DNA from: Sulfurimonas paralvinellae
GTDB lineage: Bacteria > Campylobacterota > Campylobacteria > Campylobacterales > Sulfurimonadaceae
Assembly (NCBI RefSeq): GCF_014905135.1
Contig: NZ_CP041406.1
Location: 744,001-808,000 of the forward strand
Direction of reading: 5' to 3'
DNA: 64,000 nucleotides
Below, in pieces: positions 1-64,000 of the stretch. Under the pieces are notes generated by a model. That model did not search any database, was not told the DNA's origin, and saw nothing but the letters and a program-made list of their open reading frames with translations. Position 1 is the stretch's first letter, and each line of letters opens with the position of its first letter. The position numbers were made by a program, and so were the translations under genes.

Positions 1-864
1 AGCTAAGCCCTCGTTTGCTTTTTTGATGTCAATATTTCTTGAAAGTACTTCTTTGTCAGAAAATTTTGGCATCGGTACTTCTGATTTTGGCGGTATGATC
101 GCATCGACTTTTTGGTTTAAAAGAAAGCTGATGTAGTGATAGAGCAGTTTTTTGTTTGCATACATCTGAATAAGAAGTCTTTCGACATTTCCTTTTTTCG
201 CTTTAACTTCCAAAAGATCGACTTTTTTTGCATAACCGACATCTATCATAGTTTTTGTTGTGTTTTCAAGTATATTAATATTATGTAAAATTTTATTGAG
301 ATTTTTAATGGATGAATCAAGCAGAGCCATATCGTAGTAGCTTTTTTTAAGCTCATACATCTTTTCAGTAGCTATTTTTTCTTTATCGAGTGACTTTATC
401 TTTGTCATCTCATCCATGATGTTTTCATAACTGCTGATAGCAAAACCGGTAAAAAGCGGCACTTCGTACTTGAGTTTGCTTTGGAAGAAATTTCTGTATC
501 CTGGATAATTTAAATCATTTGGTTGAACTTTAAGGACATCTGTTGTTCCTGGAGGTGGTGAAAGAAAGTCAGCAAATCCAAAGTCTCCAAATGTAGCCTC
601 ACGCGAGGTTAGTTTAAATCCAAAAACATTTCCGGCATCATTGGAACGTGCCATATCCTGCTCGAAGGTTAGTTTACCCCAATTCATCCCCGAAACTGTA
701 TCTTTTTTTGCCTTTGCGCTCTGCACATCATATGTAGCTGCTTTGATCTCAAGGTTTTGAGATTGTAAAAGCTCCAATGCTTGCGAGAGAGTAAGGGCAT
801 TAGTCGTTGTGTCATTTGCAGAGAGTACAAGTGCAAATGAAAGCATACTAATGAGTTTTTTCAT
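1..864 (-). CDS. TolC-family outer membrane efflux protein (3' end beyond window)
   Basis: This reads right to left from an ATG at 864 and stays open to base 1, giving 288 residues with the C-terminus outside the window. The N-terminus is a signal peptide (MKKLISMLSFALVLSA). Then comes the typical start of a TolC protomer, LTLSQALELLQSQNLEIKAA, followed by long helical stretches rich in K, E and L. TolC-type proteins form the outer-membrane channel of tripartite efflux or type I secretion systems. A good ribosome site (AAGGAAA) lies just upstream of the ATG and a TATAAT box about 45 bases upstream. It is divergent from the DUF255 gene at 980. The adaptor and pump partners are probably downstream, off the left edge. 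It is distinct from the second TolC-like gene at 4838. Confidence 0.85.
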   Translation of the reverse strand, partial: MKKLISMLSFALVLSANDTTTNALTLSQALELLQSQNLEIKAATYDVQSAKAKKDTVSGMNWGKLTFEQDMARSNDAGNVFGFKLTSREATFGDFGFADFLSPPPGTTDVLKVQPNDLNYPGYRNFFQSKLKYEVPLFTGFAISSYENIMDEMTKIKSLDKEKIATEKMYELKKSYYDMALLDSSIKNLNKILHNINILENTTKTMIDVGYAKKVDLLEVKAKKGNVERLLIQMYANKKLLYHYISFLLNQKVDAIIPPKSEVPMPKFSDKEVLSRNIDIKKANEGLA

Positions 865-907
865 AATGTAATTTTCCTTTGAGTTGTCATCATAATTTTA
901 AGTAGAG

Positions 908-913
908 ATTATA
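908..913 (-). promoter_or_regulatory. -10 box for the TolC-like gene ending at base 1
   Basis: A perfect TATAAT lies on the minus strand. It would start transcription near 901, giving a leader of about 37 bases that carries the AAGGAAA ribosome site. No clear -35 box is visible, which is usual for Campylobacterota sigma-70 promoters. Confidence 0.55.
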
Positions 914-934
914 ACATATATTTTATTTTCCTAT

Positions 935-973
935 ATCACAATTGCATCACATTTAATCATTTTAGAGTATAAT
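935..973 (+). promoter_or_regulatory. Direct repeat plus TATAAT promoter of the secreted DUF255 gene
   Basis: ATCACA occurs at 935 and again at 946, an 11-base period typical of binding sites for OmpR/PhoB-type regulators. A perfect TATAAT follows at 968-973. The repeat therefore occupies the -35 region, where a response regulator would activate. The ATG at 980 lies only 6 bases after the -10 box, so the transcript may be leaderless. A similar 11-base repeat (TATCACAT) occurs upstream of the multihaem cytochrome at 61117. The regulator is not known; the operator role is inferred. Confidence 0.4.
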
Positions 974-979
974 CGGGTT

Positions 980-2950
980 ATGAAGATACTATTTGTAATG
1001 CTTTTTCTCGTTGTTTCTTTGTTACAGGCGAAGGTCTTTACAAATGCTCTTGCAAAAGAGACATCACCTTATCTGCTGCAGCATGCAGACAATCCTGTTG
1101 TATGGATGCCATTAGGAAAAGAAGCTTTTCTTAAAGCAAACAAAGAGAATAAACCTCTCTATATTTCCATAGGTTACTCGACCTGTCACTGGTGCCATGT
1201 CATGGAAGAAGAGTCATTTACAAACATTCAAATAGCAGCTTTGTTAAATAAATACTTCATCTGTATCAAAGTGGATCGTGAAGAGCTGCCGCAGACCGAT
1301 GCCCTCTATCAAAATATATATAAGAAATATTCTGGACATGCAGGCGGCTGGCCTTTAAATGTTTTTATGACACCTCAAAAAGATGTTTTTTATATTACGA
1401 CCTATATCCCTCCAAAACAGAGACCTTATGCGGAAGGCTTTGATACTCTGTTGCCAAAACTGCATCGACTCTATCTGAACAAAAAACATTTACAAAAAGC
1501 CGTTGAAAATATTGCTCACGCAACACAAAAAAGAGAGAAAAGTATAATGAAAAAAGATATCACACTCAATGCTTTTGTAAACTCTTTTAAAAAAATGTAT
1601 GATAGTGATTATCCCGGATTTGGACATTCAAAACAATTTCCGCAAGCTTCCAAAATTGCTTTGACGCTTGATCTGGCAGAACTCACGCAGGATGCTAAAC
1701 TCAAAGAAGCCTATCTTACCCTGCTTGACACAATGGCAATGCGAGGGCTTTATGATCATATAGAAGGCGGTTTCTTTCGTTACAGTGTCGATGTCGAATG
1801 GGAAATTCCCCATTTTGAAAAGATGCTCTATACACAGGCAGAACTCCTGCCTCTTTATGTAAGAGGTTATGAGATCTCACATAAACCACTCTATAAAGAT
1901 ATTGTCACAGAGAGTATAGCAATGCTTGATAAAAGATTTGTTTGGAACAATCTTTACTTCAGTGCGAGTGATGCGGACAGTGATGCAGAAGAGGGTGGTT
2001 ACTACACCTTCTCACGCAGTGAAATAGATAAAGCACTTAAATACAATGTTCACGAAGATGATATCAAAGAGGCACTTGGATTTCGTCTCGAGGGGAATAT
2101 GCATGTCAAAATTCATCTCGGTTTTGACAATGATGAACGTCCAAAAGGTTTTAGAGAGTTTCAAACTATGCTGCGTGAGGTACGAAAGAGTAAAAAATTT
2201 CCTTTCATAGATAAGAAGATCAATACTGCGTGGAATGCGATGATGATAGAAGCGCTCTACAAAGCGGACTATATAGATGTTAAGTACGCAAAAAAAGCGA
2301 ACAGACATCTTCAAGCACTGCAAAATCTGATGCTGCGTGAGCAAGAGCTTTACCATCAGAGTGTGCCGGATCATATACCAAGTCAAAAAGGACTTTTAGA
2401 AGATTACGCTTTTTTTATTGGTGCTTTGATCGCTTCTTATGAGAGCAGTTATGATGAAGATAAGCTGATGCTTGCTGAGTATCTGCTTTGGCAGGCTAAA
2501 GAGAAATTTTATAAAAATGGTGTCTGGTACTTGAGTGAGCAAAGAAATGTGAAGGCTGATCTGAATGACAAATACTACACTTCCTCACTCTCTAAAATAA
2601 TTCAAGACATTCTAAAACTCTCTGGCATTAAAGAGTCATTGCGTTATGAAAAACTAGCTTATGCAAGTATGAATAATCTACATTTAGAACTACAGGAAAG
2701 GTTGGCTGATGCCCCTGCACTTGCAAGAGCATATTTGATGCAAAAAGAGGGTGTGGTCTCTTTAAAGAGCAAAAAAGAGAATTTGCTGAAAAACTATAAA
2801 AAAATTCAAGAGATTCTTTATCCCTATATCGTGACCGTACCTAAAGATTATGACAGCTATCTGGCTTGCACACTACGACAGTGTTTTAGCCAAGAGAAAG
2901 AGTTGAAATTAATTATTGAGAAAATCAACAGATATAAGAAAAAAATATAG
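980..2950 (+). CDS. Secreted DUF255 / YyaL-type thioredoxin-fold protein
   Basis: This 656-residue protein has an N-terminal signal peptide ([18 protein letters not shown]) and then the DUF255 (Spata20/YyaL) thioredoxin-like domain, with the motif [14 protein letters not shown] near residues 70-83. The rest is an alpha/alpha-toroid domain like those of N-acylglucosamine epimerases and glycosidases, with motifs such as [13 protein letters not shown] and SASDADSD. The precise reaction of this family is not established. A paralogue at 22671-24605 shares the whole architecture but has no signal peptide, so the organism has an exported and a cytoplasmic version. A TATAAT lies 6 bases before the ATG and no Shine-Dalgarno is visible, so the mRNA may be leaderless. 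An alternative start is the ATG at 998, which would shorten the signal peptide. Confidence 0.85.
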
Positions 2951-3015
2951 CTGAGTTTTAAGTTTATATCACTAAAATTTGATTTCTATTTTTATATTTG
3001 AAGGTAATTCATTTT

Positions 3016-3465
3016 ATGGCGAACTCCTGTCCTCTTAACTTTGTAAAGGTCGATTCAAACATTGCACGATTCAGCTCACTATTTGTTGCGTTGCTGGTCA
3101 TTGTCTATCTCATTACAAACAATGTTTGGATTCTCTATTTTTTAGCATTTGATTTTATAATGAAACTTTTTTTAAACCCGGGAATCTCGCCAATAATGAT
3201 GCTGGCAACTTTTTTAAAGGGTCTGTTTAAAATAAAAGACAAATTTACTGATGGCGGTGCAAAAAAATTGGCAGGAATGTTTGGACTGACATTTGTCATA
3301 CTACTGATAATCGCGCACTATCTTGATATCTGGGTACTTTCTCTTGGGATTGCCATTGTGTTTTTAATCTGTTCACTGCTCGATGTCTTCTTAAACTTTT
3401 GCATTGGTTGTAAAATTTACTATATAATTCGAAAAATATATCCAAATTTTATGAATAATTTATAG
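3016..3465 (+). CDS. DUF4395 integral membrane protein
   Basis: The protein has 149 residues, counted from the ATG at 3016, which has the ribosome site GAAGGTAA about 10 bases upstream. A TTG 18 bases earlier in frame is less likely because the ribosome site would then lie inside the gene. It opens with MANSCPLNFVKVDSNIAR, the conserved Cys-Pro and Asn-Arg signature of DUF4395. It has about four hydrophobic segments and ends with a paired-cysteine motif, FCIGCKIYY. The function is unknown. In other bacteria such proteins often occur beside thioredoxin-like or rhodanese genes, which fits the upstream thioredoxin-fold gene. It is 18 bases upstream of the permease, probably cotranscribed. Confidence 0.7.
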   Translation: MANSCPLNFVKVDSNIARFSSLFVALLVIVYLITNNVWILYFLAFDFIMKLFLNPGISPIMMLATFLKGLFKIKDKFTDGGAKKLAGMFGLTFVILLIIAHYLDIWVLSLGIAIVFLICSLLDVFLNFCIGCKIYYIIRKIYPNFMNNL

Positions 3466-3483
3466 AATTTTTTTAGGAATACA

Positions 3484-4785
3484 ATGCGAAGCATAGGACT
3501 TTTAGGCGCGATATCTATAGGTATCGGCGGTATGGTAGGCGGTGGAATCTTTGCCGTTTTGGGTGAAGCGGTCTCTTTGGCTCACGGTGCAACGGCAGTG
3601 GCCTTTGGAATTGCAGGACTAGTGGCTATTTTAACGGCATATTCTTATGCAAAACTCTCTGTTACTTACCAAAGCGAAGGAGGAACAGTCACATTTATAG
3701 ATAAAGCTTTTGGAGATAACATCCTCTCAGGAAGTGTCAATCTGATGCTGTGGCTGAGTTATCTTGTAACTATTTCACTCTATGCTACAGCTTTTGCATC
3801 GTATGGAGAGACCTTTTTTACACAAAAAAGTAATTTGCTCCATCATGGACTCATAACATTTGCCATTCTTCTGCCTGCTGTTATCAATCTTGTCTCTGCC
3901 TCTTTTGTTGGAAAGAGCGAGACGGTTATTGTCGTTATAAAGGTCTCACTGCTTATCTTAGTCATTGTTGCCGGTGCTTCTTACGTCGATACTGCGAGAA
4001 TGTCGCCGGAACATTGGGGAACACCGCTTTCTATTGTAACAGCGGGAATGATCATTTTTGTAGCTTATGAAGGTTTTGAACTTATAGCTAACTCTGCTGA
4101 AGATATTAAAGAACCGTTAAAAAATCTGCCTCGGGCTTTTTATGCTTCTGTCGGTATCGTTATAGTGCTTTATATTCTCATTGCTATTATTACGGTGGGA
4201 AGTGTCAGTGAAGATGTTTTGATGAAAGCAAAAGATTATGCCCTTGCTGCTGCAGCGCAGCCTTCACTTGGTCATACAGGCTTTGTGCTTGTCTCATTTG
4301 CCGCACTGCTTTCTACTTTTTCTGCTATCAATGCAACCATCTACGGCAATGCCAGACTTGGCTATATCGTTGCAAAAGATGGAAAGCTCCCTCGGTCACT
4401 GATGGATGAAGACAAAAAAAGCGGTGTGCCTTTTCGAGGGGTGCTCTATACGACACTGCTGAGTCTTATTCTTGCAAATAGTATTGACCTTACGGAGATA
4501 GCCATCATTGGGAGTGCAGGGTTTTTACTCATCTTTACACTTGTAAATCTCAGTGCATATACCCTGCGTGAGGAGATAGGAGCAAATAAATTCGTTGTCG
4601 TGATATCTTCTATATTGGCATTTTTGGCGCTTTGTACCTTGATGCTGCATACATACAACTCCAATCCGAGAGCTGTCGTTATTTTTATGTCTTTCATCAT
4701 TATCTCCGTCTTGTTTGAACTTATTTACGGACGTTATGTCCGTGGGCAGATATTTAACAGAAAATATAAAAAAGCAAAAAATTAA
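3484..4785 (+). CDS. APC-superfamily amino acid permease
   Basis: The product has 433 residues and about twelve transmembrane helices. The first helix contains GAISIGIGGMVGGGIFAVLG, the unwound glycine-rich substrate-binding helix of the amino acid/polyamine/organocation superfamily. A second conserved segment, ITAGMIIFVAYEGFELIAN, corresponds to TM6. The substrate cannot be read from the sequence. The ATG at 3484 is preceded by AGGAAT. The length is typical for compact bacterial APC permeases. No specific link to the neighbouring genes is evident. Confidence 0.85.
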   Translation: MRSIGLLGAISIGIGGMVGGGIFAVLGEAVSLAHGATAVAFGIAGLVAILTAYSYAKLSVTYQSEGGTVTFIDKAFGDNILSGSVNLMLWLSYLVTISLYATAFASYGETFFTQKSNLLHHGLITFAILLPAVINLVSASFVGKSETVIVVIKVSLLILVIVAGASYVDTARMSPEHWGTPLSIVTAGMIIFVAYEGFELIANSAEDIKEPLKNLPRAFYASVGIVIVLYILIAIITVGSVSEDVLMKAKDYALAAAAQPSLGHTGFVLVSFAALLSTFSAINATIYGNARLGYIVAKDGKLPRSLMDEDKKSGVPFRGVLYTTLLSLILANSIDLTEIAIIGSAGFLLIFTLVNLSAYTLREEIGANKFVVVISSILAFLALCTLMLHTYNSNPRAVVIFMSFIIISVLFELIYGRYVRGQIFNRKYKKAKN

Positions 4786-4807
4786 CATTATCCTAACATA
4801 GAAGTTG

Positions 4808-4813
4808 TATACT
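4808..4813 (+). promoter_or_regulatory. -10 box of the efflux operon
   Basis: TATACT lies in the context AGTTGTATACTT. It is followed about 25 bases later by the start of the TolC-like gene and its AGGAA ribosome site. The same AGTTGTATACTT stretch recurs at 28115-28126 before dsbD. Confidence 0.5.
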
Positions 4814-4837
4814 TGTAAAAAAGTTAGGAAATTATGT

Positions 4838-6091
4838 ATGAAAAAATTTTTACTGCTTTTGTTTTTTTGTACTTCTGTTGTCAATGCAGAAGTTTTGACG
4901 CTGCAGGAGAGCATTGACAAAGTCCTGCAAAATTATCCGGATGTCAAGACGTTTGAGCTAAAGATAAAACAGTCCGAATCCTCTTACAGATCGGCATTTG
5001 CAGATTATCTGCCTCAAGTTGAAGTTCAGGGAGAATACGATGCGACAGGGACCTATGTATTGCCGCAAAACGGCTCTTTTCATACTGTAGATGATTCAGG
5101 ATGGAATGCCGGTGTCAATCTTAAACAAAAGATATGGGATTTTTCAAAGACATCTTCAAAGGTAAATGCTTCCAAAGTTGACAAAGATATCTCACAACTC
5201 TCTCTCAAGGAGTTGAAGGCCCTTTTAGTCTATAAGGTGAAAAGTCTTTATGAACTCATGGTAGTACAGAGTGAGGCTATTGAAGTTCGTAAAAAAGATC
5301 TTGAATCCAAAGAAGCGTATTATGAACAGGCAAGAGCACTTGTAAAACAGGGGCTCAAAACCGAAGCGGATGCAAACCGTTTTCTCTCTGCCGTCTATCT
5401 TGCTAAAGATAATCTCGCCATTGCACAAACAAGTTATGAAAAAGCAAAGGCAACACTTTCTCTCTATATGGATGAAAAAATCCCGCAAAATATCACTTTA
5501 GAGAGAGAATTTTTAAAGCGGGAATTTCATTCGCCTGCCAATTTGCAAAAAGATATACTGCAGAGTAACTATTCACTGCAGATAGATGAACAGAACATCA
5601 AAAAAAATATACTCCTGCATAAATCTGCACAGGCTTCGCATTACGGTTCCATAGATGCTATTGCTTCATACAACCATATTGACACCTTGAATGTGTATGA
5701 TACAAAACTTGCGGGTGTGACGCTGAGTATTCCTCTCTACAGCGGTGGAAGAGTTTCCGCTGAAGCACAAAAAGCACAAATATCGGCACAGATAGCAGCG
5801 GAACAAAAACGTTCGCGTGAGCTTGCACTCAAGGAGGAGTTGAACAATCTTCTCTTTGATATTGAGCGTTATAACAATACTGTCGCTGCACGAAAAGCAC
5901 AGTTGACGTCTGCACAGAGTACAAAGAATGTTCTCGATGCACGTTATAAAGAGGGTCTTGCAACATACATAGAGGTTTTAGATGCGACATCACAGGTGCT
6001 CAATGCTCGTTTGTCCCTGTTGGAAACTTACTACTCAAGAGCACTGAGTATGGATAGAATTGATTATCTTCAAGGAAAAATAGATGAATAG
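4838..6091 (+). CDS. TolC-family outer membrane efflux protein
   Basis: The protein has 417 residues from the ATG at 4838, which has AGGA at a spacing of 8; an in-frame TTG at 4805 has no ribosome site and would precede the signal peptide. It begins with the signal peptide MKKFLLLLFFCTSVVNA, then LTLQESIDKVLQNYPDVKTF, the first helix of a TolC protomer. Two repeats of long amphipathic helices follow, with the conserved GVTLSIPLYSGGRVSAE of the second repeat near residue 300 and RYKEGLATYIEVLDA near the end. It is the first gene of a four-gene tripartite pump with the HlyD adaptor (overlapping by 8 bases), the FtsX permease and the ATPase. Confidence 0.9.
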   Translation: MKKFLLLLFFCTSVVNAEVLTLQESIDKVLQNYPDVKTFELKIKQSESSYRSAFADYLPQVEVQGEYDATGTYVLPQNGSFHTVDDSGWNAGVNLKQKIWDFSKTSSKVNASKVDKDISQLSLKELKALLVYKVKSLYELMVVQSEAIEVRKKDLESKEAYYEQARALVKQGLKTEADANRFLSAVYLAKDNLAIAQTSYEKAKATLSLYMDEKIPQNITLEREFLKREFHSPANLQKDILQSNYSLQIDEQNIKKNILLHKSAQASHYGSIDAIASYNHIDTLNVYDTKLAGVTLSIPLYSGGRVSAEAQKAQISAQIAAEQKRSRELALKEELNNLLFDIERYNNTVAARKAQLTSAQSTKNVLDARYKEGLATYIEVLDATSQVLNARLSLLETYYSRALSMDRIDYLQGKIDE

Positions 6092-7223
6092 ATATATAAA
6101 ATATGTGGTGATGGTTATTGTTGTTGTCTTTGTAGCTGCACTTTTTTACAATAAGGTCTACATTCCAAAAAGTACTTATGCCAAAGTTACGGCACAAAAA
6201 GGAAATATTGATATATCGGTCTTTGGCATCGGTAATGTCAGCGCAAGAGATATCTACACTGTCAATTCACAGGTACCGGCAAAGATAAAGGAGATAAAAA
6301 CCGATGCCGGAGAATGGGTAAAAAAAGGTGATTTGTTGGTAGTGCTTGATGCTGTTGATCTGCCGCAGCTTTTAGAAGAGGTAAAAATATCGGTACAAAA
6401 AGCCACGTTGAACTTAGAAGCTGCAAACAAAGAGCTGCAAACGCTTTTGGCGCAAAAAAAGCTGGCACTCATCACCTATAAGCGCTATGAAAAACTCAAA
6501 GAGCAGTCCTTTGCATCACAATCGGAGTATGACAAGGCAAAGGCAGACCTTGATGTACTCAGCGCACAGATAGGTGCAAATCTTGCACAGATAGCGTCCG
6601 CAAAAGCAGAAATAAAGCGTGCAAAAAAGAGTGTAGAAGCGCTGCGTGAGAAGCTCAAACAGTACAAAATATATGCACCGATCGACGGCTATGTCATCCA
6701 AAGAACAGCAGATAGTGCCCAAAGTGTTTTGACATCGCAGCCGATCTTAAAGATAGTAGATCCAAAAACTGTATGGATTCAGGCTTATATAGATGAGCGA
6801 ATTAGCGGTAGTATAAAAGTCGATCAACATGCAACTATAACACTGCGATCTAAAGCAGATGAAAAACTTCATGGTTATGTCAAGAGAATAGTTCCACAGA
6901 GTGACAGTGTGACACAGGAGCGTGAGGTAGACATCGCCTTTGAAAAACTGCCTATCCCTTTTTATATCAACGAACAGGCAGAGGTATCCATCGTTACAAA
7001 GCAGTTAAAAGATGTTTTGACAATTCCGGTAGATGCCATAGTACACAGCGATGGTAAAAGTGCTGTATGGCTGAATAAAAAAGGACATGCCTCTTTATAT
7101 AAGATCAATGTTCTTGGTATTGATGACACTGTGGCAGCTGTAAAAGAGCTGCCTCAAAATGCAGTAATACTTATACCTTCGACAGGTAAAAAAACATTGC
7201 GTGAAGGAATGAGAGTTCACTGA
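6084..7223 (+). CDS. HlyD/MacA-type periplasmic adaptor (membrane fusion protein)
   Basis: The product has 379 residues with one N-terminal membrane segment (YVVMVIVVVFVAALFYN). The order is a biotinyl-lipoyl half motif around AKIKEIKTDAGEWVKKGDLLVVLD, a long coiled-coil hairpin (about residues 90-195), the returning lipoyl half IYAPIDGYVIQR, then beta-barrel and membrane-proximal domains. It bridges the inner-membrane ABC pump and the TolC duct. It overlaps the TolC gene by 8 bases and the permease by 1 base, which implies translational coupling. The exported substrate is unknown. Confidence 0.9.
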   Translation: MNRYIKYVVMVIVVVFVAALFYNKVYIPKSTYAKVTAQKGNIDISVFGIGNVSARDIYTVNSQVPAKIKEIKTDAGEWVKKGDLLVVLDAVDLPQLLEEVKISVQKATLNLEAANKELQTLLAQKKLALITYKRYEKLKEQSFASQSEYDKAKADLDVLSAQIGANLAQIASAKAEIKRAKKSVEALREKLKQYKIYAPIDGYVIQRTADSAQSVLTSQPILKIVDPKTVWIQAYIDERISGSIKVDQHATITLRSKADEKLHGYVKRIVPQSDSVTQEREVDIAFEKLPIPFYINEQAEVSIVTKQLKDVLTIPVDAIVHSDGKSAVWLNKKGHASLYKINVLGIDDTVAAVKELPQNAVILIPSTGKKTLREGMRVH

Positions 7224-8368
7224 TGATAAATCTGGCACAAAAAGAGATCTCCCATACTTTTGGTAAGTTCATAGTGACTGCTATGGGCGTGGGTATGCTG
7301 CTTGGCATAGTTATGATAATGATGGGAGTATATCGCGGGATGATCATTGATGCACAGGTTCTGCTCAATGATCTCGATGTTGATCTGTGGGTAGTACAGG
7401 AAAACACCCTCGGACCCTTTGCTGAGGCTTCGAGAGTGCATGAAGACCTAAAAGATACGATTCGAGTGATAGAAGGTGTGGACAAATCCGAAGGCATTAC
7501 TTTTCAAAATCTGCAACTCCCATCAAAAGAGGGAGCTGTACGTGTATTTGCCGTTGGTTTTAATCCTTTTGGTGCTATTAATCCCATCAATGCAGATCGT
7601 CTTGTCGCAGGACGGGGACTGCAGCATTCGCACTATGAAATGGTCGTAACAGATAAGACAGGATTTAAGCTGCATGAGAAGATAAATCTGGGACGGGATC
7701 TCTACACTGTTGTCGGTATCACACATGGTACGGTCTCTTCAGGTGGTGATCCGCTTGTCTACATCTCTTTAAAGGATGCACAGGAGTTACAGTTTCTTTA
7801 CTCAAATGCGCGCATACGAAATGACAGAGCACGCGGCATAAACGGTCTTAATTCGCATATGGTCAATGCCGTTGTCGCAACTGTAAAAAATGGGTATGAC
7901 GTTGATAGTGTTGCTGAGAGTATCCGAAGATTTAAGCATAAATCAGTGTATACCGGCAGTGAAGAGAGAAAAATTTTGACACAAAATCTCATTAAGATGG
8001 CATCCAAACAGATAGGGATGTTTACGGTTATTTTAGTGGTCGTTTCAACGATAATCATCGCTCTTATCATCTACACGATGACGCTTGAAAAGATGAAAGA
8101 GATAGCCATTATGAAACTCATCGGTATTCCAAACGCTATGATAATAAAAATGATCGTTCAGGAGACTGTTTTGATGGGGGTTTTGGCTTTTATAGCAGGA
8201 AATATCTTTGCACATCTTATCTATAGTAAATTTCCAAAACGGGTTGTACTCGAGACACCGGATGCATTTGGGCTTTTTGTTGTTGTTATTATCGCTTCGA
8301 TCCTTGCTTCATTTGTTGGAGTAAAGAAAGTGATAAGCGCAGACCCTTCAGAAGCGATAGGAGGATAG
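7223..8368 (+). CDS. ABC transporter permease, FtsX/MacB (DevC-like) type
   Basis: The protein has 381 residues. One transmembrane helix near the N-terminus (about 15-35) is followed by a large periplasmic domain of about 220 residues and three helices at the C-terminus. This is the four-helix FtsX-like topology of MacB, LolC/E and DevC. EKMKEIAIMKLIGIPNAMIIKMIVQ is the cytoplasmic coupling segment typical of the family. The ATG overlaps the TGA of the adaptor gene (TGATG) and the ATPase follows after one base. Together these encode a mechanotransmission-type exporter for a periplasmic substrate, perhaps a lipid, peptide or siderophore. Confidence 0.88.
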   Translation: MINLAQKEISHTFGKFIVTAMGVGMLLGIVMIMMGVYRGMIIDAQVLLNDLDVDLWVVQENTLGPFAEASRVHEDLKDTIRVIEGVDKSEGITFQNLQLPSKEGAVRVFAVGFNPFGAINPINADRLVAGRGLQHSHYEMVVTDKTGFKLHEKINLGRDLYTVVGITHGTVSSGGDPLVYISLKDAQELQFLYSNARIRNDRARGINGLNSHMVNAVVATVKNGYDVDSVAESIRRFKHKSVYTGSEERKILTQNLIKMASKQIGMFTVILVVVSTIIIALIIYTMTLEKMKEIAIMKLIGIPNAMIIKMIVQETVLMGVLAFIAGNIFAHLIYSKFPKRVVLETPDAFGLFVVVIIASILASFVGVKKVISADPSEAIGG

Positions 8369-8369
8369 T

Positions 8370-9083
8370 ATGAACAAACAGGCGATAAAAGTAGAGAACC
8401 TTGTTAAAAACTTTGGAAAAGGAGAGAGCCTTGTTGAGGTAATTAACGGGGCTTCTTTTGAGGTAAATAAAGGTGAACTCGTAGCACTTGTCGCACCAAG
8501 TGGGGCGGGAAAGACAACGCTGCTGATGATGATAGGCTGCGTGGAAGAGCCGACAAGTGGGAGAATATGGCTTGGGGATGAGAAAGTCTATGAAAACAGA
8601 TGGCTGACAAAAGAGACGCGAAAGATACGACGTGAGAAGATAGGTTTTATCTTTCAGGCACACTATCTCATTCCATTTTTAAATATCATTGAAAATGTAA
8701 CACTTGTACCGCAGACCAATGGCATCTCGAAGGAAGAGAGTGAAAAAACAGCGATGGAGCTGCTGGAGTATTTTGAAATTAGCGATAAAGCTCACGCAAT
8801 GCCTTCAGAACTCTCAGGAGGGCAGAACCAGCGTGCAGCGATCGCACGGGCATTGGCTAACAAACCGCAGATAATCTTAGCAGATGAACCGACAGCGGCA
8901 CTTGACATAAAACGTTCTGTAGATGTTGTCAAAATGCTCAAAAAGATTGCAACAGATCAGGATGTAGCCGTCATCATGGTCACGCATGATGAAGCGATGC
9001 TGCCGCTTTGTGATAGAATACTCAAGATAGAAGATAAAAAAGTGGTATCGAGTGAGGTACCGCGGGATACAAAAATATTGTAA
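8370..9083 (+). CDS. ABC transporter ATP-binding protein (LolD/DevA/MacB-N type)
   Basis: The protein has 237 residues. The Walker A motif reads APSGAGKTT rather than the usual GPSGSGKST, but the essential GxxGxGKT/S lysine and threonine are kept except for the first glycine, which is alanine. Other visible elements are a Q-loop (FIFQAHYLIPFL), the signature LSGGQNQRAAIARALA, Walker B IILADEPTAALD, and the switch histidine MVTHDEAM. It lies one base after the permease stop codon and is the last gene of the pump operon. An MFS carrier follows after a short gap. Confidence 0.9.
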   Translation: MNKQAIKVENLVKNFGKGESLVEVINGASFEVNKGELVALVAPSGAGKTTLLMMIGCVEEPTSGRIWLGDEKVYENRWLTKETRKIRREKIGFIFQAHYLIPFLNIIENVTLVPQTNGISKEESEKTAMELLEYFEISDKAHAMPSELSGGQNQRAAIARALANKPQIILADEPTAALDIKRSVDVVKMLKKIATDQDVAVIMVTHDEAMLPLCDRILKIEDKKVVSSEVPRDTKIL

Positions 9084-9093
9084 AGGTATCTGA

Positions 9094-10242
9094 GTGAAAA
9101 ATATCAACACAAATATCATAGCACTTGGATGGGTAAGCTTTTTTACCGATATGGCATCGTCCATGGTCACAACTCTGCTGCCTATCTTTGTTGTCTATGT
9201 TTTACATGAGGGTGTTGACAAACTGGGTGTCATTATCGCCATTGCAACTTTCGTATCTTACTCTCTGCGTATTGTCTTTGGTTATTTGAGTGACAAATAT
9301 CAAATCGTTAAGCCGTTTGTAGTCGGGGGATATCTCATTTCTGCCATAACGAAGCCGCTTTTGATGTTCACGCACTCTTACGCTTCTGTAGCACTTTTAC
9401 GTTCTGTTGAGAGGATGGGAAAGGCCGTGCGTTCGGCGTCCAAAGATTCGCTTATCAGCACATACAGCGAAAAATCAAAAGCCGGTAAGAGTTTCGGCTT
9501 TCATAAAATGATGGATGTCTCAGGTGAGATGAGCGGTGCATTGATTGTCGTGGCTGTTTTTTATTTCACTGCACGAAATGAGACTTTTATCCGTGATATC
9601 TTTGGCTGGACGCTGATTCCAGGGCTTATAGGTGTTTTGATTGCACTGTTCTTTGTACAAGACGCTCCTAAAGTAACAAAAAAAAGTGTCGTAGTGGCTC
9701 AAAAAGAAGATTATAAACTTTTGTGGATTTTAGGGAGTTATTTTCTCTTTGTATTTTTTTTGATGAGTGATCAGTATTTTATACTGCAGGCAAAAGAGAG
9801 TGGCATGACACTCTTTGAAATTCCGTTACTGGTTATTGTCTCAACGCTCACGCAGGCTCTTTTAAGCTATTACAGCGGTACACTGATAGATAGAATCGGC
9901 TCAAAAGTGATGCTTTTTATCGCCTATCTTTTTGGTATTGGATCCATTATATCACTGGGTTACGGTAATGTCTGGGCAGCTTTTGTTCTTCTGGGTGCAT
10001 TTACCGTCATTTCACTCAATGCTATGCGTGCCTATATTTCAAAGAATGCACTCTCACAAGGGTTTATCTATGGAATATTCTATGGAGGTGTTGCTATTTT
10101 CAGTGCCTTGGGAGCTTTGAGCATAGGGGAGATATGGCACCAGTTCAGTTTTCATAATGCAGTGCTCTTTAGCATAACAGGGTGCAGCTTTGTGGCTTTG
10201 GTGCTTTTTGTGAGTTTTTGGTTTAAATCTCCTACTGCTTAA
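9094..10242 (+). CDS. Major facilitator superfamily transporter
   Basis: The product has 382 residues and about eleven or twelve transmembrane helices. Start is GTG at 9094, with AAAGG at a spacing of about 7. The N-terminus, GWVSFFTDMASSMVTTLLPIF, and RVMERMGKAVRSASKDSLIS-like residues (here RSVERMGKAVRSASKDSL) match a subgroup of MFS efflux carriers in which a charged loop with RxxRxxxKDxL follows TM4. The substrate is unknown. It lies 10 bases after the ABC ATPase, so it probably belongs to the same export operon. Confidence 0.85.
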   Translation: MKNINTNIIALGWVSFFTDMASSMVTTLLPIFVVYVLHEGVDKLGVIIAIATFVSYSLRIVFGYLSDKYQIVKPFVVGGYLISAITKPLLMFTHSYASVALLRSVERMGKAVRSASKDSLISTYSEKSKAGKSFGFHKMMDVSGEMSGALIVVAVFYFTARNETFIRDIFGWTLIPGLIGVLIALFFVQDAPKVTKKSVVVAQKEDYKLLWILGSYFLFVFFLMSDQYFILQAKESGMTLFEIPLLVIVSTLTQALLSYYSGTLIDRIGSKVMLFIAYLFGIGSIISLGYGNVWAAFVLLGAFTVISLNAMRAYISKNALSQGFIYGIFYGGVAIFSALGALSIGEIWHQFSFHNAVLFSITGCSFVALVLFVSFWFKSPTA

Positions 10243-10251
10243 GTGATTATT

Positions 10252-10257
10252 TATAAT
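10252..10257 (+). promoter_or_regulatory. -10 box upstream of the three small genes
   Basis: A perfect TATAAT lies 45 bases upstream of the ATG at 10303. A second weaker box (TACAAT) lies at 10265-10270. The leader contains AAAGGAAA as ribosome site. Confidence 0.5.
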
Positions 10258-10302
10258 AAAAGAGTACAATTTAAATCTTTTAACAACTAAAGGAAATCAA
10301 CT

Positions 10303-10539
10303 ATGGGTATAGTACAAAAAATCACTGAATGGCTGCTTGAAAAAGAAGAAGAAGCGGCAAAATCCTGTGCTGTTCCTATGCAGGAGATTGAGTTTCAAAT
10401 AGCCAAAGCAGAAGCTGAAAAAGAAAAACTTCAAAAACGTTATGATGAAGCGATGAGTGAACTCAATCATGTATTGGAAAGATTGGAAAAAATCAAAAAT
10501 ATTGAAACACTTCGCTGTCAGAGTGAAGCAAAAAAATAA
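10303..10539 (+). CDS. Small coiled-coil protein of unknown function
   Basis: I do not recognise a family. The 78-residue protein is highly charged. After a short amphipathic start (MGIVQKITEWLLEKEEEAAKS) it has one continuous predicted coiled coil from about residue 25 (IEFQIAKAEAEKEKLQKRY) to 70. It has no signal peptide or membrane segment. It has a clear ribosome site (AAAGGAAATCAACT before ATG) and is the first of three consecutive genes for 70-78-residue acidic helical proteins, spaced 9 and 18 bases apart. Confidence 0.65.
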   Translation: MGIVQKITEWLLEKEEEAAKSCAVPMQEIEFQIAKAEAEKEKLQKRYDEAMSELNHVLERLEKIKNIETLRCQSEAKK

Positions 10540-10548
10540 GGAGAAACT

Positions 10549-10764
10549 ATGAGTAGCGATGCAGTTATTAAAGAATTGGCTGTCAGAAAAGCCGAAATAG
10601 AAAAAGAACTCGAACTGCTTTTTAAAGCAAATATGAAAATTACTGACTGGGATGTTCCAGAAGGTGATGACAGCGAAGCTGCAGATATTATTTTAAAGAT
10701 CATGGACAAAAAGATCCAGGAACTACGTGCCGATGTTAAAGCCGGTAAATACGAAAACTATTAA
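10549..10764 (+). CDS. Small acidic protein of unknown function
   Basis: This protein has 71 residues. A helical N-terminal half (VIKELAVRKAEIEKELELLFK) is followed by NMKITDWDVPEGDDSEAADII and a helical tail. The ribosome site AAGGAG is strong. It is the middle member of the three-gene cassette. No conserved domain is recognised, and the protein is probably cytoplasmic. Confidence 0.65.
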   Translation: MSSDAVIKELAVRKAEIEKELELLFKANMKITDWDVPEGDDSEAADIILKIMDKKIQELRADVKAGKYENY

Positions 10765-10782
10765 AACAAAGGAAAAGAAGCA

Positions 10783-10995
10783 ATGAGTGCACATAAACAT
10801 AAAGAACATTTACAAAAAATCAAAGATGCTGTTGTTAATTCAAAAGAGTTGGATGAGAGTCAAAAAAGTGACAGTGTGAAAAGAATTGAAGAGTGGGTTG
10901 CCGAAGATAAAGCTTTTGGTCTTTTAAAAGAAGAGTTGTTGGAAGTGAGTGAATATTTTGAAACTCTTTTTGCAGAGCTTGGATTAAGCAAATAA
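10783..10995 (+). CDS. Small helical protein of unknown function
   Basis: This protein has 70 residues, is rich in K and E, and is predicted to be all helical (HKEHLQKIKDAVVNSKELDE). The ribosome site is AAAGGAAAAG. It is the third gene of the cassette and lies 19 bases upstream of the GGDEF-EAL gene, so all four may share a transcript. No domain is recognised. Confidence 0.65.
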   Translation: MSAHKHKEHLQKIKDAVVNSKELDESQKSDSVKRIEEWVAEDKAFGLLKEELLEVSEYFETLFAELGLSK

Positions 10996-11014
10996 CTAAA
11001 AAGACAGGTTTGTA

Positions 11015-13333
11015 ATGGGTAGAGGTTTTAAGGTCTTTGTAACAGGCATCACTTTAATAGCTGTTATCGTTGGTTTTTCATATATCTATACGATGCAGCG
11101 TGTTGATAGTATGACGGTTAAAAAGTATCTTGATATATCGCAGGAAATGCGTAGTGAACTCGAGTTGCTCATACAGGAAAAATCAGAAGCGGTTTTACTT
11201 GTCGGACTGACGCTCTCCCATGACAAAACAGTTAATACTCTTTTAAGAAGTAAAAAATACAATAAGTTACAGCTAGATAATCTGTCACGTTTACTGCAAA
11301 AATATACATCATTGAAAAATGTCTGGTTTCAGATTATAGATAAACATGGAACAAGTGTCTATCGTAGTTGGACATCAAAACATGGTGATAATCTCACTGA
11401 TTTTCGACTTGATGTCGCAAAAATGATACGCCTGCCGAAAGTAATGTCAACGATCAGTGTCGGAAAATTTGATATGACCTTTAAGTCGATGGTTCCGGTA
11501 TATGACAAATATGATAGATTCATAGGTATCATAGAAACACTTGCAAAATTTGACTCACTTGTTTCAAAACTAAAAATTAAAGGTTATGAAACTTTAATCA
11601 TTGTAGATAAACACTACAGGGATCAATTAACAGAATCTATCAGTAATGTTTTTGTGGATGATTATTATATTGCCAATCCTCAAGACAATGATACTCTTGT
11701 AAAGGCATTTCAAAACCATTTGATTGATCTCAACAGTGATACTTATCAGATTGACAAACAAGACGGTTATCTCTACACAGTTTTAAAAATCGATGGAATC
11801 GACAATCGGCCAATGGCATATTTTGTTATTTCGAAACCGTTGAGTGAAATTGATATGAGTGCTATCTATGAAACAAGAGATAATATTATAAAGACGCTCG
11901 TGCTTATTTCTATTTTTCTTCTTGTTTTGATATACATTATTTACAGCGTCAATTATAAAAAGTTTATTCAGCAGCAAAATGAGCTTTTAGAAGAAACGGT
12001 TGAAGAAAAAACCGAAGAGCTGCAAAAACAGAGTAAAAAGATGCAGTATCTTGCACACCACGATTCACTAACAGCCCTGCCAAATAAAAATCTTTTTTTA
12101 GACAGGCTCAAGCAGGCTATCAAACATGCAAAAAGACAGCACAACTCTTTGGGTGTGCTCTTTTTGGATCTTGATAGATTTAAAGAGATAAATGATACCT
12201 ATGGTCATGATGTCGGTGATGAACTGTTGCGACGCATCAGCCAAAGACTGCAGGAGATTGTCCGAGATGATGATACGGTTGCAAGAATCGGTGGTGATGA
12301 ATTTACCGTTATACTTCCAAATACGGACCAGGTCAATGTTGTTAAAGTTGTCGAGAAAATCTTTGAAGATATGAAAAGACCTTTTATCCTTTCTGGTGTT
12401 GATATTCATGCAACGTTCAGTGTCGGGATCAGTATCTATAAACAAGATGGGGAAACTCCGGATATCTTACTGAGAAATGCCGATACTGCAATGTATAAAG
12501 CAAAAGATAGCGGTAAAAATACGTACCAATTCTATAATCAACAGATGACAGAACTTGTGCGTAAACGTCTGCAGCTTGACACTGACATAAGAAACGGACT
12601 TAAGAATGGTGAATTTGAAGCATACTATCAACCGAAAATAGATGCGACAACTTTGAGAGTTGCAGGGCTTGAAGCCTTGATTCGATGGAATCATCCGACA
12701 AAAGGACTTTTGTACCCTGTTGAATTTATTCCGTTTGCAGAGGAGATAGGCCTTATCACGGAGATAGATCAATATATGCTCACGCATTGTGTGAATCAGC
12801 TTGTTGAATGGGAAGCAGCAGGGTATCACACCGGTAAGTTATCTATTAATGTTTCTACGAAAAAACTTGAAAGTGACAATTTTAGAAGTGAGTTGTACCG
12901 TCTTATCGAAAAAAGCAGAGTGAACACCGATCTGCTTGAGTTAGAGATACTTGAGAGCCAGATCATGCGAGATCCTGAGCACTCTATCGATATTTTACGT
13001 TCGGTAAGAAGTTTAGGCATATCGATTTCTATTGATGATTTTGGAACGGGTTACTCGTCACTCTCATACCTCAAAAAACTGCCGGTTTCAAAATTGAAAA
13101 TTGATCGCAGTTTCATCATTGATGTGCCTGAAGATGAAGATGATGTCGCCATTGTAAGAACGATTATATCACTGGCAAAAAATCTCAAACTGGAGATCAT
13201 TGCAGAAGGTGTTGAGACTGAAGGACAGGTGGAATTTTTAGTTCAAGAAGGCTGTCGCAATATTCAAGGTTACTACTACTCAAAAGCGCTTACAAAAACC
13301 GAGTGTGAAGCGTTTATGAAGAAACACGGATAA
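11015..13333 (+). CDS. Cache-GGDEF-EAL cyclic-di-GMP enzyme
   Basis: The protein has 772 residues. TM1 lies at about 8-26, a periplasmic double-Cache-like sensor at about 30-290, TM2 at about 292-312, a short coiled coil, a GGDEF domain at about 345-510, and an EAL domain at about 525-770. The diguanylate cyclase site is intact (GGDEF at residues 426-430) with an RxxD inhibitory site (RDDD) just before it. The phosphodiesterase site also looks intact (EAL at 553-555, NVS, DDFGTGYSS, KIDRSF, AEGVET). Both activities are therefore possible. The periplasmic part resembles the stand-alone sensor at 29963-31057 (for example VPVY followed by FIG, then YYIANPQ against YILANRN). Confidence 0.88.
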   Translation: MGRGFKVFVTGITLIAVIVGFSYIYTMQRVDSMTVKKYLDISQEMRSELELLIQEKSEAVLLVGLTLSHDKTVNTLLRSKKYNKLQLDNLSRLLQKYTSLKNVWFQIIDKHGTSVYRSWTSKHGDNLTDFRLDVAKMIRLPKVMSTISVGKFDMTFKSMVPVYDKYDRFIGIIETLAKFDSLVSKLKIKGYETLIIVDKHYRDQLTESISNVFVDDYYIANPQDNDTLVKAFQNHLIDLNSDTYQIDKQDGYLYTVLKIDGIDNRPMAYFVISKPLSEIDMSAIYETRDNIIKTLVLISIFLLVLIYIIYSVNYKKFIQQQNELLEETVEEKTEELQKQSKKMQYLAHHDSLTALPNKNLFLDRLKQAIKHAKRQHNSLGVLFLDLDRFKEINDTYGHDVGDELLRRISQRLQEIVRDDDTVARIGGDEFTVILPNTDQVNVVKVVEKIFEDMKRPFILSGVDIHATFSVGISIYKQDGETPDILLRNADTAMYKAKDSGKNTYQFYNQQMTELVRKRLQLDTDIRNGLKNGEFEAYYQPKIDATTLRVAGLEALIRWNHPTKGLLYPVEFIPFAEEIGLITEIDQYMLTHCVNQLVEWEAAGYHTGKLSINVSTKKLESDNFRSELYRLIEKSRVNTDLLELEILESQIMRDPEHSIDILRSVRSLGISISIDDFGTGYSSLSYLKKLPVSKLKIDRSFIIDVPEDEDDVAIVRTIISLAKNLKLEIIAEGVETEGQVEFLVQEGCRNIQGYYYSKALTKTECEAFMKKHG

Positions 13334-13349
13334 AGGATCTTTAATAGAT

Positions 13350-13670
13350 ATGCAAATGGTTGTTGATTCCCTGCGACAAAAGGGAAAAATATTCAAGAAA
13401 ATGCAGGAGATTCCTCCCAAGGATCTTGGTATTAGAAACAAGATAAAAATATACAAAGCGACAGATATGAATGGCTATTTTTGGGCTATCTTCGCTGTAA
13501 GTCAAAAAAGCAGAATTCTTATGAAAGATGTTCATAAATTTGAAGAGATATATGCAAAACTCACTCTCTTTTGCGAGCATAATTTCAAGTATAAAATCCT
13601 TTTTATAGACGCGCCGCTCTGCTCGAAAGCGGCCAAAGCCTTTAAAGAAGCAGGCTGGAAAATCCAGTAA
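13350..13670 (+). CDS. Conserved hypothetical protein upstream of coaX
   Basis: The protein has 106 basic residues with no signal peptide or membrane helix and no domain that I recognise. It has an alpha/beta look: a strand-rich centre (IKIYKATDMNGYFWAIFAVSQ) and a C-terminal helix ending KAFKEAGWKIQ. Its TAA overlaps the ATG of coaX (TAATG), so the two are translationally coupled. It begins 16 bases after the GGDEF-EAL gene. Confidence 0.6.
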   Translation: MQMVVDSLRQKGKIFKKMQEIPPKDLGIRNKIKIYKATDMNGYFWAIFAVSQKSRILMKDVHKFEEIYAKLTLFCEHNFKYKILFIDAPLCSKAAKAFKEAGWKIQ

Positions 13671-14287
13671 TGCTGCTTTGTGACATCGGCAACACTTCTT
13701 ACCACTTTTTAGATGATGAAAGAAGTTTTAAAGAGAGTGTTGGAACTTTCAACCCCCAAAATATTCAAGAAAAAGTTTATTATATCTCTGTCAATCATGC
13801 TGTTAATGCAGAGATTGCAAACCTGGTAAATTGGATAGACATATCTTCTTTAATCAATCGTGAAAGATATTATGAGACAATGGGAATAGACAGGATAGCA
13901 GCCGTGGAAGCTGTAGAGAATGCCATAGTTGTTGATGCGGGAAGTGCAGTGACAGTAGATGCCGTTAAAGAGGGTGTTTATATGGGCGGATTTATCTACC
14001 CTGGTATGAAAGCTATGCAAAAAAGTTATAAAGATATATCTCCGGCACTCGATTACTCATTTAACTTTGAGCTAAATTTAGATAAAATGCCAAAAAATTC
14101 CCAAGATGCCATTTCATATGGCTATCTTAAAACACTCTACACGGAAGTGATGTTGCATAACCTGCCTGTAATTCTTACAGGCGGCGATGCTAAAGTGTTC
14201 GCAAAGATATTTAAAGAAGCCGATGTCGATGAAAGGCTGGTTTTTAAGGGAATGAAAAAGATTTTACAAAAGGCAGACAGATGCTAA
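13670..14287 (+). CDS. coaX: Type III pantothenate kinase
   Basis: This kinase phosphorylates pantothenate in the first step of coenzyme A synthesis. The product has 205 residues, a little short for the family. The ASKHA-fold motifs are visible: DIGNTSYHF at the N-terminus (phosphate 1), VVDAGSAVTVDAV (phosphate 2), the GGFIYPGMKAM loop, and GGDAKVFAK near the end (adenosine). Campylobacterota generally use this CoaX form rather than CoaA. The start overlaps the upstream gene by one base and the end overlaps hisG by 7 bases. Confidence 0.9.
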   Translation: MLLCDIGNTSYHFLDDERSFKESVGTFNPQNIQEKVYYISVNHAVNAEIANLVNWIDISSLINRERYYETMGIDRIAAVEAVENAIVVDAGSAVTVDAVKEGVYMGGFIYPGMKAMQKSYKDISPALDYSFNFELNLDKMPKNSQDAISYGYLKTLYTEVMLHNLPVILTGGDAKVFAKIFKEADVDERLVFKGMKKILQKADRC

Positions 14288-14904
14288 CAGTAGCACTTCC
14301 AAAAGGTCGTATAGCAAAAGAGACATTGGAAATTTTTGAAACCATCTTTGGTGAAGATTTTAAATTTGATGACAGAAAACTGATATTGGAGACACCGCAA
14401 TTTCGTTTTTTATTGGTAAGAAATCAGGATGTCGCGACATATGTCTACCATCAGGCAGCAGATATTGGTGTAGTGGGACTTGATACTTTAGAAGAGCAGG
14501 GCCTTGATGTTGTCCGTCTTTTAGACCTTCGCCGTGGTGTTTGTAAAGTGGCTATCGGTATGAGAAAAGGCGAAAAGCTCGATCTTACAAAACCGGAGCT
14601 CAAAGTTGCTTCAAAAATGGTCAATATTACAAAGCGTTACTTTGAAGAGAGAGCTGTGAGTGTTGAGATAATCAAACTCTATGGTTCGATTGAACTTGCA
14701 CCGCTCATTGGTTTGGCCGATATGATCGTTGATATTGTAGAGACCGGTACGACGATGAAACAAAACGGACTTGAAGTTGTTGAAGATATTATGACAAGTT
14801 CTACTTATCTTATCGCAAACAAAAACTCTTATATAGCCAAAAAAGATGAAGTTCTGGACATTTACGAAAAGATCCGTGATGTTATCAAAGCGGAGAATGC
14901 ATAA
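14281..14904 (+). CDS. hisG: ATP phosphoribosyltransferase, short form
   Basis: HisG catalyses the first step of histidine synthesis, joining ATP and PRPP. The 207-residue product starts LTVALPKGRIAKETLE and contains the PRPP-binding loop DIVETGTTMKQNGLEVVED near residue 155. At this length it lacks the C-terminal ACT-like regulatory domain, so it is the HisGs form that needs HisZ as a regulatory partner. No hisZ is in this window. It overlaps coaX by 7 bases and is followed after 3 bases by a methyltransferase gene. Confidence 0.93.
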   Translation: MLTVALPKGRIAKETLEIFETIFGEDFKFDDRKLILETPQFRFLLVRNQDVATYVYHQAADIGVVGLDTLEEQGLDVVRLLDLRRGVCKVAIGMRKGEKLDLTKPELKVASKMVNITKRYFEERAVSVEIIKLYGSIELAPLIGLADMIVDIVETGTTMKQNGLEVVEDIMTSSTYLIANKNSYIAKKDEVLDIYEKIRDVIKAENA

Positions 14905-14907
14905 AAT

Positions 14908-15591
14908 ATGACAAATCTTGATCTCTATGCAAAGGCAGAGCATCTTTTAGGCATAGAAGAGGCAACAGAAGCTCTCTATGACCTTTATCGCTCTGAACTG
15001 GATGATTATGATGTCAAGACACTGCTTGATGTAGGCTGCGGCCGTGGCGGATTTATGCAGCGTATGATCAGTGACGGTGTCAAATGTAAAGGTGTAGACC
15101 TGAGTGCATTGATGGTTCAAGAGTGCCAGAGTCAAGGTCTTGATGCTGAGTGTATCGATGCAAAAGATGTGACAGGGAAATATGATGCGATTGTCAGTAT
15201 TTTCGATGTGCTTAATTTTATGAACAAAGAAGAACTTGTTGATTTTCTTGAATCTATGGCAGAAAAACTGAATGACGATGGTCTCTTTATCGCCGATATC
15301 AATACCTTGTATGGCTTTAAAGATGTTGCAGAAGGTACAATGAGCAATGATAGTGAAGAGGAGTTCTTAAATGTTGATGCAGTGTTTGAAAACAATGAAC
15401 TCCATACAAAATTCACACTCTTTGAAAAGAATGAAGCGGGTACGTTCACAAAGTATCAAGATACGATTGTTCAGTATTTTCACAAGATAAATATTTTTCA
15501 AAAATTAGAAGGTCTGAAACTTGTAGAAAAACAGACTTTTTCGCTTTATGACACGGAAGATAAGACACTTTTAATCTTTAAAAAGCGATAA
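14908..15591 (+). CDS. Class I SAM-dependent methyltransferase
   Basis: The product has 227 residues. The SAM-binding motif I is LLDVGCGRGGFMQRM near residue 40, followed by the acidic end of beta-2 (GVDLS) and the motif IV-like IVSIFDVLNFM. DGLFIADINTLYG corresponds to motif VI. The substrate is unknown; small-molecule methylation is as likely as any other. It starts 3 bases after hisG and is the last gene before the MITE-like element. Confidence 0.8.
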   Translation: MTNLDLYAKAEHLLGIEEATEALYDLYRSELDDYDVKTLLDVGCGRGGFMQRMISDGVKCKGVDLSALMVQECQSQGLDAECIDAKDVTGKYDAIVSIFDVLNFMNKEELVDFLESMAEKLNDDGLFIADINTLYGFKDVAEGTMSNDSEEEFLNVDAVFENNELHTKFTLFEKNEAGTFTKYQDTIVQYFHKINIFQKLEGLKLVEKQTFSLYDTEDKTLLIFKKR

Positions 15592-15598
15592 TAAACAA

Positions 15599-15865
15599 GG
15601 GCATCTCTAAAACCCCTAAACAGCCTCAGAGGGAAGAAAAAAAGATGAAATTGTAAAAAATCTTTTTTGAAGCGTAGCCGTAGCTACGGTGATAAAAAGT
15701 TTTTTGCAAGATCGCTTTTTTTATCCCTCCCGTAGGGCTTTACATAGAGAGCTGTACTCTGCGTTAGATAACCCTCACCGTAGCTGCAGCTACGCTGAAG
15801 AACATCTGCCTTGATTACAATTCTCTATGCAAAGCTGAGACTATTTAGGGGTTTTAGAGGTGCCC
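15599..15865. mobile_element. MITE-like non-autonomous element with terminal inverted repeats
   Basis: The 267-base stretch between the methyltransferase stop and the HicA-like gene begins GGGCATCTCTAAAACCCC and ends with the near-exact reverse complement (GGGGTTTTAGAGGTGCCC). The terminal inverted repeats match at 28 of 31 positions. A second, subterminal inverted pair (15671-15692 and 15775-15796) matches at 20 of 22. Each arm contains its own perfect palindrome: CCGTAGCTACGG, and GTAGCTGCAGCTAC. There is no open reading frame of note inside. I see no clear target duplication at the edges. The likely parent is an insertion sequence with the same ends elsewhere in the genome. The structure would fold into a long hairpin if transcribed. 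Confidence 0.75.
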
Positions 15866-15888
15866 ATCACAAATAAGGAGTTATACAA

Positions 15889-16149
15889 ATGAGTAAACAC
15901 AAAGAGAAAATCAAAAAAATATTTGAACATCCAATGTCTGGAAATATTGATTCAAAAAAACTACTGACTGCATTGGAACATTTTGGTGCAGAGGTTGATT
16001 TAACTAAAGAACATCATGCAAAGATTCACTTAAACGGCAAAATGTTCTCTATGCCTTTACCACATAAAGATAATACTCTGTCCAAAGATACTATTGTCGA
16101 TCTTCGTCACTTTTTAGAAGAAGCAGGACTTACTCCAGATTCTTTATAA
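15889..16149 (+). CDS. HicA-like mRNA interferase fold, solo
   Basis: The protein has 86 residues. The pattern KIKKIFEHPMSGNIDSKKLL, then HFGAEVDLTKEHHAKIHLNG, then LPHKDNTLSKDTIVDLRHFL and EEAGLTP matches the YcfA/HicA family (dsRBD-like fold), including a conserved His in the second strand and the P-H-K motif. No HicB antitoxin gene is adjacent, so this looks like the solo chromosomal HicA-like group rather than a standard toxin-antitoxin pair. The ribosome site AAGGAG is strong. The MITE-like element ends only 23 bases before the ATG, so the promoter must lie in the element or upstream. A terminator follows directly. Confidence 0.65.
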   Translation: MSKHKEKIKKIFEHPMSGNIDSKKLLTALEHFGAEVDLTKEHHAKIHLNGKMFSMPLPHKDNTLSKDTIVDLRHFLEEAGLTPDSL

Positions 16150-16151
16150 TA

Positions 16152-16192
16152 AACAGGGCATTTTTGCTCTGTTCCTCTGTTCCTCTTTTTTT
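16152..16192 (+). terminator. Rho-independent terminator after the HicA-like gene
   Basis: A stem AACAGGGCA / TGCTCTGTT (one G-T wobble, 4-base T loop) starts 3 bases after the stop codon. It is followed by a pyrimidine-rich tract ending in CTTTTTTTTA. Confidence 0.65.
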
Positions 16193-16252
16193 ATTTTATC
16201 CACATTTTACACTTTTTTGATATTGTTAGTGGAATATTAAAAAGGAATATCC

Positions 16253-16720
16253 ATGAAAAAGATTTTAATAATGCTTGTTGTACTGTTTGGGCTTGCTCAC
16301 GCAGATGAAGAGAGTGCAAAAGTTGTCTTTGATCTGACGACAAAGAATTTGGTAAAATTTGAAAAAAACATTATAAAAGGTGTGGTAATAAATAAGTCTC
16401 ATTACGAAAGTTCACTCAAGGAACTCGATGTGACCGTTGTCATTCATGGAGGTGCGTATAGATTTTTCGTTAAAGATATAGATGAAACCATCTTTAAAAA
16501 TGACAAGAAACTTGTAAAAGTGTATGCAGAGTTGAAAAAGCGTATTGCATCGATGGCAGAAACATATGATGTAGAGTTTTTGATGTGCGGTGCCGCCATG
16601 AAGCGTAACAAATTAGAAGCTAAAGATATTGTAGAGTTTGTAAAAATCATTCCAAACTCCACAATAGGCTTAATAGATAAACAAAATGAAGGCTATGCTT
16701 ACCTGCCTGTCAGAGATTAA
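16253..16720 (+). CDS. Periplasmic DsrE-family protein
   Basis: The product has 155 residues with a signal peptide (MKKILIMLVVLFGLAHA). The mature part has the DsrE/F fold pattern: KVVFDLTTK, a beta strand LDVTVVIHGGAYRFF, and the conserved-cysteine segment VEFLMCGAAMKRN followed by a helix and VKIIPNSTIGL. In cytoplasmic DsrE/TusD proteins the corresponding cysteine carries persulfide sulfur. A related secreted protein lies in the sox region at 39572. The signal peptide codons contain one copy of the CTCACGCA octamer. The stop codon overlaps the end of the convergent Memo-AMMECR1 gene by 4 bases. A sulfur-handling role is inferred. Confidence 0.75.
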   Translation: MKKILIMLVVLFGLAHADEESAKVVFDLTTKNLVKFEKNIIKGVVINKSHYESSLKELDVTVVIHGGAYRFFVKDIDETIFKNDKKLVKVYAELKKRIASMAETYDVEFLMCGAAMKRNKLEAKDIVEFVKIIPNSTIGLIDKQNEGYAYLPVRD

Positions 16721-18165
16721 AAGACAATAGCTTCATAAACATAAAGTTCGGCATCTTTACAGTGCTCAGGCGCTATACCCGCTTTTTCCACGCAGCAACT
16801 GTAAAAGAACTGTTCTTTATTCCATCCGAGATCTGTTGCAACCTGCGGTAGATAGGTTCCGTTTCTTCCACCGTAACTGACATAGATACCATGTTTTCCG
16901 ACAACGATATCATCAACGGAATTTACTCTGTGTCTTGGTGTCAGTACGGAGATCTCTATCTCTATATTACTCAGCTCCTCCGGTGTTACAGGCGAAAATC
17001 TGTTGTCATAGCGTGAAGCAGAGATCGCCATATCTATTATGACCTCATAAAGAGGTGCATTCGGCTCAAATCTGCCTATGCATCCGCGAAGCTGCCCCTG
17101 CTCTTTGAGCGTTACAAAAGTACCAAGATGTTTGCTAAGTTTTGGTGAGAGCTTGCTCGCATCCACACTTATGCGCTTATCATGTAGTACGGCTTCATAA
17201 AGAGCCAGTCTAGCCAACTCCTTGAGTTCTTTTTTTTCTTGATCGTTGAGTGTAAAAGTAGTTTCATTTTCATACATTCTTATTGCTCCATATCCAACAA
17301 CTCTGTTTTTATCTCCATATCCACGAGTCTGTGCAGAGTTTTTGTATTGTAAGATTTCATATCTGCAGTGCTTCTTTTTTGAAAGTTCTAACAGCAGTGT
17401 TATGGCTGTCCACCCACATGCAGAAGTCTGCAGATTGTTTATACCTAGGTGTGCGTTGTTCTTTATTGTATCAAGAAAAAGCTTAGGAGAATTTTTCGTG
17501 ATACTTTTGAGCGTGTGTTGATCAACAACGAGGGCATCTTTATAGTTTGGGTAATGGGAAAGATCAGAGCTTATGATAAAGAGATTATCTTTATCGTTAA
17601 AATAAGGCTTAAGAGCTTTTGCTGTCTGTTGAATGGTCTTTATATTCGAAGTTGCCAGTATGATAGGAATAATCTTGAAGTCATTTTTATAGATAAACTG
17701 TAAAAAAGGAAGCTGTACTTCAAGAGAATGTTCTTGTTGATGAGCCTCTTTTTTATAATGAAACAACTTCGGATATTTATGAAGCAGTTTTTTAACTAGA
17801 GAGTGATTGGTTTGAACAATACCCAAAAGTGTCTCATAGTTCTTTGGATTAATTGATACTCCATCGAAATTAATATAATGCGATGCACCGATAAGAAAGA
17901 TATTTTTATATTTTCTGTGGAGTGTTCTATATGCTGTGGCTGCAACATCGGCAGAAAAAATATACCCTGCGTGAGGTACTATAAGCGCTTTAATATCTTT
18001 TTTGGAAAATTCAGGGGCATTGGAGAAAGCGTTTTGTAGTTCTATACGGAGTGCTGTTTTGTCTGCAGGATAAAAACTACCGCATACGACACACTCACGA
18101 GTTGTTTCTCCAGCCAAAAGGCTGAAGAAAAGTAAAAAAGGAGAAAGGAGAAAAAGTGCTTTCAT
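16717..18165 (-). CDS. Secreted Memo-AMMECR1 fusion (AmmeMemoRadiSam proteins B and A)
   Basis: The product has 482 residues. After a signal peptide (MKALFLLSPFLLFFSLLAG) comes a Memo domain (about 25-290), with GSFYPADKTALRIEL, IVPHAGYIFSADVAATAYR and SSDLSHYPNYKDAL. Memo belongs to the class III extradiol dioxygenase fold. The C-terminal part (about 305-482) is an AMMECR1 domain, with LRGCIGRFEPNAPL and EIEISVLTPRHRV. In many bacteria these are separate proteins A and B of the AmmeMemoRadiSam set, together with a radical SAM enzyme; no such enzyme is in this window. The signal peptide implies an extracytoplasmic protein. The reaction is unknown. The ribosome site is inside a hairpin (see 18168-18194). 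Confidence 0.85.
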   Translation of the reverse strand: MKALFLLSPFLLFFSLLAGETTRECVVCGSFYPADKTALRIELQNAFSNAPEFSKKDIKALIVPHAGYIFSADVAATAYRTLHRKYKNIFLIGASHYINFDGVSINPKNYETLLGIVQTNHSLVKKLLHKYPKLFHYKKEAHQQEHSLEVQLPFLQFIYKNDFKIIPIILATSNIKTIQQTAKALKPYFNDKDNLFIISSDLSHYPNYKDALVVDQHTLKSITKNSPKLFLDTIKNNAHLGINNLQTSACGWTAITLLLELSKKKHCRYEILQYKNSAQTRGYGDKNRVVGYGAIRMYENETTFTLNDQEKKELKELARLALYEAVLHDKRISVDASKLSPKLSKHLGTFVTLKEQGQLRGCIGRFEPNAPLYEVIIDMAISASRYDNRFSPVTPEELSNIEIEISVLTPRHRVNSVDDIVVGKHGIYVSYGGRNGTYLPQVATDLGWNKEQFFYSCCVEKAGIAPEHCKDAELYVYEAIVF

Positions 18166-18167
18166 CT

Positions 18168-18194
18168 GTTTACCTTTTTTATTTGCAGGTAAAC
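18168..18194 (-). promoter_or_regulatory. Hairpin sequestering the ribosome site of the Memo-AMMECR1 gene
   Basis: On the minus strand GTTTACCT pairs with AGGTAAAC (8 bp, 11-base AT-rich loop). The right arm contains the AAGG Shine-Dalgarno, which lies 7 bases before the ATG at 18165. Folding would hide the ribosome site. Whether this is regulated is unknown. Confidence 0.4.
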
Positions 18195-18214
18195 AAATTA
18201 TACACTCTTGAAAA

Positions 18215-19228
18215 TTAATTTAAGTTCGGTTTTGGCGTTTCGTTCGTTGAAGCCGGAAGCATAGGCATCATCATATGTGGCTTTTTACCTGTTAATGAAC
18301 CCAAGAACGCTTCGATTGATTCAGCTTGCTTATCAGATATTTTTGTACCGAGCTGAATACGTCCCATCTCTTTTATAGCATCTTTTAAGTTCCAAATCAT
18401 ACCGTTATGAAAATATGGTGCTGTCTCAGTGATATTTCTTAGTGTCGGGACTTTTACCATACCGTTTGCATCCCCTTTGAAGTCACCTGTGCTCATATAT
18501 TTGTATGTACCTGTAACATTGAAAGCATTCATCTCACCACCAAGTGCTACGCCATTGTGACAAGATGCACAACCAACTTGTATGAACGTTTTCAAGCCCT
18601 CTTTTTGTTTTGGGGTCATTGCCTCTTTATTGCCATTTAAAAAAGCATCATAAGGAGCAGGAGTCACTAGTGTTCTCTCAAAAGTTGCAATAGTATCTGT
18701 GATCTTTTCAAATGTTATCTTTACATTGTCACCATATGCTTTTTTAAACTCTTTGACATACTCCGGCATAGATTTTACAACTTTTTCTATATGCTCTTTC
18801 GTTGCTGCCATTTCCGGGTGAGCCAGTGCCGGTCCTTGCGCTTGTTCTTCTAAGTCTTTTGCACGTCCATCCCAAAACTGAGAACCGAAAAATACGGCAT
18901 TGTAAACAGTAGGTGCATTTAGGTGGTGAGGATTATGTCTCCACATATGGCCAGTTGATGGACCAACACCGTCATCTCCACCTTCCATTAAATTATGACA
19001 AAAGTTACAAGAGATAAGTTCACTTCTTGAAAGACGAGGATCCATATAAAGTTTTTCTCCAAGTTTCACTTTTTCTTTTGTGATAGGGTTCTTAGGATTG
19101 TCTATCAACTTCAAAAGTTCTGTTTGTGATGCTGGAATCGGTTTTAGTCCTGCATTCTTTGCATCATCTATAAGTGAGCCTGCCATAAGTGAAGCAGCTG
19201 TCAGTGTGAGTGCTATCATTTTTTTCAT
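18215..19228 (-). CDS. Dihaem cytochrome c peroxidase
   Basis: This periplasmic enzyme reduces hydrogen peroxide with electrons from cytochrome c. The product has 337 residues with a signal peptide (MKKMIALTLTAASLMAG). There are two haem c motifs, CNFCH near residue 74 (low-potential haem) and CASCH near residue 216 (high-potential haem). Family motifs include LGEKLYMDPRLSRS, WDGRAKDLEEQAQGP and VPTLRNITETAPYFHNG. The length fits the bacterial CCP/MauG family. It has its own extended -10 promoter and lies after pdxA on the same strand. Confidence 0.93.
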   Translation of the reverse strand: MKKMIALTLTAASLMAGSLIDDAKNAGLKPIPASQTELLKLIDNPKNPITKEKVKLGEKLYMDPRLSRSELISCNFCHNLMEGGDDGVGPSTGHMWRHNPHHLNAPTVYNAVFFGSQFWDGRAKDLEEQAQGPALAHPEMAATKEHIEKVVKSMPEYVKEFKKAYGDNVKITFEKITDTIATFERTLVTPAPYDAFLNGNKEAMTPKQKEGLKTFIQVGCASCHNGVALGGEMNAFNVTGTYKYMSTGDFKGDANGMVKVPTLRNITETAPYFHNGMIWNLKDAIKEMGRIQLGTKISDKQAESIEAFLGSLTGKKPHMMMPMLPASTNETPKPNLN

Positions 19229-19273
19229 TTTATATTCCTTCTTTATAGATAATAAATATCTTTTATGAAAAGA

Positions 19274-19282
19274 AGTATAGCA
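19274..19282 (-). promoter_or_regulatory. Extended -10 promoter of the cytochrome c peroxidase gene
   Basis: On the minus strand the sequence reads TGCTATACT, a TGN-extended -10 box, 45 bases before the ATG at 19228. AAGGAA provides the ribosome site. This indicates that the peroxidase can be transcribed independently of pdxA. Confidence 0.5.
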
Positions 19283-19312
19283 GAAATAATCTTAAAGGAA
19301 AATAATTATCTT

Positions 19313-20233
19313 TTACTCTTGCATTAATTTTATAGCACTTGAGACTGCATTGATATAACTGAGTATGTTTGCTTTGTTCTTATATGCAATGTCAAAAGCA
19401 GTTCCGTGATCGACGGAAGTGCGGATGATTGGAAGATTGAGGGAGATATTGACACTCTCATCAAAGTAGAGTGCTTTGAGCGGTGCAAGACCCTGGTCGT
19501 GATACATAGCAACAAAATAGTTGTAGTTGTCTTTAAAGTAAGGAGCAAAAGCGACATCCGGAACGACCGGACCGACAAACTGCTTGAATCCTATCTCTTC
19601 ATTTGCGTTTTTGATAGCTTCTTTAATGATGAGCTCTTCATTGCCAAGTACACCGTTGTCTCCTGCGTGAGGATTGAGTCCGAGGACTGCTATCTGCGGT
19701 TTTTGTATGGAGTTATGCAGATCCATAAAGAACTCTTTTAACTTATCGTATTGAATGGAAGATGCCACATCTTTAAGCGGAATATGTTCGGTAAAAAGCG
19801 CTACGAACATTTGCGGACATCCCAGCATCATGATCGCTTCTTTGTTGAAATGTTTTCGAAGCAGGTCGGTATGCCCTTTATACTCAAGCCCTGCCATCAT
19901 CCATGCTTCTTTATGAATAGGCAGGGTGACGACAGCGTCGGCTCTCTTTTCTTCGCACAGTTTTACAGCTGCCATAAAAGAGTCGTAAGAGTATCTGCCG
20001 CTCTCTTTTGTCGTTTTTCCCGGTTCAATGGTCAAGCTTCCTGCAACTTTGTGAAGTTGGAAATCTTTTGGCAGTTCACACTTCAGAAGTCTGCAGGCCT
20101 GCGTGAGTATCTCTTTATTGATACAATAAATCGGATGACAGAGTTTACTTATCTCTGTGTGTGCTTTGAGTGCTATCTCAATGCCGACACCATTGAGGTC
20201 ACCTACAGAAACAGCTATAGTGGGTTTTTTCAT
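19313..20233 (-). CDS. pdxA: 4-hydroxythreonine-4-phosphate dehydrogenase
   Basis: PdxA oxidises 4-phosphohydroxy-L-threonine in DXP-dependent vitamin B6 synthesis; its product is condensed by PdxJ. The 306-residue product starts TIAVSVGDLNGVGIEIALKA. Metal-binding histidines are visible in KGHTDLLRKHF, the GLNPHAGDNG motif and MYHDQGLAPLKAL, with TSVDHGTAFDIAYK near the end. The start ATG overlaps the pdxJ stop (ATGA), so the two are translationally coupled. Confidence 0.95.
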   Translation of the reverse strand: MKKPTIAVSVGDLNGVGIEIALKAHTEISKLCHPIYCINKEILTQACRLLKCELPKDFQLHKVAGSLTIEPGKTTKESGRYSYDSFMAAVKLCEEKRADAVVTLPIHKEAWMMAGLEYKGHTDLLRKHFNKEAIMMLGCPQMFVALFTEHIPLKDVASSIQYDKLKEFFMDLHNSIQKPQIAVLGLNPHAGDNGVLGNEELIIKEAIKNANEEIGFKQFVGPVVPDVAFAPYFKDNYNYFVAMYHDQGLAPLKALYFDESVNISLNLPIIRTSVDHGTAFDIAYKNKANILSYINAVSSAIKLMQE

Positions 20234-21021
20234 CGCGAGGTCAGCTTTTTCATCTCTTTAACGGCATCCCCAAGACCTGTAAAAACGGAACGGGCAATGA
20301 TACTTTGACCGATATTGAGCTCTGTAATGGCATCGATATTCATAATCTCACTGACATTATGGTAGTTTAGTCCATGACCTGCTGCTACTTCAAGACCGAT
20401 CTTTTTAGCATGGAGTGCGGCTGTTTTGATCTCGTTCAAAGATTTTTCAAGACGTACTTCAAGCTCATTTCTTGGAAGATCAAGCTCTGTTACAGCGTGG
20501 TTGGAGTAGGGAAGGTTTGAGTGCAGCATCGCAAAGAGATTGGAGTAGAGTCCGGTATGAAGCTCTACCATCTCAGCTCCTAACTCTTTTGACCTATCCA
20601 TTGCTTCTATGGTCGGATCGACAAATAAAGAGACGGGAATAAGTGAATCATGAAGCTGTTCTATGGCATATTTGATCTCATCTTCAAATCGCACAACATC
20701 GAGACCGCCTTCTGTTGTCACTTCTTCTCTTTTTTCCGGAACAAGCGTTGCACGATGCGGTCTCATTGTAGAGACGATGTCAAGTATCTCTTTGTTTATG
20801 GAACATTCAAGATTGACCGGCACTTTTGAGTGCATTAAGATATTTTTAACATCACTGTCTTGAATATGACGTCTGTCCTCACGCAGGTGAATGGTTATCT
20901 GGTCCGCTCCGTTTTCACAGGCTGTGTAGAGTGCCTGCAATATATCCGGATCATTAACGCGTCGAGCCTCACGCAGAACAGCGACATGGTCGATATTTAT
21001 CCCTAGAGTCATTTTATTCAT
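20230..21021 (-). CDS. pdxJ: Pyridoxine 5'-phosphate synthase
   Basis: PdxJ forms pyridoxine 5'-phosphate from deoxyxylulose phosphate and the PdxA product. The protein has 263 residues from the ATG at 21021, which has AAAGGGGAAAA immediately upstream; a TTG one codon earlier is less likely. It is a TIM barrel with LGINIDHVAVLREARR at the N-terminus, DQITIHLREDRRHIQDSD, VELHTGLYS and AAGHGLNYHNV. It is upstream of and overlaps pdxA. Confidence 0.95.
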   Translation of the reverse strand: MNKMTLGINIDHVAVLREARRVNDPDILQALYTACENGADQITIHLREDRRHIQDSDVKNILMHSKVPVNLECSINKEILDIVSTMRPHRATLVPEKREEVTTEGGLDVVRFEDEIKYAIEQLHDSLIPVSLFVDPTIEAMDRSKELGAEMVELHTGLYSNLFAMLHSNLPYSNHAVTELDLPRNELEVRLEKSLNEIKTAALHAKKIGLEVAAGHGLNYHNVSEIMNIDAITELNIGQSIIARSVFTGLGDAVKEMKKLTSR

Positions 21022-21036
21022 CAATTTTCCCCTTTA

Positions 21037-21732
21037 TTATTTGACCGAGTTGTAAAACTCTAGATATTTCTCTTCAAGATTTTCATAAGATATGATATCC
21101 CCTGCATAAACCTCTATCGTAAAAGGTTTTTCATAGGGTGCATTTTTAAAGGCTTCTTCATTTTTACCTTTGATGTAAATGGGAACGATATCGAGATTGT
21201 TCGCTTTTGCTATCTTTGCGGCACCGCTTTGAAATTTCTGAATACCTTCACCTTTATAACGCTCGCCTTCAGGAAAGATATAGAGATTCATATCATCTAC
21301 TTTTGAGAAAACCTTTTTGATGGTTTTAAAGAAGTTGATAAGTCCGCGTTTGTTTTCAAGATCGACACTGATACAGCCGCTATACTCAAAAAATCTGCCG
21401 TAGATGGGATCATCAAAAAGTTCCTGTTTAGCTATCCATGTACCGTTTTTATCATGGGCATAAAAGATGTTTTCCATAACGATGATATCAAGAAGAGAAC
21501 GGTGATTGATGGCATAGAGCACTTTGTCTTTTTTTGGAATCTCTCCGATGAGTTTGACTTTGATGTTGAGAAATTCAAGTACTTTATTGGAGTATTCGCC
21601 TCTTGCGCGTGAAAGTTCTTTATAGCCGTATTTTAGAGTAATAAAAGGGTGGAAGTAGATCTTTTTGAAGACTTTGATGTACTTGGCACCAAGCTCTATC
21701 ATAAATATATATTTGCCTAAGTCTTTGAACAT
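21037..21732 (-). CDS. plsC: 1-acyl-sn-glycerol-3-phosphate acyltransferase
   Basis: The enzyme transfers an acyl chain to lysophosphatidic acid to make phosphatidic acid. The 231-residue product has the catalytic NHxxxxD motif (NHRSLLD), the FPEG motif (IFPEGERYKGEG) and the following PIYIKG segment. The N-terminal region is only moderately hydrophobic, consistent with membrane association. It lies 15 bases upstream of pdxJ on the minus strand and may be in the same operon. Confidence 0.85.
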   Translation of the reverse strand: MFKDLGKYIFMIELGAKYIKVFKKIYFHPFITLKYGYKELSRARGEYSNKVLEFLNIKVKLIGEIPKKDKVLYAINHRSLLDIIVMENIFYAHDKNGTWIAKQELFDDPIYGRFFEYSGCISVDLENKRGLINFFKTIKKVFSKVDDMNLYIFPEGERYKGEGIQKFQSGAAKIAKANNLDIVPIYIKGKNEEAFKNAPYEKPFTIEVYAGDIISYENLEEKYLEFYNSVK

Positions 21733-21782
21733 AAAAACCTCTCTATTTTAAAGAGAAAATTATATCCAAAGAAATGTAATAT

Positions 21783-22631
21783 TTAACTTTTAGTCTTTTT
21801 AAGCGTCATCTCCGTCTCCATGATGCGAATCTCATCATCTGCATGAATACGGATATTGTCATCGGCTTTGAGTTTTTTCTTCTCTATCTTATCGGGATAA
21901 TCAAAATGGTTAAGAATATGTTTGATGGTATTTATACGCGCTTTTTTCTTATCATCTGAACGAATGATTGTCCATGGCGAATACTCTGTATTGGAAGCGA
22001 GCAGCATTGAGTATTTTGCTATGGTGTACTTATCCCAAAGACCTTGTGATTTTTCATCGACAGGAGAGAGCTTATACTGTTTGAGCGGATCGGTTCGCCT
22101 TTTCTCAAAACGTCTTTTTTGTTCATCTTTTGATACAGAAAAATAAAATTTAAAAATTTGTATGTCAGAATTGATCAGCATCTTTTCAAATTCAGGAACT
22201 TCATGTAAGAACTCTTTATGCTCTTCTTGCGTACAAAAACCCATGACCGGCTCAACACCTGCACGGTTATACCAGCTTCTGTCAAAGAGCACTATCTCTC
22301 CTGCTGCAGGAAGATGCTGTACATAACGTTGAAAGTACCACTGTGTCTTTTCGACTTCACTCGGCTTGTCAAGCGCAACGACACGGGCACCACGAGGATT
22401 GAGATGTTCTGTGATACGTTTGATAGTACCGCCTTTTCCGGCAGCATCACGTCCTTCAAAGATCATAAGCACTTTTTTACCTGTCTCTTTGATATAGTTT
22501 TGCATCTTCAGTAGTTCTATCTGCAGACGCTTCAACTCATTTTCATAGGCTATCGTCTCTTTCTTTTTCCAGACAGCGATTCTGTCACCTTTTACATGTT
22601 TTATATTTTTTTCTTTTTTTGTTGTGCTCAT
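21783..22631 (-). CDS. ppk2: Polyphosphate kinase 2
   Basis: The enzyme transfers phosphate between polyphosphate and nucleotides. The 282-residue product has Walker A EGRDAAGKGG, then RITEHLNPRGARVVALDKPS, Walker B DRSWYNRAGVEPVMGFC, and the lid module with RRFEKRRTDPLKQYKLSPVD. This is the single-domain (class I) form. The AMP/ADP specificity cannot be decided by eye. It lies 39 bases downstream of the cytoplasmic DUF255 gene and 50 bases upstream of plsC on the same strand. Confidence 0.9.
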   Translation of the reverse strand: MSTTKKEKNIKHVKGDRIAVWKKKETIAYENELKRLQIELLKMQNYIKETGKKVLMIFEGRDAAGKGGTIKRITEHLNPRGARVVALDKPSEVEKTQWYFQRYVQHLPAAGEIVLFDRSWYNRAGVEPVMGFCTQEEHKEFLHEVPEFEKMLINSDIQIFKFYFSVSKDEQKRRFEKRRTDPLKQYKLSPVDEKSQGLWDKYTIAKYSMLLASNTEYSPWTIIRSDDKKKARINTIKHILNHFDYPDKIEKKKLKADDNIRIHADDEIRIMETEMTLKKTKS

Positions 22632-22670
22632 TGATTATTTCCTTCTATAACCATTATAAACCTTGAAAGA

Positions 22671-24605
22671 TTAAAAAGAGTTTGTAATGAGTTCATTGAG
22701 CTTTTTTACATCATCTGTGTTGGCAAAACAGCTTGTTTTTCCACAGACCATGAACTCTTCGCTGCCGTCAGCTTTGTAAAGTGTGAACGGATAGCGTATC
22801 TGAGCGAGTTCATAAAGATTTTGCTGTAGATTCTCCCGTGAACTCTTAATGACTCTGTCTCCTTTAAGATAACGAATAGACTGAGTGAGCATATATGGGT
22901 AGTAGATAGGACGACGGCCTAGATCGTATGAGTTGTACTCCATCGTTTTAAAAGCGAAATGGGCATATTTGTCATCTTCGAGCAGTGTTGCAAGTGTTAA
23001 CAAAGTATCGACCATTATAGAGACCGAAGATGTATAGGTGTTGTCTGTTGTTTCGGCTTTAACACTGAACTCTCCGTCACTAAAGTTCCAAAGTCCCTTG
23101 TCGTAAAATCTCTCTAGTGCTTTGTTTACAAGTTTATGCGCTTGTATGAGATAAAGTTCATCTTGTGTGTATTTGTAAGCGCTCAGCAGAGCCTGTGATA
23201 AGAAAGCATAATCTTCTAAGAAGGCTTCTATCTTTGGCTCTTTATGTATCAGTGTCGTATGGTAAAGTATATCCTCTTTGAACATAGTACGGAGTAAGGC
23301 ATCGAGTGATCTTTTTGCCATATCGTGGTATTTGTTATCGACGGCACCGAGTTTAAAGAGTGCATTTATCAGCATTGCCGACCATGATGTCTGCACTTTT
23401 TTGTCTATAAAAGGGTATTCTCTCTGTGAACGAAGTTTTTGTAAGATGATTTTGACATCCGCGAACCACTCCGGAACTTCTTTTTCAAAACGAACGACAC
23501 TCTTTCCATGTTCAAAGTTTCCATGCGGTGTTATATCCATCGCAAGACACATTTTCTGTGCATCATTATATCCTGCTTCTTCTAATGCTGTATAGACTTC
23601 ATCGTAGCTGTAGACAAAGTATGTCCCCTCAGCACCTTCGCTGTCTGCATCACTCGCAGAGTAGAAGAGGTCATCTTTACTCATATAGTTATACCAAAAG
23701 TCTGCTATCTCACGTGCAGTCTGCAGATAACTCTCATTGCCATAACTCAGATAAGCGTCTGTATAGATGCCGCATAGCAGCCCATTGTCATAGAGCATCT
23801 TTTCAAAGTGTGGAATAAGCCAGCGTTCATCGACACTGTATCGGCAAAATCCGCCGTCGACGAGATCGTACATGCCGCCTTTTTTCATCTCATCAAGTGT
23901 ATGTGTAACCATTACTTCAGCAGCTTTGTCTTTGTAGATCCTGTCAATGGTCATGAGAGCCTGCAGTGTACTTGCGTGAGGGAATTTCGGTTTTTGCGAG
24001 AAGCCGCCGTTACGCGTGTCGTAGTTATTTTTTGCCTGCGTGAGAAAAGGTTTATAAAACTCCTCTTTGAGTACCGTCGCTTCTTTTGGGTGTTCGGGTT
24101 TTTTTATGAAGTTCTCGATCTCATCGGCATTTTCTAAGAGTTTCGAATCGCGCTGGGCCACTTTTTTTGCAATGAGCTGCGTGAGCTCTTTAAAGCCCAT
24201 TCCTTCTATGCTTCCCTGTTGTGATTCAGGCGGAATGTACGTTCCTGCATAAAAGGGTTTGTTCTCCGGTGTACAAAAGATACTTGTCGGCCATCCTCCG
24301 GGACGCTGGTTTAAAAGCATATAGACTTCCTGATAATATTTGTCAATATCCGGACGTTCTTCACGATCAACTTTGATGGAGATAAAACTTTCATTGAGTA
24401 TCTCGGCACACTCTTGGTTTTCAAAGACCGTCTCTTCCATAACATGACACCAGTGGCACGAGGAGTAACCGATACTGATAAAAATGGCTTTATTCTCTTT
24501 TTTTGCTTTTATAAAAGCTTCATCACACCAAGGCCACCAATCGACAGGGTTGTCTTTGTGCTGTCTGAGGTAAGGGGAATCTTCTTGTGCTAATCTATTT
24601 GGCAT
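22671..24605 (-). CDS. Cytoplasmic DUF255 / YyaL-type thioredoxin-fold protein
   Basis: The protein has 644 residues. It has no signal peptide and begins [30 protein letters not shown] carries the CxxC of the thioredoxin-like domain, and [11 protein letters not shown] and [13 protein letters not shown] match the (alpha/alpha) toroid part. It corresponds region by region to the secreted paralogue at 980-2950. Three CTCACGCA-type octamers lie in it (23973, 24037, 24178). Function of the family is not established. A TACAAT box at 24623-24628 may drive it and the downstream ppk2. Confidence 0.88.
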
Positions 24606-24739
24606 AGTGTATCTCTTTTTTAATTGTAGGATATGAAAAAAGCACTAATAGTATCCTTAATTAAAACGAATGCAGGATATATTTAGTATTTATTAAAAAG
24701 ATGCTATTATTGTTTAAAATTATGAAAGAGTATGAGCAT

Positions 24740-25243
24740 ATGAAAAAAATATATATAGCCGGTCCGGATGTTTTTGAACCAAATTCAATTGAAATAGGGG
24801 AAAAACTGGTTGCTATGTGTAGAGCATACGGCTTTGAAGGGCTTTATCCTCTGGATAATGTCGTTGATTTTTCTCAATCGAAGCACAAGATAGCCGAAGA
24901 TATTTTCATTGCAAACAGAGCTATGATCCAAGATACCGATATCGTCATCGCAAATCTCAATCCTTTTCGCGGTAAAGAGGCAGACAGCGGGACGGTATGG
25001 GAGTGCGGTTATGCCTATGGTCTTGGCAAAGAGGTTTATGGTTATATGGCGGATACAAAGGATTATAAAGAACTCTTCACTGCTGATGAGAAGCAGCATA
25101 TCAATGGAAATGATTATGATACAGAGGGACGTTTAATAGAAGACTTTGCCTATCCGCTTAATCTGATGATAGCCTGTTCTGTCAAAGAGTTAGTATGTGG
25201 TTCTTTTGAAGATGTTCTCAAAAAAGTAGCGGCAAAACAGTAA
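24740..25243 (+). CDS. Nucleoside 2-deoxyribosyltransferase
   Basis: The protein has 167 residues from the ATG at 24740, where the family alignment begins with KKIYIAGPDVFEPNS. In-frame ATGs at 24701 and 24722 are possible but would add an unconserved tail. The family exchanges the base on 2'-deoxyribonucleosides or hydrolyses it. The catalytic glutamate lies in DSGTVWECGYAYGLGKEVYGY, and the substrate-binding Asp/Asn in DTDIVIANLNPFRG. The stop codon shares one base with the ATG of the sensor kinase (TAATG). That coupling is unexpected functionally. Confidence 0.85.
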   Translation: MKKIYIAGPDVFEPNSIEIGEKLVAMCRAYGFEGLYPLDNVVDFSQSKHKIAEDIFIANRAMIQDTDIVIANLNPFRGKEADSGTVWECGYAYGLGKEVYGYMADTKDYKELFTADEKQHINGNDYDTEGRLIEDFAYPLNLMIACSVKELVCGSFEDVLKKVAAKQ

Positions 25244-27822
25244 TGCATAAATTTCTCCTGCTTCTGCTTTTTTGTTTTTCTCTTTTTGCACACCCTGTAG
25301 AAGAGAAAAAACTTGACAAAGTAACACTGCAGCTGCATTGGAAGTACCAATTTGAGTTTGCCGGTTTCATTGCTGCAAAAGAGAAAGGCTTTTACAAAGA
25401 AGCAGGACTTGATGTCACGCTCAAAGAGTATGAAAACGGAATGAACATCATAGATGATGTCTGTTCAGCAAAAGCTGACTTTGGGATATACAACTCTTCA
25501 ACACTTGTCGAGTATCTCAAAGGCAAACCCATTGTCCTTGTAAACTCTTTTTTCAAGCGTGCGGCTTTAGTTCTCATAACGAAACCGACAATTCATTCTC
25601 CAAAAGATCTTCGCGGCAAAAAGATCATGGCAACTTCTTTGGAAGATTTTCAACTCAATTTCAAACCCTATTTTGATGCCTATAATGTTCATGCAAATGA
25701 GTTCAAACTTGTACCTGAGACTTTTCGTGTAAAAGAGTTCGTCGAGGGAAAGGTTGATGCTATGACAGCATTCATCTCCGATCAGCCTTACCGGCTTGAT
25801 AAACTGGGTGTGAATTATAATATACTCGACCCTTCTAGCGAAAACCTTTTTGTACTTCAAGAAGAGCTCTTTACCTCACGCAGAGAAGTCCGTGAACATT
25901 CTGATCGTGTTGATGCTTTTAGAGAAGCAAGTATCAAAGGGTGGAAGTATGCATTAGAGCATAAAGAAGAGCTCATAAAAATCATTCATAAGAAGTATAA
26001 TAAAGAAATGCCTCTGGATGCCTTACGTTATGAAGCAAATGCGATCGAACGTCTTATACTTCCTTCAGCATACGAAATAGGCTCGATCGATAGAAACTTT
26101 TTAAGAAAACAGATGCAGTTCTTCCAAAAAGAGTACAAAGATACAAAAGAAAAAAGTTTAGAAGGTTTTATATATGAATCTAAAAAGGCAGATCTGCATC
26201 TGACGCAAGAAGAGAAAAAATATATAAAAGAGCATCAAAATATCAAGCTGTGTATCAATTATGATCTCTATCCCATCGATAGATACAAAAATGGAGAGTA
26301 CAGCGGTATCATTGCCGATGTATTTAAAATTATATCTCAAGAGACATCACTGCAGTTTACTATTGTTCCAGCAACAAGTGAAGAGAATCTTATGCAAAAC
26401 CTTAAAGAGAAAAAATGTAAGCTTCTCTCTCTTGTAGCTGTAAACAATAGAACATTTACGACGATACAGCCTACGAAGCCTTTTGTTGCAACTCATTTTG
26501 CAATTGTCAGCAAACTCAACAAATCTTTTGTCAATGATAGAGAGGATTTGACTGGAAAAGTACTTCTTGTGCAAAAAGATTCTTTTAAAAGTTATTTAGA
26601 GCATTTTTATCCAAATTTGACGATAAAAGTCATTGATAATAAAAATAAAATGGTTCAAAAAGTATTGTTCAATGAGGCTTATGGAATTGTGACTTTGGAT
26701 GAACAGGCAGACTATTTCATTGACAAGTATGGCTATGGAAAGCTTAAGATCAATGGTTTCTTAGCGAGAGAGAATCCTATAAAAGGTGGTATAGGAGTTC
26801 AAAAAGATGAACCAATTCTCTACAATATTATGCAAAAGGCATTATCTGTAATTCCTAAAAGCTCAATTGAACATATTGTCAATACCTGGAAAATCAATAG
26901 GTATAAAACAAAAATAGATTATTCCCTGCTTATGAAAGTTCTTATAGGCTTTATCATTATCTTCTTTATTATGATGTATTATCAGAGAAAGTTGAAAAAC
27001 TTCAACAAAGAGCTGGAACGTCAGGTCAATGAAAAGACGAAAGAACTGCGTGAGATAAATGAATCACTTGAAGCGACGGTAGAGGAGAAGGTAGAAGAAC
27101 TCATCCAAAAAGATGAAATACTTACTGCACAATCCAAACAGGCGGTTATGGGTGAAATGCTCTCTATGATAGCACACCAATGGCGTCAGCCGCTCAATAC
27201 CATCACACTGCAGATATCAAATATTCAGCTTAAAGAGATGATGGGGCAGGAAGTCTCAAAAGAGGAATTATTAGATATTTTAAATGAGATAAGTAATTCT
27301 GTTGTATACCTTTCAAATACCATCGATGATTTTAAAACATATTTTCAACCTGATAAAAAAACAACGCAGATACATATGAATGAGCTTCTTGAAAAAGTAG
27401 TGCATTTTATTGAGCCAAGAGCAAAAAGAGATAATATTACGATTACGCTCACGGGAGAGAAGAATATTGAAGTGAGAGTCTACGTAAATGAGCTCATTCA
27501 GGTGCTGCTCAATATTTTAAACAATTCTATAGATGCTTATGAAACTATGCAGGCGTCTCATAAAGAGATCGTGATTTTTGTTGAGGTGAGGGACAATAGG
27601 GTACTCATAAACATCACCGATCATGCCGGCGGCATACCTAAAGATAATATTAAAAAAATATTTGAGCCTTATTTCAGCACAAAAGGAAAAAATGGAACCG
27701 GTTTGGGGCTTTATATGTCTAAAATGATCATAGAAAAGCAGTTTAACGGTTTGATTCATATAGTTTCACAAAATGATGAAACTACATTTACCATAGATAT
27801 TCCTAGAGACGTCCGTTCTTAA
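25243..27822 (+). CDS. Sensor histidine kinase with NMT1/THI5-like and SBP-3 sensor modules
   Basis: The protein has 859 residues. After a signal sequence (MHKFLLLLLFCFSLFA) comes an NMT1/THI5-type substrate-binding domain (about 25-310; VTLQLHWKYQFEFAGFIAAK), then a bacterial SBP family 3 domain (about 325-555; IKLCINYDLYPIDRYKNGEYS), one TM helix at about 565-585, a coiled coil, HisKA with His645 in MIAHQWRQPLNTI, and HATPase c ending with FEPYFSTKGKNGTGLGLYMSK. No receiver or adjacent response regulator gene is present. The periplasmic part probably binds small ligands such as a pyrimidine-, amine- or sulfonate-like compound; this is inferred. Its end overlaps the convergent BFD-like gene by 20 bases. 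Confidence 0.88.
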   Translation: MHKFLLLLLFCFSLFAHPVEEKKLDKVTLQLHWKYQFEFAGFIAAKEKGFYKEAGLDVTLKEYENGMNIIDDVCSAKADFGIYNSSTLVEYLKGKPIVLVNSFFKRAALVLITKPTIHSPKDLRGKKIMATSLEDFQLNFKPYFDAYNVHANEFKLVPETFRVKEFVEGKVDAMTAFISDQPYRLDKLGVNYNILDPSSENLFVLQEELFTSRREVREHSDRVDAFREASIKGWKYALEHKEELIKIIHKKYNKEMPLDALRYEANAIERLILPSAYEIGSIDRNFLRKQMQFFQKEYKDTKEKSLEGFIYESKKADLHLTQEEKKYIKEHQNIKLCINYDLYPIDRYKNGEYSGIIADVFKIISQETSLQFTIVPATSEENLMQNLKEKKCKLLSLVAVNNRTFTTIQPTKPFVATHFAIVSKLNKSFVNDREDLTGKVLLVQKDSFKSYLEHFYPNLTIKVIDNKNKMVQKVLFNEAYGIVTLDEQADYFIDKYGYGKLKINGFLARENPIKGGIGVQKDEPILYNIMQKALSVIPKSSIEHIVNTWKINRYKTKIDYSLLMKVLIGFIIIFFIMMYYQRKLKNFNKELERQVNEKTKELREINESLEATVEEKVEELIQKDEILTAQSKQAVMGEMLSMIAHQWRQPLNTITLQISNIQLKEMMGQEVSKEELLDILNEISNSVVYLSNTIDDFKTYFQPDKKTTQIHMNELLEKVVHFIEPRAKRDNITITLTGEKNIEVRVYVNELIQVLLNILNNSIDAYETMQASHKEIVIFVEVRDNRVLINITDHAGGIPKDNIKKIFEPYFSTKGKNGTGLGLYMSKMIIEKQFNGLIHIVSQNDETTFTIDIPRDVRS

Positions 27823-28027
27823 CCATGGCCAACACCAAAGGAATGTTCAGCCCGTCGTTGTGGTAGCCTTCATCATGACAGGCTTCGCATTTATCGCCGA
27901 TCGGCATCTCTTCATTGTCTAAAACTTCCTGGAGTGTCGTTAGATTGTTTTTTTTAATACATTCAGCTATATCTTTAACAGTCAGTGAATTGCACACACA
28001 AATTTCAGTATCTAAATCAATATTCAT
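27803..28027 (-). CDS. BFD-like [2Fe-2S] protein
   Basis: The protein has 74 residues. The cysteine pattern CxC (ICVCNSLTVKDI, Cys10 and Cys12) and CxxC (DKCEACHDEGY, near 47-50) matches the bacterioferritin-associated ferredoxin/BFD-like domain that ligates a [2Fe-2S] cluster. The ATG at 28027 follows a GAG-rich ribosome site. It is convergent with the sensor kinase gene, overlapping it by 20 bases, and divergent from dsbD. The electron partner is unknown. Confidence 0.7.
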   Translation of the reverse strand: MNIDLDTEICVCNSLTVKDIAECIKKNNLTTLQEVLDNEEMPIGDKCEACHDEGYHNDGLNIPLVLAMVKNGRL

Positions 28028-28119
28028 TTTTTACTCTCATTTTATTTTTTTGAATTATAATACAATTTTAACAAAAAGTGTGTACTATAGCGCTGCACAA
28101 AGTATACACAGAAAAGTTG

Positions 28120-28125
28120 TATACT
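28120..28125 (+). promoter_or_regulatory. -10 box of the dsbD operon
   Basis: TATACT in the context AGTTGTATACTT lies 37 bases before the dsbD ATG. The same 12 bases precede the efflux operon at 4804-4814. A second TATACA lies at 28103. Confidence 0.45.
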
Positions 28126-28162
28126 TCAAAATATAAATATTTTTCAATAGTAAAGGTAAAAA

Positions 28163-29947
28163 ATGAAAATGATACAAAGACTCTTTGCACTGTTACTGCT
28201 TGAAGTGATGACATTACATGCAGCTGATTTTTTAATGCCGGATCAGGCATTTAAACCTTATGCAAAAGTAGATAAAGATTTCAATATTGTCGCAGGTGTG
28301 ACGATTGCTCCGGAGATATATCTTTATAAAGATAAGCTTTCAATAGATCTTGTCAATGCCAAAGGTTTGTCAATCAAAAAGATAGATGAACCTGCAAGTG
28401 TAGATCATATGGGTGATGCCGTCTATATGAAATCTCCCGAGTTCCTTGTTAGATTAAAAAAAGATGCTTCTGTTTCCGGCATGCAGGATGTTCAGCTGAA
28501 AATCTCCTATCAGGGATGTTCCGAGCAGGGGCTTTGTTATGAACCGATGGAGAAGATTTTTACACTGAGTGTTGATACAGATAAGTTAGCGGCTTCATCT
28601 GCTTTGCCGACACTGCAAAAGATTGCACAAAAAGAGCCAGAAACAGCTGTAGAGACGAAACAGGAAAAATCAGAGACAGATGTTATCGCCGATACAATTA
28701 AGTCAAGCAGTTTTTTAGTGATCTTGGCAACGTTTTTTCTCTTTGGTCTGATGCTCTCTTTGACACCGTGTGTATTTCCTATGATACCTATCATTTCAGG
28801 GGTCATCATCTCACAAGGAGAAGGGTTAACAACAAAAAAAGCTTTTGGACTCTCTTTGGTCTATGTACTTGCTATGGCGGTCGCCTATACGATAGCCGGT
28901 GTTTTGGCAGGTCTGTTTGGTTCTAATTTGCAGGCTGCTCTGCAGACGCCTTGGGTTGTTTACTCTTTTGCCGGTATCTTTGTAGTACTTGCTTTTTCTA
29001 TGTTTGGTTATTATGAACTCAAACTTCCTGATGCGCTTGTCTCTAAGGTCAGCCAAAACTCAAACCGCAGCGGTTTTGTGGGTGTCGCGATCATGGGATT
29101 TTTATCAGCACTCATCGTTGGTCCGTGTGTGGCTGCACCACTTGCCGGTGCTCTTGTTTACATCGGTCAAACGGGTGATGCACTGCTTGGTGGAGCGGCA
29201 CTCTTTAGTATGAGTCTTGGTATGGGGCTGCCGCTTATCTTAGTTGGTGTGAGTGCTGGAAAATTTATGCCAAAACCGGGTGCTTGGATGACAATGGTCA
29301 ACGAGATCTTCGGTGTGCTTATGCTGGGTGTGGCTGTCTGGATGCTTGAGAAAATTCTTCCAACGGACATCATCGTGTTCTTGTATGCGATGCTTGGCAT
29401 CGGCTTTGCGATCTATCTTGGCGCATTCAACAGTGCAGGGCATATCTTTAGACGCAGTGTAGCAACGGTATTGTTTATCTACTCATTGGCTCTTTTTATC
29501 AGTGTTTTGGCAGGTGCTCCAAGTATGAGTAAACCGTTAGGCTTTTTAAAAGCAGGTCATATAGCTGCATCAGCAACTGCTGCATCGTCACAATCGCTCA
29601 CCTTTACAAAGGTAACTTCACTTGATGAACTCAATGCACTCCTTGAGAAGAATAAGGGTAAAAAGATATTGCTTGATTTCGCTGCAGAGTGGTGCACTGC
29701 ATGTAAAGAACTTGATGAAGTTACATTTTCAAATCAACAAGTGAAAGATAAACTGCATGATTTTGTACTCATTCGTGCTGATGTAACAGCCAATGGTGCA
29801 AAAGAGAAAGCACTTAGCAAAAAGTATGGTGTCTTCGGACCGCCTGCCGTTTTGTTCTTTAATAAAGATGGGCAGCTGTTAAAATCAAAAACAATCATAG
29901 GTTTTGTCGAACCGGATGAATTTTTGGCACAGCTTAAGAGTTTATAA
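28163..29947 (+). CDS. dsbD: Thiol:disulfide interchange protein DsbD
   Basis: DsbD carries electrons from cytoplasmic thioredoxin across the inner membrane to periplasmic thiol proteins. The 594-residue product has all three parts: an N-terminal periplasmic immunoglobulin-like domain (about 20-150, with GCSEQGLCYEP), eight TM helices (about 175-445) with the redox cysteines in TPCVFPMIPI and VGPCVAAPLAG, and a C-terminal thioredoxin domain (about 480-594) with AEWCTACKELDE. It is followed after 15 bases by the Cache sensor gene. Its position upstream of sox suggests that it supplies reductant for the Sox thioredoxin and for cytochrome c maturation. Confidence 0.93.
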   Translation: MKMIQRLFALLLLEVMTLHAADFLMPDQAFKPYAKVDKDFNIVAGVTIAPEIYLYKDKLSIDLVNAKGLSIKKIDEPASVDHMGDAVYMKSPEFLVRLKKDASVSGMQDVQLKISYQGCSEQGLCYEPMEKIFTLSVDTDKLAASSALPTLQKIAQKEPETAVETKQEKSETDVIADTIKSSSFLVILATFFLFGLMLSLTPCVFPMIPIISGVIISQGEGLTTKKAFGLSLVYVLAMAVAYTIAGVLAGLFGSNLQAALQTPWVVYSFAGIFVVLAFSMFGYYELKLPDALVSKVSQNSNRSGFVGVAIMGFLSALIVGPCVAAPLAGALVYIGQTGDALLGGAALFSMSLGMGLPLILVGVSAGKFMPKPGAWMTMVNEIFGVLMLGVAVWMLEKILPTDIIVFLYAMLGIGFAIYLGAFNSAGHIFRRSVATVLFIYSLALFISVLAGAPSMSKPLGFLKAGHIAASATAASSQSLTFTKVTSLDELNALLEKNKGKKILLDFAAEWCTACKELDEVTFSNQQVKDKLHDFVLIRADVTANGAKEKALSKKYGVFGPPAVLFFNKDGQLLKSKTIIGFVEPDEFLAQLKSL

Positions 29948-29962
29948 GAGGTTGCCGGCGGT

Positions 29963-31057
29963 TTGTTTAAAAAAATAGCTATTGTATTTTCCATCATCAT
30001 CGTCATTATTCTCCTTTCTACCTACTATTATAAAAATGAGGTAAAAGAGCAGAAGATCTATCATATTATGGATCAGATGCGTTTGACACTTGAGAGTCAG
30101 CTCAGAGCACATAAGATGGAGGATCTACGTGTGGCTTTGATGCTCTCAAAGAATCAGGGGCTGATAGATGCGCTTGAAAATGATGATGAGGACCTTGGTT
30201 ATAAGATCATTTCCGATGTCGCAAAAACGATTCAACAAAACACAGGGTCACATATTCGTGCACAGGTCATTACAAAAGAGCTCAATATCTTTGCAAGAAG
30301 CTGGGATGATGTGTATGCGGGAATGCCTTTAGGTGATTATAGAACGGATCTGAAGTACTTCGAGACGCATGATACACCGCGTGCTTCTTTGGAAGTTGGG
30401 CGAAGACTCGGCATTAAAGCGACGGTTCCTGTTTATAAGAATGATCAGTTCATAGGGTATGTGGAGTCTATCTCGTTTTTTAAATCCATAACAGAGTTCT
30501 TCAGTTCCATCGGTGTGGACTTATATGTTTTGCTGGATGTAAAAAATACCGACACTGCCGTTTTAATGATGGAAAATCTCAGTATAGACAAATATATTCT
30601 TGCCAATAGAAATTATAACTATTCCCATCTGCAGACACTGAAAAACCTAGACTTTAAAGCGTTGAAGCTCAGTGGTGTTGTGCATAAAGACAACAAGTAC
30701 ATTTTTTATGAAAACATGAAAGACGGAAATGGAAAAATAATCGGCGGATTTGTCTTTGTTCTTCCTGAACGCTATTTGAACTATTTTAGAAATCCCGAAG
30801 ATGACATTTCATTCTTAATTAACATTACAAGAAGCTCCCTGTATGATATAGTCAAAGAAGATACAGATCATGAAAATATGTATGACAAATATTCGGCATC
30901 TTCTTTGGTATATCTCCAGGATGTTATCGACAAGGAAGACAGGGAGGTTTTTTTTGACGAGGCCTATGAAAAGTTTGACAAATATTCCAAAGATGAATTG
31001 ATTCAAATGATGCTCAATCGAAAAATCGTAAAAAAAATAGATGGGAAGATAAAATGA
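29963..31057 (+). CDS. Stand-alone membrane-anchored periplasmic Cache-type sensor
   Basis: The protein has 364 residues. Start is TTG at 29963 with AAGAGG upstream. One N-terminal TM helix (KKIAIVFSIIIVIILLSTYY) is followed by a periplasmic part with no second TM and no output domain. Residues about 50-270 resemble the double-Cache sensor of the GGDEF-EAL protein at 11015, with RSWDDVY, VPVYKNDQFIGYVESI and KYILANRN. The C-terminal 80 residues are charged and helical. It overlaps the response regulator gene by 4 bases and forms an operon with it and the kinase. It probably senses a ligand and passes the signal to the kinase, which is inferred from position. Confidence 0.75.
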   Translation: MFKKIAIVFSIIIVIILLSTYYYKNEVKEQKIYHIMDQMRLTLESQLRAHKMEDLRVALMLSKNQGLIDALENDDEDLGYKIISDVAKTIQQNTGSHIRAQVITKELNIFARSWDDVYAGMPLGDYRTDLKYFETHDTPRASLEVGRRLGIKATVPVYKNDQFIGYVESISFFKSITEFFSSIGVDLYVLLDVKNTDTAVLMMENLSIDKYILANRNYNYSHLQTLKNLDFKALKLSGVVHKDNKYIFYENMKDGNGKIIGGFVFVLPERYLNYFRNPEDDISFLINITRSSLYDIVKEDTDHENMYDKYSASSLVYLQDVIDKEDREVFFDEAYEKFDKYSKDELIQMMLNRKIVKKIDGKIK

Positions 31058-31707
31058 AAATATTGCTTTTAGAAGATGAATATTCGCTTCGTATCAGTGT
31101 TGAAGAGTTCTTAACTGATATCGGTTACGAGGTTGACGGTTATATGGACGGACTTGAGGCTTATGATGCTGTTTATGACAAAAGTTATGATATCTTACTG
31201 CTTGATGTTAATGTCCCCTCTATAAACGGTTTTGAAATGCTCCGTAAACTAAGAGAAGATGGGGTAAGTGTTCCTGCTATTTTTTTGACATCGATGACGG
31301 AGATGGATGATCTTAAAGAGGGGTACAAAAGAGGTTGCTGTGACTATATAAGAAAACCGTTCGATCTTGAAGAGTTGGAGCTTAGAATAGATCAGGCACT
31401 TGCTTCACATTTGAAGAATGACGGCTCTGTTGTGGAACTCGGGTGCAGTCTGACGTATGATCTTAAAAAAAGCAAACTGACACAAAATGAAGAAGAGATA
31501 GTCCTTAGAAAAACGGAAAAAGAGTTGCTTGAAGTACTTATAAAGAACAAGAACTCTATCGTCTCGACTCAAATGTTTCAAGATGAAGTATGGGGAGAGT
31601 ATGTTGAACCCGCGACAATAAGAGTCCAGCTCAATAATCTCAAAAAGAAACTCCCTGAAGATATCATACAAAACAGACGCGGGTTAGGGTATATCATTGA
31701 AAGATAA
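31054..31707 (+). CDS. OmpR-family response regulator
   Basis: The product has 217 residues. The receiver domain (1-118) has the acidic pocket LLLEDEYS, the phosphoacceptor Asp in ILLLDVNVPSINGFEM, the conserved Thr/Ser in IFLTSM, and Lys in YIRKPFDLEEL. The C-terminal winged helix (about 130-217) has VWGEYVEPATIRVQLNNLKKKL and a final RGLGYIIER. It overlaps the Cache gene by 4 bases and the kinase gene by 11. The OmpR-type direct repeat upstream of soxX at 32871 is a natural candidate target. Confidence 0.9.
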   Translation: MKILLLEDEYSLRISVEEFLTDIGYEVDGYMDGLEAYDAVYDKSYDILLLDVNVPSINGFEMLRKLREDGVSVPAIFLTSMTEMDDLKEGYKRGCCDYIRKPFDLEELELRIDQALASHLKNDGSVVELGCSLTYDLKKSKLTQNEEEIVLRKTEKELLEVLIKNKNSIVSTQMFQDEVWGEYVEPATIRVQLNNLKKKLPEDIIQNRRGLGYIIER

Positions 31708-32854
31708 CCAATACTCCGCAAAATATGCGTTGATATATTCAACGCTTGTCAGTGTGATCTTACTTGCACCGCTCTTTTACTATATGGTATATATGAAAAA
31801 TATTCATGCCATTCAAAATGAGCTGCTTTTAAAGGAAAAATCTCTGCTCATTGTCAAAGCGATGCAGGAGTTTGACCCTAATGACGCATATTTTGAATAT
31901 CCTCGATTTAAGACATTTGAATCAGGTCTGTACGATGAGAAATTTCAACCTGTATTTACACTTTTGCATACACCAATAAAATATTTTAAAAACGGATACT
32001 ATCTTGACGGCAATGAGGCCTATTTGGTTGTGAAACTGCCAAAAGAGAGATATTTTGGAGCGAGTTACCTTGTGCTTCACAACACAATCTTCTATGCTTC
32101 TGTCTATGAAAAAGTACTTTTGATTCTCTTTAGTATTGCCATACTCGTTTTTATTTTGAGTCTCTTCTTTTTGAAAACCTTTGCAAAACCTTTTCAAAAG
32201 ATGAACAAGCAGCTTGATAACTTCATAAAAGATTCCATGCACGAGATAAATACACCACTCTCCATTATAAATGTAAATATAGATCTCTACAATAGAAAAA
32301 ATGAACCCAATAAATATATGCAGCGAATGAAGGCTGCGGCCAAAGTGCTCTCAAACATCTATAACGATATGGATTATCTTATTAAACATGAACGCCTTGA
32401 ACATGAAAAAAGAGACATTAATATTTCAGCGTTTTTAAAAGAACGGATAGAGTATTTTTCAGAAGTGGCATCGATGAAAAACATCAAGATAAATGCTGAT
32501 ATTGAAACTTGCGGCAGGGTACATATGAATGACAAACAGCTGCAAAGGCTCATTGACAATAATATTTCCAATGCCATTAAGTACTCTTATGAAAACTCTC
32601 AGATCGATGTTTCTCTCTATATGAAAGATGAGAGATGCCATCTTGCCTTTAAAGATTACGGCATGGGTATTGAAAAGGTTGAGAAGATATTTAGCCGTTA
32701 CTACAGGGAAGACAGTTCAAAAGGCGGTTTCGGAATAGGGCTCAATATTGTAAAATCCATCATAAAACATGAAAACATAGAACTCAAAATAGAGTCCAAT
32801 CTCAAGCAGGGAAGCCTGTTTCTCTATATATTTCCACAAAATCTCCAAAAATAA
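31697..32854 (+). CDS. Membrane sensor histidine kinase
   Basis: The protein has 385 residues. Start is TTG at 31697, inside the end of the regulator gene. TM1 lies at about 8-30, a periplasmic loop of about 100 residues, and TM2 at about 137-158. The HisKA box is KDSMHEINTPLSIINVN, with the N box NNISNAIKY and G boxes KDYGMGIEKV and SKGGFGIGLNIVKSI. It is the cognate kinase of the regulator at 31054. The operon Cache-RR-HK lies directly upstream of soxX, on the same strand and 79 bases away. Confidence 0.88.
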   Translation: MKDNQYSAKYALIYSTLVSVILLAPLFYYMVYMKNIHAIQNELLLKEKSLLIVKAMQEFDPNDAYFEYPRFKTFESGLYDEKFQPVFTLLHTPIKYFKNGYYLDGNEAYLVVKLPKERYFGASYLVLHNTIFYASVYEKVLLILFSIAILVFILSLFFLKTFAKPFQKMNKQLDNFIKDSMHEINTPLSIINVNIDLYNRKNEPNKYMQRMKAAAKVLSNIYNDMDYLIKHERLEHEKRDINISAFLKERIEYFSEVASMKNIKINADIETCGRVHMNDKQLQRLIDNNISNAIKYSYENSQIDVSLYMKDERCHLAFKDYGMGIEKVEKIFSRYYREDSSKGGFGIGLNIVKSIIKHENIELKIESNLKQGSLFLYIFPQNLQK

Positions 32855-32870
32855 TTATAAATAATTCTGA

Positions 32871-32903
32871 TTTTACACTCATTTTACATTGAGTAGTTAA
32901 ACT
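32871..32903 (+). promoter_or_regulatory. Direct-repeat operator and promoter of the sox operon
   Basis: TTTTACACTCA at 32871-32881 is followed without gap by TTTTACATTGA at 32882-32892, an 11-base period that is typical of OmpR/PhoB-type dimers. A TAAACT box at 32898-32903 could be the -10, giving a 23-base leader with a strong AGGAGGA site before soxX. The repeat would cover the -35 region. The regulator encoded just upstream is the obvious candidate. The repeats are seen; the binding is inferred. Confidence 0.5.
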
Positions 32904-32933
32904 TGTCCTCGAAAATACATAGGAGGAACAAGA

Positions 32934-33488
32934 ATGAAAAGAACAGTTATGATGTCATTGCTTGTAGGTGCTTCACTCTTTGCTACAGATTACAGCAAAG
33001 TGATAGAACACCCGGATGCAAGTAAAATGATAGAAAAAGATCTACTGGCCCCACCGAAAACGTATACAATGCCTGCAGGCTGTATCACGAATGATCCGGA
33101 TGCAATAGCCAGAGGTAAGTACATTTTCAATAATCTAAATGGAAAAAAAGCGAAGAAAAACCCACCTAAAGGTCTTTCACGAAAACAGATGAAACCAGGT
33201 AAGACATATTTACCAGGTCAAAAGATTCCTGCGAAACAATACGGTAACTGTGTAGCTTGTCACAATATTGAAGGTGCGAAAGGTGCCGGAAATATCGGAC
33301 CTGATCTAACTGGATATAAAAAGAACTTTATAGACAGCGGTGCAAGAGACTATCAGTTCGTTTATCAAAAAATCGCTGATGCGCGTATTGATAATCCGGA
33401 TACTCACATGACTATCAATTTAACGACGAAGCTATTCACTCCAAGAGAGATATGCGACATCACGTCATTTATCGTAGCTCCAAAATAA
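32934..33488 (+). CDS. soxX: SoxX, haem subunit of the SoxXA cytochrome
   Basis: SoxXA attaches thiosulfate oxidatively to SoxY. The 184-residue product has a signal peptide (MKRTVMMSLLVGASLFA), one haem c motif CVACH in YGNCVACHNIEGAKG, the motif GNIGPDLTGY and a distal methionine region near TPREICDITSFI. This fits SoxX of Campylobacterota. The ribosome site AGGAGGA is strong. It is the first gene of soxXYZAB. Confidence 0.93.
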   Translation: MKRTVMMSLLVGASLFATDYSKVIEHPDASKMIEKDLLAPPKTYTMPAGCITNDPDAIARGKYIFNNLNGKKAKKNPPKGLSRKQMKPGKTYLPGQKIPAKQYGNCVACHNIEGAKGAGNIGPDLTGYKKNFIDSGARDYQFVYQKIADARIDNPDTHMTINLTTKLFTPREICDITSFIVAPK

Positions 33489-33507
33489 CAAAGAAGGAAA
33501 GTAAAAG

Positions 33508-33978
33508 ATGCAAAGAAGAGATTTTTTTAAAAAGTTAGGTTCAGCGGCGGCAGTAGGTGCGGCTTTACCAGTTATGAGTTTCGCAGCCAATGCGCCAAAA
33601 CCGGTAAGTCCAAACAAGATGGATTATAAAACGGCAATTGATACTATCACAGGTGGTAAAACACCTAAAAAATCAAGTAAAGTTCATTTAAAAGTTCCAG
33701 AGATCGCAGAAAATGGTGCAGTTGTACCGGTTACTGTTGAAGTAGATTCTCCTATGACAGATTCTGATTATGTAAAAGCGATCCATGTTCTTTCAACGAA
33801 GAACTCAAATGCACGCTGTATCGATGTAAACCTTACACCTGCAAATGGGAAAGCATACTTCTCTACTCGTGTAAAACTTGGTGGAACACAAGACGTTGTC
33901 GGTTTGGTTGAACTTAGCAATGGTGAGTTCCTTATCGCTTCACAAAGTGTAAAAGTAACTATTGGTGGGTGTGGTTGA
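33508..33978 (+). CDS. soxY: SoxY, sulfur-carrier subunit
   Basis: SoxY carries the growing sulfur chain on a C-terminal cysteine swinging arm. The 156-residue product starts with a twin-arginine-type signal (MQRRDFFKKLGSAAAVGAAL) and ends in VTIGGCG, the sulfur-binding GGCG tail, here without the second terminal glycine seen in some SoxY. The mature part has an immunoglobulin-like fold (VHLKVPEIAENGAVVPVTVE). It lies between soxX and soxZ. Confidence 0.95.
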   Translation: MQRRDFFKKLGSAAAVGAALPVMSFAANAPKPVSPNKMDYKTAIDTITGGKTPKKSSKVHLKVPEIAENGAVVPVTVEVDSPMTDSDYVKAIHVLSTKNSNARCIDVNLTPANGKAYFSTRVKLGGTQDVVGLVELSNGEFLIASQSVKVTIGGCG

Positions 33979-34036
33979 TCTTATAGTCAAACCATATAAC
34001 AAGATACAAAAATAATAAATAATAGAGGACAGAAAA

Positions 34037-34375
34037 ATGGCAGATGAAAGAAAATCACTGATTAAGATCAAACCAAAAAGATATAAAGACGGCGAAATCG
34101 TAAAAGTTAGTTTTATGGTTATGCACCCAATGGCGACTGGTATGGGAAAAGATAAAAAAACGAAAAAGATCATTCCTGCAAAATACATCAACAGCGTGAA
34201 ATTTGTTTACAACGGTAAAGAGATCACAAATATGAACGTTTGGGAGTCGTTATCTGTAAACCCTGTTTTTACTATCTATATGAAAGTACAAGGTAAAGGT
34301 AAATTGACTGTGACATACACGGACAATACTGGTGAAGTTCACGAGAAAAGTAAAAAGATTAAACCAAAAGGATAA
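34037..34375 (+). CDS. soxZ: SoxZ, partner of SoxY
   Basis: SoxZ forms the SoxYZ heterodimer and is exported with SoxY by the twin-arginine route, having no signal of its own. The 112-residue product has KYKDGEIVKVSFMVMHPMATG, with KYINSVKFVYNGKEI in the middle, typical for SoxZ. The ribosome site is AGAGGAC. It ends 4 bases before soxA. Confidence 0.95.
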   Translation: MADERKSLIKIKPKRYKDGEIVKVSFMVMHPMATGMGKDKKTKKIIPAKYINSVKFVYNGKEITNMNVWESLSVNPVFTIYMKVQGKGKLTVTYTDNTGEVHEKSKKIKPKG

Positions 34376-34379
34376 TCAG

Positions 34380-35150
34380 ATGAAAACAGGTATTAAAATA
34401 GCGCTATCAGTTGCAATGCTTGCTTCACTCTCTTTTGCTGGTGAACAGTTTGCGATGAGCGATGCGGACCGTGCTATGTATGCAGAGATGTCAGAGAACA
34501 ATCCTGCGGACATTATGATAGCCGACGGTGAAGAGTTATTAGGTTATATGGGTGGAGATGAAGGACTTGCAAAGTATCTCGGTGTCAGCGAAGATGAACT
34601 TCCTGCATATATTGCAGGTTTTCCACGTTATATCAAGAAATTTGATATGGTCGTTGGACTGGATCAAGTACTTCAAGCTATGATGGCTGACGGCGGACAT
34701 AAACCGTTGAAGCTAAAAAGCGGAAATATGTTCTCTATGGTCGCTTATGTGAAGTCGATCGCAAATGATGAACCGATCAATATAGATGTCAATGCAAATC
34801 CTCAAATGAAAGAAGCTTATGCTCTTGGTGAGAAAACATTTATGACAAAACGTGGTGGACGCGGTCTTTCATGTAACTCTTGCCACTCTCCTGATGTAAT
34901 TGGAAGAGTTTTAAGAACACAGCCGCTTCCGGACTTGAGTTCAAAAGGTGTAAAGGCTGCTGCAACTTGGCCGGCATACAGAATGACAAAGTCATCACTG
35001 AGAACATTCCAACGCCGTTTTCAGGGATGTATGAAAAATGCACTTCTTAAAGTGATTCCACTCGGGTCTAAAGAGATGGTCGCACTTGAAGTGTATCTTA
35101 CTGAAAAATCGAAGGGTAGTGAGATATCTATTCCCGGATTGAAAAGATAG
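34380..35150 (+). CDS. soxA: SoxA, monohaem subunit of SoxXA
   Basis: The protein has 256 residues from the ATG at 34380, where the signal peptide MKTGIKIALSVAMLASLSFA begins with AAGGAT upstream; an in-frame GTG at 34332 lies inside soxZ and is unlikely. The haem motif CNSCH (GLSCNSCHSPDVIGRV) is single, so this is the monohaem form. The active-site cysteine that becomes the persulfide haem ligand lies in RRFQGCMKNAL. It works with SoxX to couple thiosulfate to SoxY. Confidence 0.93.
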   Translation: MKTGIKIALSVAMLASLSFAGEQFAMSDADRAMYAEMSENNPADIMIADGEELLGYMGGDEGLAKYLGVSEDELPAYIAGFPRYIKKFDMVVGLDQVLQAMMADGGHKPLKLKSGNMFSMVAYVKSIANDEPINIDVNANPQMKEAYALGEKTFMTKRGGRGLSCNSCHSPDVIGRVLRTQPLPDLSSKGVKAAATWPAYRMTKSSLRTFQRRFQGCMKNALLKVIPLGSKEMVALEVYLTEKSKGSEISIPGLKR

Positions 35151-35160
35151 AAGGCAGATA

Positions 35161-36921
35161 ATGGAAATTTCAAGAAGAGACTTTATGCACATAGCAGCCA
35201 TTTTTGGGCTGGGTGCTGCAACAAGTACTTTTGCAAGTACAAAGTCAATAGAAAAAATCGGTCTGAAAGATCTTTACAAATTCAATGCAACAGGTAACTT
35301 TACATTGATGCATATTTGTGATCTGCATGCCCATATAAAACCACTTTACTGGAGAGAGCCCTCAACATTGATCTCTGCTCCAAACCTTGTGGGGACACCG
35401 GGTTTTTTATGCGGTGAATCATTTGAGAAGTTCTACGGACTTGAGCCAAGTTCACTTGATGCGTATTTCGATACCTACATGGACTTTGATGCCTTAGCTC
35501 GTAAATTTGGAAAGATGGGTGGTATTGCGCACATTAAAACCTTGACAAACCACATCATTAAAGAGCGTGGAAAAGAGAATGTTCTTTTCCTTGATTCGGG
35601 TGATACTTGGCAGGGAACGGGTGTAGCACTGAAAACAAAAGGTGAAGCCATTGTCAAAGCGCAGAACTATCTCGGTATTGACACGATGGTCGGTCACTGG
35701 GAGTTTACTTATGGTAAAGAGAGAGTCAAAGAGTTAATTGAGATGCTCGATGCGAAATTCATCTCACAAAATATTGTCGGTGACGATCCGTTTGCTGATG
35801 AGTATGAAGAGCTTATCTTTGAACCGTATACCATTGAAGAGAGAGGCGGTGCAAAGATCGGTATTATCGGTCAGTCTTTTCCTTTCACATCAACTGCAAA
35901 CCCGAAAGAGTTTACAGAAGGGTGGAGCTTCGGTCTAAGAATGGATACGCTTCAAGAGTATGTTGATGAACTCAGAAATGAGAAAAAAGTTGACTGTGTT
36001 GTCGTTCTTTCTCATGATGGTTTCAGTGTGGATCAGGAAGTTGCCCGTCAGGTTAAAGGCATAGACTTCATCTTAAGCGGACACACACACGACCCTTCAC
36101 CGAGACCTATTACGATCAATGATACAGTGATTGTAATTGCCGGAAGTCATGGGAAATACATCGGACGTTTGGATATTGATGCCAAAGACGGAAAAGTGAA
36201 CGGGTATGAGTACAAACTGATTCCTATCGCTTCGAATATCATTCCGGCTGACCCTGAGGGTGTTAAACTGGTCAATGAACTTTACGCTCCGTTTGACAAA
36301 GAGTTCAACGAAGTGCTTGGTAAGACAAAAGGAATGCTTTACAAACGTGATACGTTCTTTTCTACTTTCGACCAGCTCATCAATGATGCCATAATGGACG
36401 AGATGAAATGTGATGTTTCATTTACACCAGGGTATAGATGGGGAACAACAGTCCTTGCAGGTGAAGATATATTGATGGACAATGTCTACGAGATGTGTGG
36501 TATTACCTATCCGAATGTCTATACATTTGAGTTAAAAGGTTCTAAGATAGCGACACTTTTGGAAGACATCGCAGATAACGTTTTCAATGCGAATCCTCTT
36601 TACCAACAGGGTGGAGATATGAGTCGTCTTGGTGGTGTGACATACAGTATTGCTGTCTCAAATAAACCGGGTAAACGTATATCAAATCTTAAGATTGGAG
36701 GTAAACCGATAGACTTGAACAAAACTTATGTAGTGTCATCATGGGGCGGAAATCTGCAAAAAGCGGGTGAAAATCTTCAAAAAAATAAGATCCGTCCAGT
36801 GTATGATGTGGTCCGTGACTACATTAAACGAGAAAAAGTGGTCAATGTAAGTAATAAAGGTAATGTTACTTTGGTTGATTATAAATGTGGTTGTCCTACA
36901 AAAGGCTCTATGGGCTGTTAA
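35161..36921 (+). CDS. soxB: SoxB, thiosulfohydrolase
   Basis: SoxB releases sulfate from the SoxY-thiosulfonate. The 586-residue product starts with a twin-arginine signal (MEISRRDFMHIAAIFGLGAA). The dimanganese-site motifs of the calcineurin-like fold are visible: MHICDLHAHI, LDSGDTWQGTG, VGHWEFTYGKERV and LSGHTHDPSPRP, then the 5'-nucleotidase C-terminal domain with GYRWGTTVL. The protein ends with a cysteine-containing tail, KCGCPTKGSMGC. It is the last gene of the core cluster; soxCD is absent here. Confidence 0.95.
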   Translation: MEISRRDFMHIAAIFGLGAATSTFASTKSIEKIGLKDLYKFNATGNFTLMHICDLHAHIKPLYWREPSTLISAPNLVGTPGFLCGESFEKFYGLEPSSLDAYFDTYMDFDALARKFGKMGGIAHIKTLTNHIIKERGKENVLFLDSGDTWQGTGVALKTKGEAIVKAQNYLGIDTMVGHWEFTYGKERVKELIEMLDAKFISQNIVGDDPFADEYEELIFEPYTIEERGGAKIGIIGQSFPFTSTANPKEFTEGWSFGLRMDTLQEYVDELRNEKKVDCVVVLSHDGFSVDQEVARQVKGIDFILSGHTHDPSPRPITINDTVIVIAGSHGKYIGRLDIDAKDGKVNGYEYKLIPIASNIIPADPEGVKLVNELYAPFDKEFNEVLGKTKGMLYKRDTFFSTFDQLINDAIMDEMKCDVSFTPGYRWGTTVLAGEDILMDNVYEMCGITYPNVYTFELKGSKIATLLEDIADNVFNANPLYQQGGDMSRLGGVTYSIAVSNKPGKRISNLKIGGKPIDLNKTYVVSSWGGNLQKAGENLQKNKIRPVYDVVRDYIKREKVVNVSNKGNVTLVDYKCGCPTKGSMGC

Positions 36922-36933
36922 GGATTGAAGGTG

Positions 36934-36955
36934 GATGGCAGTTGGGGCTGCCATC
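36934..36955 (+). terminator. Hairpin after soxB (weak terminator or processing site)
   Basis: GATGGCAG and CTGCCATC form a perfect 8-bp stem with a TTGGGG loop, 13 bases after the soxB stop. There is no T-run after it, so it may stabilise the 3' end of the sox mRNA or weakly attenuate read-through into the porin gene rather than terminate fully. Confidence 0.45.
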
Positions 36956-36970
36956 TTAGTCTGAGTATGT

Positions 36971-36999
36971 TATACTACACACGCAAACAGGGGTATTAT
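36971..36999 (+). promoter_or_regulatory. Candidate promoter of the porin gene
   Basis: Two -10-like boxes, TATACT at 36971 and TATTAT at 36994, lie in the 77-base gap between the hairpin after soxB and the porin ATG at 37033. The latter has AAGGGTAA as ribosome site. Which of them is used cannot be told. Confidence 0.35.
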
Positions 37000-37032
37000 A
37001 ACATATTGTTTATTTAAAAATAAGGGTAAATA

Positions 37033-38259
37033 ATGAAGAAAAATATGATCAAATTGGCAGCAGGCGCTGCAACGGTACTTTTAATGGCTACATCAGCTCA
37101 CGCTGGTTACACAATGAAGAAAAAAGTTGGTGATGTTGATACGAAACTCACTTTCTTTGGTTTTGCTCAGCTCGAGGCAGTTGGTGGTAACGGTATGAAA
37201 TTAAAATATGCTGAAGATGGAGCAGGTACAAGAGTAGGGACTAACTCTGGATCAGATATTAATTTTCGTGCACAGCGTATTCGTCTTGGTTGGAAATATG
37301 TTGCTGGTAATGTTCGTGGTAAAGTATTTTTAGATTTTAATCAAGGTCATGATTCTCAAGGTGCAACAGATGGTGCAGCTGTTCCAAAAATGATTAAAGA
37401 TGCATTTATCGCATATAAATTCAATAATGCATTTATCCCTAAACTGGGTGTTATTAAAATGCCAAATGGTATGGGCTTTACTATGCCGGGATGGAATCTT
37501 GACATTGCAGAGCGTGGTTTTGATAAGGCACTTGTGTTAGAAAGAAATATGGGTCTTATGATCTCTGGTCGTGGTATTGGATTTAGCGGTAATAAAGTAA
37601 ATGGCTTTGAAATGGGTCATGAACGTCCATGGAAAGGTTTTGGTTATGATGTAATGGTTGCAAATCAAGCAAATAGATCTAAAGCTGTTAAAAAAACATC
37701 TGGTATGGGTGGAAATTCGTATGCAGTTCGTGGTATGTTTGATTATACTGAAAAATTTCATATTGAAGCTTCATATGCAGTATCGGAAAATGCAGCTGGT
37801 TATGTTGCGACAGGTGCGACATCAGCAGATAATCAAGATTACTCAAATATAAATGTTGGTATAGATTCAAACCTCGGAAAATTAAGTCTTAAAGCTGAAT
37901 ACTTTGATGCTAGTAATGTTCAAGGGATAAAAAATTGGGATGAAAATGTTTATACTGCTACTGCAGGATATTTTGTAACTCCAGCCGTTGAAGCTGTTGT
38001 AAAACATATGCAAGGAACATCTGACAAACCGGGTGTATCTTCAACTGATCTTGGAAATACTTATCTTGGTTTAAATATTTTTATGTCAATGCCTTATTCT
38101 GACTTCTCACGTAAAGCTAAACGTACGAGAAATCAACATAAAATAGTTCTTAACTATATTGTTGCAAGTGGTGATACTGATGGTTCAAGTAATCCATGGA
38201 ATGGTTTGAGTGGTTATAAAGACGATGCATTTATCGCTCAGTATCAGTTCAAATTCTAG
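37033..38259 (+). CDS. Outer membrane porin (phosphate-selective porin O/P-like)
   Basis: The product has 408 residues with a signal peptide (about residues 1-24, ending in SAHA). The mature part has alternating amphipathic strands, many aromatic girdle residues and a C-terminal phenylalanine (YQFKF), all typical of beta-barrel outer membrane proteins. LTFFGFAQLEAVGG and FRAQRIRLGWKYVAGNVRGK resemble the OprO/P-like porins common in Campylobacterota. Codon usage is noticeably more AT-biased and regular (GGT, GTT, AAA) than its neighbours, suggesting high expression. A link to sulfur oxidation rests on position only. Confidence 0.8.
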   Translation: MKKNMIKLAAGAATVLLMATSAHAGYTMKKKVGDVDTKLTFFGFAQLEAVGGNGMKLKYAEDGAGTRVGTNSGSDINFRAQRIRLGWKYVAGNVRGKVFLDFNQGHDSQGATDGAAVPKMIKDAFIAYKFNNAFIPKLGVIKMPNGMGFTMPGWNLDIAERGFDKALVLERNMGLMISGRGIGFSGNKVNGFEMGHERPWKGFGYDVMVANQANRSKAVKKTSGMGGNSYAVRGMFDYTEKFHIEASYAVSENAAGYVATGATSADNQDYSNINVGIDSNLGKLSLKAEYFDASNVQGIKNWDENVYTATAGYFVTPAVEAVVKHMQGTSDKPGVSSTDLGNTYLGLNIFMSMPYSDFSRKAKRTRNQHKIVLNYIVASGDTDGSSNPWNGLSGYKDDAFIAQYQFKF

Positions 38260-38287
38260 AAATATCTAGAGAAAAAGGAGTTCCGCT

Positions 38288-39193
38288 TTGAAGTTGCTTT
38301 TGTTAAGTTTTGTACTTGTAAATTCTCTTCTCTCCTTTGATTACAAACTTCAACCTAAAGAGGTAAGCAGTGAGATTCACTGCTTCTTTGGGTTACCAGA
38401 AGTGATGGATAAGCGTAACAATGGAAACATGTCCAACTCATGTTTTGTTAATATGGGGACCAGCTATCTTGTGATAGATAGTGGTCCTACATACCAGTAT
38501 GCCGCTCAGGCATATGAAGCGATGAAAAAAATCAAAAATCTTCCAGTCTCTTATGTTGTTAATACCCATGTTCATGATGACCATTGGCTCGGCAACGGTT
38601 TTTATAAAGAGCATGATGCTAAGATCATCGGTCCAAGCATTTTTGCAAATCTTCCAAAAGAAGAGATGACACGTATGCAAAGAAGAATCTCCGCTGAAGC
38701 TTTTCACGGAACGACACAGGAGTATCCGACTATCTTGATAACAGATAGAGAAGAGATAGATATAGATGGCAAAATAGTCATTATAAAGAGTGTAAATCAT
38801 AAAGCACATACTAAAAATGATCTTTTCGTTTACATTCCGAGTAAAAAAGCCCTGTTTGCAGGAGATCTGGTCTTTAACGAGCGGCTGCCTTCTTTGCGGG
38901 ACGGCAACATAAACGGCTGGATAGCAGCACTGCAGGAGATAAAAATGATGGATGTTGATTATATCATCGGCGGGCATGGTGATGTTGTCAGTAAAAAAAG
39001 TGTTGATTTTACTTACAACTACCTCATGCAGCTCAAAAAAGAGGTGCTGCAGCGCCTTGACGATGGTGAAGATATAGGTGATGTCGTTAATGAAGTGGTT
39101 ATGCCTGAGTATAAAGAGATTCCGTTTTACGATTCGATTCATAGACAAAATGTAGAGACTGCATATAGAACACTGGAGTGGGAAAGTGAATAA
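38288..39193 (+). CDS. Periplasmic metallo-beta-lactamase-fold hydrolase (SoxH-like)
   Basis: The protein has 301 residues. Start is TTG at 38288, with AAGGAG at a spacing of 7. A signal peptide (MKLLLLSFVLVNSLLSF) is followed by the MBL zinc-binding motif NTHVHDDHWLGN, a second ligand region KSVNHKAHTKNDLFVY, Asp in LFAGDLVFNERL, and IIGGHGDVVS. Proteins of this type near sox genes are called SoxH, with unknown reaction. The gene overlaps the thioredoxin gene by 8 bases. A thiol- or persulfide-linked substrate is inferred. Confidence 0.8.
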   Translation: MKLLLLSFVLVNSLLSFDYKLQPKEVSSEIHCFFGLPEVMDKRNNGNMSNSCFVNMGTSYLVIDSGPTYQYAAQAYEAMKKIKNLPVSYVVNTHVHDDHWLGNGFYKEHDAKIIGPSIFANLPKEEMTRMQRRISAEAFHGTTQEYPTILITDREEIDIDGKIVIIKSVNHKAHTKNDLFVYIPSKKALFAGDLVFNERLPSLRDGNINGWIAALQEIKMMDVDYIIGGHGDVVSKKSVDFTYNYLMQLKKEVLQRLDDGEDIGDVVNEVVMPEYKEIPFYDSIHRQNVETAYRTLEWESE

Positions 39194-39560
39194 AATATTT
39201 TTAGGTTTACTACTGAGTGCCGTTTCACTCTTGGCTTTAGAGTTCCATACGTATGAAGAAGCCCTGCAATTGCAGAAAAAAAACGGAAAAATCATTATGA
39301 TAGATGTCATGAGAACAGACTGTCACTATTGCAAGGATATGAAAAGAGAGGTCTTTGATAACAAAGAGATGTCTTCATGGCTTGAAGAACGTTTTATTCC
39401 CGTTGAGCTCAATCTTGATTTTGATGAACTGCCTTTAGGAATTCATGTCTATTTTACACCTACTTTTTTCTTTGTTGACACAGATCAAAAGGTAGTGAAA
39501 AAGATTCCTGGTTCATGGAATATTCAGGATTTTAAAGATCTGACGAAAAATATAAAATAA
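39186..39560 (+). CDS. Periplasmic thioredoxin-like protein (SoxW-like)
   Basis: The protein has 124 residues. Start is GTG at 39186 within the end of the MBL gene. A signal peptide (MNKIFLGLLLSAVSLLAL) is followed by a thioredoxin-like fold with the active site MRTDCHYCKDMKREVF and the cis-Pro region HVYFTPTFFFVD. In Sox systems a periplasmic thioredoxin (SoxW) reduces the SoxY cysteine using electrons from SoxV/CcdA. Here dsbD at 28163 could be the electron donor. It is in the operon MBL-Trx-DsrE-DUF302-like. Confidence 0.82.
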   Translation: MNKIFLGLLLSAVSLLALEFHTYEEALQLQKKNGKIIMIDVMRTDCHYCKDMKREVFDNKEMSSWLEERFIPVELNLDFDELPLGIHVYFTPTFFFVDTDQKVVKKIPGSWNIQDFKDLTKNIK

Positions 39561-39571
39561 AGGCCTCAATT

Positions 39572-40006
39572 ATGAAAAAATTTACATTCGTTTTACTTAG
39601 CTTTTGTATTCTCTTATTTGCAGATACAGAGTATGCTGATCCAAAACCTTCCATTGACAACCCGAGACAGATCGTCTTTTCGGTTACGGAAGATTCTCCG
39701 CATGCTCTTGATCACATACTGAGCGTTGCAAACAATGTACTGAAGTTTTACGGACCGGAAAAAGTGGAGATGAAGATCGTCGCTTACTCCAAAGGCCTGG
39801 CACTGCTTTACAAACGCAACAGAACAACTGCCGTCAGAGTTGATGCTTTGATGCAGTACGATGTGGAGTTCGTCGCTTGCGGCAATACGATGCGAACGCT
39901 TAATGTCAAAAAAGAAGACCTGATAGACGGTTCTGTGATAGTAACTGCCGGTGTGGTGGAACTTTTAGAGAGTGTCAAAGCAGGTTGGATTTATATTAAA
40001 CCATAG
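39572..40006 (+). CDS. Periplasmic DsrE-family protein of the sox region
   Basis: The product has 144 residues with a signal peptide (MKKFTFVLLSFCILLFA). The DsrE/F-type fold shows in RQIVFSVTEDSPHALDHIL, KVEMKIVAYSKGLALL and the conserved-cysteine segment VEFVACGNTMRTLNV, which aligns with VEFLMCGAAMKRN of the protein at 16253. A periplasmic persulfide carrier linked to SoxY or to the MBL enzyme is plausible but not shown. Confidence 0.75.
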   Translation: MKKFTFVLLSFCILLFADTEYADPKPSIDNPRQIVFSVTEDSPHALDHILSVANNVLKFYGPEKVEMKIVAYSKGLALLYKRNRTTAVRVDALMQYDVEFVACGNTMRTLNVKKEDLIDGSVIVTAGVVELLESVKAGWIYIKP

Positions 40007-40012
40007 GAAAGA

Positions 40013-40939
40013 ATGATGAAAAAAATAGTACTTTTAGTAGCTGCATTTTTATGTGCGGCTTCATTACAGGCAAAGGGAGATCTGCATCTTTTTAGTATAG
40101 ATAACAAAGATGCAAAGATCACTCCCTATATGATTGAAGAGGCACTCAACAATGGCGGCATGCATGTAGAGCTTAACAGCAACATGATAGGGCCGTTTAA
40201 AAAGCAGTTTAAAGAGACAAACTATAAAGTCTTTACTCTAATGACGTTCTGGAGTAAAAAGTACACAAAAGAGCTTGTTGACAAGTATGCAAAAGCAGGT
40301 GCTTTTACACCGATGGGTATGGGAATTTATCAGGCAAAAGGTGAAGATACGCTGCATCTTTCTGTTTTAACAGCAGATGCACAGGGAAAAATCCTTGGCA
40401 TTAAAGATCCACTTCTTAAAAAGATAGAAGCTCAGGTATTGGCTGTTATTAAAAAGAACTTTCCCAATGCAAAACATACTTTGAGTGAAGATAGCCTAAA
40501 GACTTCACATGATCTTGTAACGACATACGAGATGGAAGTCGATGAAGATGAAGACATTGATGATGTGCAAGAAGAGTTCATAATGAATCTCGAAGCAGGT
40601 TTCAAGCCGTTTGGCTTTGTTGTTCCTGAGTATATGGATCTTAATGAAGTGCTGACTGAAGATGGAAAAGTAGAGTCTCCATATGATTTTTATTTGACAT
40701 ACTCTATCTGTAAGCTGCCTGTTATCTACACTGTTTCAAAAACAAGACCGGAAGCTTCTGCATTTGCACCGTGTACAACGATGATTTATAAGAAAAAAGA
40801 TGAAGACAAAGTCGTTGTAGGTTTTCCTGCTGTGTATAACTGGCTGAGTTCTGCAAAAGTTGAAAATGAAGATGCAAAAAAAGAACTCTTAAAAGCTCAG
40901 AAAGATTTTGAGAGTATCTTAAAAGATGTAACAGAGTAG
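40013..40939 (+). CDS. Secreted protein with two DUF302-like repeats
   Basis: The protein has 308 residues with a signal peptide (KKIVLLVAAFLCAASLQA). Two similar halves are visible: about 30-130 and 175-285. Each has an amphipathic helix and strands followed by a loop in the style of DUF302 (GAFTPMGMGIYQAKGEDTLH in the first, SAFAPCTTMIYKKKDEDKVV in the second). Only the second keeps the family's PC dipeptide. An acidic linker (EVDEDEDIDDVQEE) lies between them. The function is unknown; DUF302 proteins are often found with thiosulfate or persulfide systems. It is the last gene of the plus-strand block, 4 bases from convergent rhlE. Confidence 0.6.
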   Translation: MMKKIVLLVAAFLCAASLQAKGDLHLFSIDNKDAKITPYMIEEALNNGGMHVELNSNMIGPFKKQFKETNYKVFTLMTFWSKKYTKELVDKYAKAGAFTPMGMGIYQAKGEDTLHLSVLTADAQGKILGIKDPLLKKIEAQVLAVIKKNFPNAKHTLSEDSLKTSHDLVTTYEMEVDEDEDIDDVQEEFIMNLEAGFKPFGFVVPEYMDLNEVLTEDGKVESPYDFYLTYSICKLPVIYTVSKTRPEASAFAPCTTMIYKKKDEDKVVVGFPAVYNWLSSAKVENEDAKKELLKAQKDFESILKDVTE

Positions 40940-40943
40940 AAGT

Positions 40944-42197
40944 TTATCTTCTTGCTCTGCTTCTATTGGCATTTCTGCCGTTAGAGTTTCCACGAGGCTT
41001 ACTGCGTGAGCCTCTATTTCCTCCCATATTGATTGGTTCTGCTTTGATGCTCGGATCTGGTTTAAAACCTTTGAGCCAAACTTTTGGTATATCTTTTTTT
41101 ATGAGTTTTTCAATACCATCTAAAAAATCATTTTCATCGACACAGACAAGAGAGATTGCCTCGCCTTTGTTTCCTGCACGACCTGTTCGCCCGATTCTAT
41201 GGACATAATCTTCACTGACATTTGGCAGCTCAAAATTGACTACGTGAGGCAGCTGGTCGATGTCGATGCCGCGTGCTGCAATGTCGGTTGCAACAAGAAC
41301 ACGCACGTCACCTTTTTTAAAGTCTGCCAATGCTTTTGTACGAGCATTTTGACTTTTATTCCCATGGATGGCCGCTGAACTTATGCCGTCTTTTTCAAGT
41401 TGTCCGCTGAGTTTGTTTGCACCGTGTTTTGTGCGGGTAAAGACTAAAACCTGCTGCCATTTGCCTTCATTTATGAGGTGAGTGAGCAGTTCTCTTTTTC
41501 TTGATTTGTCTACAGGGTAGATACTCTGTTCGACAATGGCATTGGACTCATTAGTTCGTGCGACTTCGATAAGTGTGGGTGATTTTAAAAACTGGTTGGA
41601 GAGTCTTTTGATAGGTGCGGAGTAAGTTGCTGAGAAAAGAAGCGTTTGACGCTCTTTTGGAATGATGTTTACAATCTTTTTGATGTCATTTACAAAACCC
41701 ATGTCAAGCATTCTGTCTGCTTCATCGAGGACTAAAAACTCTATCTCACGCAGATCGATTGTCTTTTGCGAGATATGGTCAAGCAGACGTCCTGGTGTTG
41801 CGATGACGATATCAACACCTTTTCGCAGTTGCGCGATCTGTGGGTTTATTTTTACGCCGCCAAAAATAACGGCTGATTTAAAAGGTGTGTGTTTTGCATA
41901 GAGTGCTACATTTTCAGCGACTTGAAGCGCAAGCTCACGTGTCGGCGTTAAAATAAGCGCGCGTACTTTATGTGATTTCTTCTTTGACTCTTTGCGTGAG
42001 AGCAGCTCTAAAAGCGGCAGTGTAAAACCTGCTGTCTTTCCTGTACCTGTCTGTGCACCTGCCAAGATGTCTTTTTTTTCTAAAATAACGGGAATTGCTT
42101 TTGCCTGAATAGGAGTAGGGGTTGTATAGCCTTGTTCTTTTACAGCTTTTAAGATCGGAGCTGAGAGACCGAGTGAATTGAATGTGATTTCTTTAAT
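40944..42197 (-). CDS. rhlE: DEAD-box RNA helicase RhlE, apparent ATT start
   Basis: Read from 42197 the protein has 417 residues. It begins [18 protein letters not shown] and has the Q motif GYTTPTPIQ, motif I AQTGTGKT, Ia [31 protein letters not shown] and [12 protein letters not shown], followed by a basic Gly/Arg/Asn-rich tail ending RSRARR. There is no ATG, GTG or TTG between an in-frame TAG at 42207 and the Q motif. An ATT at 42197 has AGGA at a spacing of 7; an ACG one codon earlier has a spacing of only 4. A start at the first TTG (42065) would remove the Q motif. Translation therefore probably begins at ATT, a rare start. Confidence 0.85.
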
Positions 42198-42282
42198 CGT
42201 GTTTTCCTAATTTGAGACTCTTAAAATTAAAGAAGCCTCTTGTGTATATTTTCTATAATAGCATAATTTATGACTTTATGGG

Positions 42283-42288
42283 TATAAT
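42283..42288 (+). promoter_or_regulatory. -10 box of the helicase-satellite gene
   Basis: A perfect TATAAT lies 27 bases before the TTG start at 42315. Transcription would leave a leader of about 20 bases carrying AGGAT. Confidence 0.5.
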
Positions 42289-42314
42289 TTCAAAAACAAT
42301 TCACAGGATTCAGC

Positions 42315-42962
42315 TTGCCTTTAAATACAATAACTATAAAACCGAACAATCATCGCATCTACCAATGCCCAAATGAGAAAAAAACAGAACTTTTAAATAA
42401 GCTCATAAATGAGAGTGACAGTGAAGATATCATCGTCGCCTGTTCACGTGATGCCAAAAAGATACAAGAGGGATTGGATAATAAAGAGATACGCGTTTTA
42501 GAAGATAAAGAATTTGTTCAGGACAAAGACGTGAAATGTGCATATCTTATCAGTTATGACATGCCTATTAAAGACATCGTGTATATCGCCAGAGTTGCCA
42601 AAGCGACCCAGAAGGCAGTGATGCTCTTGGATGAGAGCGAACAAAAAGAGTTGCATGCTATTGAAACACTTCTAGGACGTGCCATCAAGCAAGAACGCAT
42701 TGCCGGGTTTGAATACGAAGAAAAAGCGAAGCCGAAAGAGCCGGCTAGAAAAAAACTCTCAAAAGATGAGATAAAAGAAGTGGCGAAAAAGCGTTACGAA
42801 AAGAGCACGCAAGAGAAGCCAAAGTTTGATGCAAAACCAAAATATGATGCAAAGTCGAAATTTGACAAGCCGAAAAAAGATGACAAATTTGACAAAAAGA
42901 AAAAAGCTCCAAAAGCAAAAACGACTGGCAAGGTCATAAAAGTAAAAGCGAAGAAGAAGTAG
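42315..42962 (+). CDS. Degenerate helicase C-terminal (RecA2-like) protein with basic tail
   Basis: The protein has 215 residues. Start is TTG at 42315 with AGGAT upstream. Residues about 1-130 follow the order of a DEAD-box RecA2 domain: EKKTELLNKLINESDSEDIIVACS (as in the region before motif IV), CAYLISYDMPIKDIVYIARVAKATQKAVML (position of [22 protein letters not shown] in RhlE), then IETLLGRAIKQERIAGFEYE. The catalytic arginines of motif VI are missing and there is no RecA1 domain, so it cannot be a helicase. Residues 140-215 are a lysine-rich tail with repeats such as KPKFDAKPKYDAKSKFDK. Divergent from rhlE; an RNA-binding accessory is a reasonable guess. Confidence 0.65.
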   Translation: MPLNTITIKPNNHRIYQCPNEKKTELLNKLINESDSEDIIVACSRDAKKIQEGLDNKEIRVLEDKEFVQDKDVKCAYLISYDMPIKDIVYIARVAKATQKAVMLLDESEQKELHAIETLLGRAIKQERIAGFEYEEKAKPKEPARKKLSKDEIKEVAKKRYEKSTQEKPKFDAKPKYDAKSKFDKPKKDDKFDKKKKAPKAKTTGKVIKVKAKKK

Positions 42963-43307
42963 CTAAATCCCAAGCTCATTCATACATGCTACGCAGTACT
43001 CCGACTCCGGAATGAGCTTTAATCTCTCTATGTTGATATCATCTTCACACTCTATACAGACGCCATACTCATCGGTGTCTACTTTCAGATAAGCCGCTTT
43101 GAGTCTGTTGAGCCTTCTCTGTGCTGTTTCATACCTTTGGATAGTGATGTTTTGATCCTGCTTGAGAATTTTGTGGTCAATACTGTCAAGTGAACAGTCT
43201 TTTTTTATGGGTTTGAGCTCTTTTTGCAGTGAAGCTATCTCTTGCGTGAGATCTTCTATCTCATTTTGTATTATCTTTTTCAGTTCTTCTTTTTGTTCTT
43301 GTTTCAT
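42963..43307 (-). CDS. DksA/TraR-type zinc finger protein
   Basis: The product has 114 residues. An N-terminal coiled coil (about 1-75) is followed by a C4 zinc finger, YGVCIECEDDINIERL and YCVACMNELGI. This is the organisation of DksA-like RNA polymerase secondary-channel factors. The coiled-coil tip seems not to have the DxxDxA motif of E. coli DksA in an obvious form, so the activity might differ. It starts 3 bases after the lpxB stop and is probably in its operon; its end meets that of the helicase-satellite gene. Confidence 0.8.
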   Translation of the reverse strand: MKQEQKEELKKIIQNEIEDLTQEIASLQKELKPIKKDCSLDSIDHKILKQDQNITIQRYETAQRRLNRLKAAYLKVDTDEYGVCIECEDDINIERLKLIPESEYCVACMNELGI

Positions 43308-43309
43308 TT

Positions 43310-44356
43310 TTACTCTTGGATAATCTGTGCCACTCTTTTTGCGCTGCCGTGCTGTAGATAGGCACGCAGTGCTTTGGAATTTTCTAAAAAGTGTGATGTG
43401 TCATAATTTTTATAAGACTCTAAAAGATTTTTGGCGGTTACGGCATCTTGTAAAAATTCCGGATGGATCTCTTCGCCTTTAAATTTTTCAAACATAATGT
43501 TTGCAAGTCCTACGTGAGAGAGTTTCACCACACGGCTGCCGATGAAATAGTCAAGTGGTTTTGCTTTATAGGCCAAGATGAACGGTGTGCCGATGAGCGC
43601 TGCTTCGAGTGTTGCCGTACCGCTGCATATAAAGGCAAAGTCCGCCTCGTTGAGTGTTACGTGAGCGTTGTGCACCACTTCAAAGCCTGTGAGGTCTCCA
43701 TAGAGTTCGTTGATATCTTCAGGTGAGAAGTATTCAGGGATGATGACTGTAGCTTTTTGTACATTGATACGCTCACGCAGCTCTTTGTAGATTGGCATTA
43801 ATCTCTTTATCTCGCCTTTGCGGCTTCCCGGCATAAAAGTTATGTGCTTTATCTCAGGTGAGAGACTCTCTTTAAAAGTTTTTATCTGGTCTAAAAGCGG
43901 ATGTCCGACGTACTCTATCGGCGCATCTTTTGGATAGTAGTCAGGCTCAAAAGGCAAAATGGAGCAGAGTCTGTCTATGGTCTTTGCCAGCACAGGGATG
44001 CGTTTTTTCTTCCATGCCCAAGCTTGGGGTAAAATGTAGTAGATGATCTCTTTCTCAGGGTACTTTTTTTTGATCTTTTTGGCAAGAGGAAGATTGAATC
44101 CTGAGGAATCCATAAGCAGTACTTTATCTGCTTCGCGTGAGAGTTCGACCATCTCGTTTGCCAGTTTAAAGAAAAATCGTAGTTTTTTCAGCGCATCGAC
44201 GATGCCCATGATTGCCAGACTCTGCAGGTCTATGATCGGCTCACCGAGCTCTTTGTCAAATATCCCCATGAGCTCAACATCCTCATGCAACTCTTTTTTT
44301 AACGATTTAAGATGCACATTTGCAGAGTGTTCTAACGCGGATACAAGTAGTTTCAT
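43310..44356 (-). CDS. lpxB: Lipid-A-disaccharide synthase
   Basis: LpxB joins UDP-diacylglucosamine and lipid X during lipid A synthesis at the inner membrane. The 348-residue product, slightly short, has the GT19 motifs LVSALEHSANVHLKSLKKEL at the start, IYYILPQAWAWKKKRI, TFMPGSRKGEIKRL, and CSGTATLEAALIGTPFILAYKA. It is followed by the DksA-like gene and is divergent from the dihydroorotase homologue. Confidence 0.93.
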   Translation of the reverse strand: MKLLVSALEHSANVHLKSLKKELHEDVELMGIFDKELGEPIIDLQSLAIMGIVDALKKLRFFFKLANEMVELSREADKVLLMDSSGFNLPLAKKIKKKYPEKEIIYYILPQAWAWKKKRIPVLAKTIDRLCSILPFEPDYYPKDAPIEYVGHPLLDQIKTFKESLSPEIKHITFMPGSRKGEIKRLMPIYKELRERINVQKATVIIPEYFSPEDINELYGDLTGFEVVHNAHVTLNEADFAFICSGTATLEAALIGTPFILAYKAKPLDYFIGSRVVKLSHVGLANIMFEKFKGEEIHPEFLQDAVTAKNLLESYKNYDTSHFLENSKALRAYLQHGSAKRVAQIIQE

Positions 44357-44377
44357 GAGTTTTAAGCCTTAATCAAT

Positions 44378-44383
44378 TATAAT
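44378..44383 (+). promoter_or_regulatory. -10 box of the dihydroorotase-like gene
   Basis: A perfect TATAAT lies 28 bases upstream of the ATG at 44412, with GAAGGTGG as ribosome site between them. Confidence 0.5.
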
Positions 44384-44411
44384 AACACCATTATATCGAA
44401 GGTGGTCTAAA

Positions 44412-46738
<2,327 letters not shown>

Positions 46739-46750
46739 TTATAGCTAATT

Positions 46751-48424
46751 TTACTGAAGAGTTTTGAGTGGTGGTGAAAAATAGTAGCCTTGTGAATACT
46801 CTATGCCGAGTTCGAGAACAATATCTTGTACATCCTTGGAATGAACATACTCAGCAATTATTTTCGCACCGATGCTTTTGCCAAATTCACTGATCGTTTT
46901 TGCCACGGTGTAACTTTTTTCATTGTTGTAAATATTTTTAATGAAACTGCCGTCTATTTTAATAAAATCAACATGCATAGCATGTACTCTTTCAAAGTTC
47001 GAGTTTTGAACGCCAAAATCATCGATAGCTATCTTAAAGCCATTTGCTTTGAGATCCAGCAGCTGTTCCATACTTTTCTTTGCACCGATGGCACTTATAC
47101 CTTCAAGTACCTCAATGACGATTCGTGAAGCATCGATGCCATATTTCTTAAGTTTTTTCTCTAGATATTTATGTAAGTATCCGTCATTAAGATCATATTC
47201 ACTTATGTTGATGGAAAATTCATAATCGTTGTGCTGAAACATTTGAAATGATTTGTCTATCATAATTCGTGTAATGTCGGGAATCATTCCTGTCATTTCT
47301 GCAATGTCTATGAAGTTAAGCGGTGATTGTACTTCACCGCTGTCATCTACAATTCTGGCAAGACATTCATATTTTTCAATTGTTTGTGTCTCATTGTTGA
47401 CAATAGGCTGAAAATAAGGAACTATATATTTTTTTGCGATGATTTTTCTAAGTTTTGGCATATACTCTTGAATTTTCAACTGCAAAAGCTCGATAGGAGA
47501 ATTTTTTTGATAGATATTTATGCGGTTTTTTCCGATCTGCTGTGCTTCTTTTAATGCGATATGGGCATTTTTCAGCAGACAGTCGTCGCCTTCGGTTATG
47601 GCTATAGTTATGGTGATTTTCATAGACAATTTATTAACATTGATTTTATGATGAGAGATCTCATCTTGCACTATTTTTGCAAAGTCATTCATCTCACTCA
47701 CTGTTTTGTCAAAAGAGATGATGGCAAACTCATTGGAGTTGACTCTATAGAGTTTCGCCTCTTTGGGAATTCTTGATTTTAAGAAATTTGCAACCTCTTG
47801 AAGCAGACGATCGCCGTTGTCATAGCCGTAAGCGATGTTTATATGATCAAAGTTATCGATGCTGATAAGCAGCAGTACCCGGTTTTTGTTTTTTTCGTTG
47901 GAGAGTTTTACAAGGGCATTTCTGTTAAGAAGTCCCGTTAATTCATCAGTGATGAGTTGATGGGAGAGTTTAGCGGTTTTCTCTTCAAGCTCTCGTTCGA
48001 GTTCCTCTTTGTATCTTTGAGATATATTTTGTGCATAGATTAGATTTGATACTTTTGTCAAAACAAGTTTCAATTGCTCCATTTGAACAGGTTTGATGAT
48101 GAAATTGTCAATGCCGAGATTTATTGCCTGCAGCAGATATTCAGAATCATTGTGTGCAGAGATGACAACAATAGCCTGTGCAGGATTGAGTGTTTTGATT
48201 CTCTGTGCCAATTCTATACCGTTCATTCTCGGCATATTAATATCGGTGAGAATAATATCATACTCTTTCATTTGATATTTCTGAAGGGCGTCTTCGCCGT
48301 CAAATGCTGTATCTAACGAGTGAAAAAGGAGTTTGAAAATTTCGCTGAGCTGCTCTCTTGACTCTTTTTCATCTTCGACATACAGTACATCAAGTTTATT
48401 TGTGAATTCTTTTAACTTTTTCAT
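46751..48424 (-). CDS. Receiver-GGDEF(degenerate)-EAL protein
   Basis: The protein has 557 residues. A receiver domain (about 10-125; VLYVEDEKES, ILTDINMPRMNG, KPV) is followed by a GGDEF-type domain (about 160-310) in which the active site is changed to RVNSNEF, so it should not make cyclic-di-GMP. The EAL domain (about 325-557) has YECLARI in place of EAL but keeps the glutamate, as well as NISEYDL, IAIDDFG, KIDGSF and AEY, and is probably an active phosphodiesterase. It is the last gene of the four-gene signalling operon and starts 2 bases after the phosphatase gene. Confidence 0.87.
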   Translation of the reverse strand: MKKLKEFTNKLDVLYVEDEKESREQLSEIFKLLFHSLDTAFDGEDALQKYQMKEYDIILTDINMPRMNGIELAQRIKTLNPAQAIVVISAHNDSEYLLQAINLGIDNFIIKPVQMEQLKLVLTKVSNLIYAQNISQRYKEELERELEEKTAKLSHQLITDELTGLLNRNALVKLSNEKNKNRVLLLISIDNFDHINIAYGYDNGDRLLQEVANFLKSRIPKEAKLYRVNSNEFAIISFDKTVSEMNDFAKIVQDEISHHKINVNKLSMKITITIAITEGDDCLLKNAHIALKEAQQIGKNRINIYQKNSPIELLQLKIQEYMPKLRKIIAKKYIVPYFQPIVNNETQTIEKYECLARIVDDSGEVQSPLNFIDIAEMTGMIPDITRIMIDKSFQMFQHNDYEFSINISEYDLNDGYLHKYLEKKLKKYGIDASRIVIEVLEGISAIGAKKSMEQLLDLKANGFKIAIDDFGVQNSNFERVHAMHVDFIKIDGSFIKNIYNNEKSYTVAKTISEFGKSIGAKIIAEYVHSKDVQDIVLELGIEYSQGYYFSPPLKTLQ

Positions 48425-48426
48425 CT

Positions 48427-49599
48427 TTAGAAATCTCCCTGTAAACCTATATAAATATATGTTGTGTCATCATCCTGTGAAGTGCATACGGCCTCAAGTT
48501 TAGATTGAAATTCTTGAATATTCTTACTGGTTCTAAAATCTTTTTGCAGATATTGCATATAGAGTTCTTGAGAGCCATCAACACTGTTTTCATTGAGTCC
48601 GTCACTGTAGATAAGCATCTTTTGCAGTGGTTTTATGTCCAATGTATCTATTTGAAAATTTTTAGAATAAGATGTAAAAGGCGTGTTATTTGATTTTAAT
48701 TTCAAAACCTGACTTGAATCAAACATATATAATACTGGAGGCATGGAAAAGATGGCATATTCCATCTGCATTTTTGTTTTGTCAAAATATAAAAAACTTG
48801 CAGAGATTACTTCATACTCAAGCAGATTCGGTCCAATGAATTCTTGTAAATCTATTAAAAGTTGAGGAAGTGAGAAAGCTTTATCTTCTTTTGTGAGCAT
48901 ATCAATATGATAGTTGACAAAAGCACTGCTGAGCATTGCCGATACAGATGCTGAGATGCCTTTTCCCATGCCGTCTACAAGAAAAATAAGATAATTCTCC
49001 GCATTGATTTTTTTAATGACATAGCTGTCTCCACTGAGAATGTCTTTGGGTTGATAGAAAACATCACAGGAAAGATGCAGCAGCTTTTTGCTTTCTTGCA
49101 GATCATTTTTGACAATGGTCTGTTCTTTTTCGAAAGTGAGGTTCTCCTGGTATTGACTATAAAGTATCTGCTCTTCCTGCTCTTTCATCATGCATCTGTC
49201 GGCAATGACAGATTTTGATACCAAATGAAAGGTTCTGAAAAGTTCTGTAGATGTAAAAGGTTTTTTTAAAAAACTGCTTATCTGCAGCTCGATCGCCTCA
49301 CGCAGTGTCTCTATGCTTTCAAGAGCAGTCACTAAAATTATAGGTACGGATGCATCGATCTCTCGAATAGCTTTGCTCATCTCCAAGCCATTGCATATGG
49401 GCATCATATTATCTGTGAGAATGATATCGATCTTCTCGTTTTTAAAACACTCCAGACCCTCTTTGCCATTTTTTGCAAAATAAACTTTTTGAAATAGAGG
49501 TGAGAAGAGAGAGACATAGCTGTCCAAGATTGTTTCATCATCTTCGACACAAAGAATGTTCAATGTTTTGGATATTTTCGCGAAGTAACTATTTTTCAT
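48427..49599 (-). CDS. Receiver-PP2C (SpoIIE/RsbU-type) serine phosphatase
   Basis: The protein has 390 residues from the ATG at 49599, just before the receiver domain (LNILCVEDDETILDS); an upstream in-frame start at 49638 lies deep in the kinase gene. The receiver (about 10-125) has ILTDNMMPICNG and FLKKPF. A linker helix leads to the PP2C-type domain (about 190-390), with DVFYQPKDILSGDSY, LVDGMGKGISASVSA and LIYSDGLNE. The acidic metal ligands are present. Such phosphatases act on STAS-domain proteins in partner switching; a STAS-like protein is encoded at the start of this operon. The gene overlaps the kinase gene by 11 bases. Confidence 0.87.
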   Translation of the reverse strand: MKNSYFAKISKTLNILCVEDDETILDSYVSLFSPLFQKVYFAKNGKEGLECFKNEKIDIILTDNMMPICNGLEMSKAIREIDASVPIILVTALESIETLREAIELQISSFLKKPFTSTELFRTFHLVSKSVIADRCMMKEQEEQILYSQYQENLTFEKEQTIVKNDLQESKKLLHLSCDVFYQPKDILSGDSYVIKKINAENYLIFLVDGMGKGISASVSAMLSSAFVNYHIDMLTKEDKAFSLPQLLIDLQEFIGPNLLEYEVISASFLYFDKTKMQMEYAIFSMPPVLYMFDSSQVLKLKSNNTPFTSYSKNFQIDTLDIKPLQKMLIYSDGLNENSVDGSQELYMQYLQKDFRTSKNIQEFQSKLEAVCTSQDDDTTYIYIGLQGDF

Positions 49600-51904
49600 T
49601 TTCAATGTCCATAATAATGGTAAATTCGGCACCGTCATTGTAGTTGCGTACGAAAATATCTCCGCTTAAATGTTCCTGTAGTATCTTCTTGCTCATGTAT
49701 AAACCAAGTCCGGTACCTTTGTTTGTCTCTTTTGTTGTGAAGTAGGGCTCAAAAATTCTGTTGATGATAGATTCATCTATACCGCCTGCATTGTCGGCTA
49801 TCTTTATGACAAAAAGTTTCTCTTTTGTGTAGGCTTTGATATTGATCTCTTTGTCCTTGTCTTTGATATTTTCAAGTGCATCTCTTGCATTGGCAATTAT
49901 ATTTATAAGGATATGCTCTAACTCTTTTTTGTAGGTGTAGAGAGCATTCTCTTTTTCAATATCTATATTGACCGTAATATTGTGATTTTCAAGCTGTGTG
50001 CCGATGATTTGAAAGATATCATTAAATATTTCGTCAAAAACGATCCTCTCTTTTTTATTGGTGGATTTTGTAAAGTTCATAAAATCATTGATGGTTTGTG
50101 ACATCCTTTGGGTGACATTCTCAATGAACTTCGAGGTACTCTCTATCTCATTTTCTGTCAATATGCCCATCTCATTTTGCATAGAGAGTTTTATGGCTGC
50201 GGCACTGATGGCATTTAAAGGCTGTCTCCATTGGTGGGCGACCATGTTGATCATTTCTCCCATCTGCGCAGATTTTGACTGCTGTATCAAAAGGGCATCC
50301 TGCATTCTTATATCTGTTAGATCCAAGATCGTTCCAATGATCTTTACGGGTTTGTTTTGATTAAAGACTATTTTTCCGCTTATAAGAATATGCAGAATCG
50401 TATCGTCTTTTCCTTTCATTCTAATTTCTAGAGAATGAATCTCTCCATCCAAGAGTATCTTTTTTGTCTGAAGTAGTTTTTTTCTGTCTTCTTTGACGAC
50501 CATATGAAAGAGTTTAAAGTAACTTGGCACACCATTAGATGGATCTATATTAAAGATTTTGTAGTTCATGTTTGACCATGAAATCTTCATAGTCGAGAGA
50601 TCTAGTTCCCAGTGTCCCAGATTTGCCATTTCTCCAACAGCATCCAAAGTAGCAGTCTTGGCTTCAAGCTCATCATTTATCTTTTTTTGAAAAACTGTCT
50701 GTAAATGAAGTTCTTGCGAAGTAACATCGAGAATGTGGCGCAGTGCCTGGAAAGTTCTGTCTGTCGTCGTTGTTTTCGAGGGTTGTTTTAGATGTGTTTT
50801 TTTTACTTTTTCAGGTGTTTCTGAGAGGGCTACTGCTGTGAGTGTCTGGTTTAAAAGTTCCGGTTTTTTATGTGTAAAAAACTCTCCATAGGTGAAAAAT
50901 CCGCTTGTTGGTGCCAATGCTGCAAAAGGTTCTATCTCTTCACCGATGCGATCCGGAAGAAAATGCCGCCGCGCCATACATGAGTAGATAAAAAAAGACT
51001 CCACATTGAGATGATGTGATCTTTGAAGTGGATTCGATAAAATAGTTTCAGCTTTGCCGATGCCGAGATAGACCTTTTCTCCTTCATTGAGATTACCGGC
51101 AAAACCAAGGCTTCCATCCTCATATTTTGAGGTGATAGCCCGTGCTTTTTTAAAGCCGTCTTTTTCAATAATGAGAGGAAATTCAATGCCTGTTTCAGGA
51201 AGTAAATTTGCAATTTCATCACCGAGATATTTTTTATAAAATGCTACAGCACTGATACCGTCAATAGTATAGACACGATTTTTTTTAGCTTTCGTAATAG
51301 TATGTTTTAAACCGATCGTCTGCCAGCCGAAACTGTAAAAATTATCTACCTGCAACTTATTTGAGTTGAGTACGATAGCAACAGCTCCTCTATCATAAAG
51401 TTTGCTATTTATGCCGACATAACATTTTTGGAACTTGGCATTGTCACCTGTTAAGCCTCCTGCAACGACCAGATCTGCATTGACAGACCCAATGCCGTTT
51501 AAAAACTCTTCTCCATTACAGTGAAGACCATTTGCAAAAGTGATAAGAAGTTTTGTATTTTCACAACTCAGTTTTTCTGCCAGTTCTCGTCCTGCATCAA
51601 AACTTTCTATTTCTTTAGTGTAAGCGATCTCTATTGTAGTATCTGTAAAAGTTGAAATAGCAGCAACACTACTTTCTGTAAGTACCGACTCATTTGCGAT
51701 CTCTCCGTCTGTTGAGGCAGTTATAATAGTGGCTTTTGGAAATGTTGTAGATAAATAGTCTAAAATCTGTTCGATCCGTTTTTCATCTTCTCCTGAAAAA
51801 AGTTGTATAAGTATAGAAAAAGCGCTATCTATCTCTTCTTTTTCATTTATGTTAATAATATCAAGTGTATCTTGTTTGTTAAAAACATAGATTCTGGTTT
51901 GCAT
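49589..51904 (-). CDS. FIST-PAS sensor histidine kinase
   Basis: The protein has 771 residues and is probably cytoplasmic, without TM helices. A FIST N/C sensor (about 25-370; VVAGGLTGDNAKFQKCYVG and EEIEPFAALAPTSGFFTYGEF) is followed by a PAS fold (about 410-540), then HisKA with MINMVAHQWRQPLNAI and HATPase c with NIIANARDALEN, DNAGGIDES and TKETNKGTGLGLYMSKK. FIST domains are thought to bind small ligands such as amino acids or derivatives. The target is probably the receiver of the phosphatase or of the EAL protein downstream. Confidence 0.88.
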   Translation of the reverse strand: MQTRIYVFNKQDTLDIININEKEEIDSAFSILIQLFSGEDEKRIEQILDYLSTTFPKATIITASTDGEIANESVLTESSVAAISTFTDTTIEIAYTKEIESFDAGRELAEKLSCENTKLLITFANGLHCNGEEFLNGIGSVNADLVVAGGLTGDNAKFQKCYVGINSKLYDRGAVAIVLNSNKLQVDNFYSFGWQTIGLKHTITKAKKNRVYTIDGISAVAFYKKYLGDEIANLLPETGIEFPLIIEKDGFKKARAITSKYEDGSLGFAGNLNEGEKVYLGIGKAETILSNPLQRSHHLNVESFFIYSCMARRHFLPDRIGEEIEPFAALAPTSGFFTYGEFFTHKKPELLNQTLTAVALSETPEKVKKTHLKQPSKTTTTDRTFQALRHILDVTSQELHLQTVFQKKINDELEAKTATLDAVGEMANLGHWELDLSTMKISWSNMNYKIFNIDPSNGVPSYFKLFHMVVKEDRKKLLQTKKILLDGEIHSLEIRMKGKDDTILHILISGKIVFNQNKPVKIIGTILDLTDIRMQDALLIQQSKSAQMGEMINMVAHQWRQPLNAISAAAIKLSMQNEMGILTENEIESTSKFIENVTQRMSQTINDFMNFTKSTNKKERIVFDEIFNDIFQIIGTQLENHNITVNIDIEKENALYTYKKELEHILINIIANARDALENIKDKDKEINIKAYTKEKLFVIKIADNAGGIDESIINRIFEPYFTTKETNKGTGLGLYMSKKILQEHLSGDIFVRNYNDGAEFTIIMDIENEK

Positions 51905-51918
51905 TCTAGATCTTCATT

Positions 51919-52218
51919 CTATTTAGATGCAGCTGTAATATGTTGTACCTGTAAAATTTGAAGAAGATTCAAATCGTCCAATAAGTCATGCAGTTCTTTA
52001 TCTGTAACATGAAGTTCGATATTATGCCCCATATCCCTTAATTTACATAAATATCCTATGACAGAAGATGTGATAGAGATAGAGTCTAAGAGATGGATAC
52101 TAATATGATCAAAATCTTTGGTCATCTTATTGAGTTCATTTGCCAATATTTGAAAATGAGAAACACTTTTAATATTGCCGGATATGGTTAGAGTATTGTT
52201 TGACGATGAAATATTCAT
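51919..52218 (-). CDS. STAS-domain protein (anti-anti-sigma factor-like)
   Basis: The protein has 99 residues. The fold pattern matches SpoIIAA-type STAS: strand LTISGNIK, ISIHLLDSISITSSVIGYLCKL with the serine-rich phosphorylation loop, and IELHVTDKELHDLLDDLNLLQIL. It is the first gene of the operon, 14 bases before the FIST kinase. It is likely to be the substrate of the PP2C phosphatase, but no anti-sigma kinase (RsbW-like) is visible nearby. Similarity is moderate. Confidence 0.7.
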   Translation of the reverse strand: MNISSSNNTLTISGNIKSVSHFQILANELNKMTKDFDHISIHLLDSISITSSVIGYLCKLRDMGHNIELHVTDKELHDLLDDLNLLQILQVQHITAASK

Positions 52219-52323
52219 TTTAATCCCCTGTTATTACTTGTTATTTCATATTACACCTATTATACTTAATTTTTTTTTAAATACTTGTTATATCCTTTAT
52301 TTTGTAAGTAAATTGCTACATAA

Positions 52324-52350
52324 AATGTTCTAGTGTGCCATTAGAACATT
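52324..52350. promoter_or_regulatory. Inverted repeat between the signalling operon and efp
   Basis: AATGTTCTA and TAGAACATT form a perfect 9-bp inverted repeat with a 9-base spacer. It lies 51 bases before the efp ATG and about 106 bases upstream of the STAS start, between two divergent transcripts. It could be an operator or an mRNA leader hairpin for efp. A -10-like TAAAAT follows at 52367. Confidence 0.45.
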
Positions 52351-52400
52351 CTAAGCACTTTTATTGTAAAATCATTCAAAATATTTTTAAAGGTGTATTA

Positions 52401-52967
52401 ATGGCAACTATCGGTATGGGTGATATTAAAAAGAACATTCGTTTGGAAGTAAATGGCGTTCCTTATAAAGTAGTGGAATTTCAACACGTAAAACCTGGAA
52501 AAGGTGCAGCGTTCGTTCGCATGAAGATTAAAAGTTTTTTAAATGGAAAAGTTGTTGAAAAGACTGTTCACGCAGGTGATAAATTTGAAGTACCTGAGAT
52601 CACATATAAAACGATGCAGTATCTTTATGATGACGGTGAGATGTACCAGTTCATGGACAATGACACATACGATCAACTCGGACTTTCGTATGAGCAGTGT
52701 GATGATGCTTCAAAATGGTTCAAAGACGGTATCAATGTAGATATCGTATTTTACAAAGGGGAAGCGATCTCTGTTCAGGCTCCGGAAGTTATGGAGTTCG
52801 TTATTGCAGAAACACCACCAAACTTCAAAGGTGATACATCAAGCGGAAGCAAAAAACCTGCGACATTGGAAAGTGGTGCGGTAGTTCAAGTACCATACCA
52901 TGTTCTTGAAGGTGATACTATAAAAGTTAATACAGTTGACGGTGAGTATTTAGAAAAAGTAAAATAA
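52401..52967 (+). CDS. efp: Elongation factor P
   Basis: EF-P rescues ribosomes stalled at polyproline. The 188-residue protein starts at the ATG at 52401 ([15 protein letters not shown]) with AAAGGTG upstream; an earlier in-frame start at 52335 would pass through the inverted repeat and is rejected. The functional loop [12 protein letters not shown] has the lysine that is normally modified. The three KOW/OB domains are complete, ending in GEYLEKVK. Confidence 0.95.
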
Positions 52968-52998
52968 TCTATTTTACAAAAAAACAGGGGAAAATAAA

Positions 52999-54417
52999 AT
53001 GGGACTCAGCAACAAAGAACTGCCAAGATTAGGCTTTTTATATTTAGATTATGTACTTCGTTTTTTCGATCATTCGAACTTTAAAGGGTGGCCGAATAAG
53101 ATAGAAACGGTTGTTTATCACTGGAAGAACGATAAAGAGCGTTTCATTAAAGAAGTAAAACGTAAGAAGATAGATGTTCTCATCGGAAATGTGCCTTCTA
53201 CTGCGTATGAAACATTTCGAGAGATCGCTCGTGAGCTACCTCATGTAAGATTCATTCCATCACTTGATACACAGTTCTCAAACAAATCAAAAGAGAATGT
53301 AACACGTTTCGCATGGAAATACGGTCTGCCGATACCAAAAACATACATATATTACAACCATGATAATGCCTATAAGTTCCTTAAAAAAGCCAAATATCCA
53401 AAAATCGTGAAAAAGTCATATGGTCCTTCAAACTACGGCGGTTACTTTGTTCATAAAGTTGACAGTTATGAAGAGGCAAAAGAGCTTTTTGCTGAGAAAA
53501 AATACCATCCTATGTATTTTCAGGATTTTGTTCCTATGGAAGCGGACATTCGTGTTATGCTCATTGGTCACAAGCCGGTCTGTGCTTTTTGGCGCCGTGC
53601 ACCGGAGGGTGAATGGCTGACAAATACTTCTCAAGGTGGAAGTATGGACTACATGGATGTTCCAAAATCAGTTCTTGACTTGGCTGTGAAGACTTCTAAA
53701 GCGGCACGTGCAGAGTACTGGGCTTGTGATATTGCTTACGGAAAAGATGGTAAGGTACGTATCCTTGAATGTGCAACGGCATTTGCGGCGTTTCCTTATA
53801 TTCGTGACTGGATAGGTGAGTATTTGATGTGGAGTTTGAGTGAAGGTCGTTTTAGAAAACCAAACATTCCAATGTTCAACTGGGAAGAACTCGGTAAGAT
53901 CGATGCTTCACTGCTTCGCACTATGCGTCATATTCAATTCGGTGCCTATTCTCCAAGCTATGACGGTGCTTACTTTGGTAAAAAGAAGAAAAATTATGGC
54001 GGTAAAGAGGTTTACATCCATAAACTTGACAGAAAATACAAAATGTATGATGTCAAACGCAGATGGCATGAAGAGTGGCCGAGTGAGAAGTGGAACTATC
54101 AAGATAAACTTGCTCTCAATCCTGCGAAAAGTAAAACAAAAAAATCTGTCAAAGATGCACCGCACCCAACAAAAGACGAGTCAAGCGAATCTGATGCAAA
54201 TGAAGCGAAGATTACAAAAAGCGAGTTGAAAGATTTTTTAACTTCTATTGACGGCATCGGTAAGAAAAAAGTGAAAAAACTGGTAGAACATTTTGGTTCT
54301 GTTGATGATGTTGTTGGTGTTATTCATCAAAACCCGTCGATCCTCGAAGAGGTCAAAGGTTTCACTGCCAAACTTACGAAAAAAATAGAAAAAGCTTGGA
54401 AAAAACTTCTAAAATAA
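52999..54417 (+). CDS. ATP-grasp ligase-like protein with C-terminal helix-hairpin-helix
   Basis: The protein has 472 residues. The central part (about 90-270) has ATP-grasp features: YPKIVKKSYGPSNYGGYFV (ATP-binding lysine and glycine loop), YHPMYFQDFVPMEADIRVMLIG and DGKVRILECATAFAAFP (metal-binding acidic residues in RimK-like order). The last 60 residues form a helix-hairpin-helix unit (LTSIDGIGKKKVKKLVEHFG, then VKGF) as in UvrC or RuvA, preceded by a charged linker. The HhH suggests nucleic-acid binding. It lies 31 bases after efp. Function unknown; this fusion is uncommon as far as I know. Confidence 0.75.
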   Translation: MGLSNKELPRLGFLYLDYVLRFFDHSNFKGWPNKIETVVYHWKNDKERFIKEVKRKKIDVLIGNVPSTAYETFREIARELPHVRFIPSLDTQFSNKSKENVTRFAWKYGLPIPKTYIYYNHDNAYKFLKKAKYPKIVKKSYGPSNYGGYFVHKVDSYEEAKELFAEKKYHPMYFQDFVPMEADIRVMLIGHKPVCAFWRRAPEGEWLTNTSQGGSMDYMDVPKSVLDLAVKTSKAARAEYWACDIAYGKDGKVRILECATAFAAFPYIRDWIGEYLMWSLSEGRFRKPNIPMFNWEELGKIDASLLRTMRHIQFGAYSPSYDGAYFGKKKKNYGGKEVYIHKLDRKYKMYDVKRRWHEEWPSEKWNYQDKLALNPAKSKTKKSVKDAPHPTKDESSESDANEAKITKSELKDFLTSIDGIGKKKVKKLVEHFGSVDDVVGVIHQNPSILEEVKGFTAKLTKKIEKAWKKLLK

Positions 54418-54429
54418 AATAAAAATTCT

Positions 54430-54449
54430 ACACCCCTCTTTGGGGGTAT
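54430..54449 (+). terminator. Short GC hairpin between the ATP-grasp gene and dnaE
   Basis: TACACCCC and GGGGGTA can form a short stem with a TCTTT loop, 12 bases after the stop codon. Only a short AT-rich tail follows, so it is at best a weak terminator. Confidence 0.3.
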
Positions 54450-54475
54450 ATTTAAGTAAAATTCAGGGACAATAT

Positions 54476-57400
54476 TTGAGCGCACAACTTCCATTTACAC
54501 ATCTTCATCTTCATACAGAATACTCGCTGCTTGACGGAGCCAATAAACTCTCCAATCTCGTCTCACGTATTAAAGAACTCGGTATGACCTCCGTCGCCAT
54601 GACGGATCATGGAAATATGTTCGGTGCAATAGATTTTTACAAACAGATGAAAGGTGCAGGGCTTAAACCTATCATCGGGATGGAAGGCTATATCCATAAC
54701 GGCGAGACGCTGAATGACAAAAGCACGAAACAGCGTTTTCACATCTGTCTTTATGCGAAGAATAAAAAAGGGTATGAAAACCTTATGTACCTCTCTTCCA
54801 AAGCTTTTATAGAGGGGTTTTACTATTTTCCACGCATTAATAAAAAAGAGCTGCGTGAGCATAGTGAAGGGCTTATCTGCTCTTCTGCATGTCTGCAGGG
54901 GGAAGTGAACTGGCATCTAAATCTTCAAAATGAGAGAAATGTAAAAAACGGTGCGCTTGGTTATGAGGGTGCACTCGAAGTTGCCAGAGAATATCAGGAT
55001 ATCTTCGGGGATGATTTCTATCTTGAACTGATGCGTCACGGTATCGGTGACCAGCTCTATATAGATGAGCAGATATTGAAAATATCAAAAGAGACAGGCA
55101 TCAAAATAGTCGCTACAAATGATACTCACTACACCTATCCTGATGATGCACAGTATCATGAAGCTTTTATGTGTATTGGGATGAATAAACTTTATGACGA
55201 TCCAAACCGTATGCGTCACTCCGTACATGAGTTCTATATCAAATCACCCGAAGAGATGGCACGTCTTTTTGCAGACATTCCTGAAGCGCTGCTGCATACA
55301 CAAGAGATCGTTGACAAGTGTGAAGATTTTGTCCCTATTGTAAAATCACCGACACCACCGAACTTTAAATTTACCAAAGAGTATGCCCAAGCTGAAGGGC
55401 TGGATATCGATTTTGAAGATGATGCACCACTGCCGGAAGATGCAACGGAAGAAGAGAAGAAAAAATGGCTCTCAGCAGCTGATAAAAATGATGCGGCTTA
55501 CTTTGTACACAAATGTAGAGAAGGGCTTGAAAAACGATTGCAGATCGTTCCTCCTGAGCGTCATCAGGAGTACAGGGAGCGTTTAGAGTTTGAGATGGAC
55601 ATCATTAATTCAATGAAGTTCCCGGGATATATGATGATCGTTTGGGACTTTGTTAAAGAGGCAAAACGCATAGATGTAGCTGTAGGACCCGGACGTGGTT
55701 CGGCTGCGGGAAGTCTTGTAGCTTATTCTTTGGAGATCACCGACATAGACCCGATGAAGTACGATCTGCTCTTTGAGCGTTTTTTAAATCCTGAACGTGT
55801 ATCTATGCCCGATATCGATATGGACTTTATGCAGGCGCGACGCGGCGAGGTCATTGACTATGTTGTGAAGAAGTATGGACGTAATCAGGTAGCACAGATC
55901 ATTACTTTTGGTTCTTTGCTTGCCAAAGGGGTCATTCGTGATGTTGCCCGTGTTTTGGATATGCCGCTTTCTCAAGCCGATAAAATGGCAAAACTTATTC
56001 CTGATGAGTTGGGTATCACGCTCAACGGAAAGACAAAAAACGGTAAGTTCGTAGAAGGGGCTTTTCAAAAAGAGCCAAAAATTCAGGAGCTTATCGAGTC
56101 AGATCCGCAGGCTGCGCGTGTTTGGGAATTTGCAAAGAAACTCGAAGGACTGAAGCGTAACTCGGGTATGCATGCCGCGGGTGTCGTTATAAGCAATGAA
56201 GAGCTTTGGAAGAAGACGCCTATCTACAAGCCAAGCGGTGAGGATACTTTTGTTACACAGTATTCACTCAACTATATGGAAGATGTCGATCTTATCAAAT
56301 TTGACTTTTTGGGTCTCAAAACGCTTGATGTTATCCAAAATGCTGTCAAGCTCATCAAACGCCGTTATGACAAAGATGTGAATTGGCACGAGATAGACGA
56401 AAATGACCAAAAAGTCTATGATGTGATCCAAACAGGTGATACGGTAGGAATGTTCCAGATAGAGTCATCGGGTATGCAGGACTTGAACCGTCGGCTCAAG
56501 CCTTCGAGTTTTGAAGACCTTATTGCGGTCTTGGCACTCTACCGTCCCGGACCGATGGAGTCTGGGATGCTCGATGACTTCATTGAACGTAAACATGGAC
56601 GTCAGGAGATTACATACGTCTTTCCTGCGCTTGAAGAGATACTCAAACCTACCTACGGAGTTATTGTTTATCAAGAACAGGTTATGCAGATAGTGCAGAC
56701 CATTGGTGGTTTCAGTCTTGGCGGTGCGGACATCGTTCGTCGTGCCATGGGTAAGAAAAAAGTTGAAGAGATGCTCAAGTACAACAAAGAGTTCTCTGAA
56801 GGTGCAGCTAAACAGGGGCTTGATTATAAAACGGCATCGGAACTCTTTGACCTTATTGAAAAATTTGCCGGTTACGGTTTTAATAAGTCTCACTCTGCGG
56901 CGTATGCTATGGTCACGTTTCAGACGGCATGGCTGAAAACATACTACCCAAATGAATTTATGGCAGCACTGCTCACATCAGATAAAGACAATACAGAAAA
57001 GGTCGTGCGTTACATAGATGAAGTCAAACATATGGGCATCGAGCTGGCTCCGCCTGATATCTGTGACTCTCAGCTTGAATTCTCCGCTATTACAAAAGAT
57101 GGGCAGGATGTTATTCTGTTTGGACTTGGTGCAATCAAAGGTGTTGGAGAAGCTGCCATTCATGCCATGCTTGAAGAGCGTGAGGAGAATGGTGACTATG
57201 TCTCTTTACAAGATTTTGTCAACAGAATAGAGCCGAGTAAGGTAAATAAACGCGTTATAGAATCCATCATCAAAGCAGGTGGGTTTGACAGATATGGATA
57301 CTCACGCAAGGCGCTGCTCGATCAGATAGACCTCATAGTTGAAACGGCAAAAAAAGCGAGTGAAGCGAAGAAAAATGCGGTAGGTTCTCTCTTTGGAGAT

Positions 57401-58093
57401 GATGATGCGATAACGACCGTTGAATTGACACTGACAAACTCTGATGAGTATGAACTCAAAGAGATACTGGAGTTTGAAAAAGATACTCTTGGCTTTTATG
57501 TATCGGGTCACCCGATGGATGATTACCGCGAGACCTTGGATGAACTCAATTACACGCTTTCATCGGAGTTGGAAAATCTCAAAGATGGTTCTTATTCTAT
57601 TTTCATTGGAAAAGTGGAAGAAATTACGAAGAAGATATCGAAAAAAGGGAATCAATTCGGCATTGTAAACCTCATGGACTTTCATGGCAATATGGAGATC
57701 ATGCTCTTTTCAGATAAGCTCGAACAACTTGAAGCGATGAACCTTGAAGAGCCGGTCGCTTTTAAAGCAAGAGTGACACACACAGACTTCGGACCACGGC
57801 TTAATGTGACAAAGATAATGACACTTAAAGATGCCAAACGTGAGACGAAAAAGGTCAAAAAAGAGATACAAGAAGCTCCGCCTGAGCCGATAAACTTAGC
57901 TGTAAGACTTAGTCAGGATTTCGATGTACTTGAAAACTTATACTCCATCATACGTCAAAATCCTGGAAATAGACCTTTGAAAGTGACAATCGTCTCAAAA
58001 CTGCATAATGTAGTCATAGACTCGGCAATACGTGTTGGCAGTCAAATAGTCGGAGCCTTGGAAGGCAATGAACATGTGGATATTATAGGATAG
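54476..58093 (+). CDS. dnaE: DNA polymerase III alpha subunit
   Basis: The replicative polymerase has 1205 residues. The start is TTG at 54476 (SAQLPFTHLHLHTEYS), with CAGGGAC about 9 bases upstream; an in-frame TTG at 54440 lies in the hairpin and has no ribosome site. Domains in order: PHP (HLHLHTEYSLLDGANK, MTDHGNMFG), palm with GPGRGSAAGSLVAYSLE and the catalytic pair in MPDIDMDF (Asp446, Asp448), FDFLGLKTLDVI with the third Asp, fingers with ALYRPGPMESGM and KSHSAAYAM, tandem HhH, and an OB fold near 1040-1120 (IFIGKVEEITKKISKKGNQF). Length and order are of the DnaE1 type. Confidence 0.95.
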   Translation: MSAQLPFTHLHLHTEYSLLDGANKLSNLVSRIKELGMTSVAMTDHGNMFGAIDFYKQMKGAGLKPIIGMEGYIHNGETLNDKSTKQRFHICLYAKNKKGYENLMYLSSKAFIEGFYYFPRINKKELREHSEGLICSSACLQGEVNWHLNLQNERNVKNGALGYEGALEVAREYQDIFGDDFYLELMRHGIGDQLYIDEQILKISKETGIKIVATNDTHYTYPDDAQYHEAFMCIGMNKLYDDPNRMRHSVHEFYIKSPEEMARLFADIPEALLHTQEIVDKCEDFVPIVKSPTPPNFKFTKEYAQAEGLDIDFEDDAPLPEDATEEEKKKWLSAADKNDAAYFVHKCREGLEKRLQIVPPERHQEYRERLEFEMDIINSMKFPGYMMIVWDFVKEAKRIDVAVGPGRGSAAGSLVAYSLEITDIDPMKYDLLFERFLNPERVSMPDIDMDFMQARRGEVIDYVVKKYGRNQVAQIITFGSLLAKGVIRDVARVLDMPLSQADKMAKLIPDELGITLNGKTKNGKFVEGAFQKEPKIQELIESDPQAARVWEFAKKLEGLKRNSGMHAAGVVISNEELWKKTPIYKPSGEDTFVTQYSLNYMEDVDLIKFDFLGLKTLDVIQNAVKLIKRRYDKDVNWHEIDENDQKVYDVIQTGDTVGMFQIESSGMQDLNRRLKPSSFEDLIAVLALYRPGPMESGMLDDFIERKHGRQEITYVFPALEEILKPTYGVIVYQEQVMQIVQTIGGFSLGGADIVRRAMGKKKVEEMLKYNKEFSEGAAKQGLDYKTASELFDLIEKFAGYGFNKSHSAAYAMVTFQTAWLKTYYPNEFMAALLTSDKDNTEKVVRYIDEVKHMGIELAPPDICDSQLEFSAITKDGQDVILFGLGAIKGVGEAAIHAMLEEREENGDYVSLQDFVNRIEPSKVNKRVIESIIKAGGFDRYGYSRKALLDQIDLIVETAKKASEAKKNAVGSLFGDDDAITTVELTLTNSDEYELKEILEFEKDTLGFYVSGHPMDDYRETLDELNYTLSSELENLKDGSYSIFIGKVEEITKKISKKGNQFGIVNLMDFHGNMEIMLFSDKLEQLEAMNLEEPVAFKARVTHTDFGPRLNVTKIMTLKDAKRETKKVKKEIQEAPPEPINLAVRLSQDFDVLENLYSIIRQNPGNRPLKVTIVSKLHNVVIDSAIRVGSQIVGALEGNEHVDIIG

Positions 58094-58096
58094 CAA

Positions 58097-59359
58097 ATGA
58101 ACAAACAAGATTTTAATGAAGGACTTTTAGGGTTTTTGGATGCTTCTCCGACGCCTTTTCACGCAACGCAAAATATGGGCTTGATGTTTGAAAATGCTGG
58201 CTTTGAAAAGTTGGATGAGAAGAAAAAATGGGAGCTGCGTGAGGGCGGAAAGTATTATGTGACACGTAATGACTCTTCTGTTATTGCTTTTACCTACCCA
58301 GGCTCACGCAAGGATTACTTGATGGTGGGTGCACATAGCGATTCTCCAAATTTAAAACTCAAGCCAAATCCTGTCATAAAAGAGCATGGTGTTGTGAAGT
58401 TTGGCGTGGAGAGTTACGGAGGGCTGCTTTTAAATCCTTGGTTTGACAGAGACATCTCGCTTGCCGGCCGTGTGAGCTACCTTGATGAAAAAAATGAGAT
58501 ACAAAGTGCTTTGATTAATGTTGAAAAAAAAATAGCGATCATTCCATCTTTGGCGATTCACCTCGATGACAAGGCTAACAAAGAGCGAACGGTCAATAAG
58601 CAGACCGATATTTGCCCGATACTTTCAACAAATGAAGATTTTGATTTTGATGCGTTTATACGATGGCAGCTTGATAGGATCGGCATAAAAAATGCAAAAG
58701 AGATCTATGCGCATGAGCTTAGTTTCTATGATACGCAAAAAGCTTCCTATGTCGGACTGCGTGATGACTTTATAGCAAGTGCACGACTTGACAATCTACT
58801 TTCGTGTTATGTAGGAATGCTTTCTATTTGCAGTGTTGAAGCAGATACGCCGATGCTTTTCATTGCTTCAGATCATGAAGAGGTCGGTAGTGAAAGCACC
58901 AGTGGAGCAGGGGGCAGTTTTTTGGAAAATACACTGCGCCGTATGTTCGATGATTATGAGGAGTATGTGGAGATGGTGAGAAGTTCCATGATGGTAAGTG
59001 CCGACAATGCTCACGCAATACATCCAAACTATCCCTCCAAGCACGACAAAGAGCATGCACCACTTATGAATGATGGTGTCGTTGTGAAGATAAATGCAAA
59101 TCAGCGTTATGCTACAAACAGTCAAACAACGGCAAAGTTTTTACAAAGAGCCGATTCACTTGGTCAGAAGGTGCAGAAGTTCGTGAATCGTTCAGATATG
59201 GGATGCGGTTCTACTATAGGCCCTATAACAGCTACAAGAATAGGCATTGATACCATCGATGTAGGTCTGCCGACTTTGGCAATGCACTCTATCCGTGAGC
59301 TTGCCGGTAGTGATGATGCCCATTCACTTTATAAAATACTGAGAGAATTTCATCTCTAA
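58097..59359 (+). CDS. M18-family aminopeptidase
   Basis: The protein has 420 residues. The binuclear zinc-site motifs are present: MVGAHSDSPNLKLKPNP, ARLDNLLSCY, IASDHEEVGSESTSGAGGS, and the C-terminal LAMHSIRELAGSDD. The family removes acidic or neutral N-terminal residues in the cytoplasm. It begins 3 bases after dnaE and ends directly before the FlgS-like kinase gene, which starts at the next base. Four octamer copies lie within it (58236, 58303, 59010 and, just beyond the end, 59547 in the next gene). Confidence 0.9.
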   Translation: MNKQDFNEGLLGFLDASPTPFHATQNMGLMFENAGFEKLDEKKKWELREGGKYYVTRNDSSVIAFTYPGSRKDYLMVGAHSDSPNLKLKPNPVIKEHGVVKFGVESYGGLLLNPWFDRDISLAGRVSYLDEKNEIQSALINVEKKIAIIPSLAIHLDDKANKERTVNKQTDICPILSTNEDFDFDAFIRWQLDRIGIKNAKEIYAHELSFYDTQKASYVGLRDDFIASARLDNLLSCYVGMLSICSVEADTPMLFIASDHEEVGSESTSGAGGSFLENTLRRMFDDYEEYVEMVRSSMMVSADNAHAIHPNYPSKHDKEHAPLMNDGVVVKINANQRYATNSQTTAKFLQRADSLGQKVQKFVNRSDMGCGSTIGPITATRIGIDTIDVGLPTLAMHSIRELAGSDDAHSLYKILREFHL

Positions 59360-60343
59360 ATGGCTGCGATCACCCCCGAAGAGCTGAACCTTTTAATAGA
59401 ACAGACCTATAAGGTAGAAAATGAGTTTAATGAGCTTAAGGCTTCTTATGCCCATCTGCAGGATACTGTAGAAAAAGTTGTGGAGTTCCTGCCAAATGCT
59501 GTGTGGATCTTGCATAAAGAAGATGAAACCGTTTTTTTACAGAACTCTCACGCAAGAGATTTGTGGCAGCTGCTAAAGCTTCTTGAGTATAAAGAAGAAG
59601 ATTATGAAATTAAGTTCAACGACCACTCTTTTCTCATTAAAAGTTCAGCCTATCAAGATAAACTGATGCTCTCAGCCATCGATATAACAGAACAAAAGAG
59701 AAAAGAGAATCTTGCGACCATGGGGCAGATGGCGGCACATCTTTCTCATGAGATACGTAATCCTATCGGTGCTATCTCTTTGATGAGCTCAACACTGAAA
59801 AAACGTGTTATTCCTGAAAATATACCGATTGTCGAAGAGATTCAAAGATCAGTACACAGAATAGAGCGTATCATAAAAGCAACGTTGATGTTTTCAAAAG
59901 GTGTAGAAGCTCATAAAAAAGAGTTTTTATGGAGTGAATTAAGAGAATCTCTCAATTTGTCGATAGATTACTATGGATATGCCAAAGAGATTACATTTAT
60001 TTTTCCGGATGAAGATTTTAAGCTCAATGGTGATAAAGATCTCTTGGAGATGCTCTTTTCAAATTTCATTGCCAATGCCATCGATGCTATCGAAGCAGAT
60101 GATAATGAAGAGGGTGTTGTTGAGATCCGTCATGAAAAAGAGGGAAAAAAGCATATCTTTTTCATCTATGACAGTGGTGTAGCCATAGAGAATGAAAAAG
60201 AGCTCTTTGAGGCCTTTAAAAGTACAAAGGTCAAAGGCAATGGGCTAGGGCTTGTACTCTCACGTCAGATAGCTGAAGCACACAATGGAACAGTTTCATT
60301 GTGTGACGGTTTAAAAAAATGTTTTAAAATTGTGATTGCATGA
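59360..60343 (+). CDS. flgS: Soluble sensor histidine kinase, FlgS-like
   Basis: The protein has 327 residues without TM helices. Residues 1-120 form a PAS-like module (KVVEFLPNAVWILHKEDETVFL), then HisKA with His130 in MGQMAAHLSHEIRNPIGAI, and HATPase c with LFSNFIANAIDAIEADD and TKVKGNGLGLVLSRQI. This size, the lack of TM helices and the N-terminal heptads (LIEQTYKVENEFNELKASY) resemble FlgS, the kinase of the FlgSR system that activates sigma-54 flagellar genes in Campylobacter and Helicobacter. No flgR gene is in the window. The identification as flgS is from family resemblance, not a full alignment. Confidence 0.65.
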   Translation: MAAITPEELNLLIEQTYKVENEFNELKASYAHLQDTVEKVVEFLPNAVWILHKEDETVFLQNSHARDLWQLLKLLEYKEEDYEIKFNDHSFLIKSSAYQDKLMLSAIDITEQKRKENLATMGQMAAHLSHEIRNPIGAISLMSSTLKKRVIPENIPIVEEIQRSVHRIERIIKATLMFSKGVEAHKKEFLWSELRESLNLSIDYYGYAKEITFIFPDEDFKLNGDKDLLEMLFSNFIANAIDAIEADDNEEGVVEIRHEKEGKKHIFFIYDSGVAIENEKELFEAFKSTKVKGNGLGLVLSRQIAEAHNGTVSLCDGLKKCFKIVIA

Positions 60344-60392
60344 GAATGGAATAAGAACTGCTTATATTTATAAAATATAGTGAGGAGTTATT

Positions 60393-60713
60393 GTGTTGAT
60401 GACACATGAAAACATAGTGAGATTAGTGGATCATATAAAGATTGATGAATCGACTGTGGTATGTCATTTTAAGTGTGAAGAGACAAATAAAAGCATTGTT
60501 TCTGCCGTACCGTTTGAGCCGTATGAGGGGAAGATTGTTCTCAGTTGGAAAGATATTCTCTTTCATCCTCTGAAATCTTACAACAGGTACTACCATACTC
60601 CAATCACTATTTACGGTAATGAGTCTCAAAATACCATAGTTCTGAAAGCTTTTAAACAGGTTTCAAACAATTTTATCTGGAATCAACAAAAACAAAAATA
60701 TATATGCAATTAG
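60393..60713 (+). CDS. Hypothetical protein
   Basis: The product has 106 residues. Start is GTG at 60393 with GAGGAG upstream, or the ATG at 60399. It is a soluble, beta-rich sequence (ESTVVCHFKCEETNKSIVSAVPF) with two cysteines and no domain that I recognise. It ends by overlapping the next gene by 10 bases. Ordinary codon use and a good ribosome site support a real gene. Confidence 0.6.
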   Translation: MLMTHENIVRLVDHIKIDESTVVCHFKCEETNKSIVSAVPFEPYEGKIVLSWKDILFHPLKSYNRYYHTPITIYGNESQNTIVLKAFKQVSNNFIWNQQKQKYICN

Positions 60714-61006
60714 AAGAGAGAATGAAAAAAGAAAAGATTTCCATACCGATGACAACATTGGACTTTTATAAGTATGAAATAGACGGCATAATCTATTATG
60801 AATTTGATGCCACGGAGTGTTCTCCACCTGAACCGATGGTAAATACTTTGAATGCCCTGCGCATGATAAAAAATGAGAATGAGAGACTTGTTGGATATTT
60901 TTTTCATGAGCCTGTACCTCTTTATGCAAAGATAGCTGATTCCTTTGTTCATGAAGCCAAAGAATTAGAAAATGGTGACTACAAAATAACATTTAAAAAA
61001 ACGTGA
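60704..61006 (+). CDS. DUF2249/TusA-fold-like protein
   Basis: The product has 100 residues. The pattern YYEFDATECSPPEPMVNTLNAL, then FFHEPVPLYAKIAD, then a final GDYKITFKK resembles DUF2249 (D-cR-PPEPM-L-L, H-PxPLY, W-i-i-r), a TusA-like fold. The usual catalytic residues are not known. The start may be the ATG at 60704, overlapping the upstream gene, or that at 60722 with AGAAGAGAG ahead. Role is unknown; such proteins occur near denitrification or sulfur genes in other bacteria. Confidence 0.55.
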   Translation: MQLEERMKKEKISIPMTTLDFYKYEIDGIIYYEFDATECSPPEPMVNTLNALRMIKNENERLVGYFFHEPVPLYAKIADSFVHEAKELENGDYKITFKKT

Positions 61007-61116
61007 AATCCTCAATAAATAAAATATATCTTTATCTAATTCTATTACTTTTTTAAGAAGTTTTTCTTAAATTATAATTCTTTTGTATCTCATGTATAAG
61101 TTACTTAAAAGACATC

Positions 61117-61169
61117 TATCACATCAATATCACATAAATTATAATTATATTACTAAATATACAGTAATA
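61117..61169 (+). promoter_or_regulatory. Direct repeat and inverted repeat upstream of the multihaem cytochrome
   Basis: The 250-base AT-rich gap (61007-61256) has no gene. It contains TATCACATCAA followed without gap by TATCACATAAA (61117-61138), an 11-base direct repeat, and a perfect 7-bp inverted repeat TATTACT/AGTAATA (61148-61169). An AT-only hairpin TTTAAGAA/TTCTTAAA lies at 61052-61071. The likely -10 is GATACT at 61215. AAGGGAGA precedes the ATG. The repeats suggest control by one or more regulators. Confidence 0.4.
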
Positions 61170-61256
61170 TAAGTTTTTCTTACCTATTTAATCTTCACTT
61201 AAATAATAAAATGTGATACTAAATTTGTATTTTCAATAACAAGGGAGAAAGAGATT

Positions 61257-63638
61257 ATGAAAAACAAGCTTTTAGTTTCTCTGGCTGCATCTGTTGCTTT
61301 TATGTCTGTAACTGCAACGACTGCTTTGGCTTATGACAAGAACCCTCCGTTCAAACTCAATAAGTTAAAAGCATATACGGAAGTAGATGCAAAAGGAAAC
61401 AAAATAAACGGGTATGAGCCAAAGAATGACTACAATGTATTCATTAACTACGAGCTCGGTATGCACTGTGTTGGTTTTAGTATGGATTACTGTTGTGTGA
61501 TTCCTCCATACAACTCTATTCAGGCACAGGCTGTTGCAAGCGGCGAAAGTGGAAAACTGCCAAAACTTTTAAGTCCGGATGATGACGTTAAACTTTATTA
61601 CTACACAAAAGACAACTCTTACAGTGAAGGTAATAAGATGAAGTACTGGACTGTAAGAAAAGATGCTGACGGTGATGGTCACCTGGATTCAGCCGGTGAT
61701 AATGTTGCAAACTATGTTTGGACACATCTCTTTATCTACAAAGACCTTGAAGGTACTATTCCTGCAGGTGTGACTGACAAAGACAGACTACGTGTTGGTC
61801 GTCAAGTTCCGGTAAGAATCGATGCGGGACCTTCTGGTATGCCTCTTTCCGGAGGATATATGACTTATGCGGGTAAAAACGGTGGTAATGTCGTTATGAC
61901 AGATACGCTTGTTCCACCTGTTAAAAATGTTAAGCTTGTTTTAACGGCTTCACACTTATGGGATGCTCTCGGTCTTCCTTTGACAGCGTTTAATGATTCA
62001 ACAAGAAAAGGAACAATCCGTTCCGTAACTGAAAAAGATTTTCAGCCGTTTCAGTACTCGACTGTAGAGATGCATGACAGAACAGGAAAAGGAATGAGAA
62101 ACTCTGATGGAACTGATGTTTCCTATTTTGGTACCAACCCTGTTGATATTCCAAACTGTTACGCATGTCACTCAAGAAATGGTAAAGCAGCGCAAATGGC
62201 AAGAGATGAAGGCATAGGTTACTCAGATAAAGAGTACGCATACTGGAAAACATATCCGGATGAGTCTGAATATATGGCAAGACTTGCTGAAGCTTCAATC
62301 AATATTCTCTCTTTACATGATAAACATCATGGAACAAAGTTTTTAGCTGATTATAAAGACAATGCTTCTGGGAACAGACTTGGTAAAGTGGGTATGGTAA
62401 ACTGTGCTGACTGTCATGGTGATAATGTCTCGGGTAACTTACAAGAACCTCGCCCGACGGCAACAGGATATAAAGCTGTTAAAGCGAAGCCTCTGTCTGA
62501 AGCGATTCACGGTTTTCACCTTGGAATGGTTCCAATGCCTGATGGTGCAGGACGTTCACAAGCATGTCAATCATGTCACCCGACACACTTCCAAAATCCT
62601 AATATGAATGATGATTCAAACCCATACCGTGTTACGGATAGATATGGAGAAGGAAGATTCTCTAAAGGTGATATCAGACTCTCTGGTGGTGGATGTTATG
62701 TAAGACGTGACGCTCACTCAAATCCAAATGCGAAACCGCCTTTCTTCTTGAATAACTATGGTAAATGGCAGTACAAAAATGTTTCAACGAAAGATGAGCA
62801 TGGTAAACCGACAAAAGAGTTGCGTGGACTTTACTGTACAAACTGTCATACAAAAGTTGCTCAGGAATTCCAAAACTATGACAACATCACGCATGATTCT
62901 ACACAAGAGGGCAAAACTTTAAGAAATAAATCACTTAAAGAGATGATCAAAGCTATTGCCGGTGGTGATGCGAAAAAATTTGCTGCGCTTGCTGATCCGA
63001 AAACAACGGGTGACAATGAAGTTATGAAGTACTATACTGAGCATAAATCAGCGACACTAGTAAAAAATGTCGGTAAAGACGGTAAACTTGATCTAAAACC
63101 TTGGAATCATCCAAAAGGTGGAGCCGTTCCTTATGCAGCAGCATCTGGTGGTGATGACTGGTGGTTGGCAGCTTCTGAACCGCATTGTGCAGATTGTCAC
63201 GTAGCACCGTTTGTTGAGCAGGAGACTGGTGGAAAATATTTCCCAATCGATCTTCCAAATAAATATTCTCTGTATAGATACTCTAAAGGACACGGCAGCA
63301 TCGCATGTCAAACATGTCACGAATCTACACATGGTCTTTACTCTACAAGGTATGACGGTAAAGAGCGTTCTGTTGACGTAACAACACACGAACAAGCACT
63401 TCAGTACTCTCCAGATGGAGAATATGCCGGTCCTGTTACTTGTGCCGCATGTCACACAGTAAATAAAAAAGGTGTGCCTTTACAACTTAAAGATACTGAG
63501 TATGCAAATGATTACTGGGCATCGGTTACGTTGGCTCACTTCATGAGAGAGGGCGATCAAAAACTTTCTATCAAAGAGTTGGTTGCTAAATACCCATACA
63601 AAAAATCTTCAAAAATCGTTAAAGACGGTTGGAAGTAA
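61257..63638 (+). CDS. Periplasmic seven-haem cytochrome c, large heme-free N-terminus
   Basis: The protein has 793 residues with a signal peptide (about residues 1-25, cut near ALAYD). Residues 26-300 contain no haem motif but have several cysteines (GMHCVGFSMDYCCVIPP). From residue 301 to 733 there are seven CxxCH motifs: CYACH, CADCH, CQSCH, CTNCH, CADCH, CQTCH and CAACH. It is not an obvious NrfA, HAO or octahaem tetrathionate reductase by motif order. It may be an electron-transfer or redox enzyme of the periplasm. A strong terminator follows the stop, so it is monocistronic. Confidence 0.85.
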   Translation: MKNKLLVSLAASVAFMSVTATTALAYDKNPPFKLNKLKAYTEVDAKGNKINGYEPKNDYNVFINYELGMHCVGFSMDYCCVIPPYNSIQAQAVASGESGKLPKLLSPDDDVKLYYYTKDNSYSEGNKMKYWTVRKDADGDGHLDSAGDNVANYVWTHLFIYKDLEGTIPAGVTDKDRLRVGRQVPVRIDAGPSGMPLSGGYMTYAGKNGGNVVMTDTLVPPVKNVKLVLTASHLWDALGLPLTAFNDSTRKGTIRSVTEKDFQPFQYSTVEMHDRTGKGMRNSDGTDVSYFGTNPVDIPNCYACHSRNGKAAQMARDEGIGYSDKEYAYWKTYPDESEYMARLAEASINILSLHDKHHGTKFLADYKDNASGNRLGKVGMVNCADCHGDNVSGNLQEPRPTATGYKAVKAKPLSEAIHGFHLGMVPMPDGAGRSQACQSCHPTHFQNPNMNDDSNPYRVTDRYGEGRFSKGDIRLSGGGCYVRRDAHSNPNAKPPFFLNNYGKWQYKNVSTKDEHGKPTKELRGLYCTNCHTKVAQEFQNYDNITHDSTQEGKTLRNKSLKEMIKAIAGGDAKKFAALADPKTTGDNEVMKYYTEHKSATLVKNVGKDGKLDLKPWNHPKGGAVPYAAASGGDDWWLAASEPHCADCHVAPFVEQETGGKYFPIDLPNKYSLYRYSKGHGSIACQTCHESTHGLYSTRYDGKERSVDVTTHEQALQYSPDGEYAGPVTCAACHTVNKKGVPLQLKDTEYANDYWASVTLAHFMREGDQKLSIKELVAKYPYKKSSKIVKDGWK

Positions 63639-63646
63639 TCTAACCA

Positions 63647-63685
63647 TTCACTTTTCCCTTGCGGGAGGAGTGAAACTTTATTTTA
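63647..63685 (+). terminator. Rho-independent terminator after the multihaem cytochrome
   Basis: A 12-bp stem, TTCACTTTTCCC / GGGAGGAGTGAA, with two G-T pairs and a TTGC loop, starts 9 bases after the stop codon. CTTTATTTTATT follows. Confidence 0.8.
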
Positions 63686-63760
63686 TTAAAAGTATATAAC
63701 GGTATATTTTTACAAGAATAATCTTCAACTCAAATAATCACAATCAAGGAAAACAATATC

Positions 63761-64000
63761 ATGAAACAGACTTTTGGAACTATTTTTACTTTTTTATTTC
63801 TTTTTGGTGCTTCAGCTCACGCAGAGCTTGTAAAAAGTTACTTCAAAACGGGTGAGTTAAAAGCGGAAACCCATTATGTAGACGGTACGAATACGAAGAT
63901 CAAAGAGGGTATTAAGAACGGCATAGAAAAAACATACTATATGGAAGGTACTTTGGCATATAAAGTGAACTATATCAACGGCAAGCGTGACGGAGAGTTG
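63761..64000 (+). CDS. MORN-repeat (YwqK-type) exported protein, 3' end beyond window
   Basis: The ATG at 63761 follows CAAGGAAAAC. The 80 visible residues begin with a signal peptide (FLFLFGASAHAE) and then short repeats of MORN_2 type: LVKSYFKTGELKAETHYVDG, EKTYYMEGTLAYKVNYINGK. The family is annotated as 'toxin-antitoxin YwqK antitoxin' in databases, but a signal peptide argues for a cell-envelope function. An octamer copy at 63816 lies in the signal peptide. Confidence 0.65.
   Translation, partial: MKQTFGTIFTFLFLFGASAHAELVKSYFKTGELKAETHYVDGTNTKIKEGIKNGIEKTYYMEGTLAYKVNYINGKRDGEL

Follow-up and report, generated by a model that had tools for sequence, protein, structure and literature searches.

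Four co-directional genes on the minus strand of the genome of the sulfur-oxidizing bacterium Sulfurimonas paralvinellae, encoding a STAS protein, a FIST-PAS-HisKA-HATPase histidine kinase, a REC-PP2C (SpoIIE) phosphatase and a REC-GGDEF-EAL protein with a degenerate GGDEF domain, form what we consider, on balance, to be probably a branched two-component and partner-switching operon under one FIST-PAS kinase. According to the proposed mechanism, this soluble kinase would respond, via its NosP-like FIST region, to a small molecule in the cytoplasm, for which nitric oxide (NO) is the most likely candidate, and would phosphorylate, or act as a phosphatase on, two co-encoded receivers. The first receiver would set EAL activity and hence the breakdown of c-di-GMP, while the second would set PP2C activity and hence dephosphorylation of the STAS protein at Ser51. 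The counteracting Ser kinase would be non-local, with the RsbW-like domain fused to the PP2C of a paralogous STAS-NIT chemoreceptor operon as the best candidate, and free STAS protein would act on RsbW or on another target; if this kinase is shared, one partner switch would receive both the FIST input and a periplasmic input of the nitrate/nitrite type. This reading draws on features seen directly in the genomes compared, i.e., the genes present, the intact state of their catalytic motifs, family relationships and a pattern of co-loss.

Layout and domain content of the operon

The operon is located between efp and tgt in a host genome of 2.08 Mb, the named relatives of which are Sulfurimonas. 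Within the window, i.e., the whole stretch of 64,000 nucleotides that was analyzed, the relevant features are as follows.

45599..46717, minus strand: tgt (tRNA-guanine transglycosylase), the conserved downstream flank, which fixes locus orthology
46751..48424, minus strand: REC-GGDEF-EAL protein, 557 aa (Pfam and motifs)
48427..49599, minus strand: REC-PP2C phosphatase of the SpoIIE type, 390 aa with the ATG at 49599 as start (Pfam and motifs)
49589..51904, minus strand: FIST-FIST_C-PAS-HisKA-HATPase soluble histidine kinase, 771 aa (Pfam and motifs)
51919..52218, minus strand: STAS protein, 99 aa, RsbV/SpoIIAA fold (signature DSISITSSVIG)
52219..52400, no strand: divergent intergenic region separating the operon from efp, putative operon promoter region
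52335..52967, plus strand: efp (elongation factor P), ATG at about 52401, the conserved upstream flank

The intergenic region at 52219..52400 probably holds the operon promoter. The STAS and kinase genes are separated by 14 nt and the PP2C and EAL genes by 2 nt. PP2C probably starts with the ATG at 49599, in which case its gene overlaps that of the kinase by 11 nt; with the listed start at 49638, the overlap would be 50 nt. Coordinates, domains and junctions all agree with the original observation of four same-strand genes with tiny gaps or overlaps, and the arrangement is not due to chance, as the same four genes, with junctions of 11, -8 and 2 nt and identical flanking genes, are found at a second locus (L084). 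No Rfam or tRNA features were found in the window. Outside the operon, the window also encodes a short soluble histidine kinase (59360-60343) and a second GGDEF-EAL protein of 772 aa (ORF starting at 11015).

With regard to the two receiver proteins, Pfam matches were to Response_reg (6e-23) and SpoIIE/PP2C (2e-15) for 48427-49638, and to Response_reg (5e-27), GGDEF (1e-22) and EAL (3e-58) for 46751-48424. Both receivers retain D, T/S and K, with D76 and K126 intact in REC-PP2C (403-aa numbering), and the PP2C motifs GDSY, DGMGKG, SDG and DD are intact as well; a Pfam search identified no RsbW-like domain (HATPase_c_2) in the window PP2C. The GGDEF domain is dead, as had been proposed, with a signature that reads NSNEF instead. 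The metal-binding and catalytic motifs of the EAL domain are mostly intact (ECLAR, INIS, EVLE, DDFG, KIDG, AEYVH and SQG); however, EAL activity is not certain, because His replaces the second Glu of the AEGVE motif common in active EAL domains and loop 6 is unusual.

The FIST kinase and its signal

The kinase (49589-51904) matched Pfam FIST (2e-43), FIST_C (7e-22), PAS_3, HisKA and HATPase_c, and its H-box (AHQWRQPLN), N-box and GTGLGL motif are all intact; no relative of this kinase was found on viral contigs. In NosP, which partners with kinases and c-di-GMP regulators, FIST serves as the NO-sensing domain (PMC12570481, PMC8846402), and NO or a similar small molecule is probably the signal of the kinase. 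The host genome encodes a NirS-type cytochrome d1 (cytochrome cd1 nitrite reductase), indicating that the cell can make NO, and the FIST region contains a conserved candidate heme-ligand residue, His201, which aligns with Gln in two relatives. NO is nevertheless the leading rather than the established signal, since the FIST region scored 67.7 bits against the NCBIfam NosP model, i.e., below the equivalog cut-off of 450, and since co-occurrence of the FIST kinase with NirS across the genus was not significant (13/15 versus 75/120; p 0.085).

These same two results favor sensing of a ligand other than NO, such as free heme, an amino acid or another metabolite, a reading to which we give a nearly even chance. 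For CdpA, a link between FIST and heme sensing has been described (PMC8846402), and the FIST model is closest to FBXO22 and to cyclic amide hydrolase/chorismatase folds, with no sequence relative of FIST in the PDB. Against a ligand other than NO, the FIST-kinase systems characterized in the literature that we found are those of NosP with kinases and c-di-GMP regulators, and NO production is encoded in the genome. Two further FIST proteins are encoded in the same genome, including one hybrid-kinase-like protein with a receiver (L052:8591-11692) and one FIST-GGDEF cyclase (L053:7237-8916).

The STAS protein, its output and its counter-kinase

The window STAS protein has no direct match in Pfam or NCBIfam, while a close relative weakly matched the Pfam STAS and NCBIfam anti-anti-sigma models. 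Given the absent Pfam match, the STAS fold of this 99-aa protein was assigned by structural match; the closest match of its AlphaFold model (pLDDT 90) was to RsbV in the RsbV/RsbW complex, with Z 12.4 and an rmsd of 1.9 across 92 residues, and the model also resembled RsfB and SpoIIAA. The residues TS at positions 50-51 are invariant, making Ser51 the candidate phospho-site, which we take to be the equivalent of SpoIIAA Ser58. Searching PDB sequences with the profile of the STAS protein yielded viral coiled coils only, which were dismissed as coincidental, and the slr1659 lead, a weak match of a paralogue in NCBIfam, did not yield useful literature.

A scan with the STAS family picked up 80 named loci, 78 of which had a called STAS ORF. 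A PP2C and an RsbW-like domain were present in the same run at 63 of these 78 loci, together with a chemoreceptor in 51 of the 63 runs, and family loci extend to Nitrospirae, Geobacteraceae and Deferribacteraceae; the N, G1 and G2 boxes were intact in the RsbW domains sampled. This family context strongly backs the proposal that STAS and PP2C form a partner-switching pair, for which the operon encodes both an RsbV-type component (a STAS fold with Ser) and an RsbU-type component (a SpoIIE-type PP2C with intact metal motifs). At two other loci (L148:1138-3406 and L149:5972-8240), a divergent STAS gene adjoins a chemoreceptor that has a different sensor, and PP2C is absent.

As for the output of the switch, the genome encodes only two sigma70 region-2 proteins, one of RpoD size and one of FliA size, the latter adjoining flhF/fliM-like genes. 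Because a dedicated SigB, SigF or RpoS-type sigma factor is absent from the genome, FliA/FlgM or a non-sigma target, such as a cyclase or the chemoreceptor, is likelier; FliA/FlgM is the output linked to HsbA, and phosphorylated HsbA also binds the cyclase HsbD (PMC6482189). It is conceivable, though rather doubtful, that the STAS protein is a direct effector on c-di-GMP enzymes in the style of SiaC-SiaD or phospho-HsbA-HsbD, with the PP2C and EAL arms both tuning c-di-GMP. The small set of sigma factors, the HsbA-HsbD precedent, the 42 GGDEF domains encoded in the genome and the match of the STAS model to SiaC (Z 9.3) and to SiaC of the SiaD-SiaC complex (Z 9.0) are consistent with such a role, but both SiaC matches rank below those to RsbV and RsfB, and the family context ties the STAS protein to RsbW-like kinases and chemoreceptors and to no particular cyclase. 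A STAS protein that acts on cyclases would be compatible with the upstream part of the branched operon model.

The observation that no RsbW-type kinase is visible holds for the operon but not for the genome, as an RsbW-like domain at C1:149054-149482 is the only notable HATPase_c_2 match in the genome that does not belong to a histidine kinase. The STAS - NIT chemoreceptor - PP2C-RsbW operon concerned (L051:5948-9501, i.e., C1:145.9-149.5 kb) is widespread in Sulfurimonas and relatives; operons of this type, with PP2C-RsbW or REC-PP2C-RsbW, were found across Campylobacterota among relatives seeded by REC-PP2C, and no literature on a chemoreceptor-linked partner switch of this type was found. 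The window clade of the PP2C tree (98/98) is nested among RsbW-bearing PP2Cs, and one of its members (L039) retains RsbW, suggesting that the window PP2C probably lost its RsbW domain. In the STAS tree, the tgt-efp STAS groups with a Nautiliaceae copy (L036), the run of which contains a NIT-MCP, a separate RsbW, a REC-PP2C and a REC-GGDEF-EAL protein.

The RsbW-like domain of the NIT chemoreceptor operon is hence our best candidate for the STAS Ser kinase. The phospho-site motif is the same whether or not a STAS protein has a local RsbW, and a NIT-module STAS is present in all eight genomes with a tgt-locus STAS versus 79/127 others, a weak association (Fisher p 0.05) among related genomes that are not independent. 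Both of these findings argue against a different Ser kinase, or regulation of STAS by binding only, which we regard as unlikely. Such a different arrangement would fit the modest identity (about 45%) between the two STAS proteins of this family in the genome, i.e., the window and NIT-module proteins, as well as the absence of an RsbW domain from the window PP2C clade (L039 aside); another possible kinase is encoded at C1:573 kb (L105:538-2184), where the third PP2C of the genome is fused to a Ser/Thr protein kinase, but this kinase belongs to a different family.

Wiring, modularity and relation to known systems

Conservation of the four-gene order in relatives had been named as a check. Besides the window, the order is complete in one genome (L084/G352) and in no other, while two loci cut by contig ends fit it (L086, with STAS and kinase; L055/G363, with the end of STAS, kinase and PP2C). 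Other copies at the tgt-efp locus are partial. L097 has kinase, PP2C and tgt without REC-EAL; in L085/G357, the kinase and REC-EAL are intact, only a 15-codon remnant of PP2C is left and STAS no longer has its start or frame, although this is a MAG and the STAS end may reflect an assembly error; and L144, L146 and L152 contain STAS and REC-PP2C alone. About ten Sulfurimonas genomes have clusters of FIST kinase, REC-PP2C and REC-GGDEF-EAL elsewhere (group B); these are without STAS and often include a further receiver. Strict four-gene conservation across the genus was thus ruled out, with gene order being modular, and no part is obligate, since group B occurs without STAS and L097 without REC-EAL. 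The kinase with its two receivers and STAS with PP2C each represent a cohesive unit, making the window operon their union. In group B clusters, an extra receiver protein of about 462 aa (L093:1637-3025), the C-terminal region of which is unassigned, lies between REC-EAL and the FIST kinase. Genes for an outer-membrane protein with a Plug domain and for a 137-aa protein also recur beside REC-PP2C at several loci (L093:6493-10276, L095:6621-10373, L039:1269-4192 and L036:197-2409), usually with a membrane histidine kinase and with an adjacent REC-PP2C that may or may not carry RsbW.

The proposed pairing of one kinase with two receivers is borne out as a recurring unit, as the FIST kinase is adjoined by REC-PP2C in 12 of 13 testable loci and by REC-GGDEF-EAL in 13 of 14, and the receiver of REC-PP2C is predicted to be competent where the kinase is present and not where it is absent. 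D and K were kept at all 13 loci where an RsbW-less REC-PP2C occurs with a local kinase (12 genomes, with L084 and L160 being the same), while in all three kinase-less tgt-efp copies both the receiver D and K are replaced by R. This change from the phosphoacceptor Asp to Arg, which counts as one event because the three copies form one clade, is what loss of the phosphodonor predicts and thus supports, at the level of sequence, the local kinase as phosphodonor. Both signs of receiver control have precedents, with RsfR being inhibited (PMC10950880) and the HsbR phosphatase being activated (PMC6482189) by phosphorylation. Two independent modules that merely share a locus, with the FIST kinase acting on REC-EAL only and STAS-PP2C being constitutive or under another kinase, seem improbable, as the three genomes with STAS and REC-PP2C but neither kinase nor EAL and the retention of kinase and REC-EAL without PP2C in G357 are outweighed by a phosphoacceptor loss that would be unexpected if an outside kinase drove the receiver, by REC-PP2C lying beside the FIST kinase in group B too, and by the 11-nt overlap of the kinase and PP2C genes.

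A branched operon of this kind combines the logic of several described systems. NosP-NahK-NarR of Legionella and NosP-NosK-NosR of Burkholderia similarly link a FIST sensor and a kinase to c-di-GMP control through a receiver coupled to GGDEF-EAL or HD-GYP, comparable to the REC-GGDEF-EAL protein of the window (PMC8846402, PMC12570481); these systems, however, have FIST as a protein of its own and a single receiver, whereas the window FIST scores below the NosP cut-off, is fused to the PAS kinase and is accompanied by a PP2C receiver and STAS. RsfS-RsfR-RsfB of Mycobacterium smegmatis and RsbK-RsbY of Bacillus cereus share the path from a histidine kinase through a REC-PP2C without RsbW to an RsbV-type STAS (PMC10950880), but lack a c-di-GMP receiver and control SigF or SigB via a cognate RsbW, while the S. 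paralvinellae genome has no such sigma factor and RsbW is encoded elsewhere. HsbR-HsbA-HsbD of Pseudomonas aeruginosa, CrsR-CrsA of Shewanella and SypE-SypA of Vibrio fischeri also place a receiver and PP2C upstream of a STAS protein and have links to biofilm, motility or c-di-GMP (PMC6482189, PMC12826045); these carry REC, PP2C and RsbW in one protein, unlike the window PP2C, and are closer to a Sulfurimonas paralogue family of REC-PP2C-RsbW with STAS. Finally, the STAS and PP2C of the Campylobacterota NIT module are homologous to those of the window, and its Nautiliaceae copy (L036/L205) also has REC-PP2C and REC-GGDEF-EAL, but this module uses a membrane NIT chemoreceptor as input and includes RsbW, in contrast to the FIST kinase and RsbW-less operon of the window. 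The view that the make-up is undescribed therefore stands for the combination of FIST kinase, REC-EAL and REC-PP2C-STAS, of which no description was found in the literature searched, but not for its parts, which follow the NosP-NahK-NarR and RsfSR-RsfB logic. No described case of partner switching in Campylobacterota was found in the literature either.

A more speculative and rather unlikely extension is a nitrogen-oxide switch with two inputs, where the periplasmic NIT (nitrate/nitrite) chemoreceptor module would provide RsbW, the cytoplasmic FIST (NO) kinase would provide the phosphatase by way of its co-encoded receiver and adjust c-di-GMP, and denitrification intermediates would jointly set motility or attachment via a single STAS switch and a single second messenger. 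Natural "mutants", i.e., the kinase-less copies with dead receivers and the copy with decayed PP2C and STAS, make the wiring testable. If the branched operon model is true, one soluble sensor would govern a second messenger as well as a protein partner switch, which are usually studied apart, and partner switching in Campylobacterota would be tied to chemoreceptors and to nitrogen-oxide sensing.
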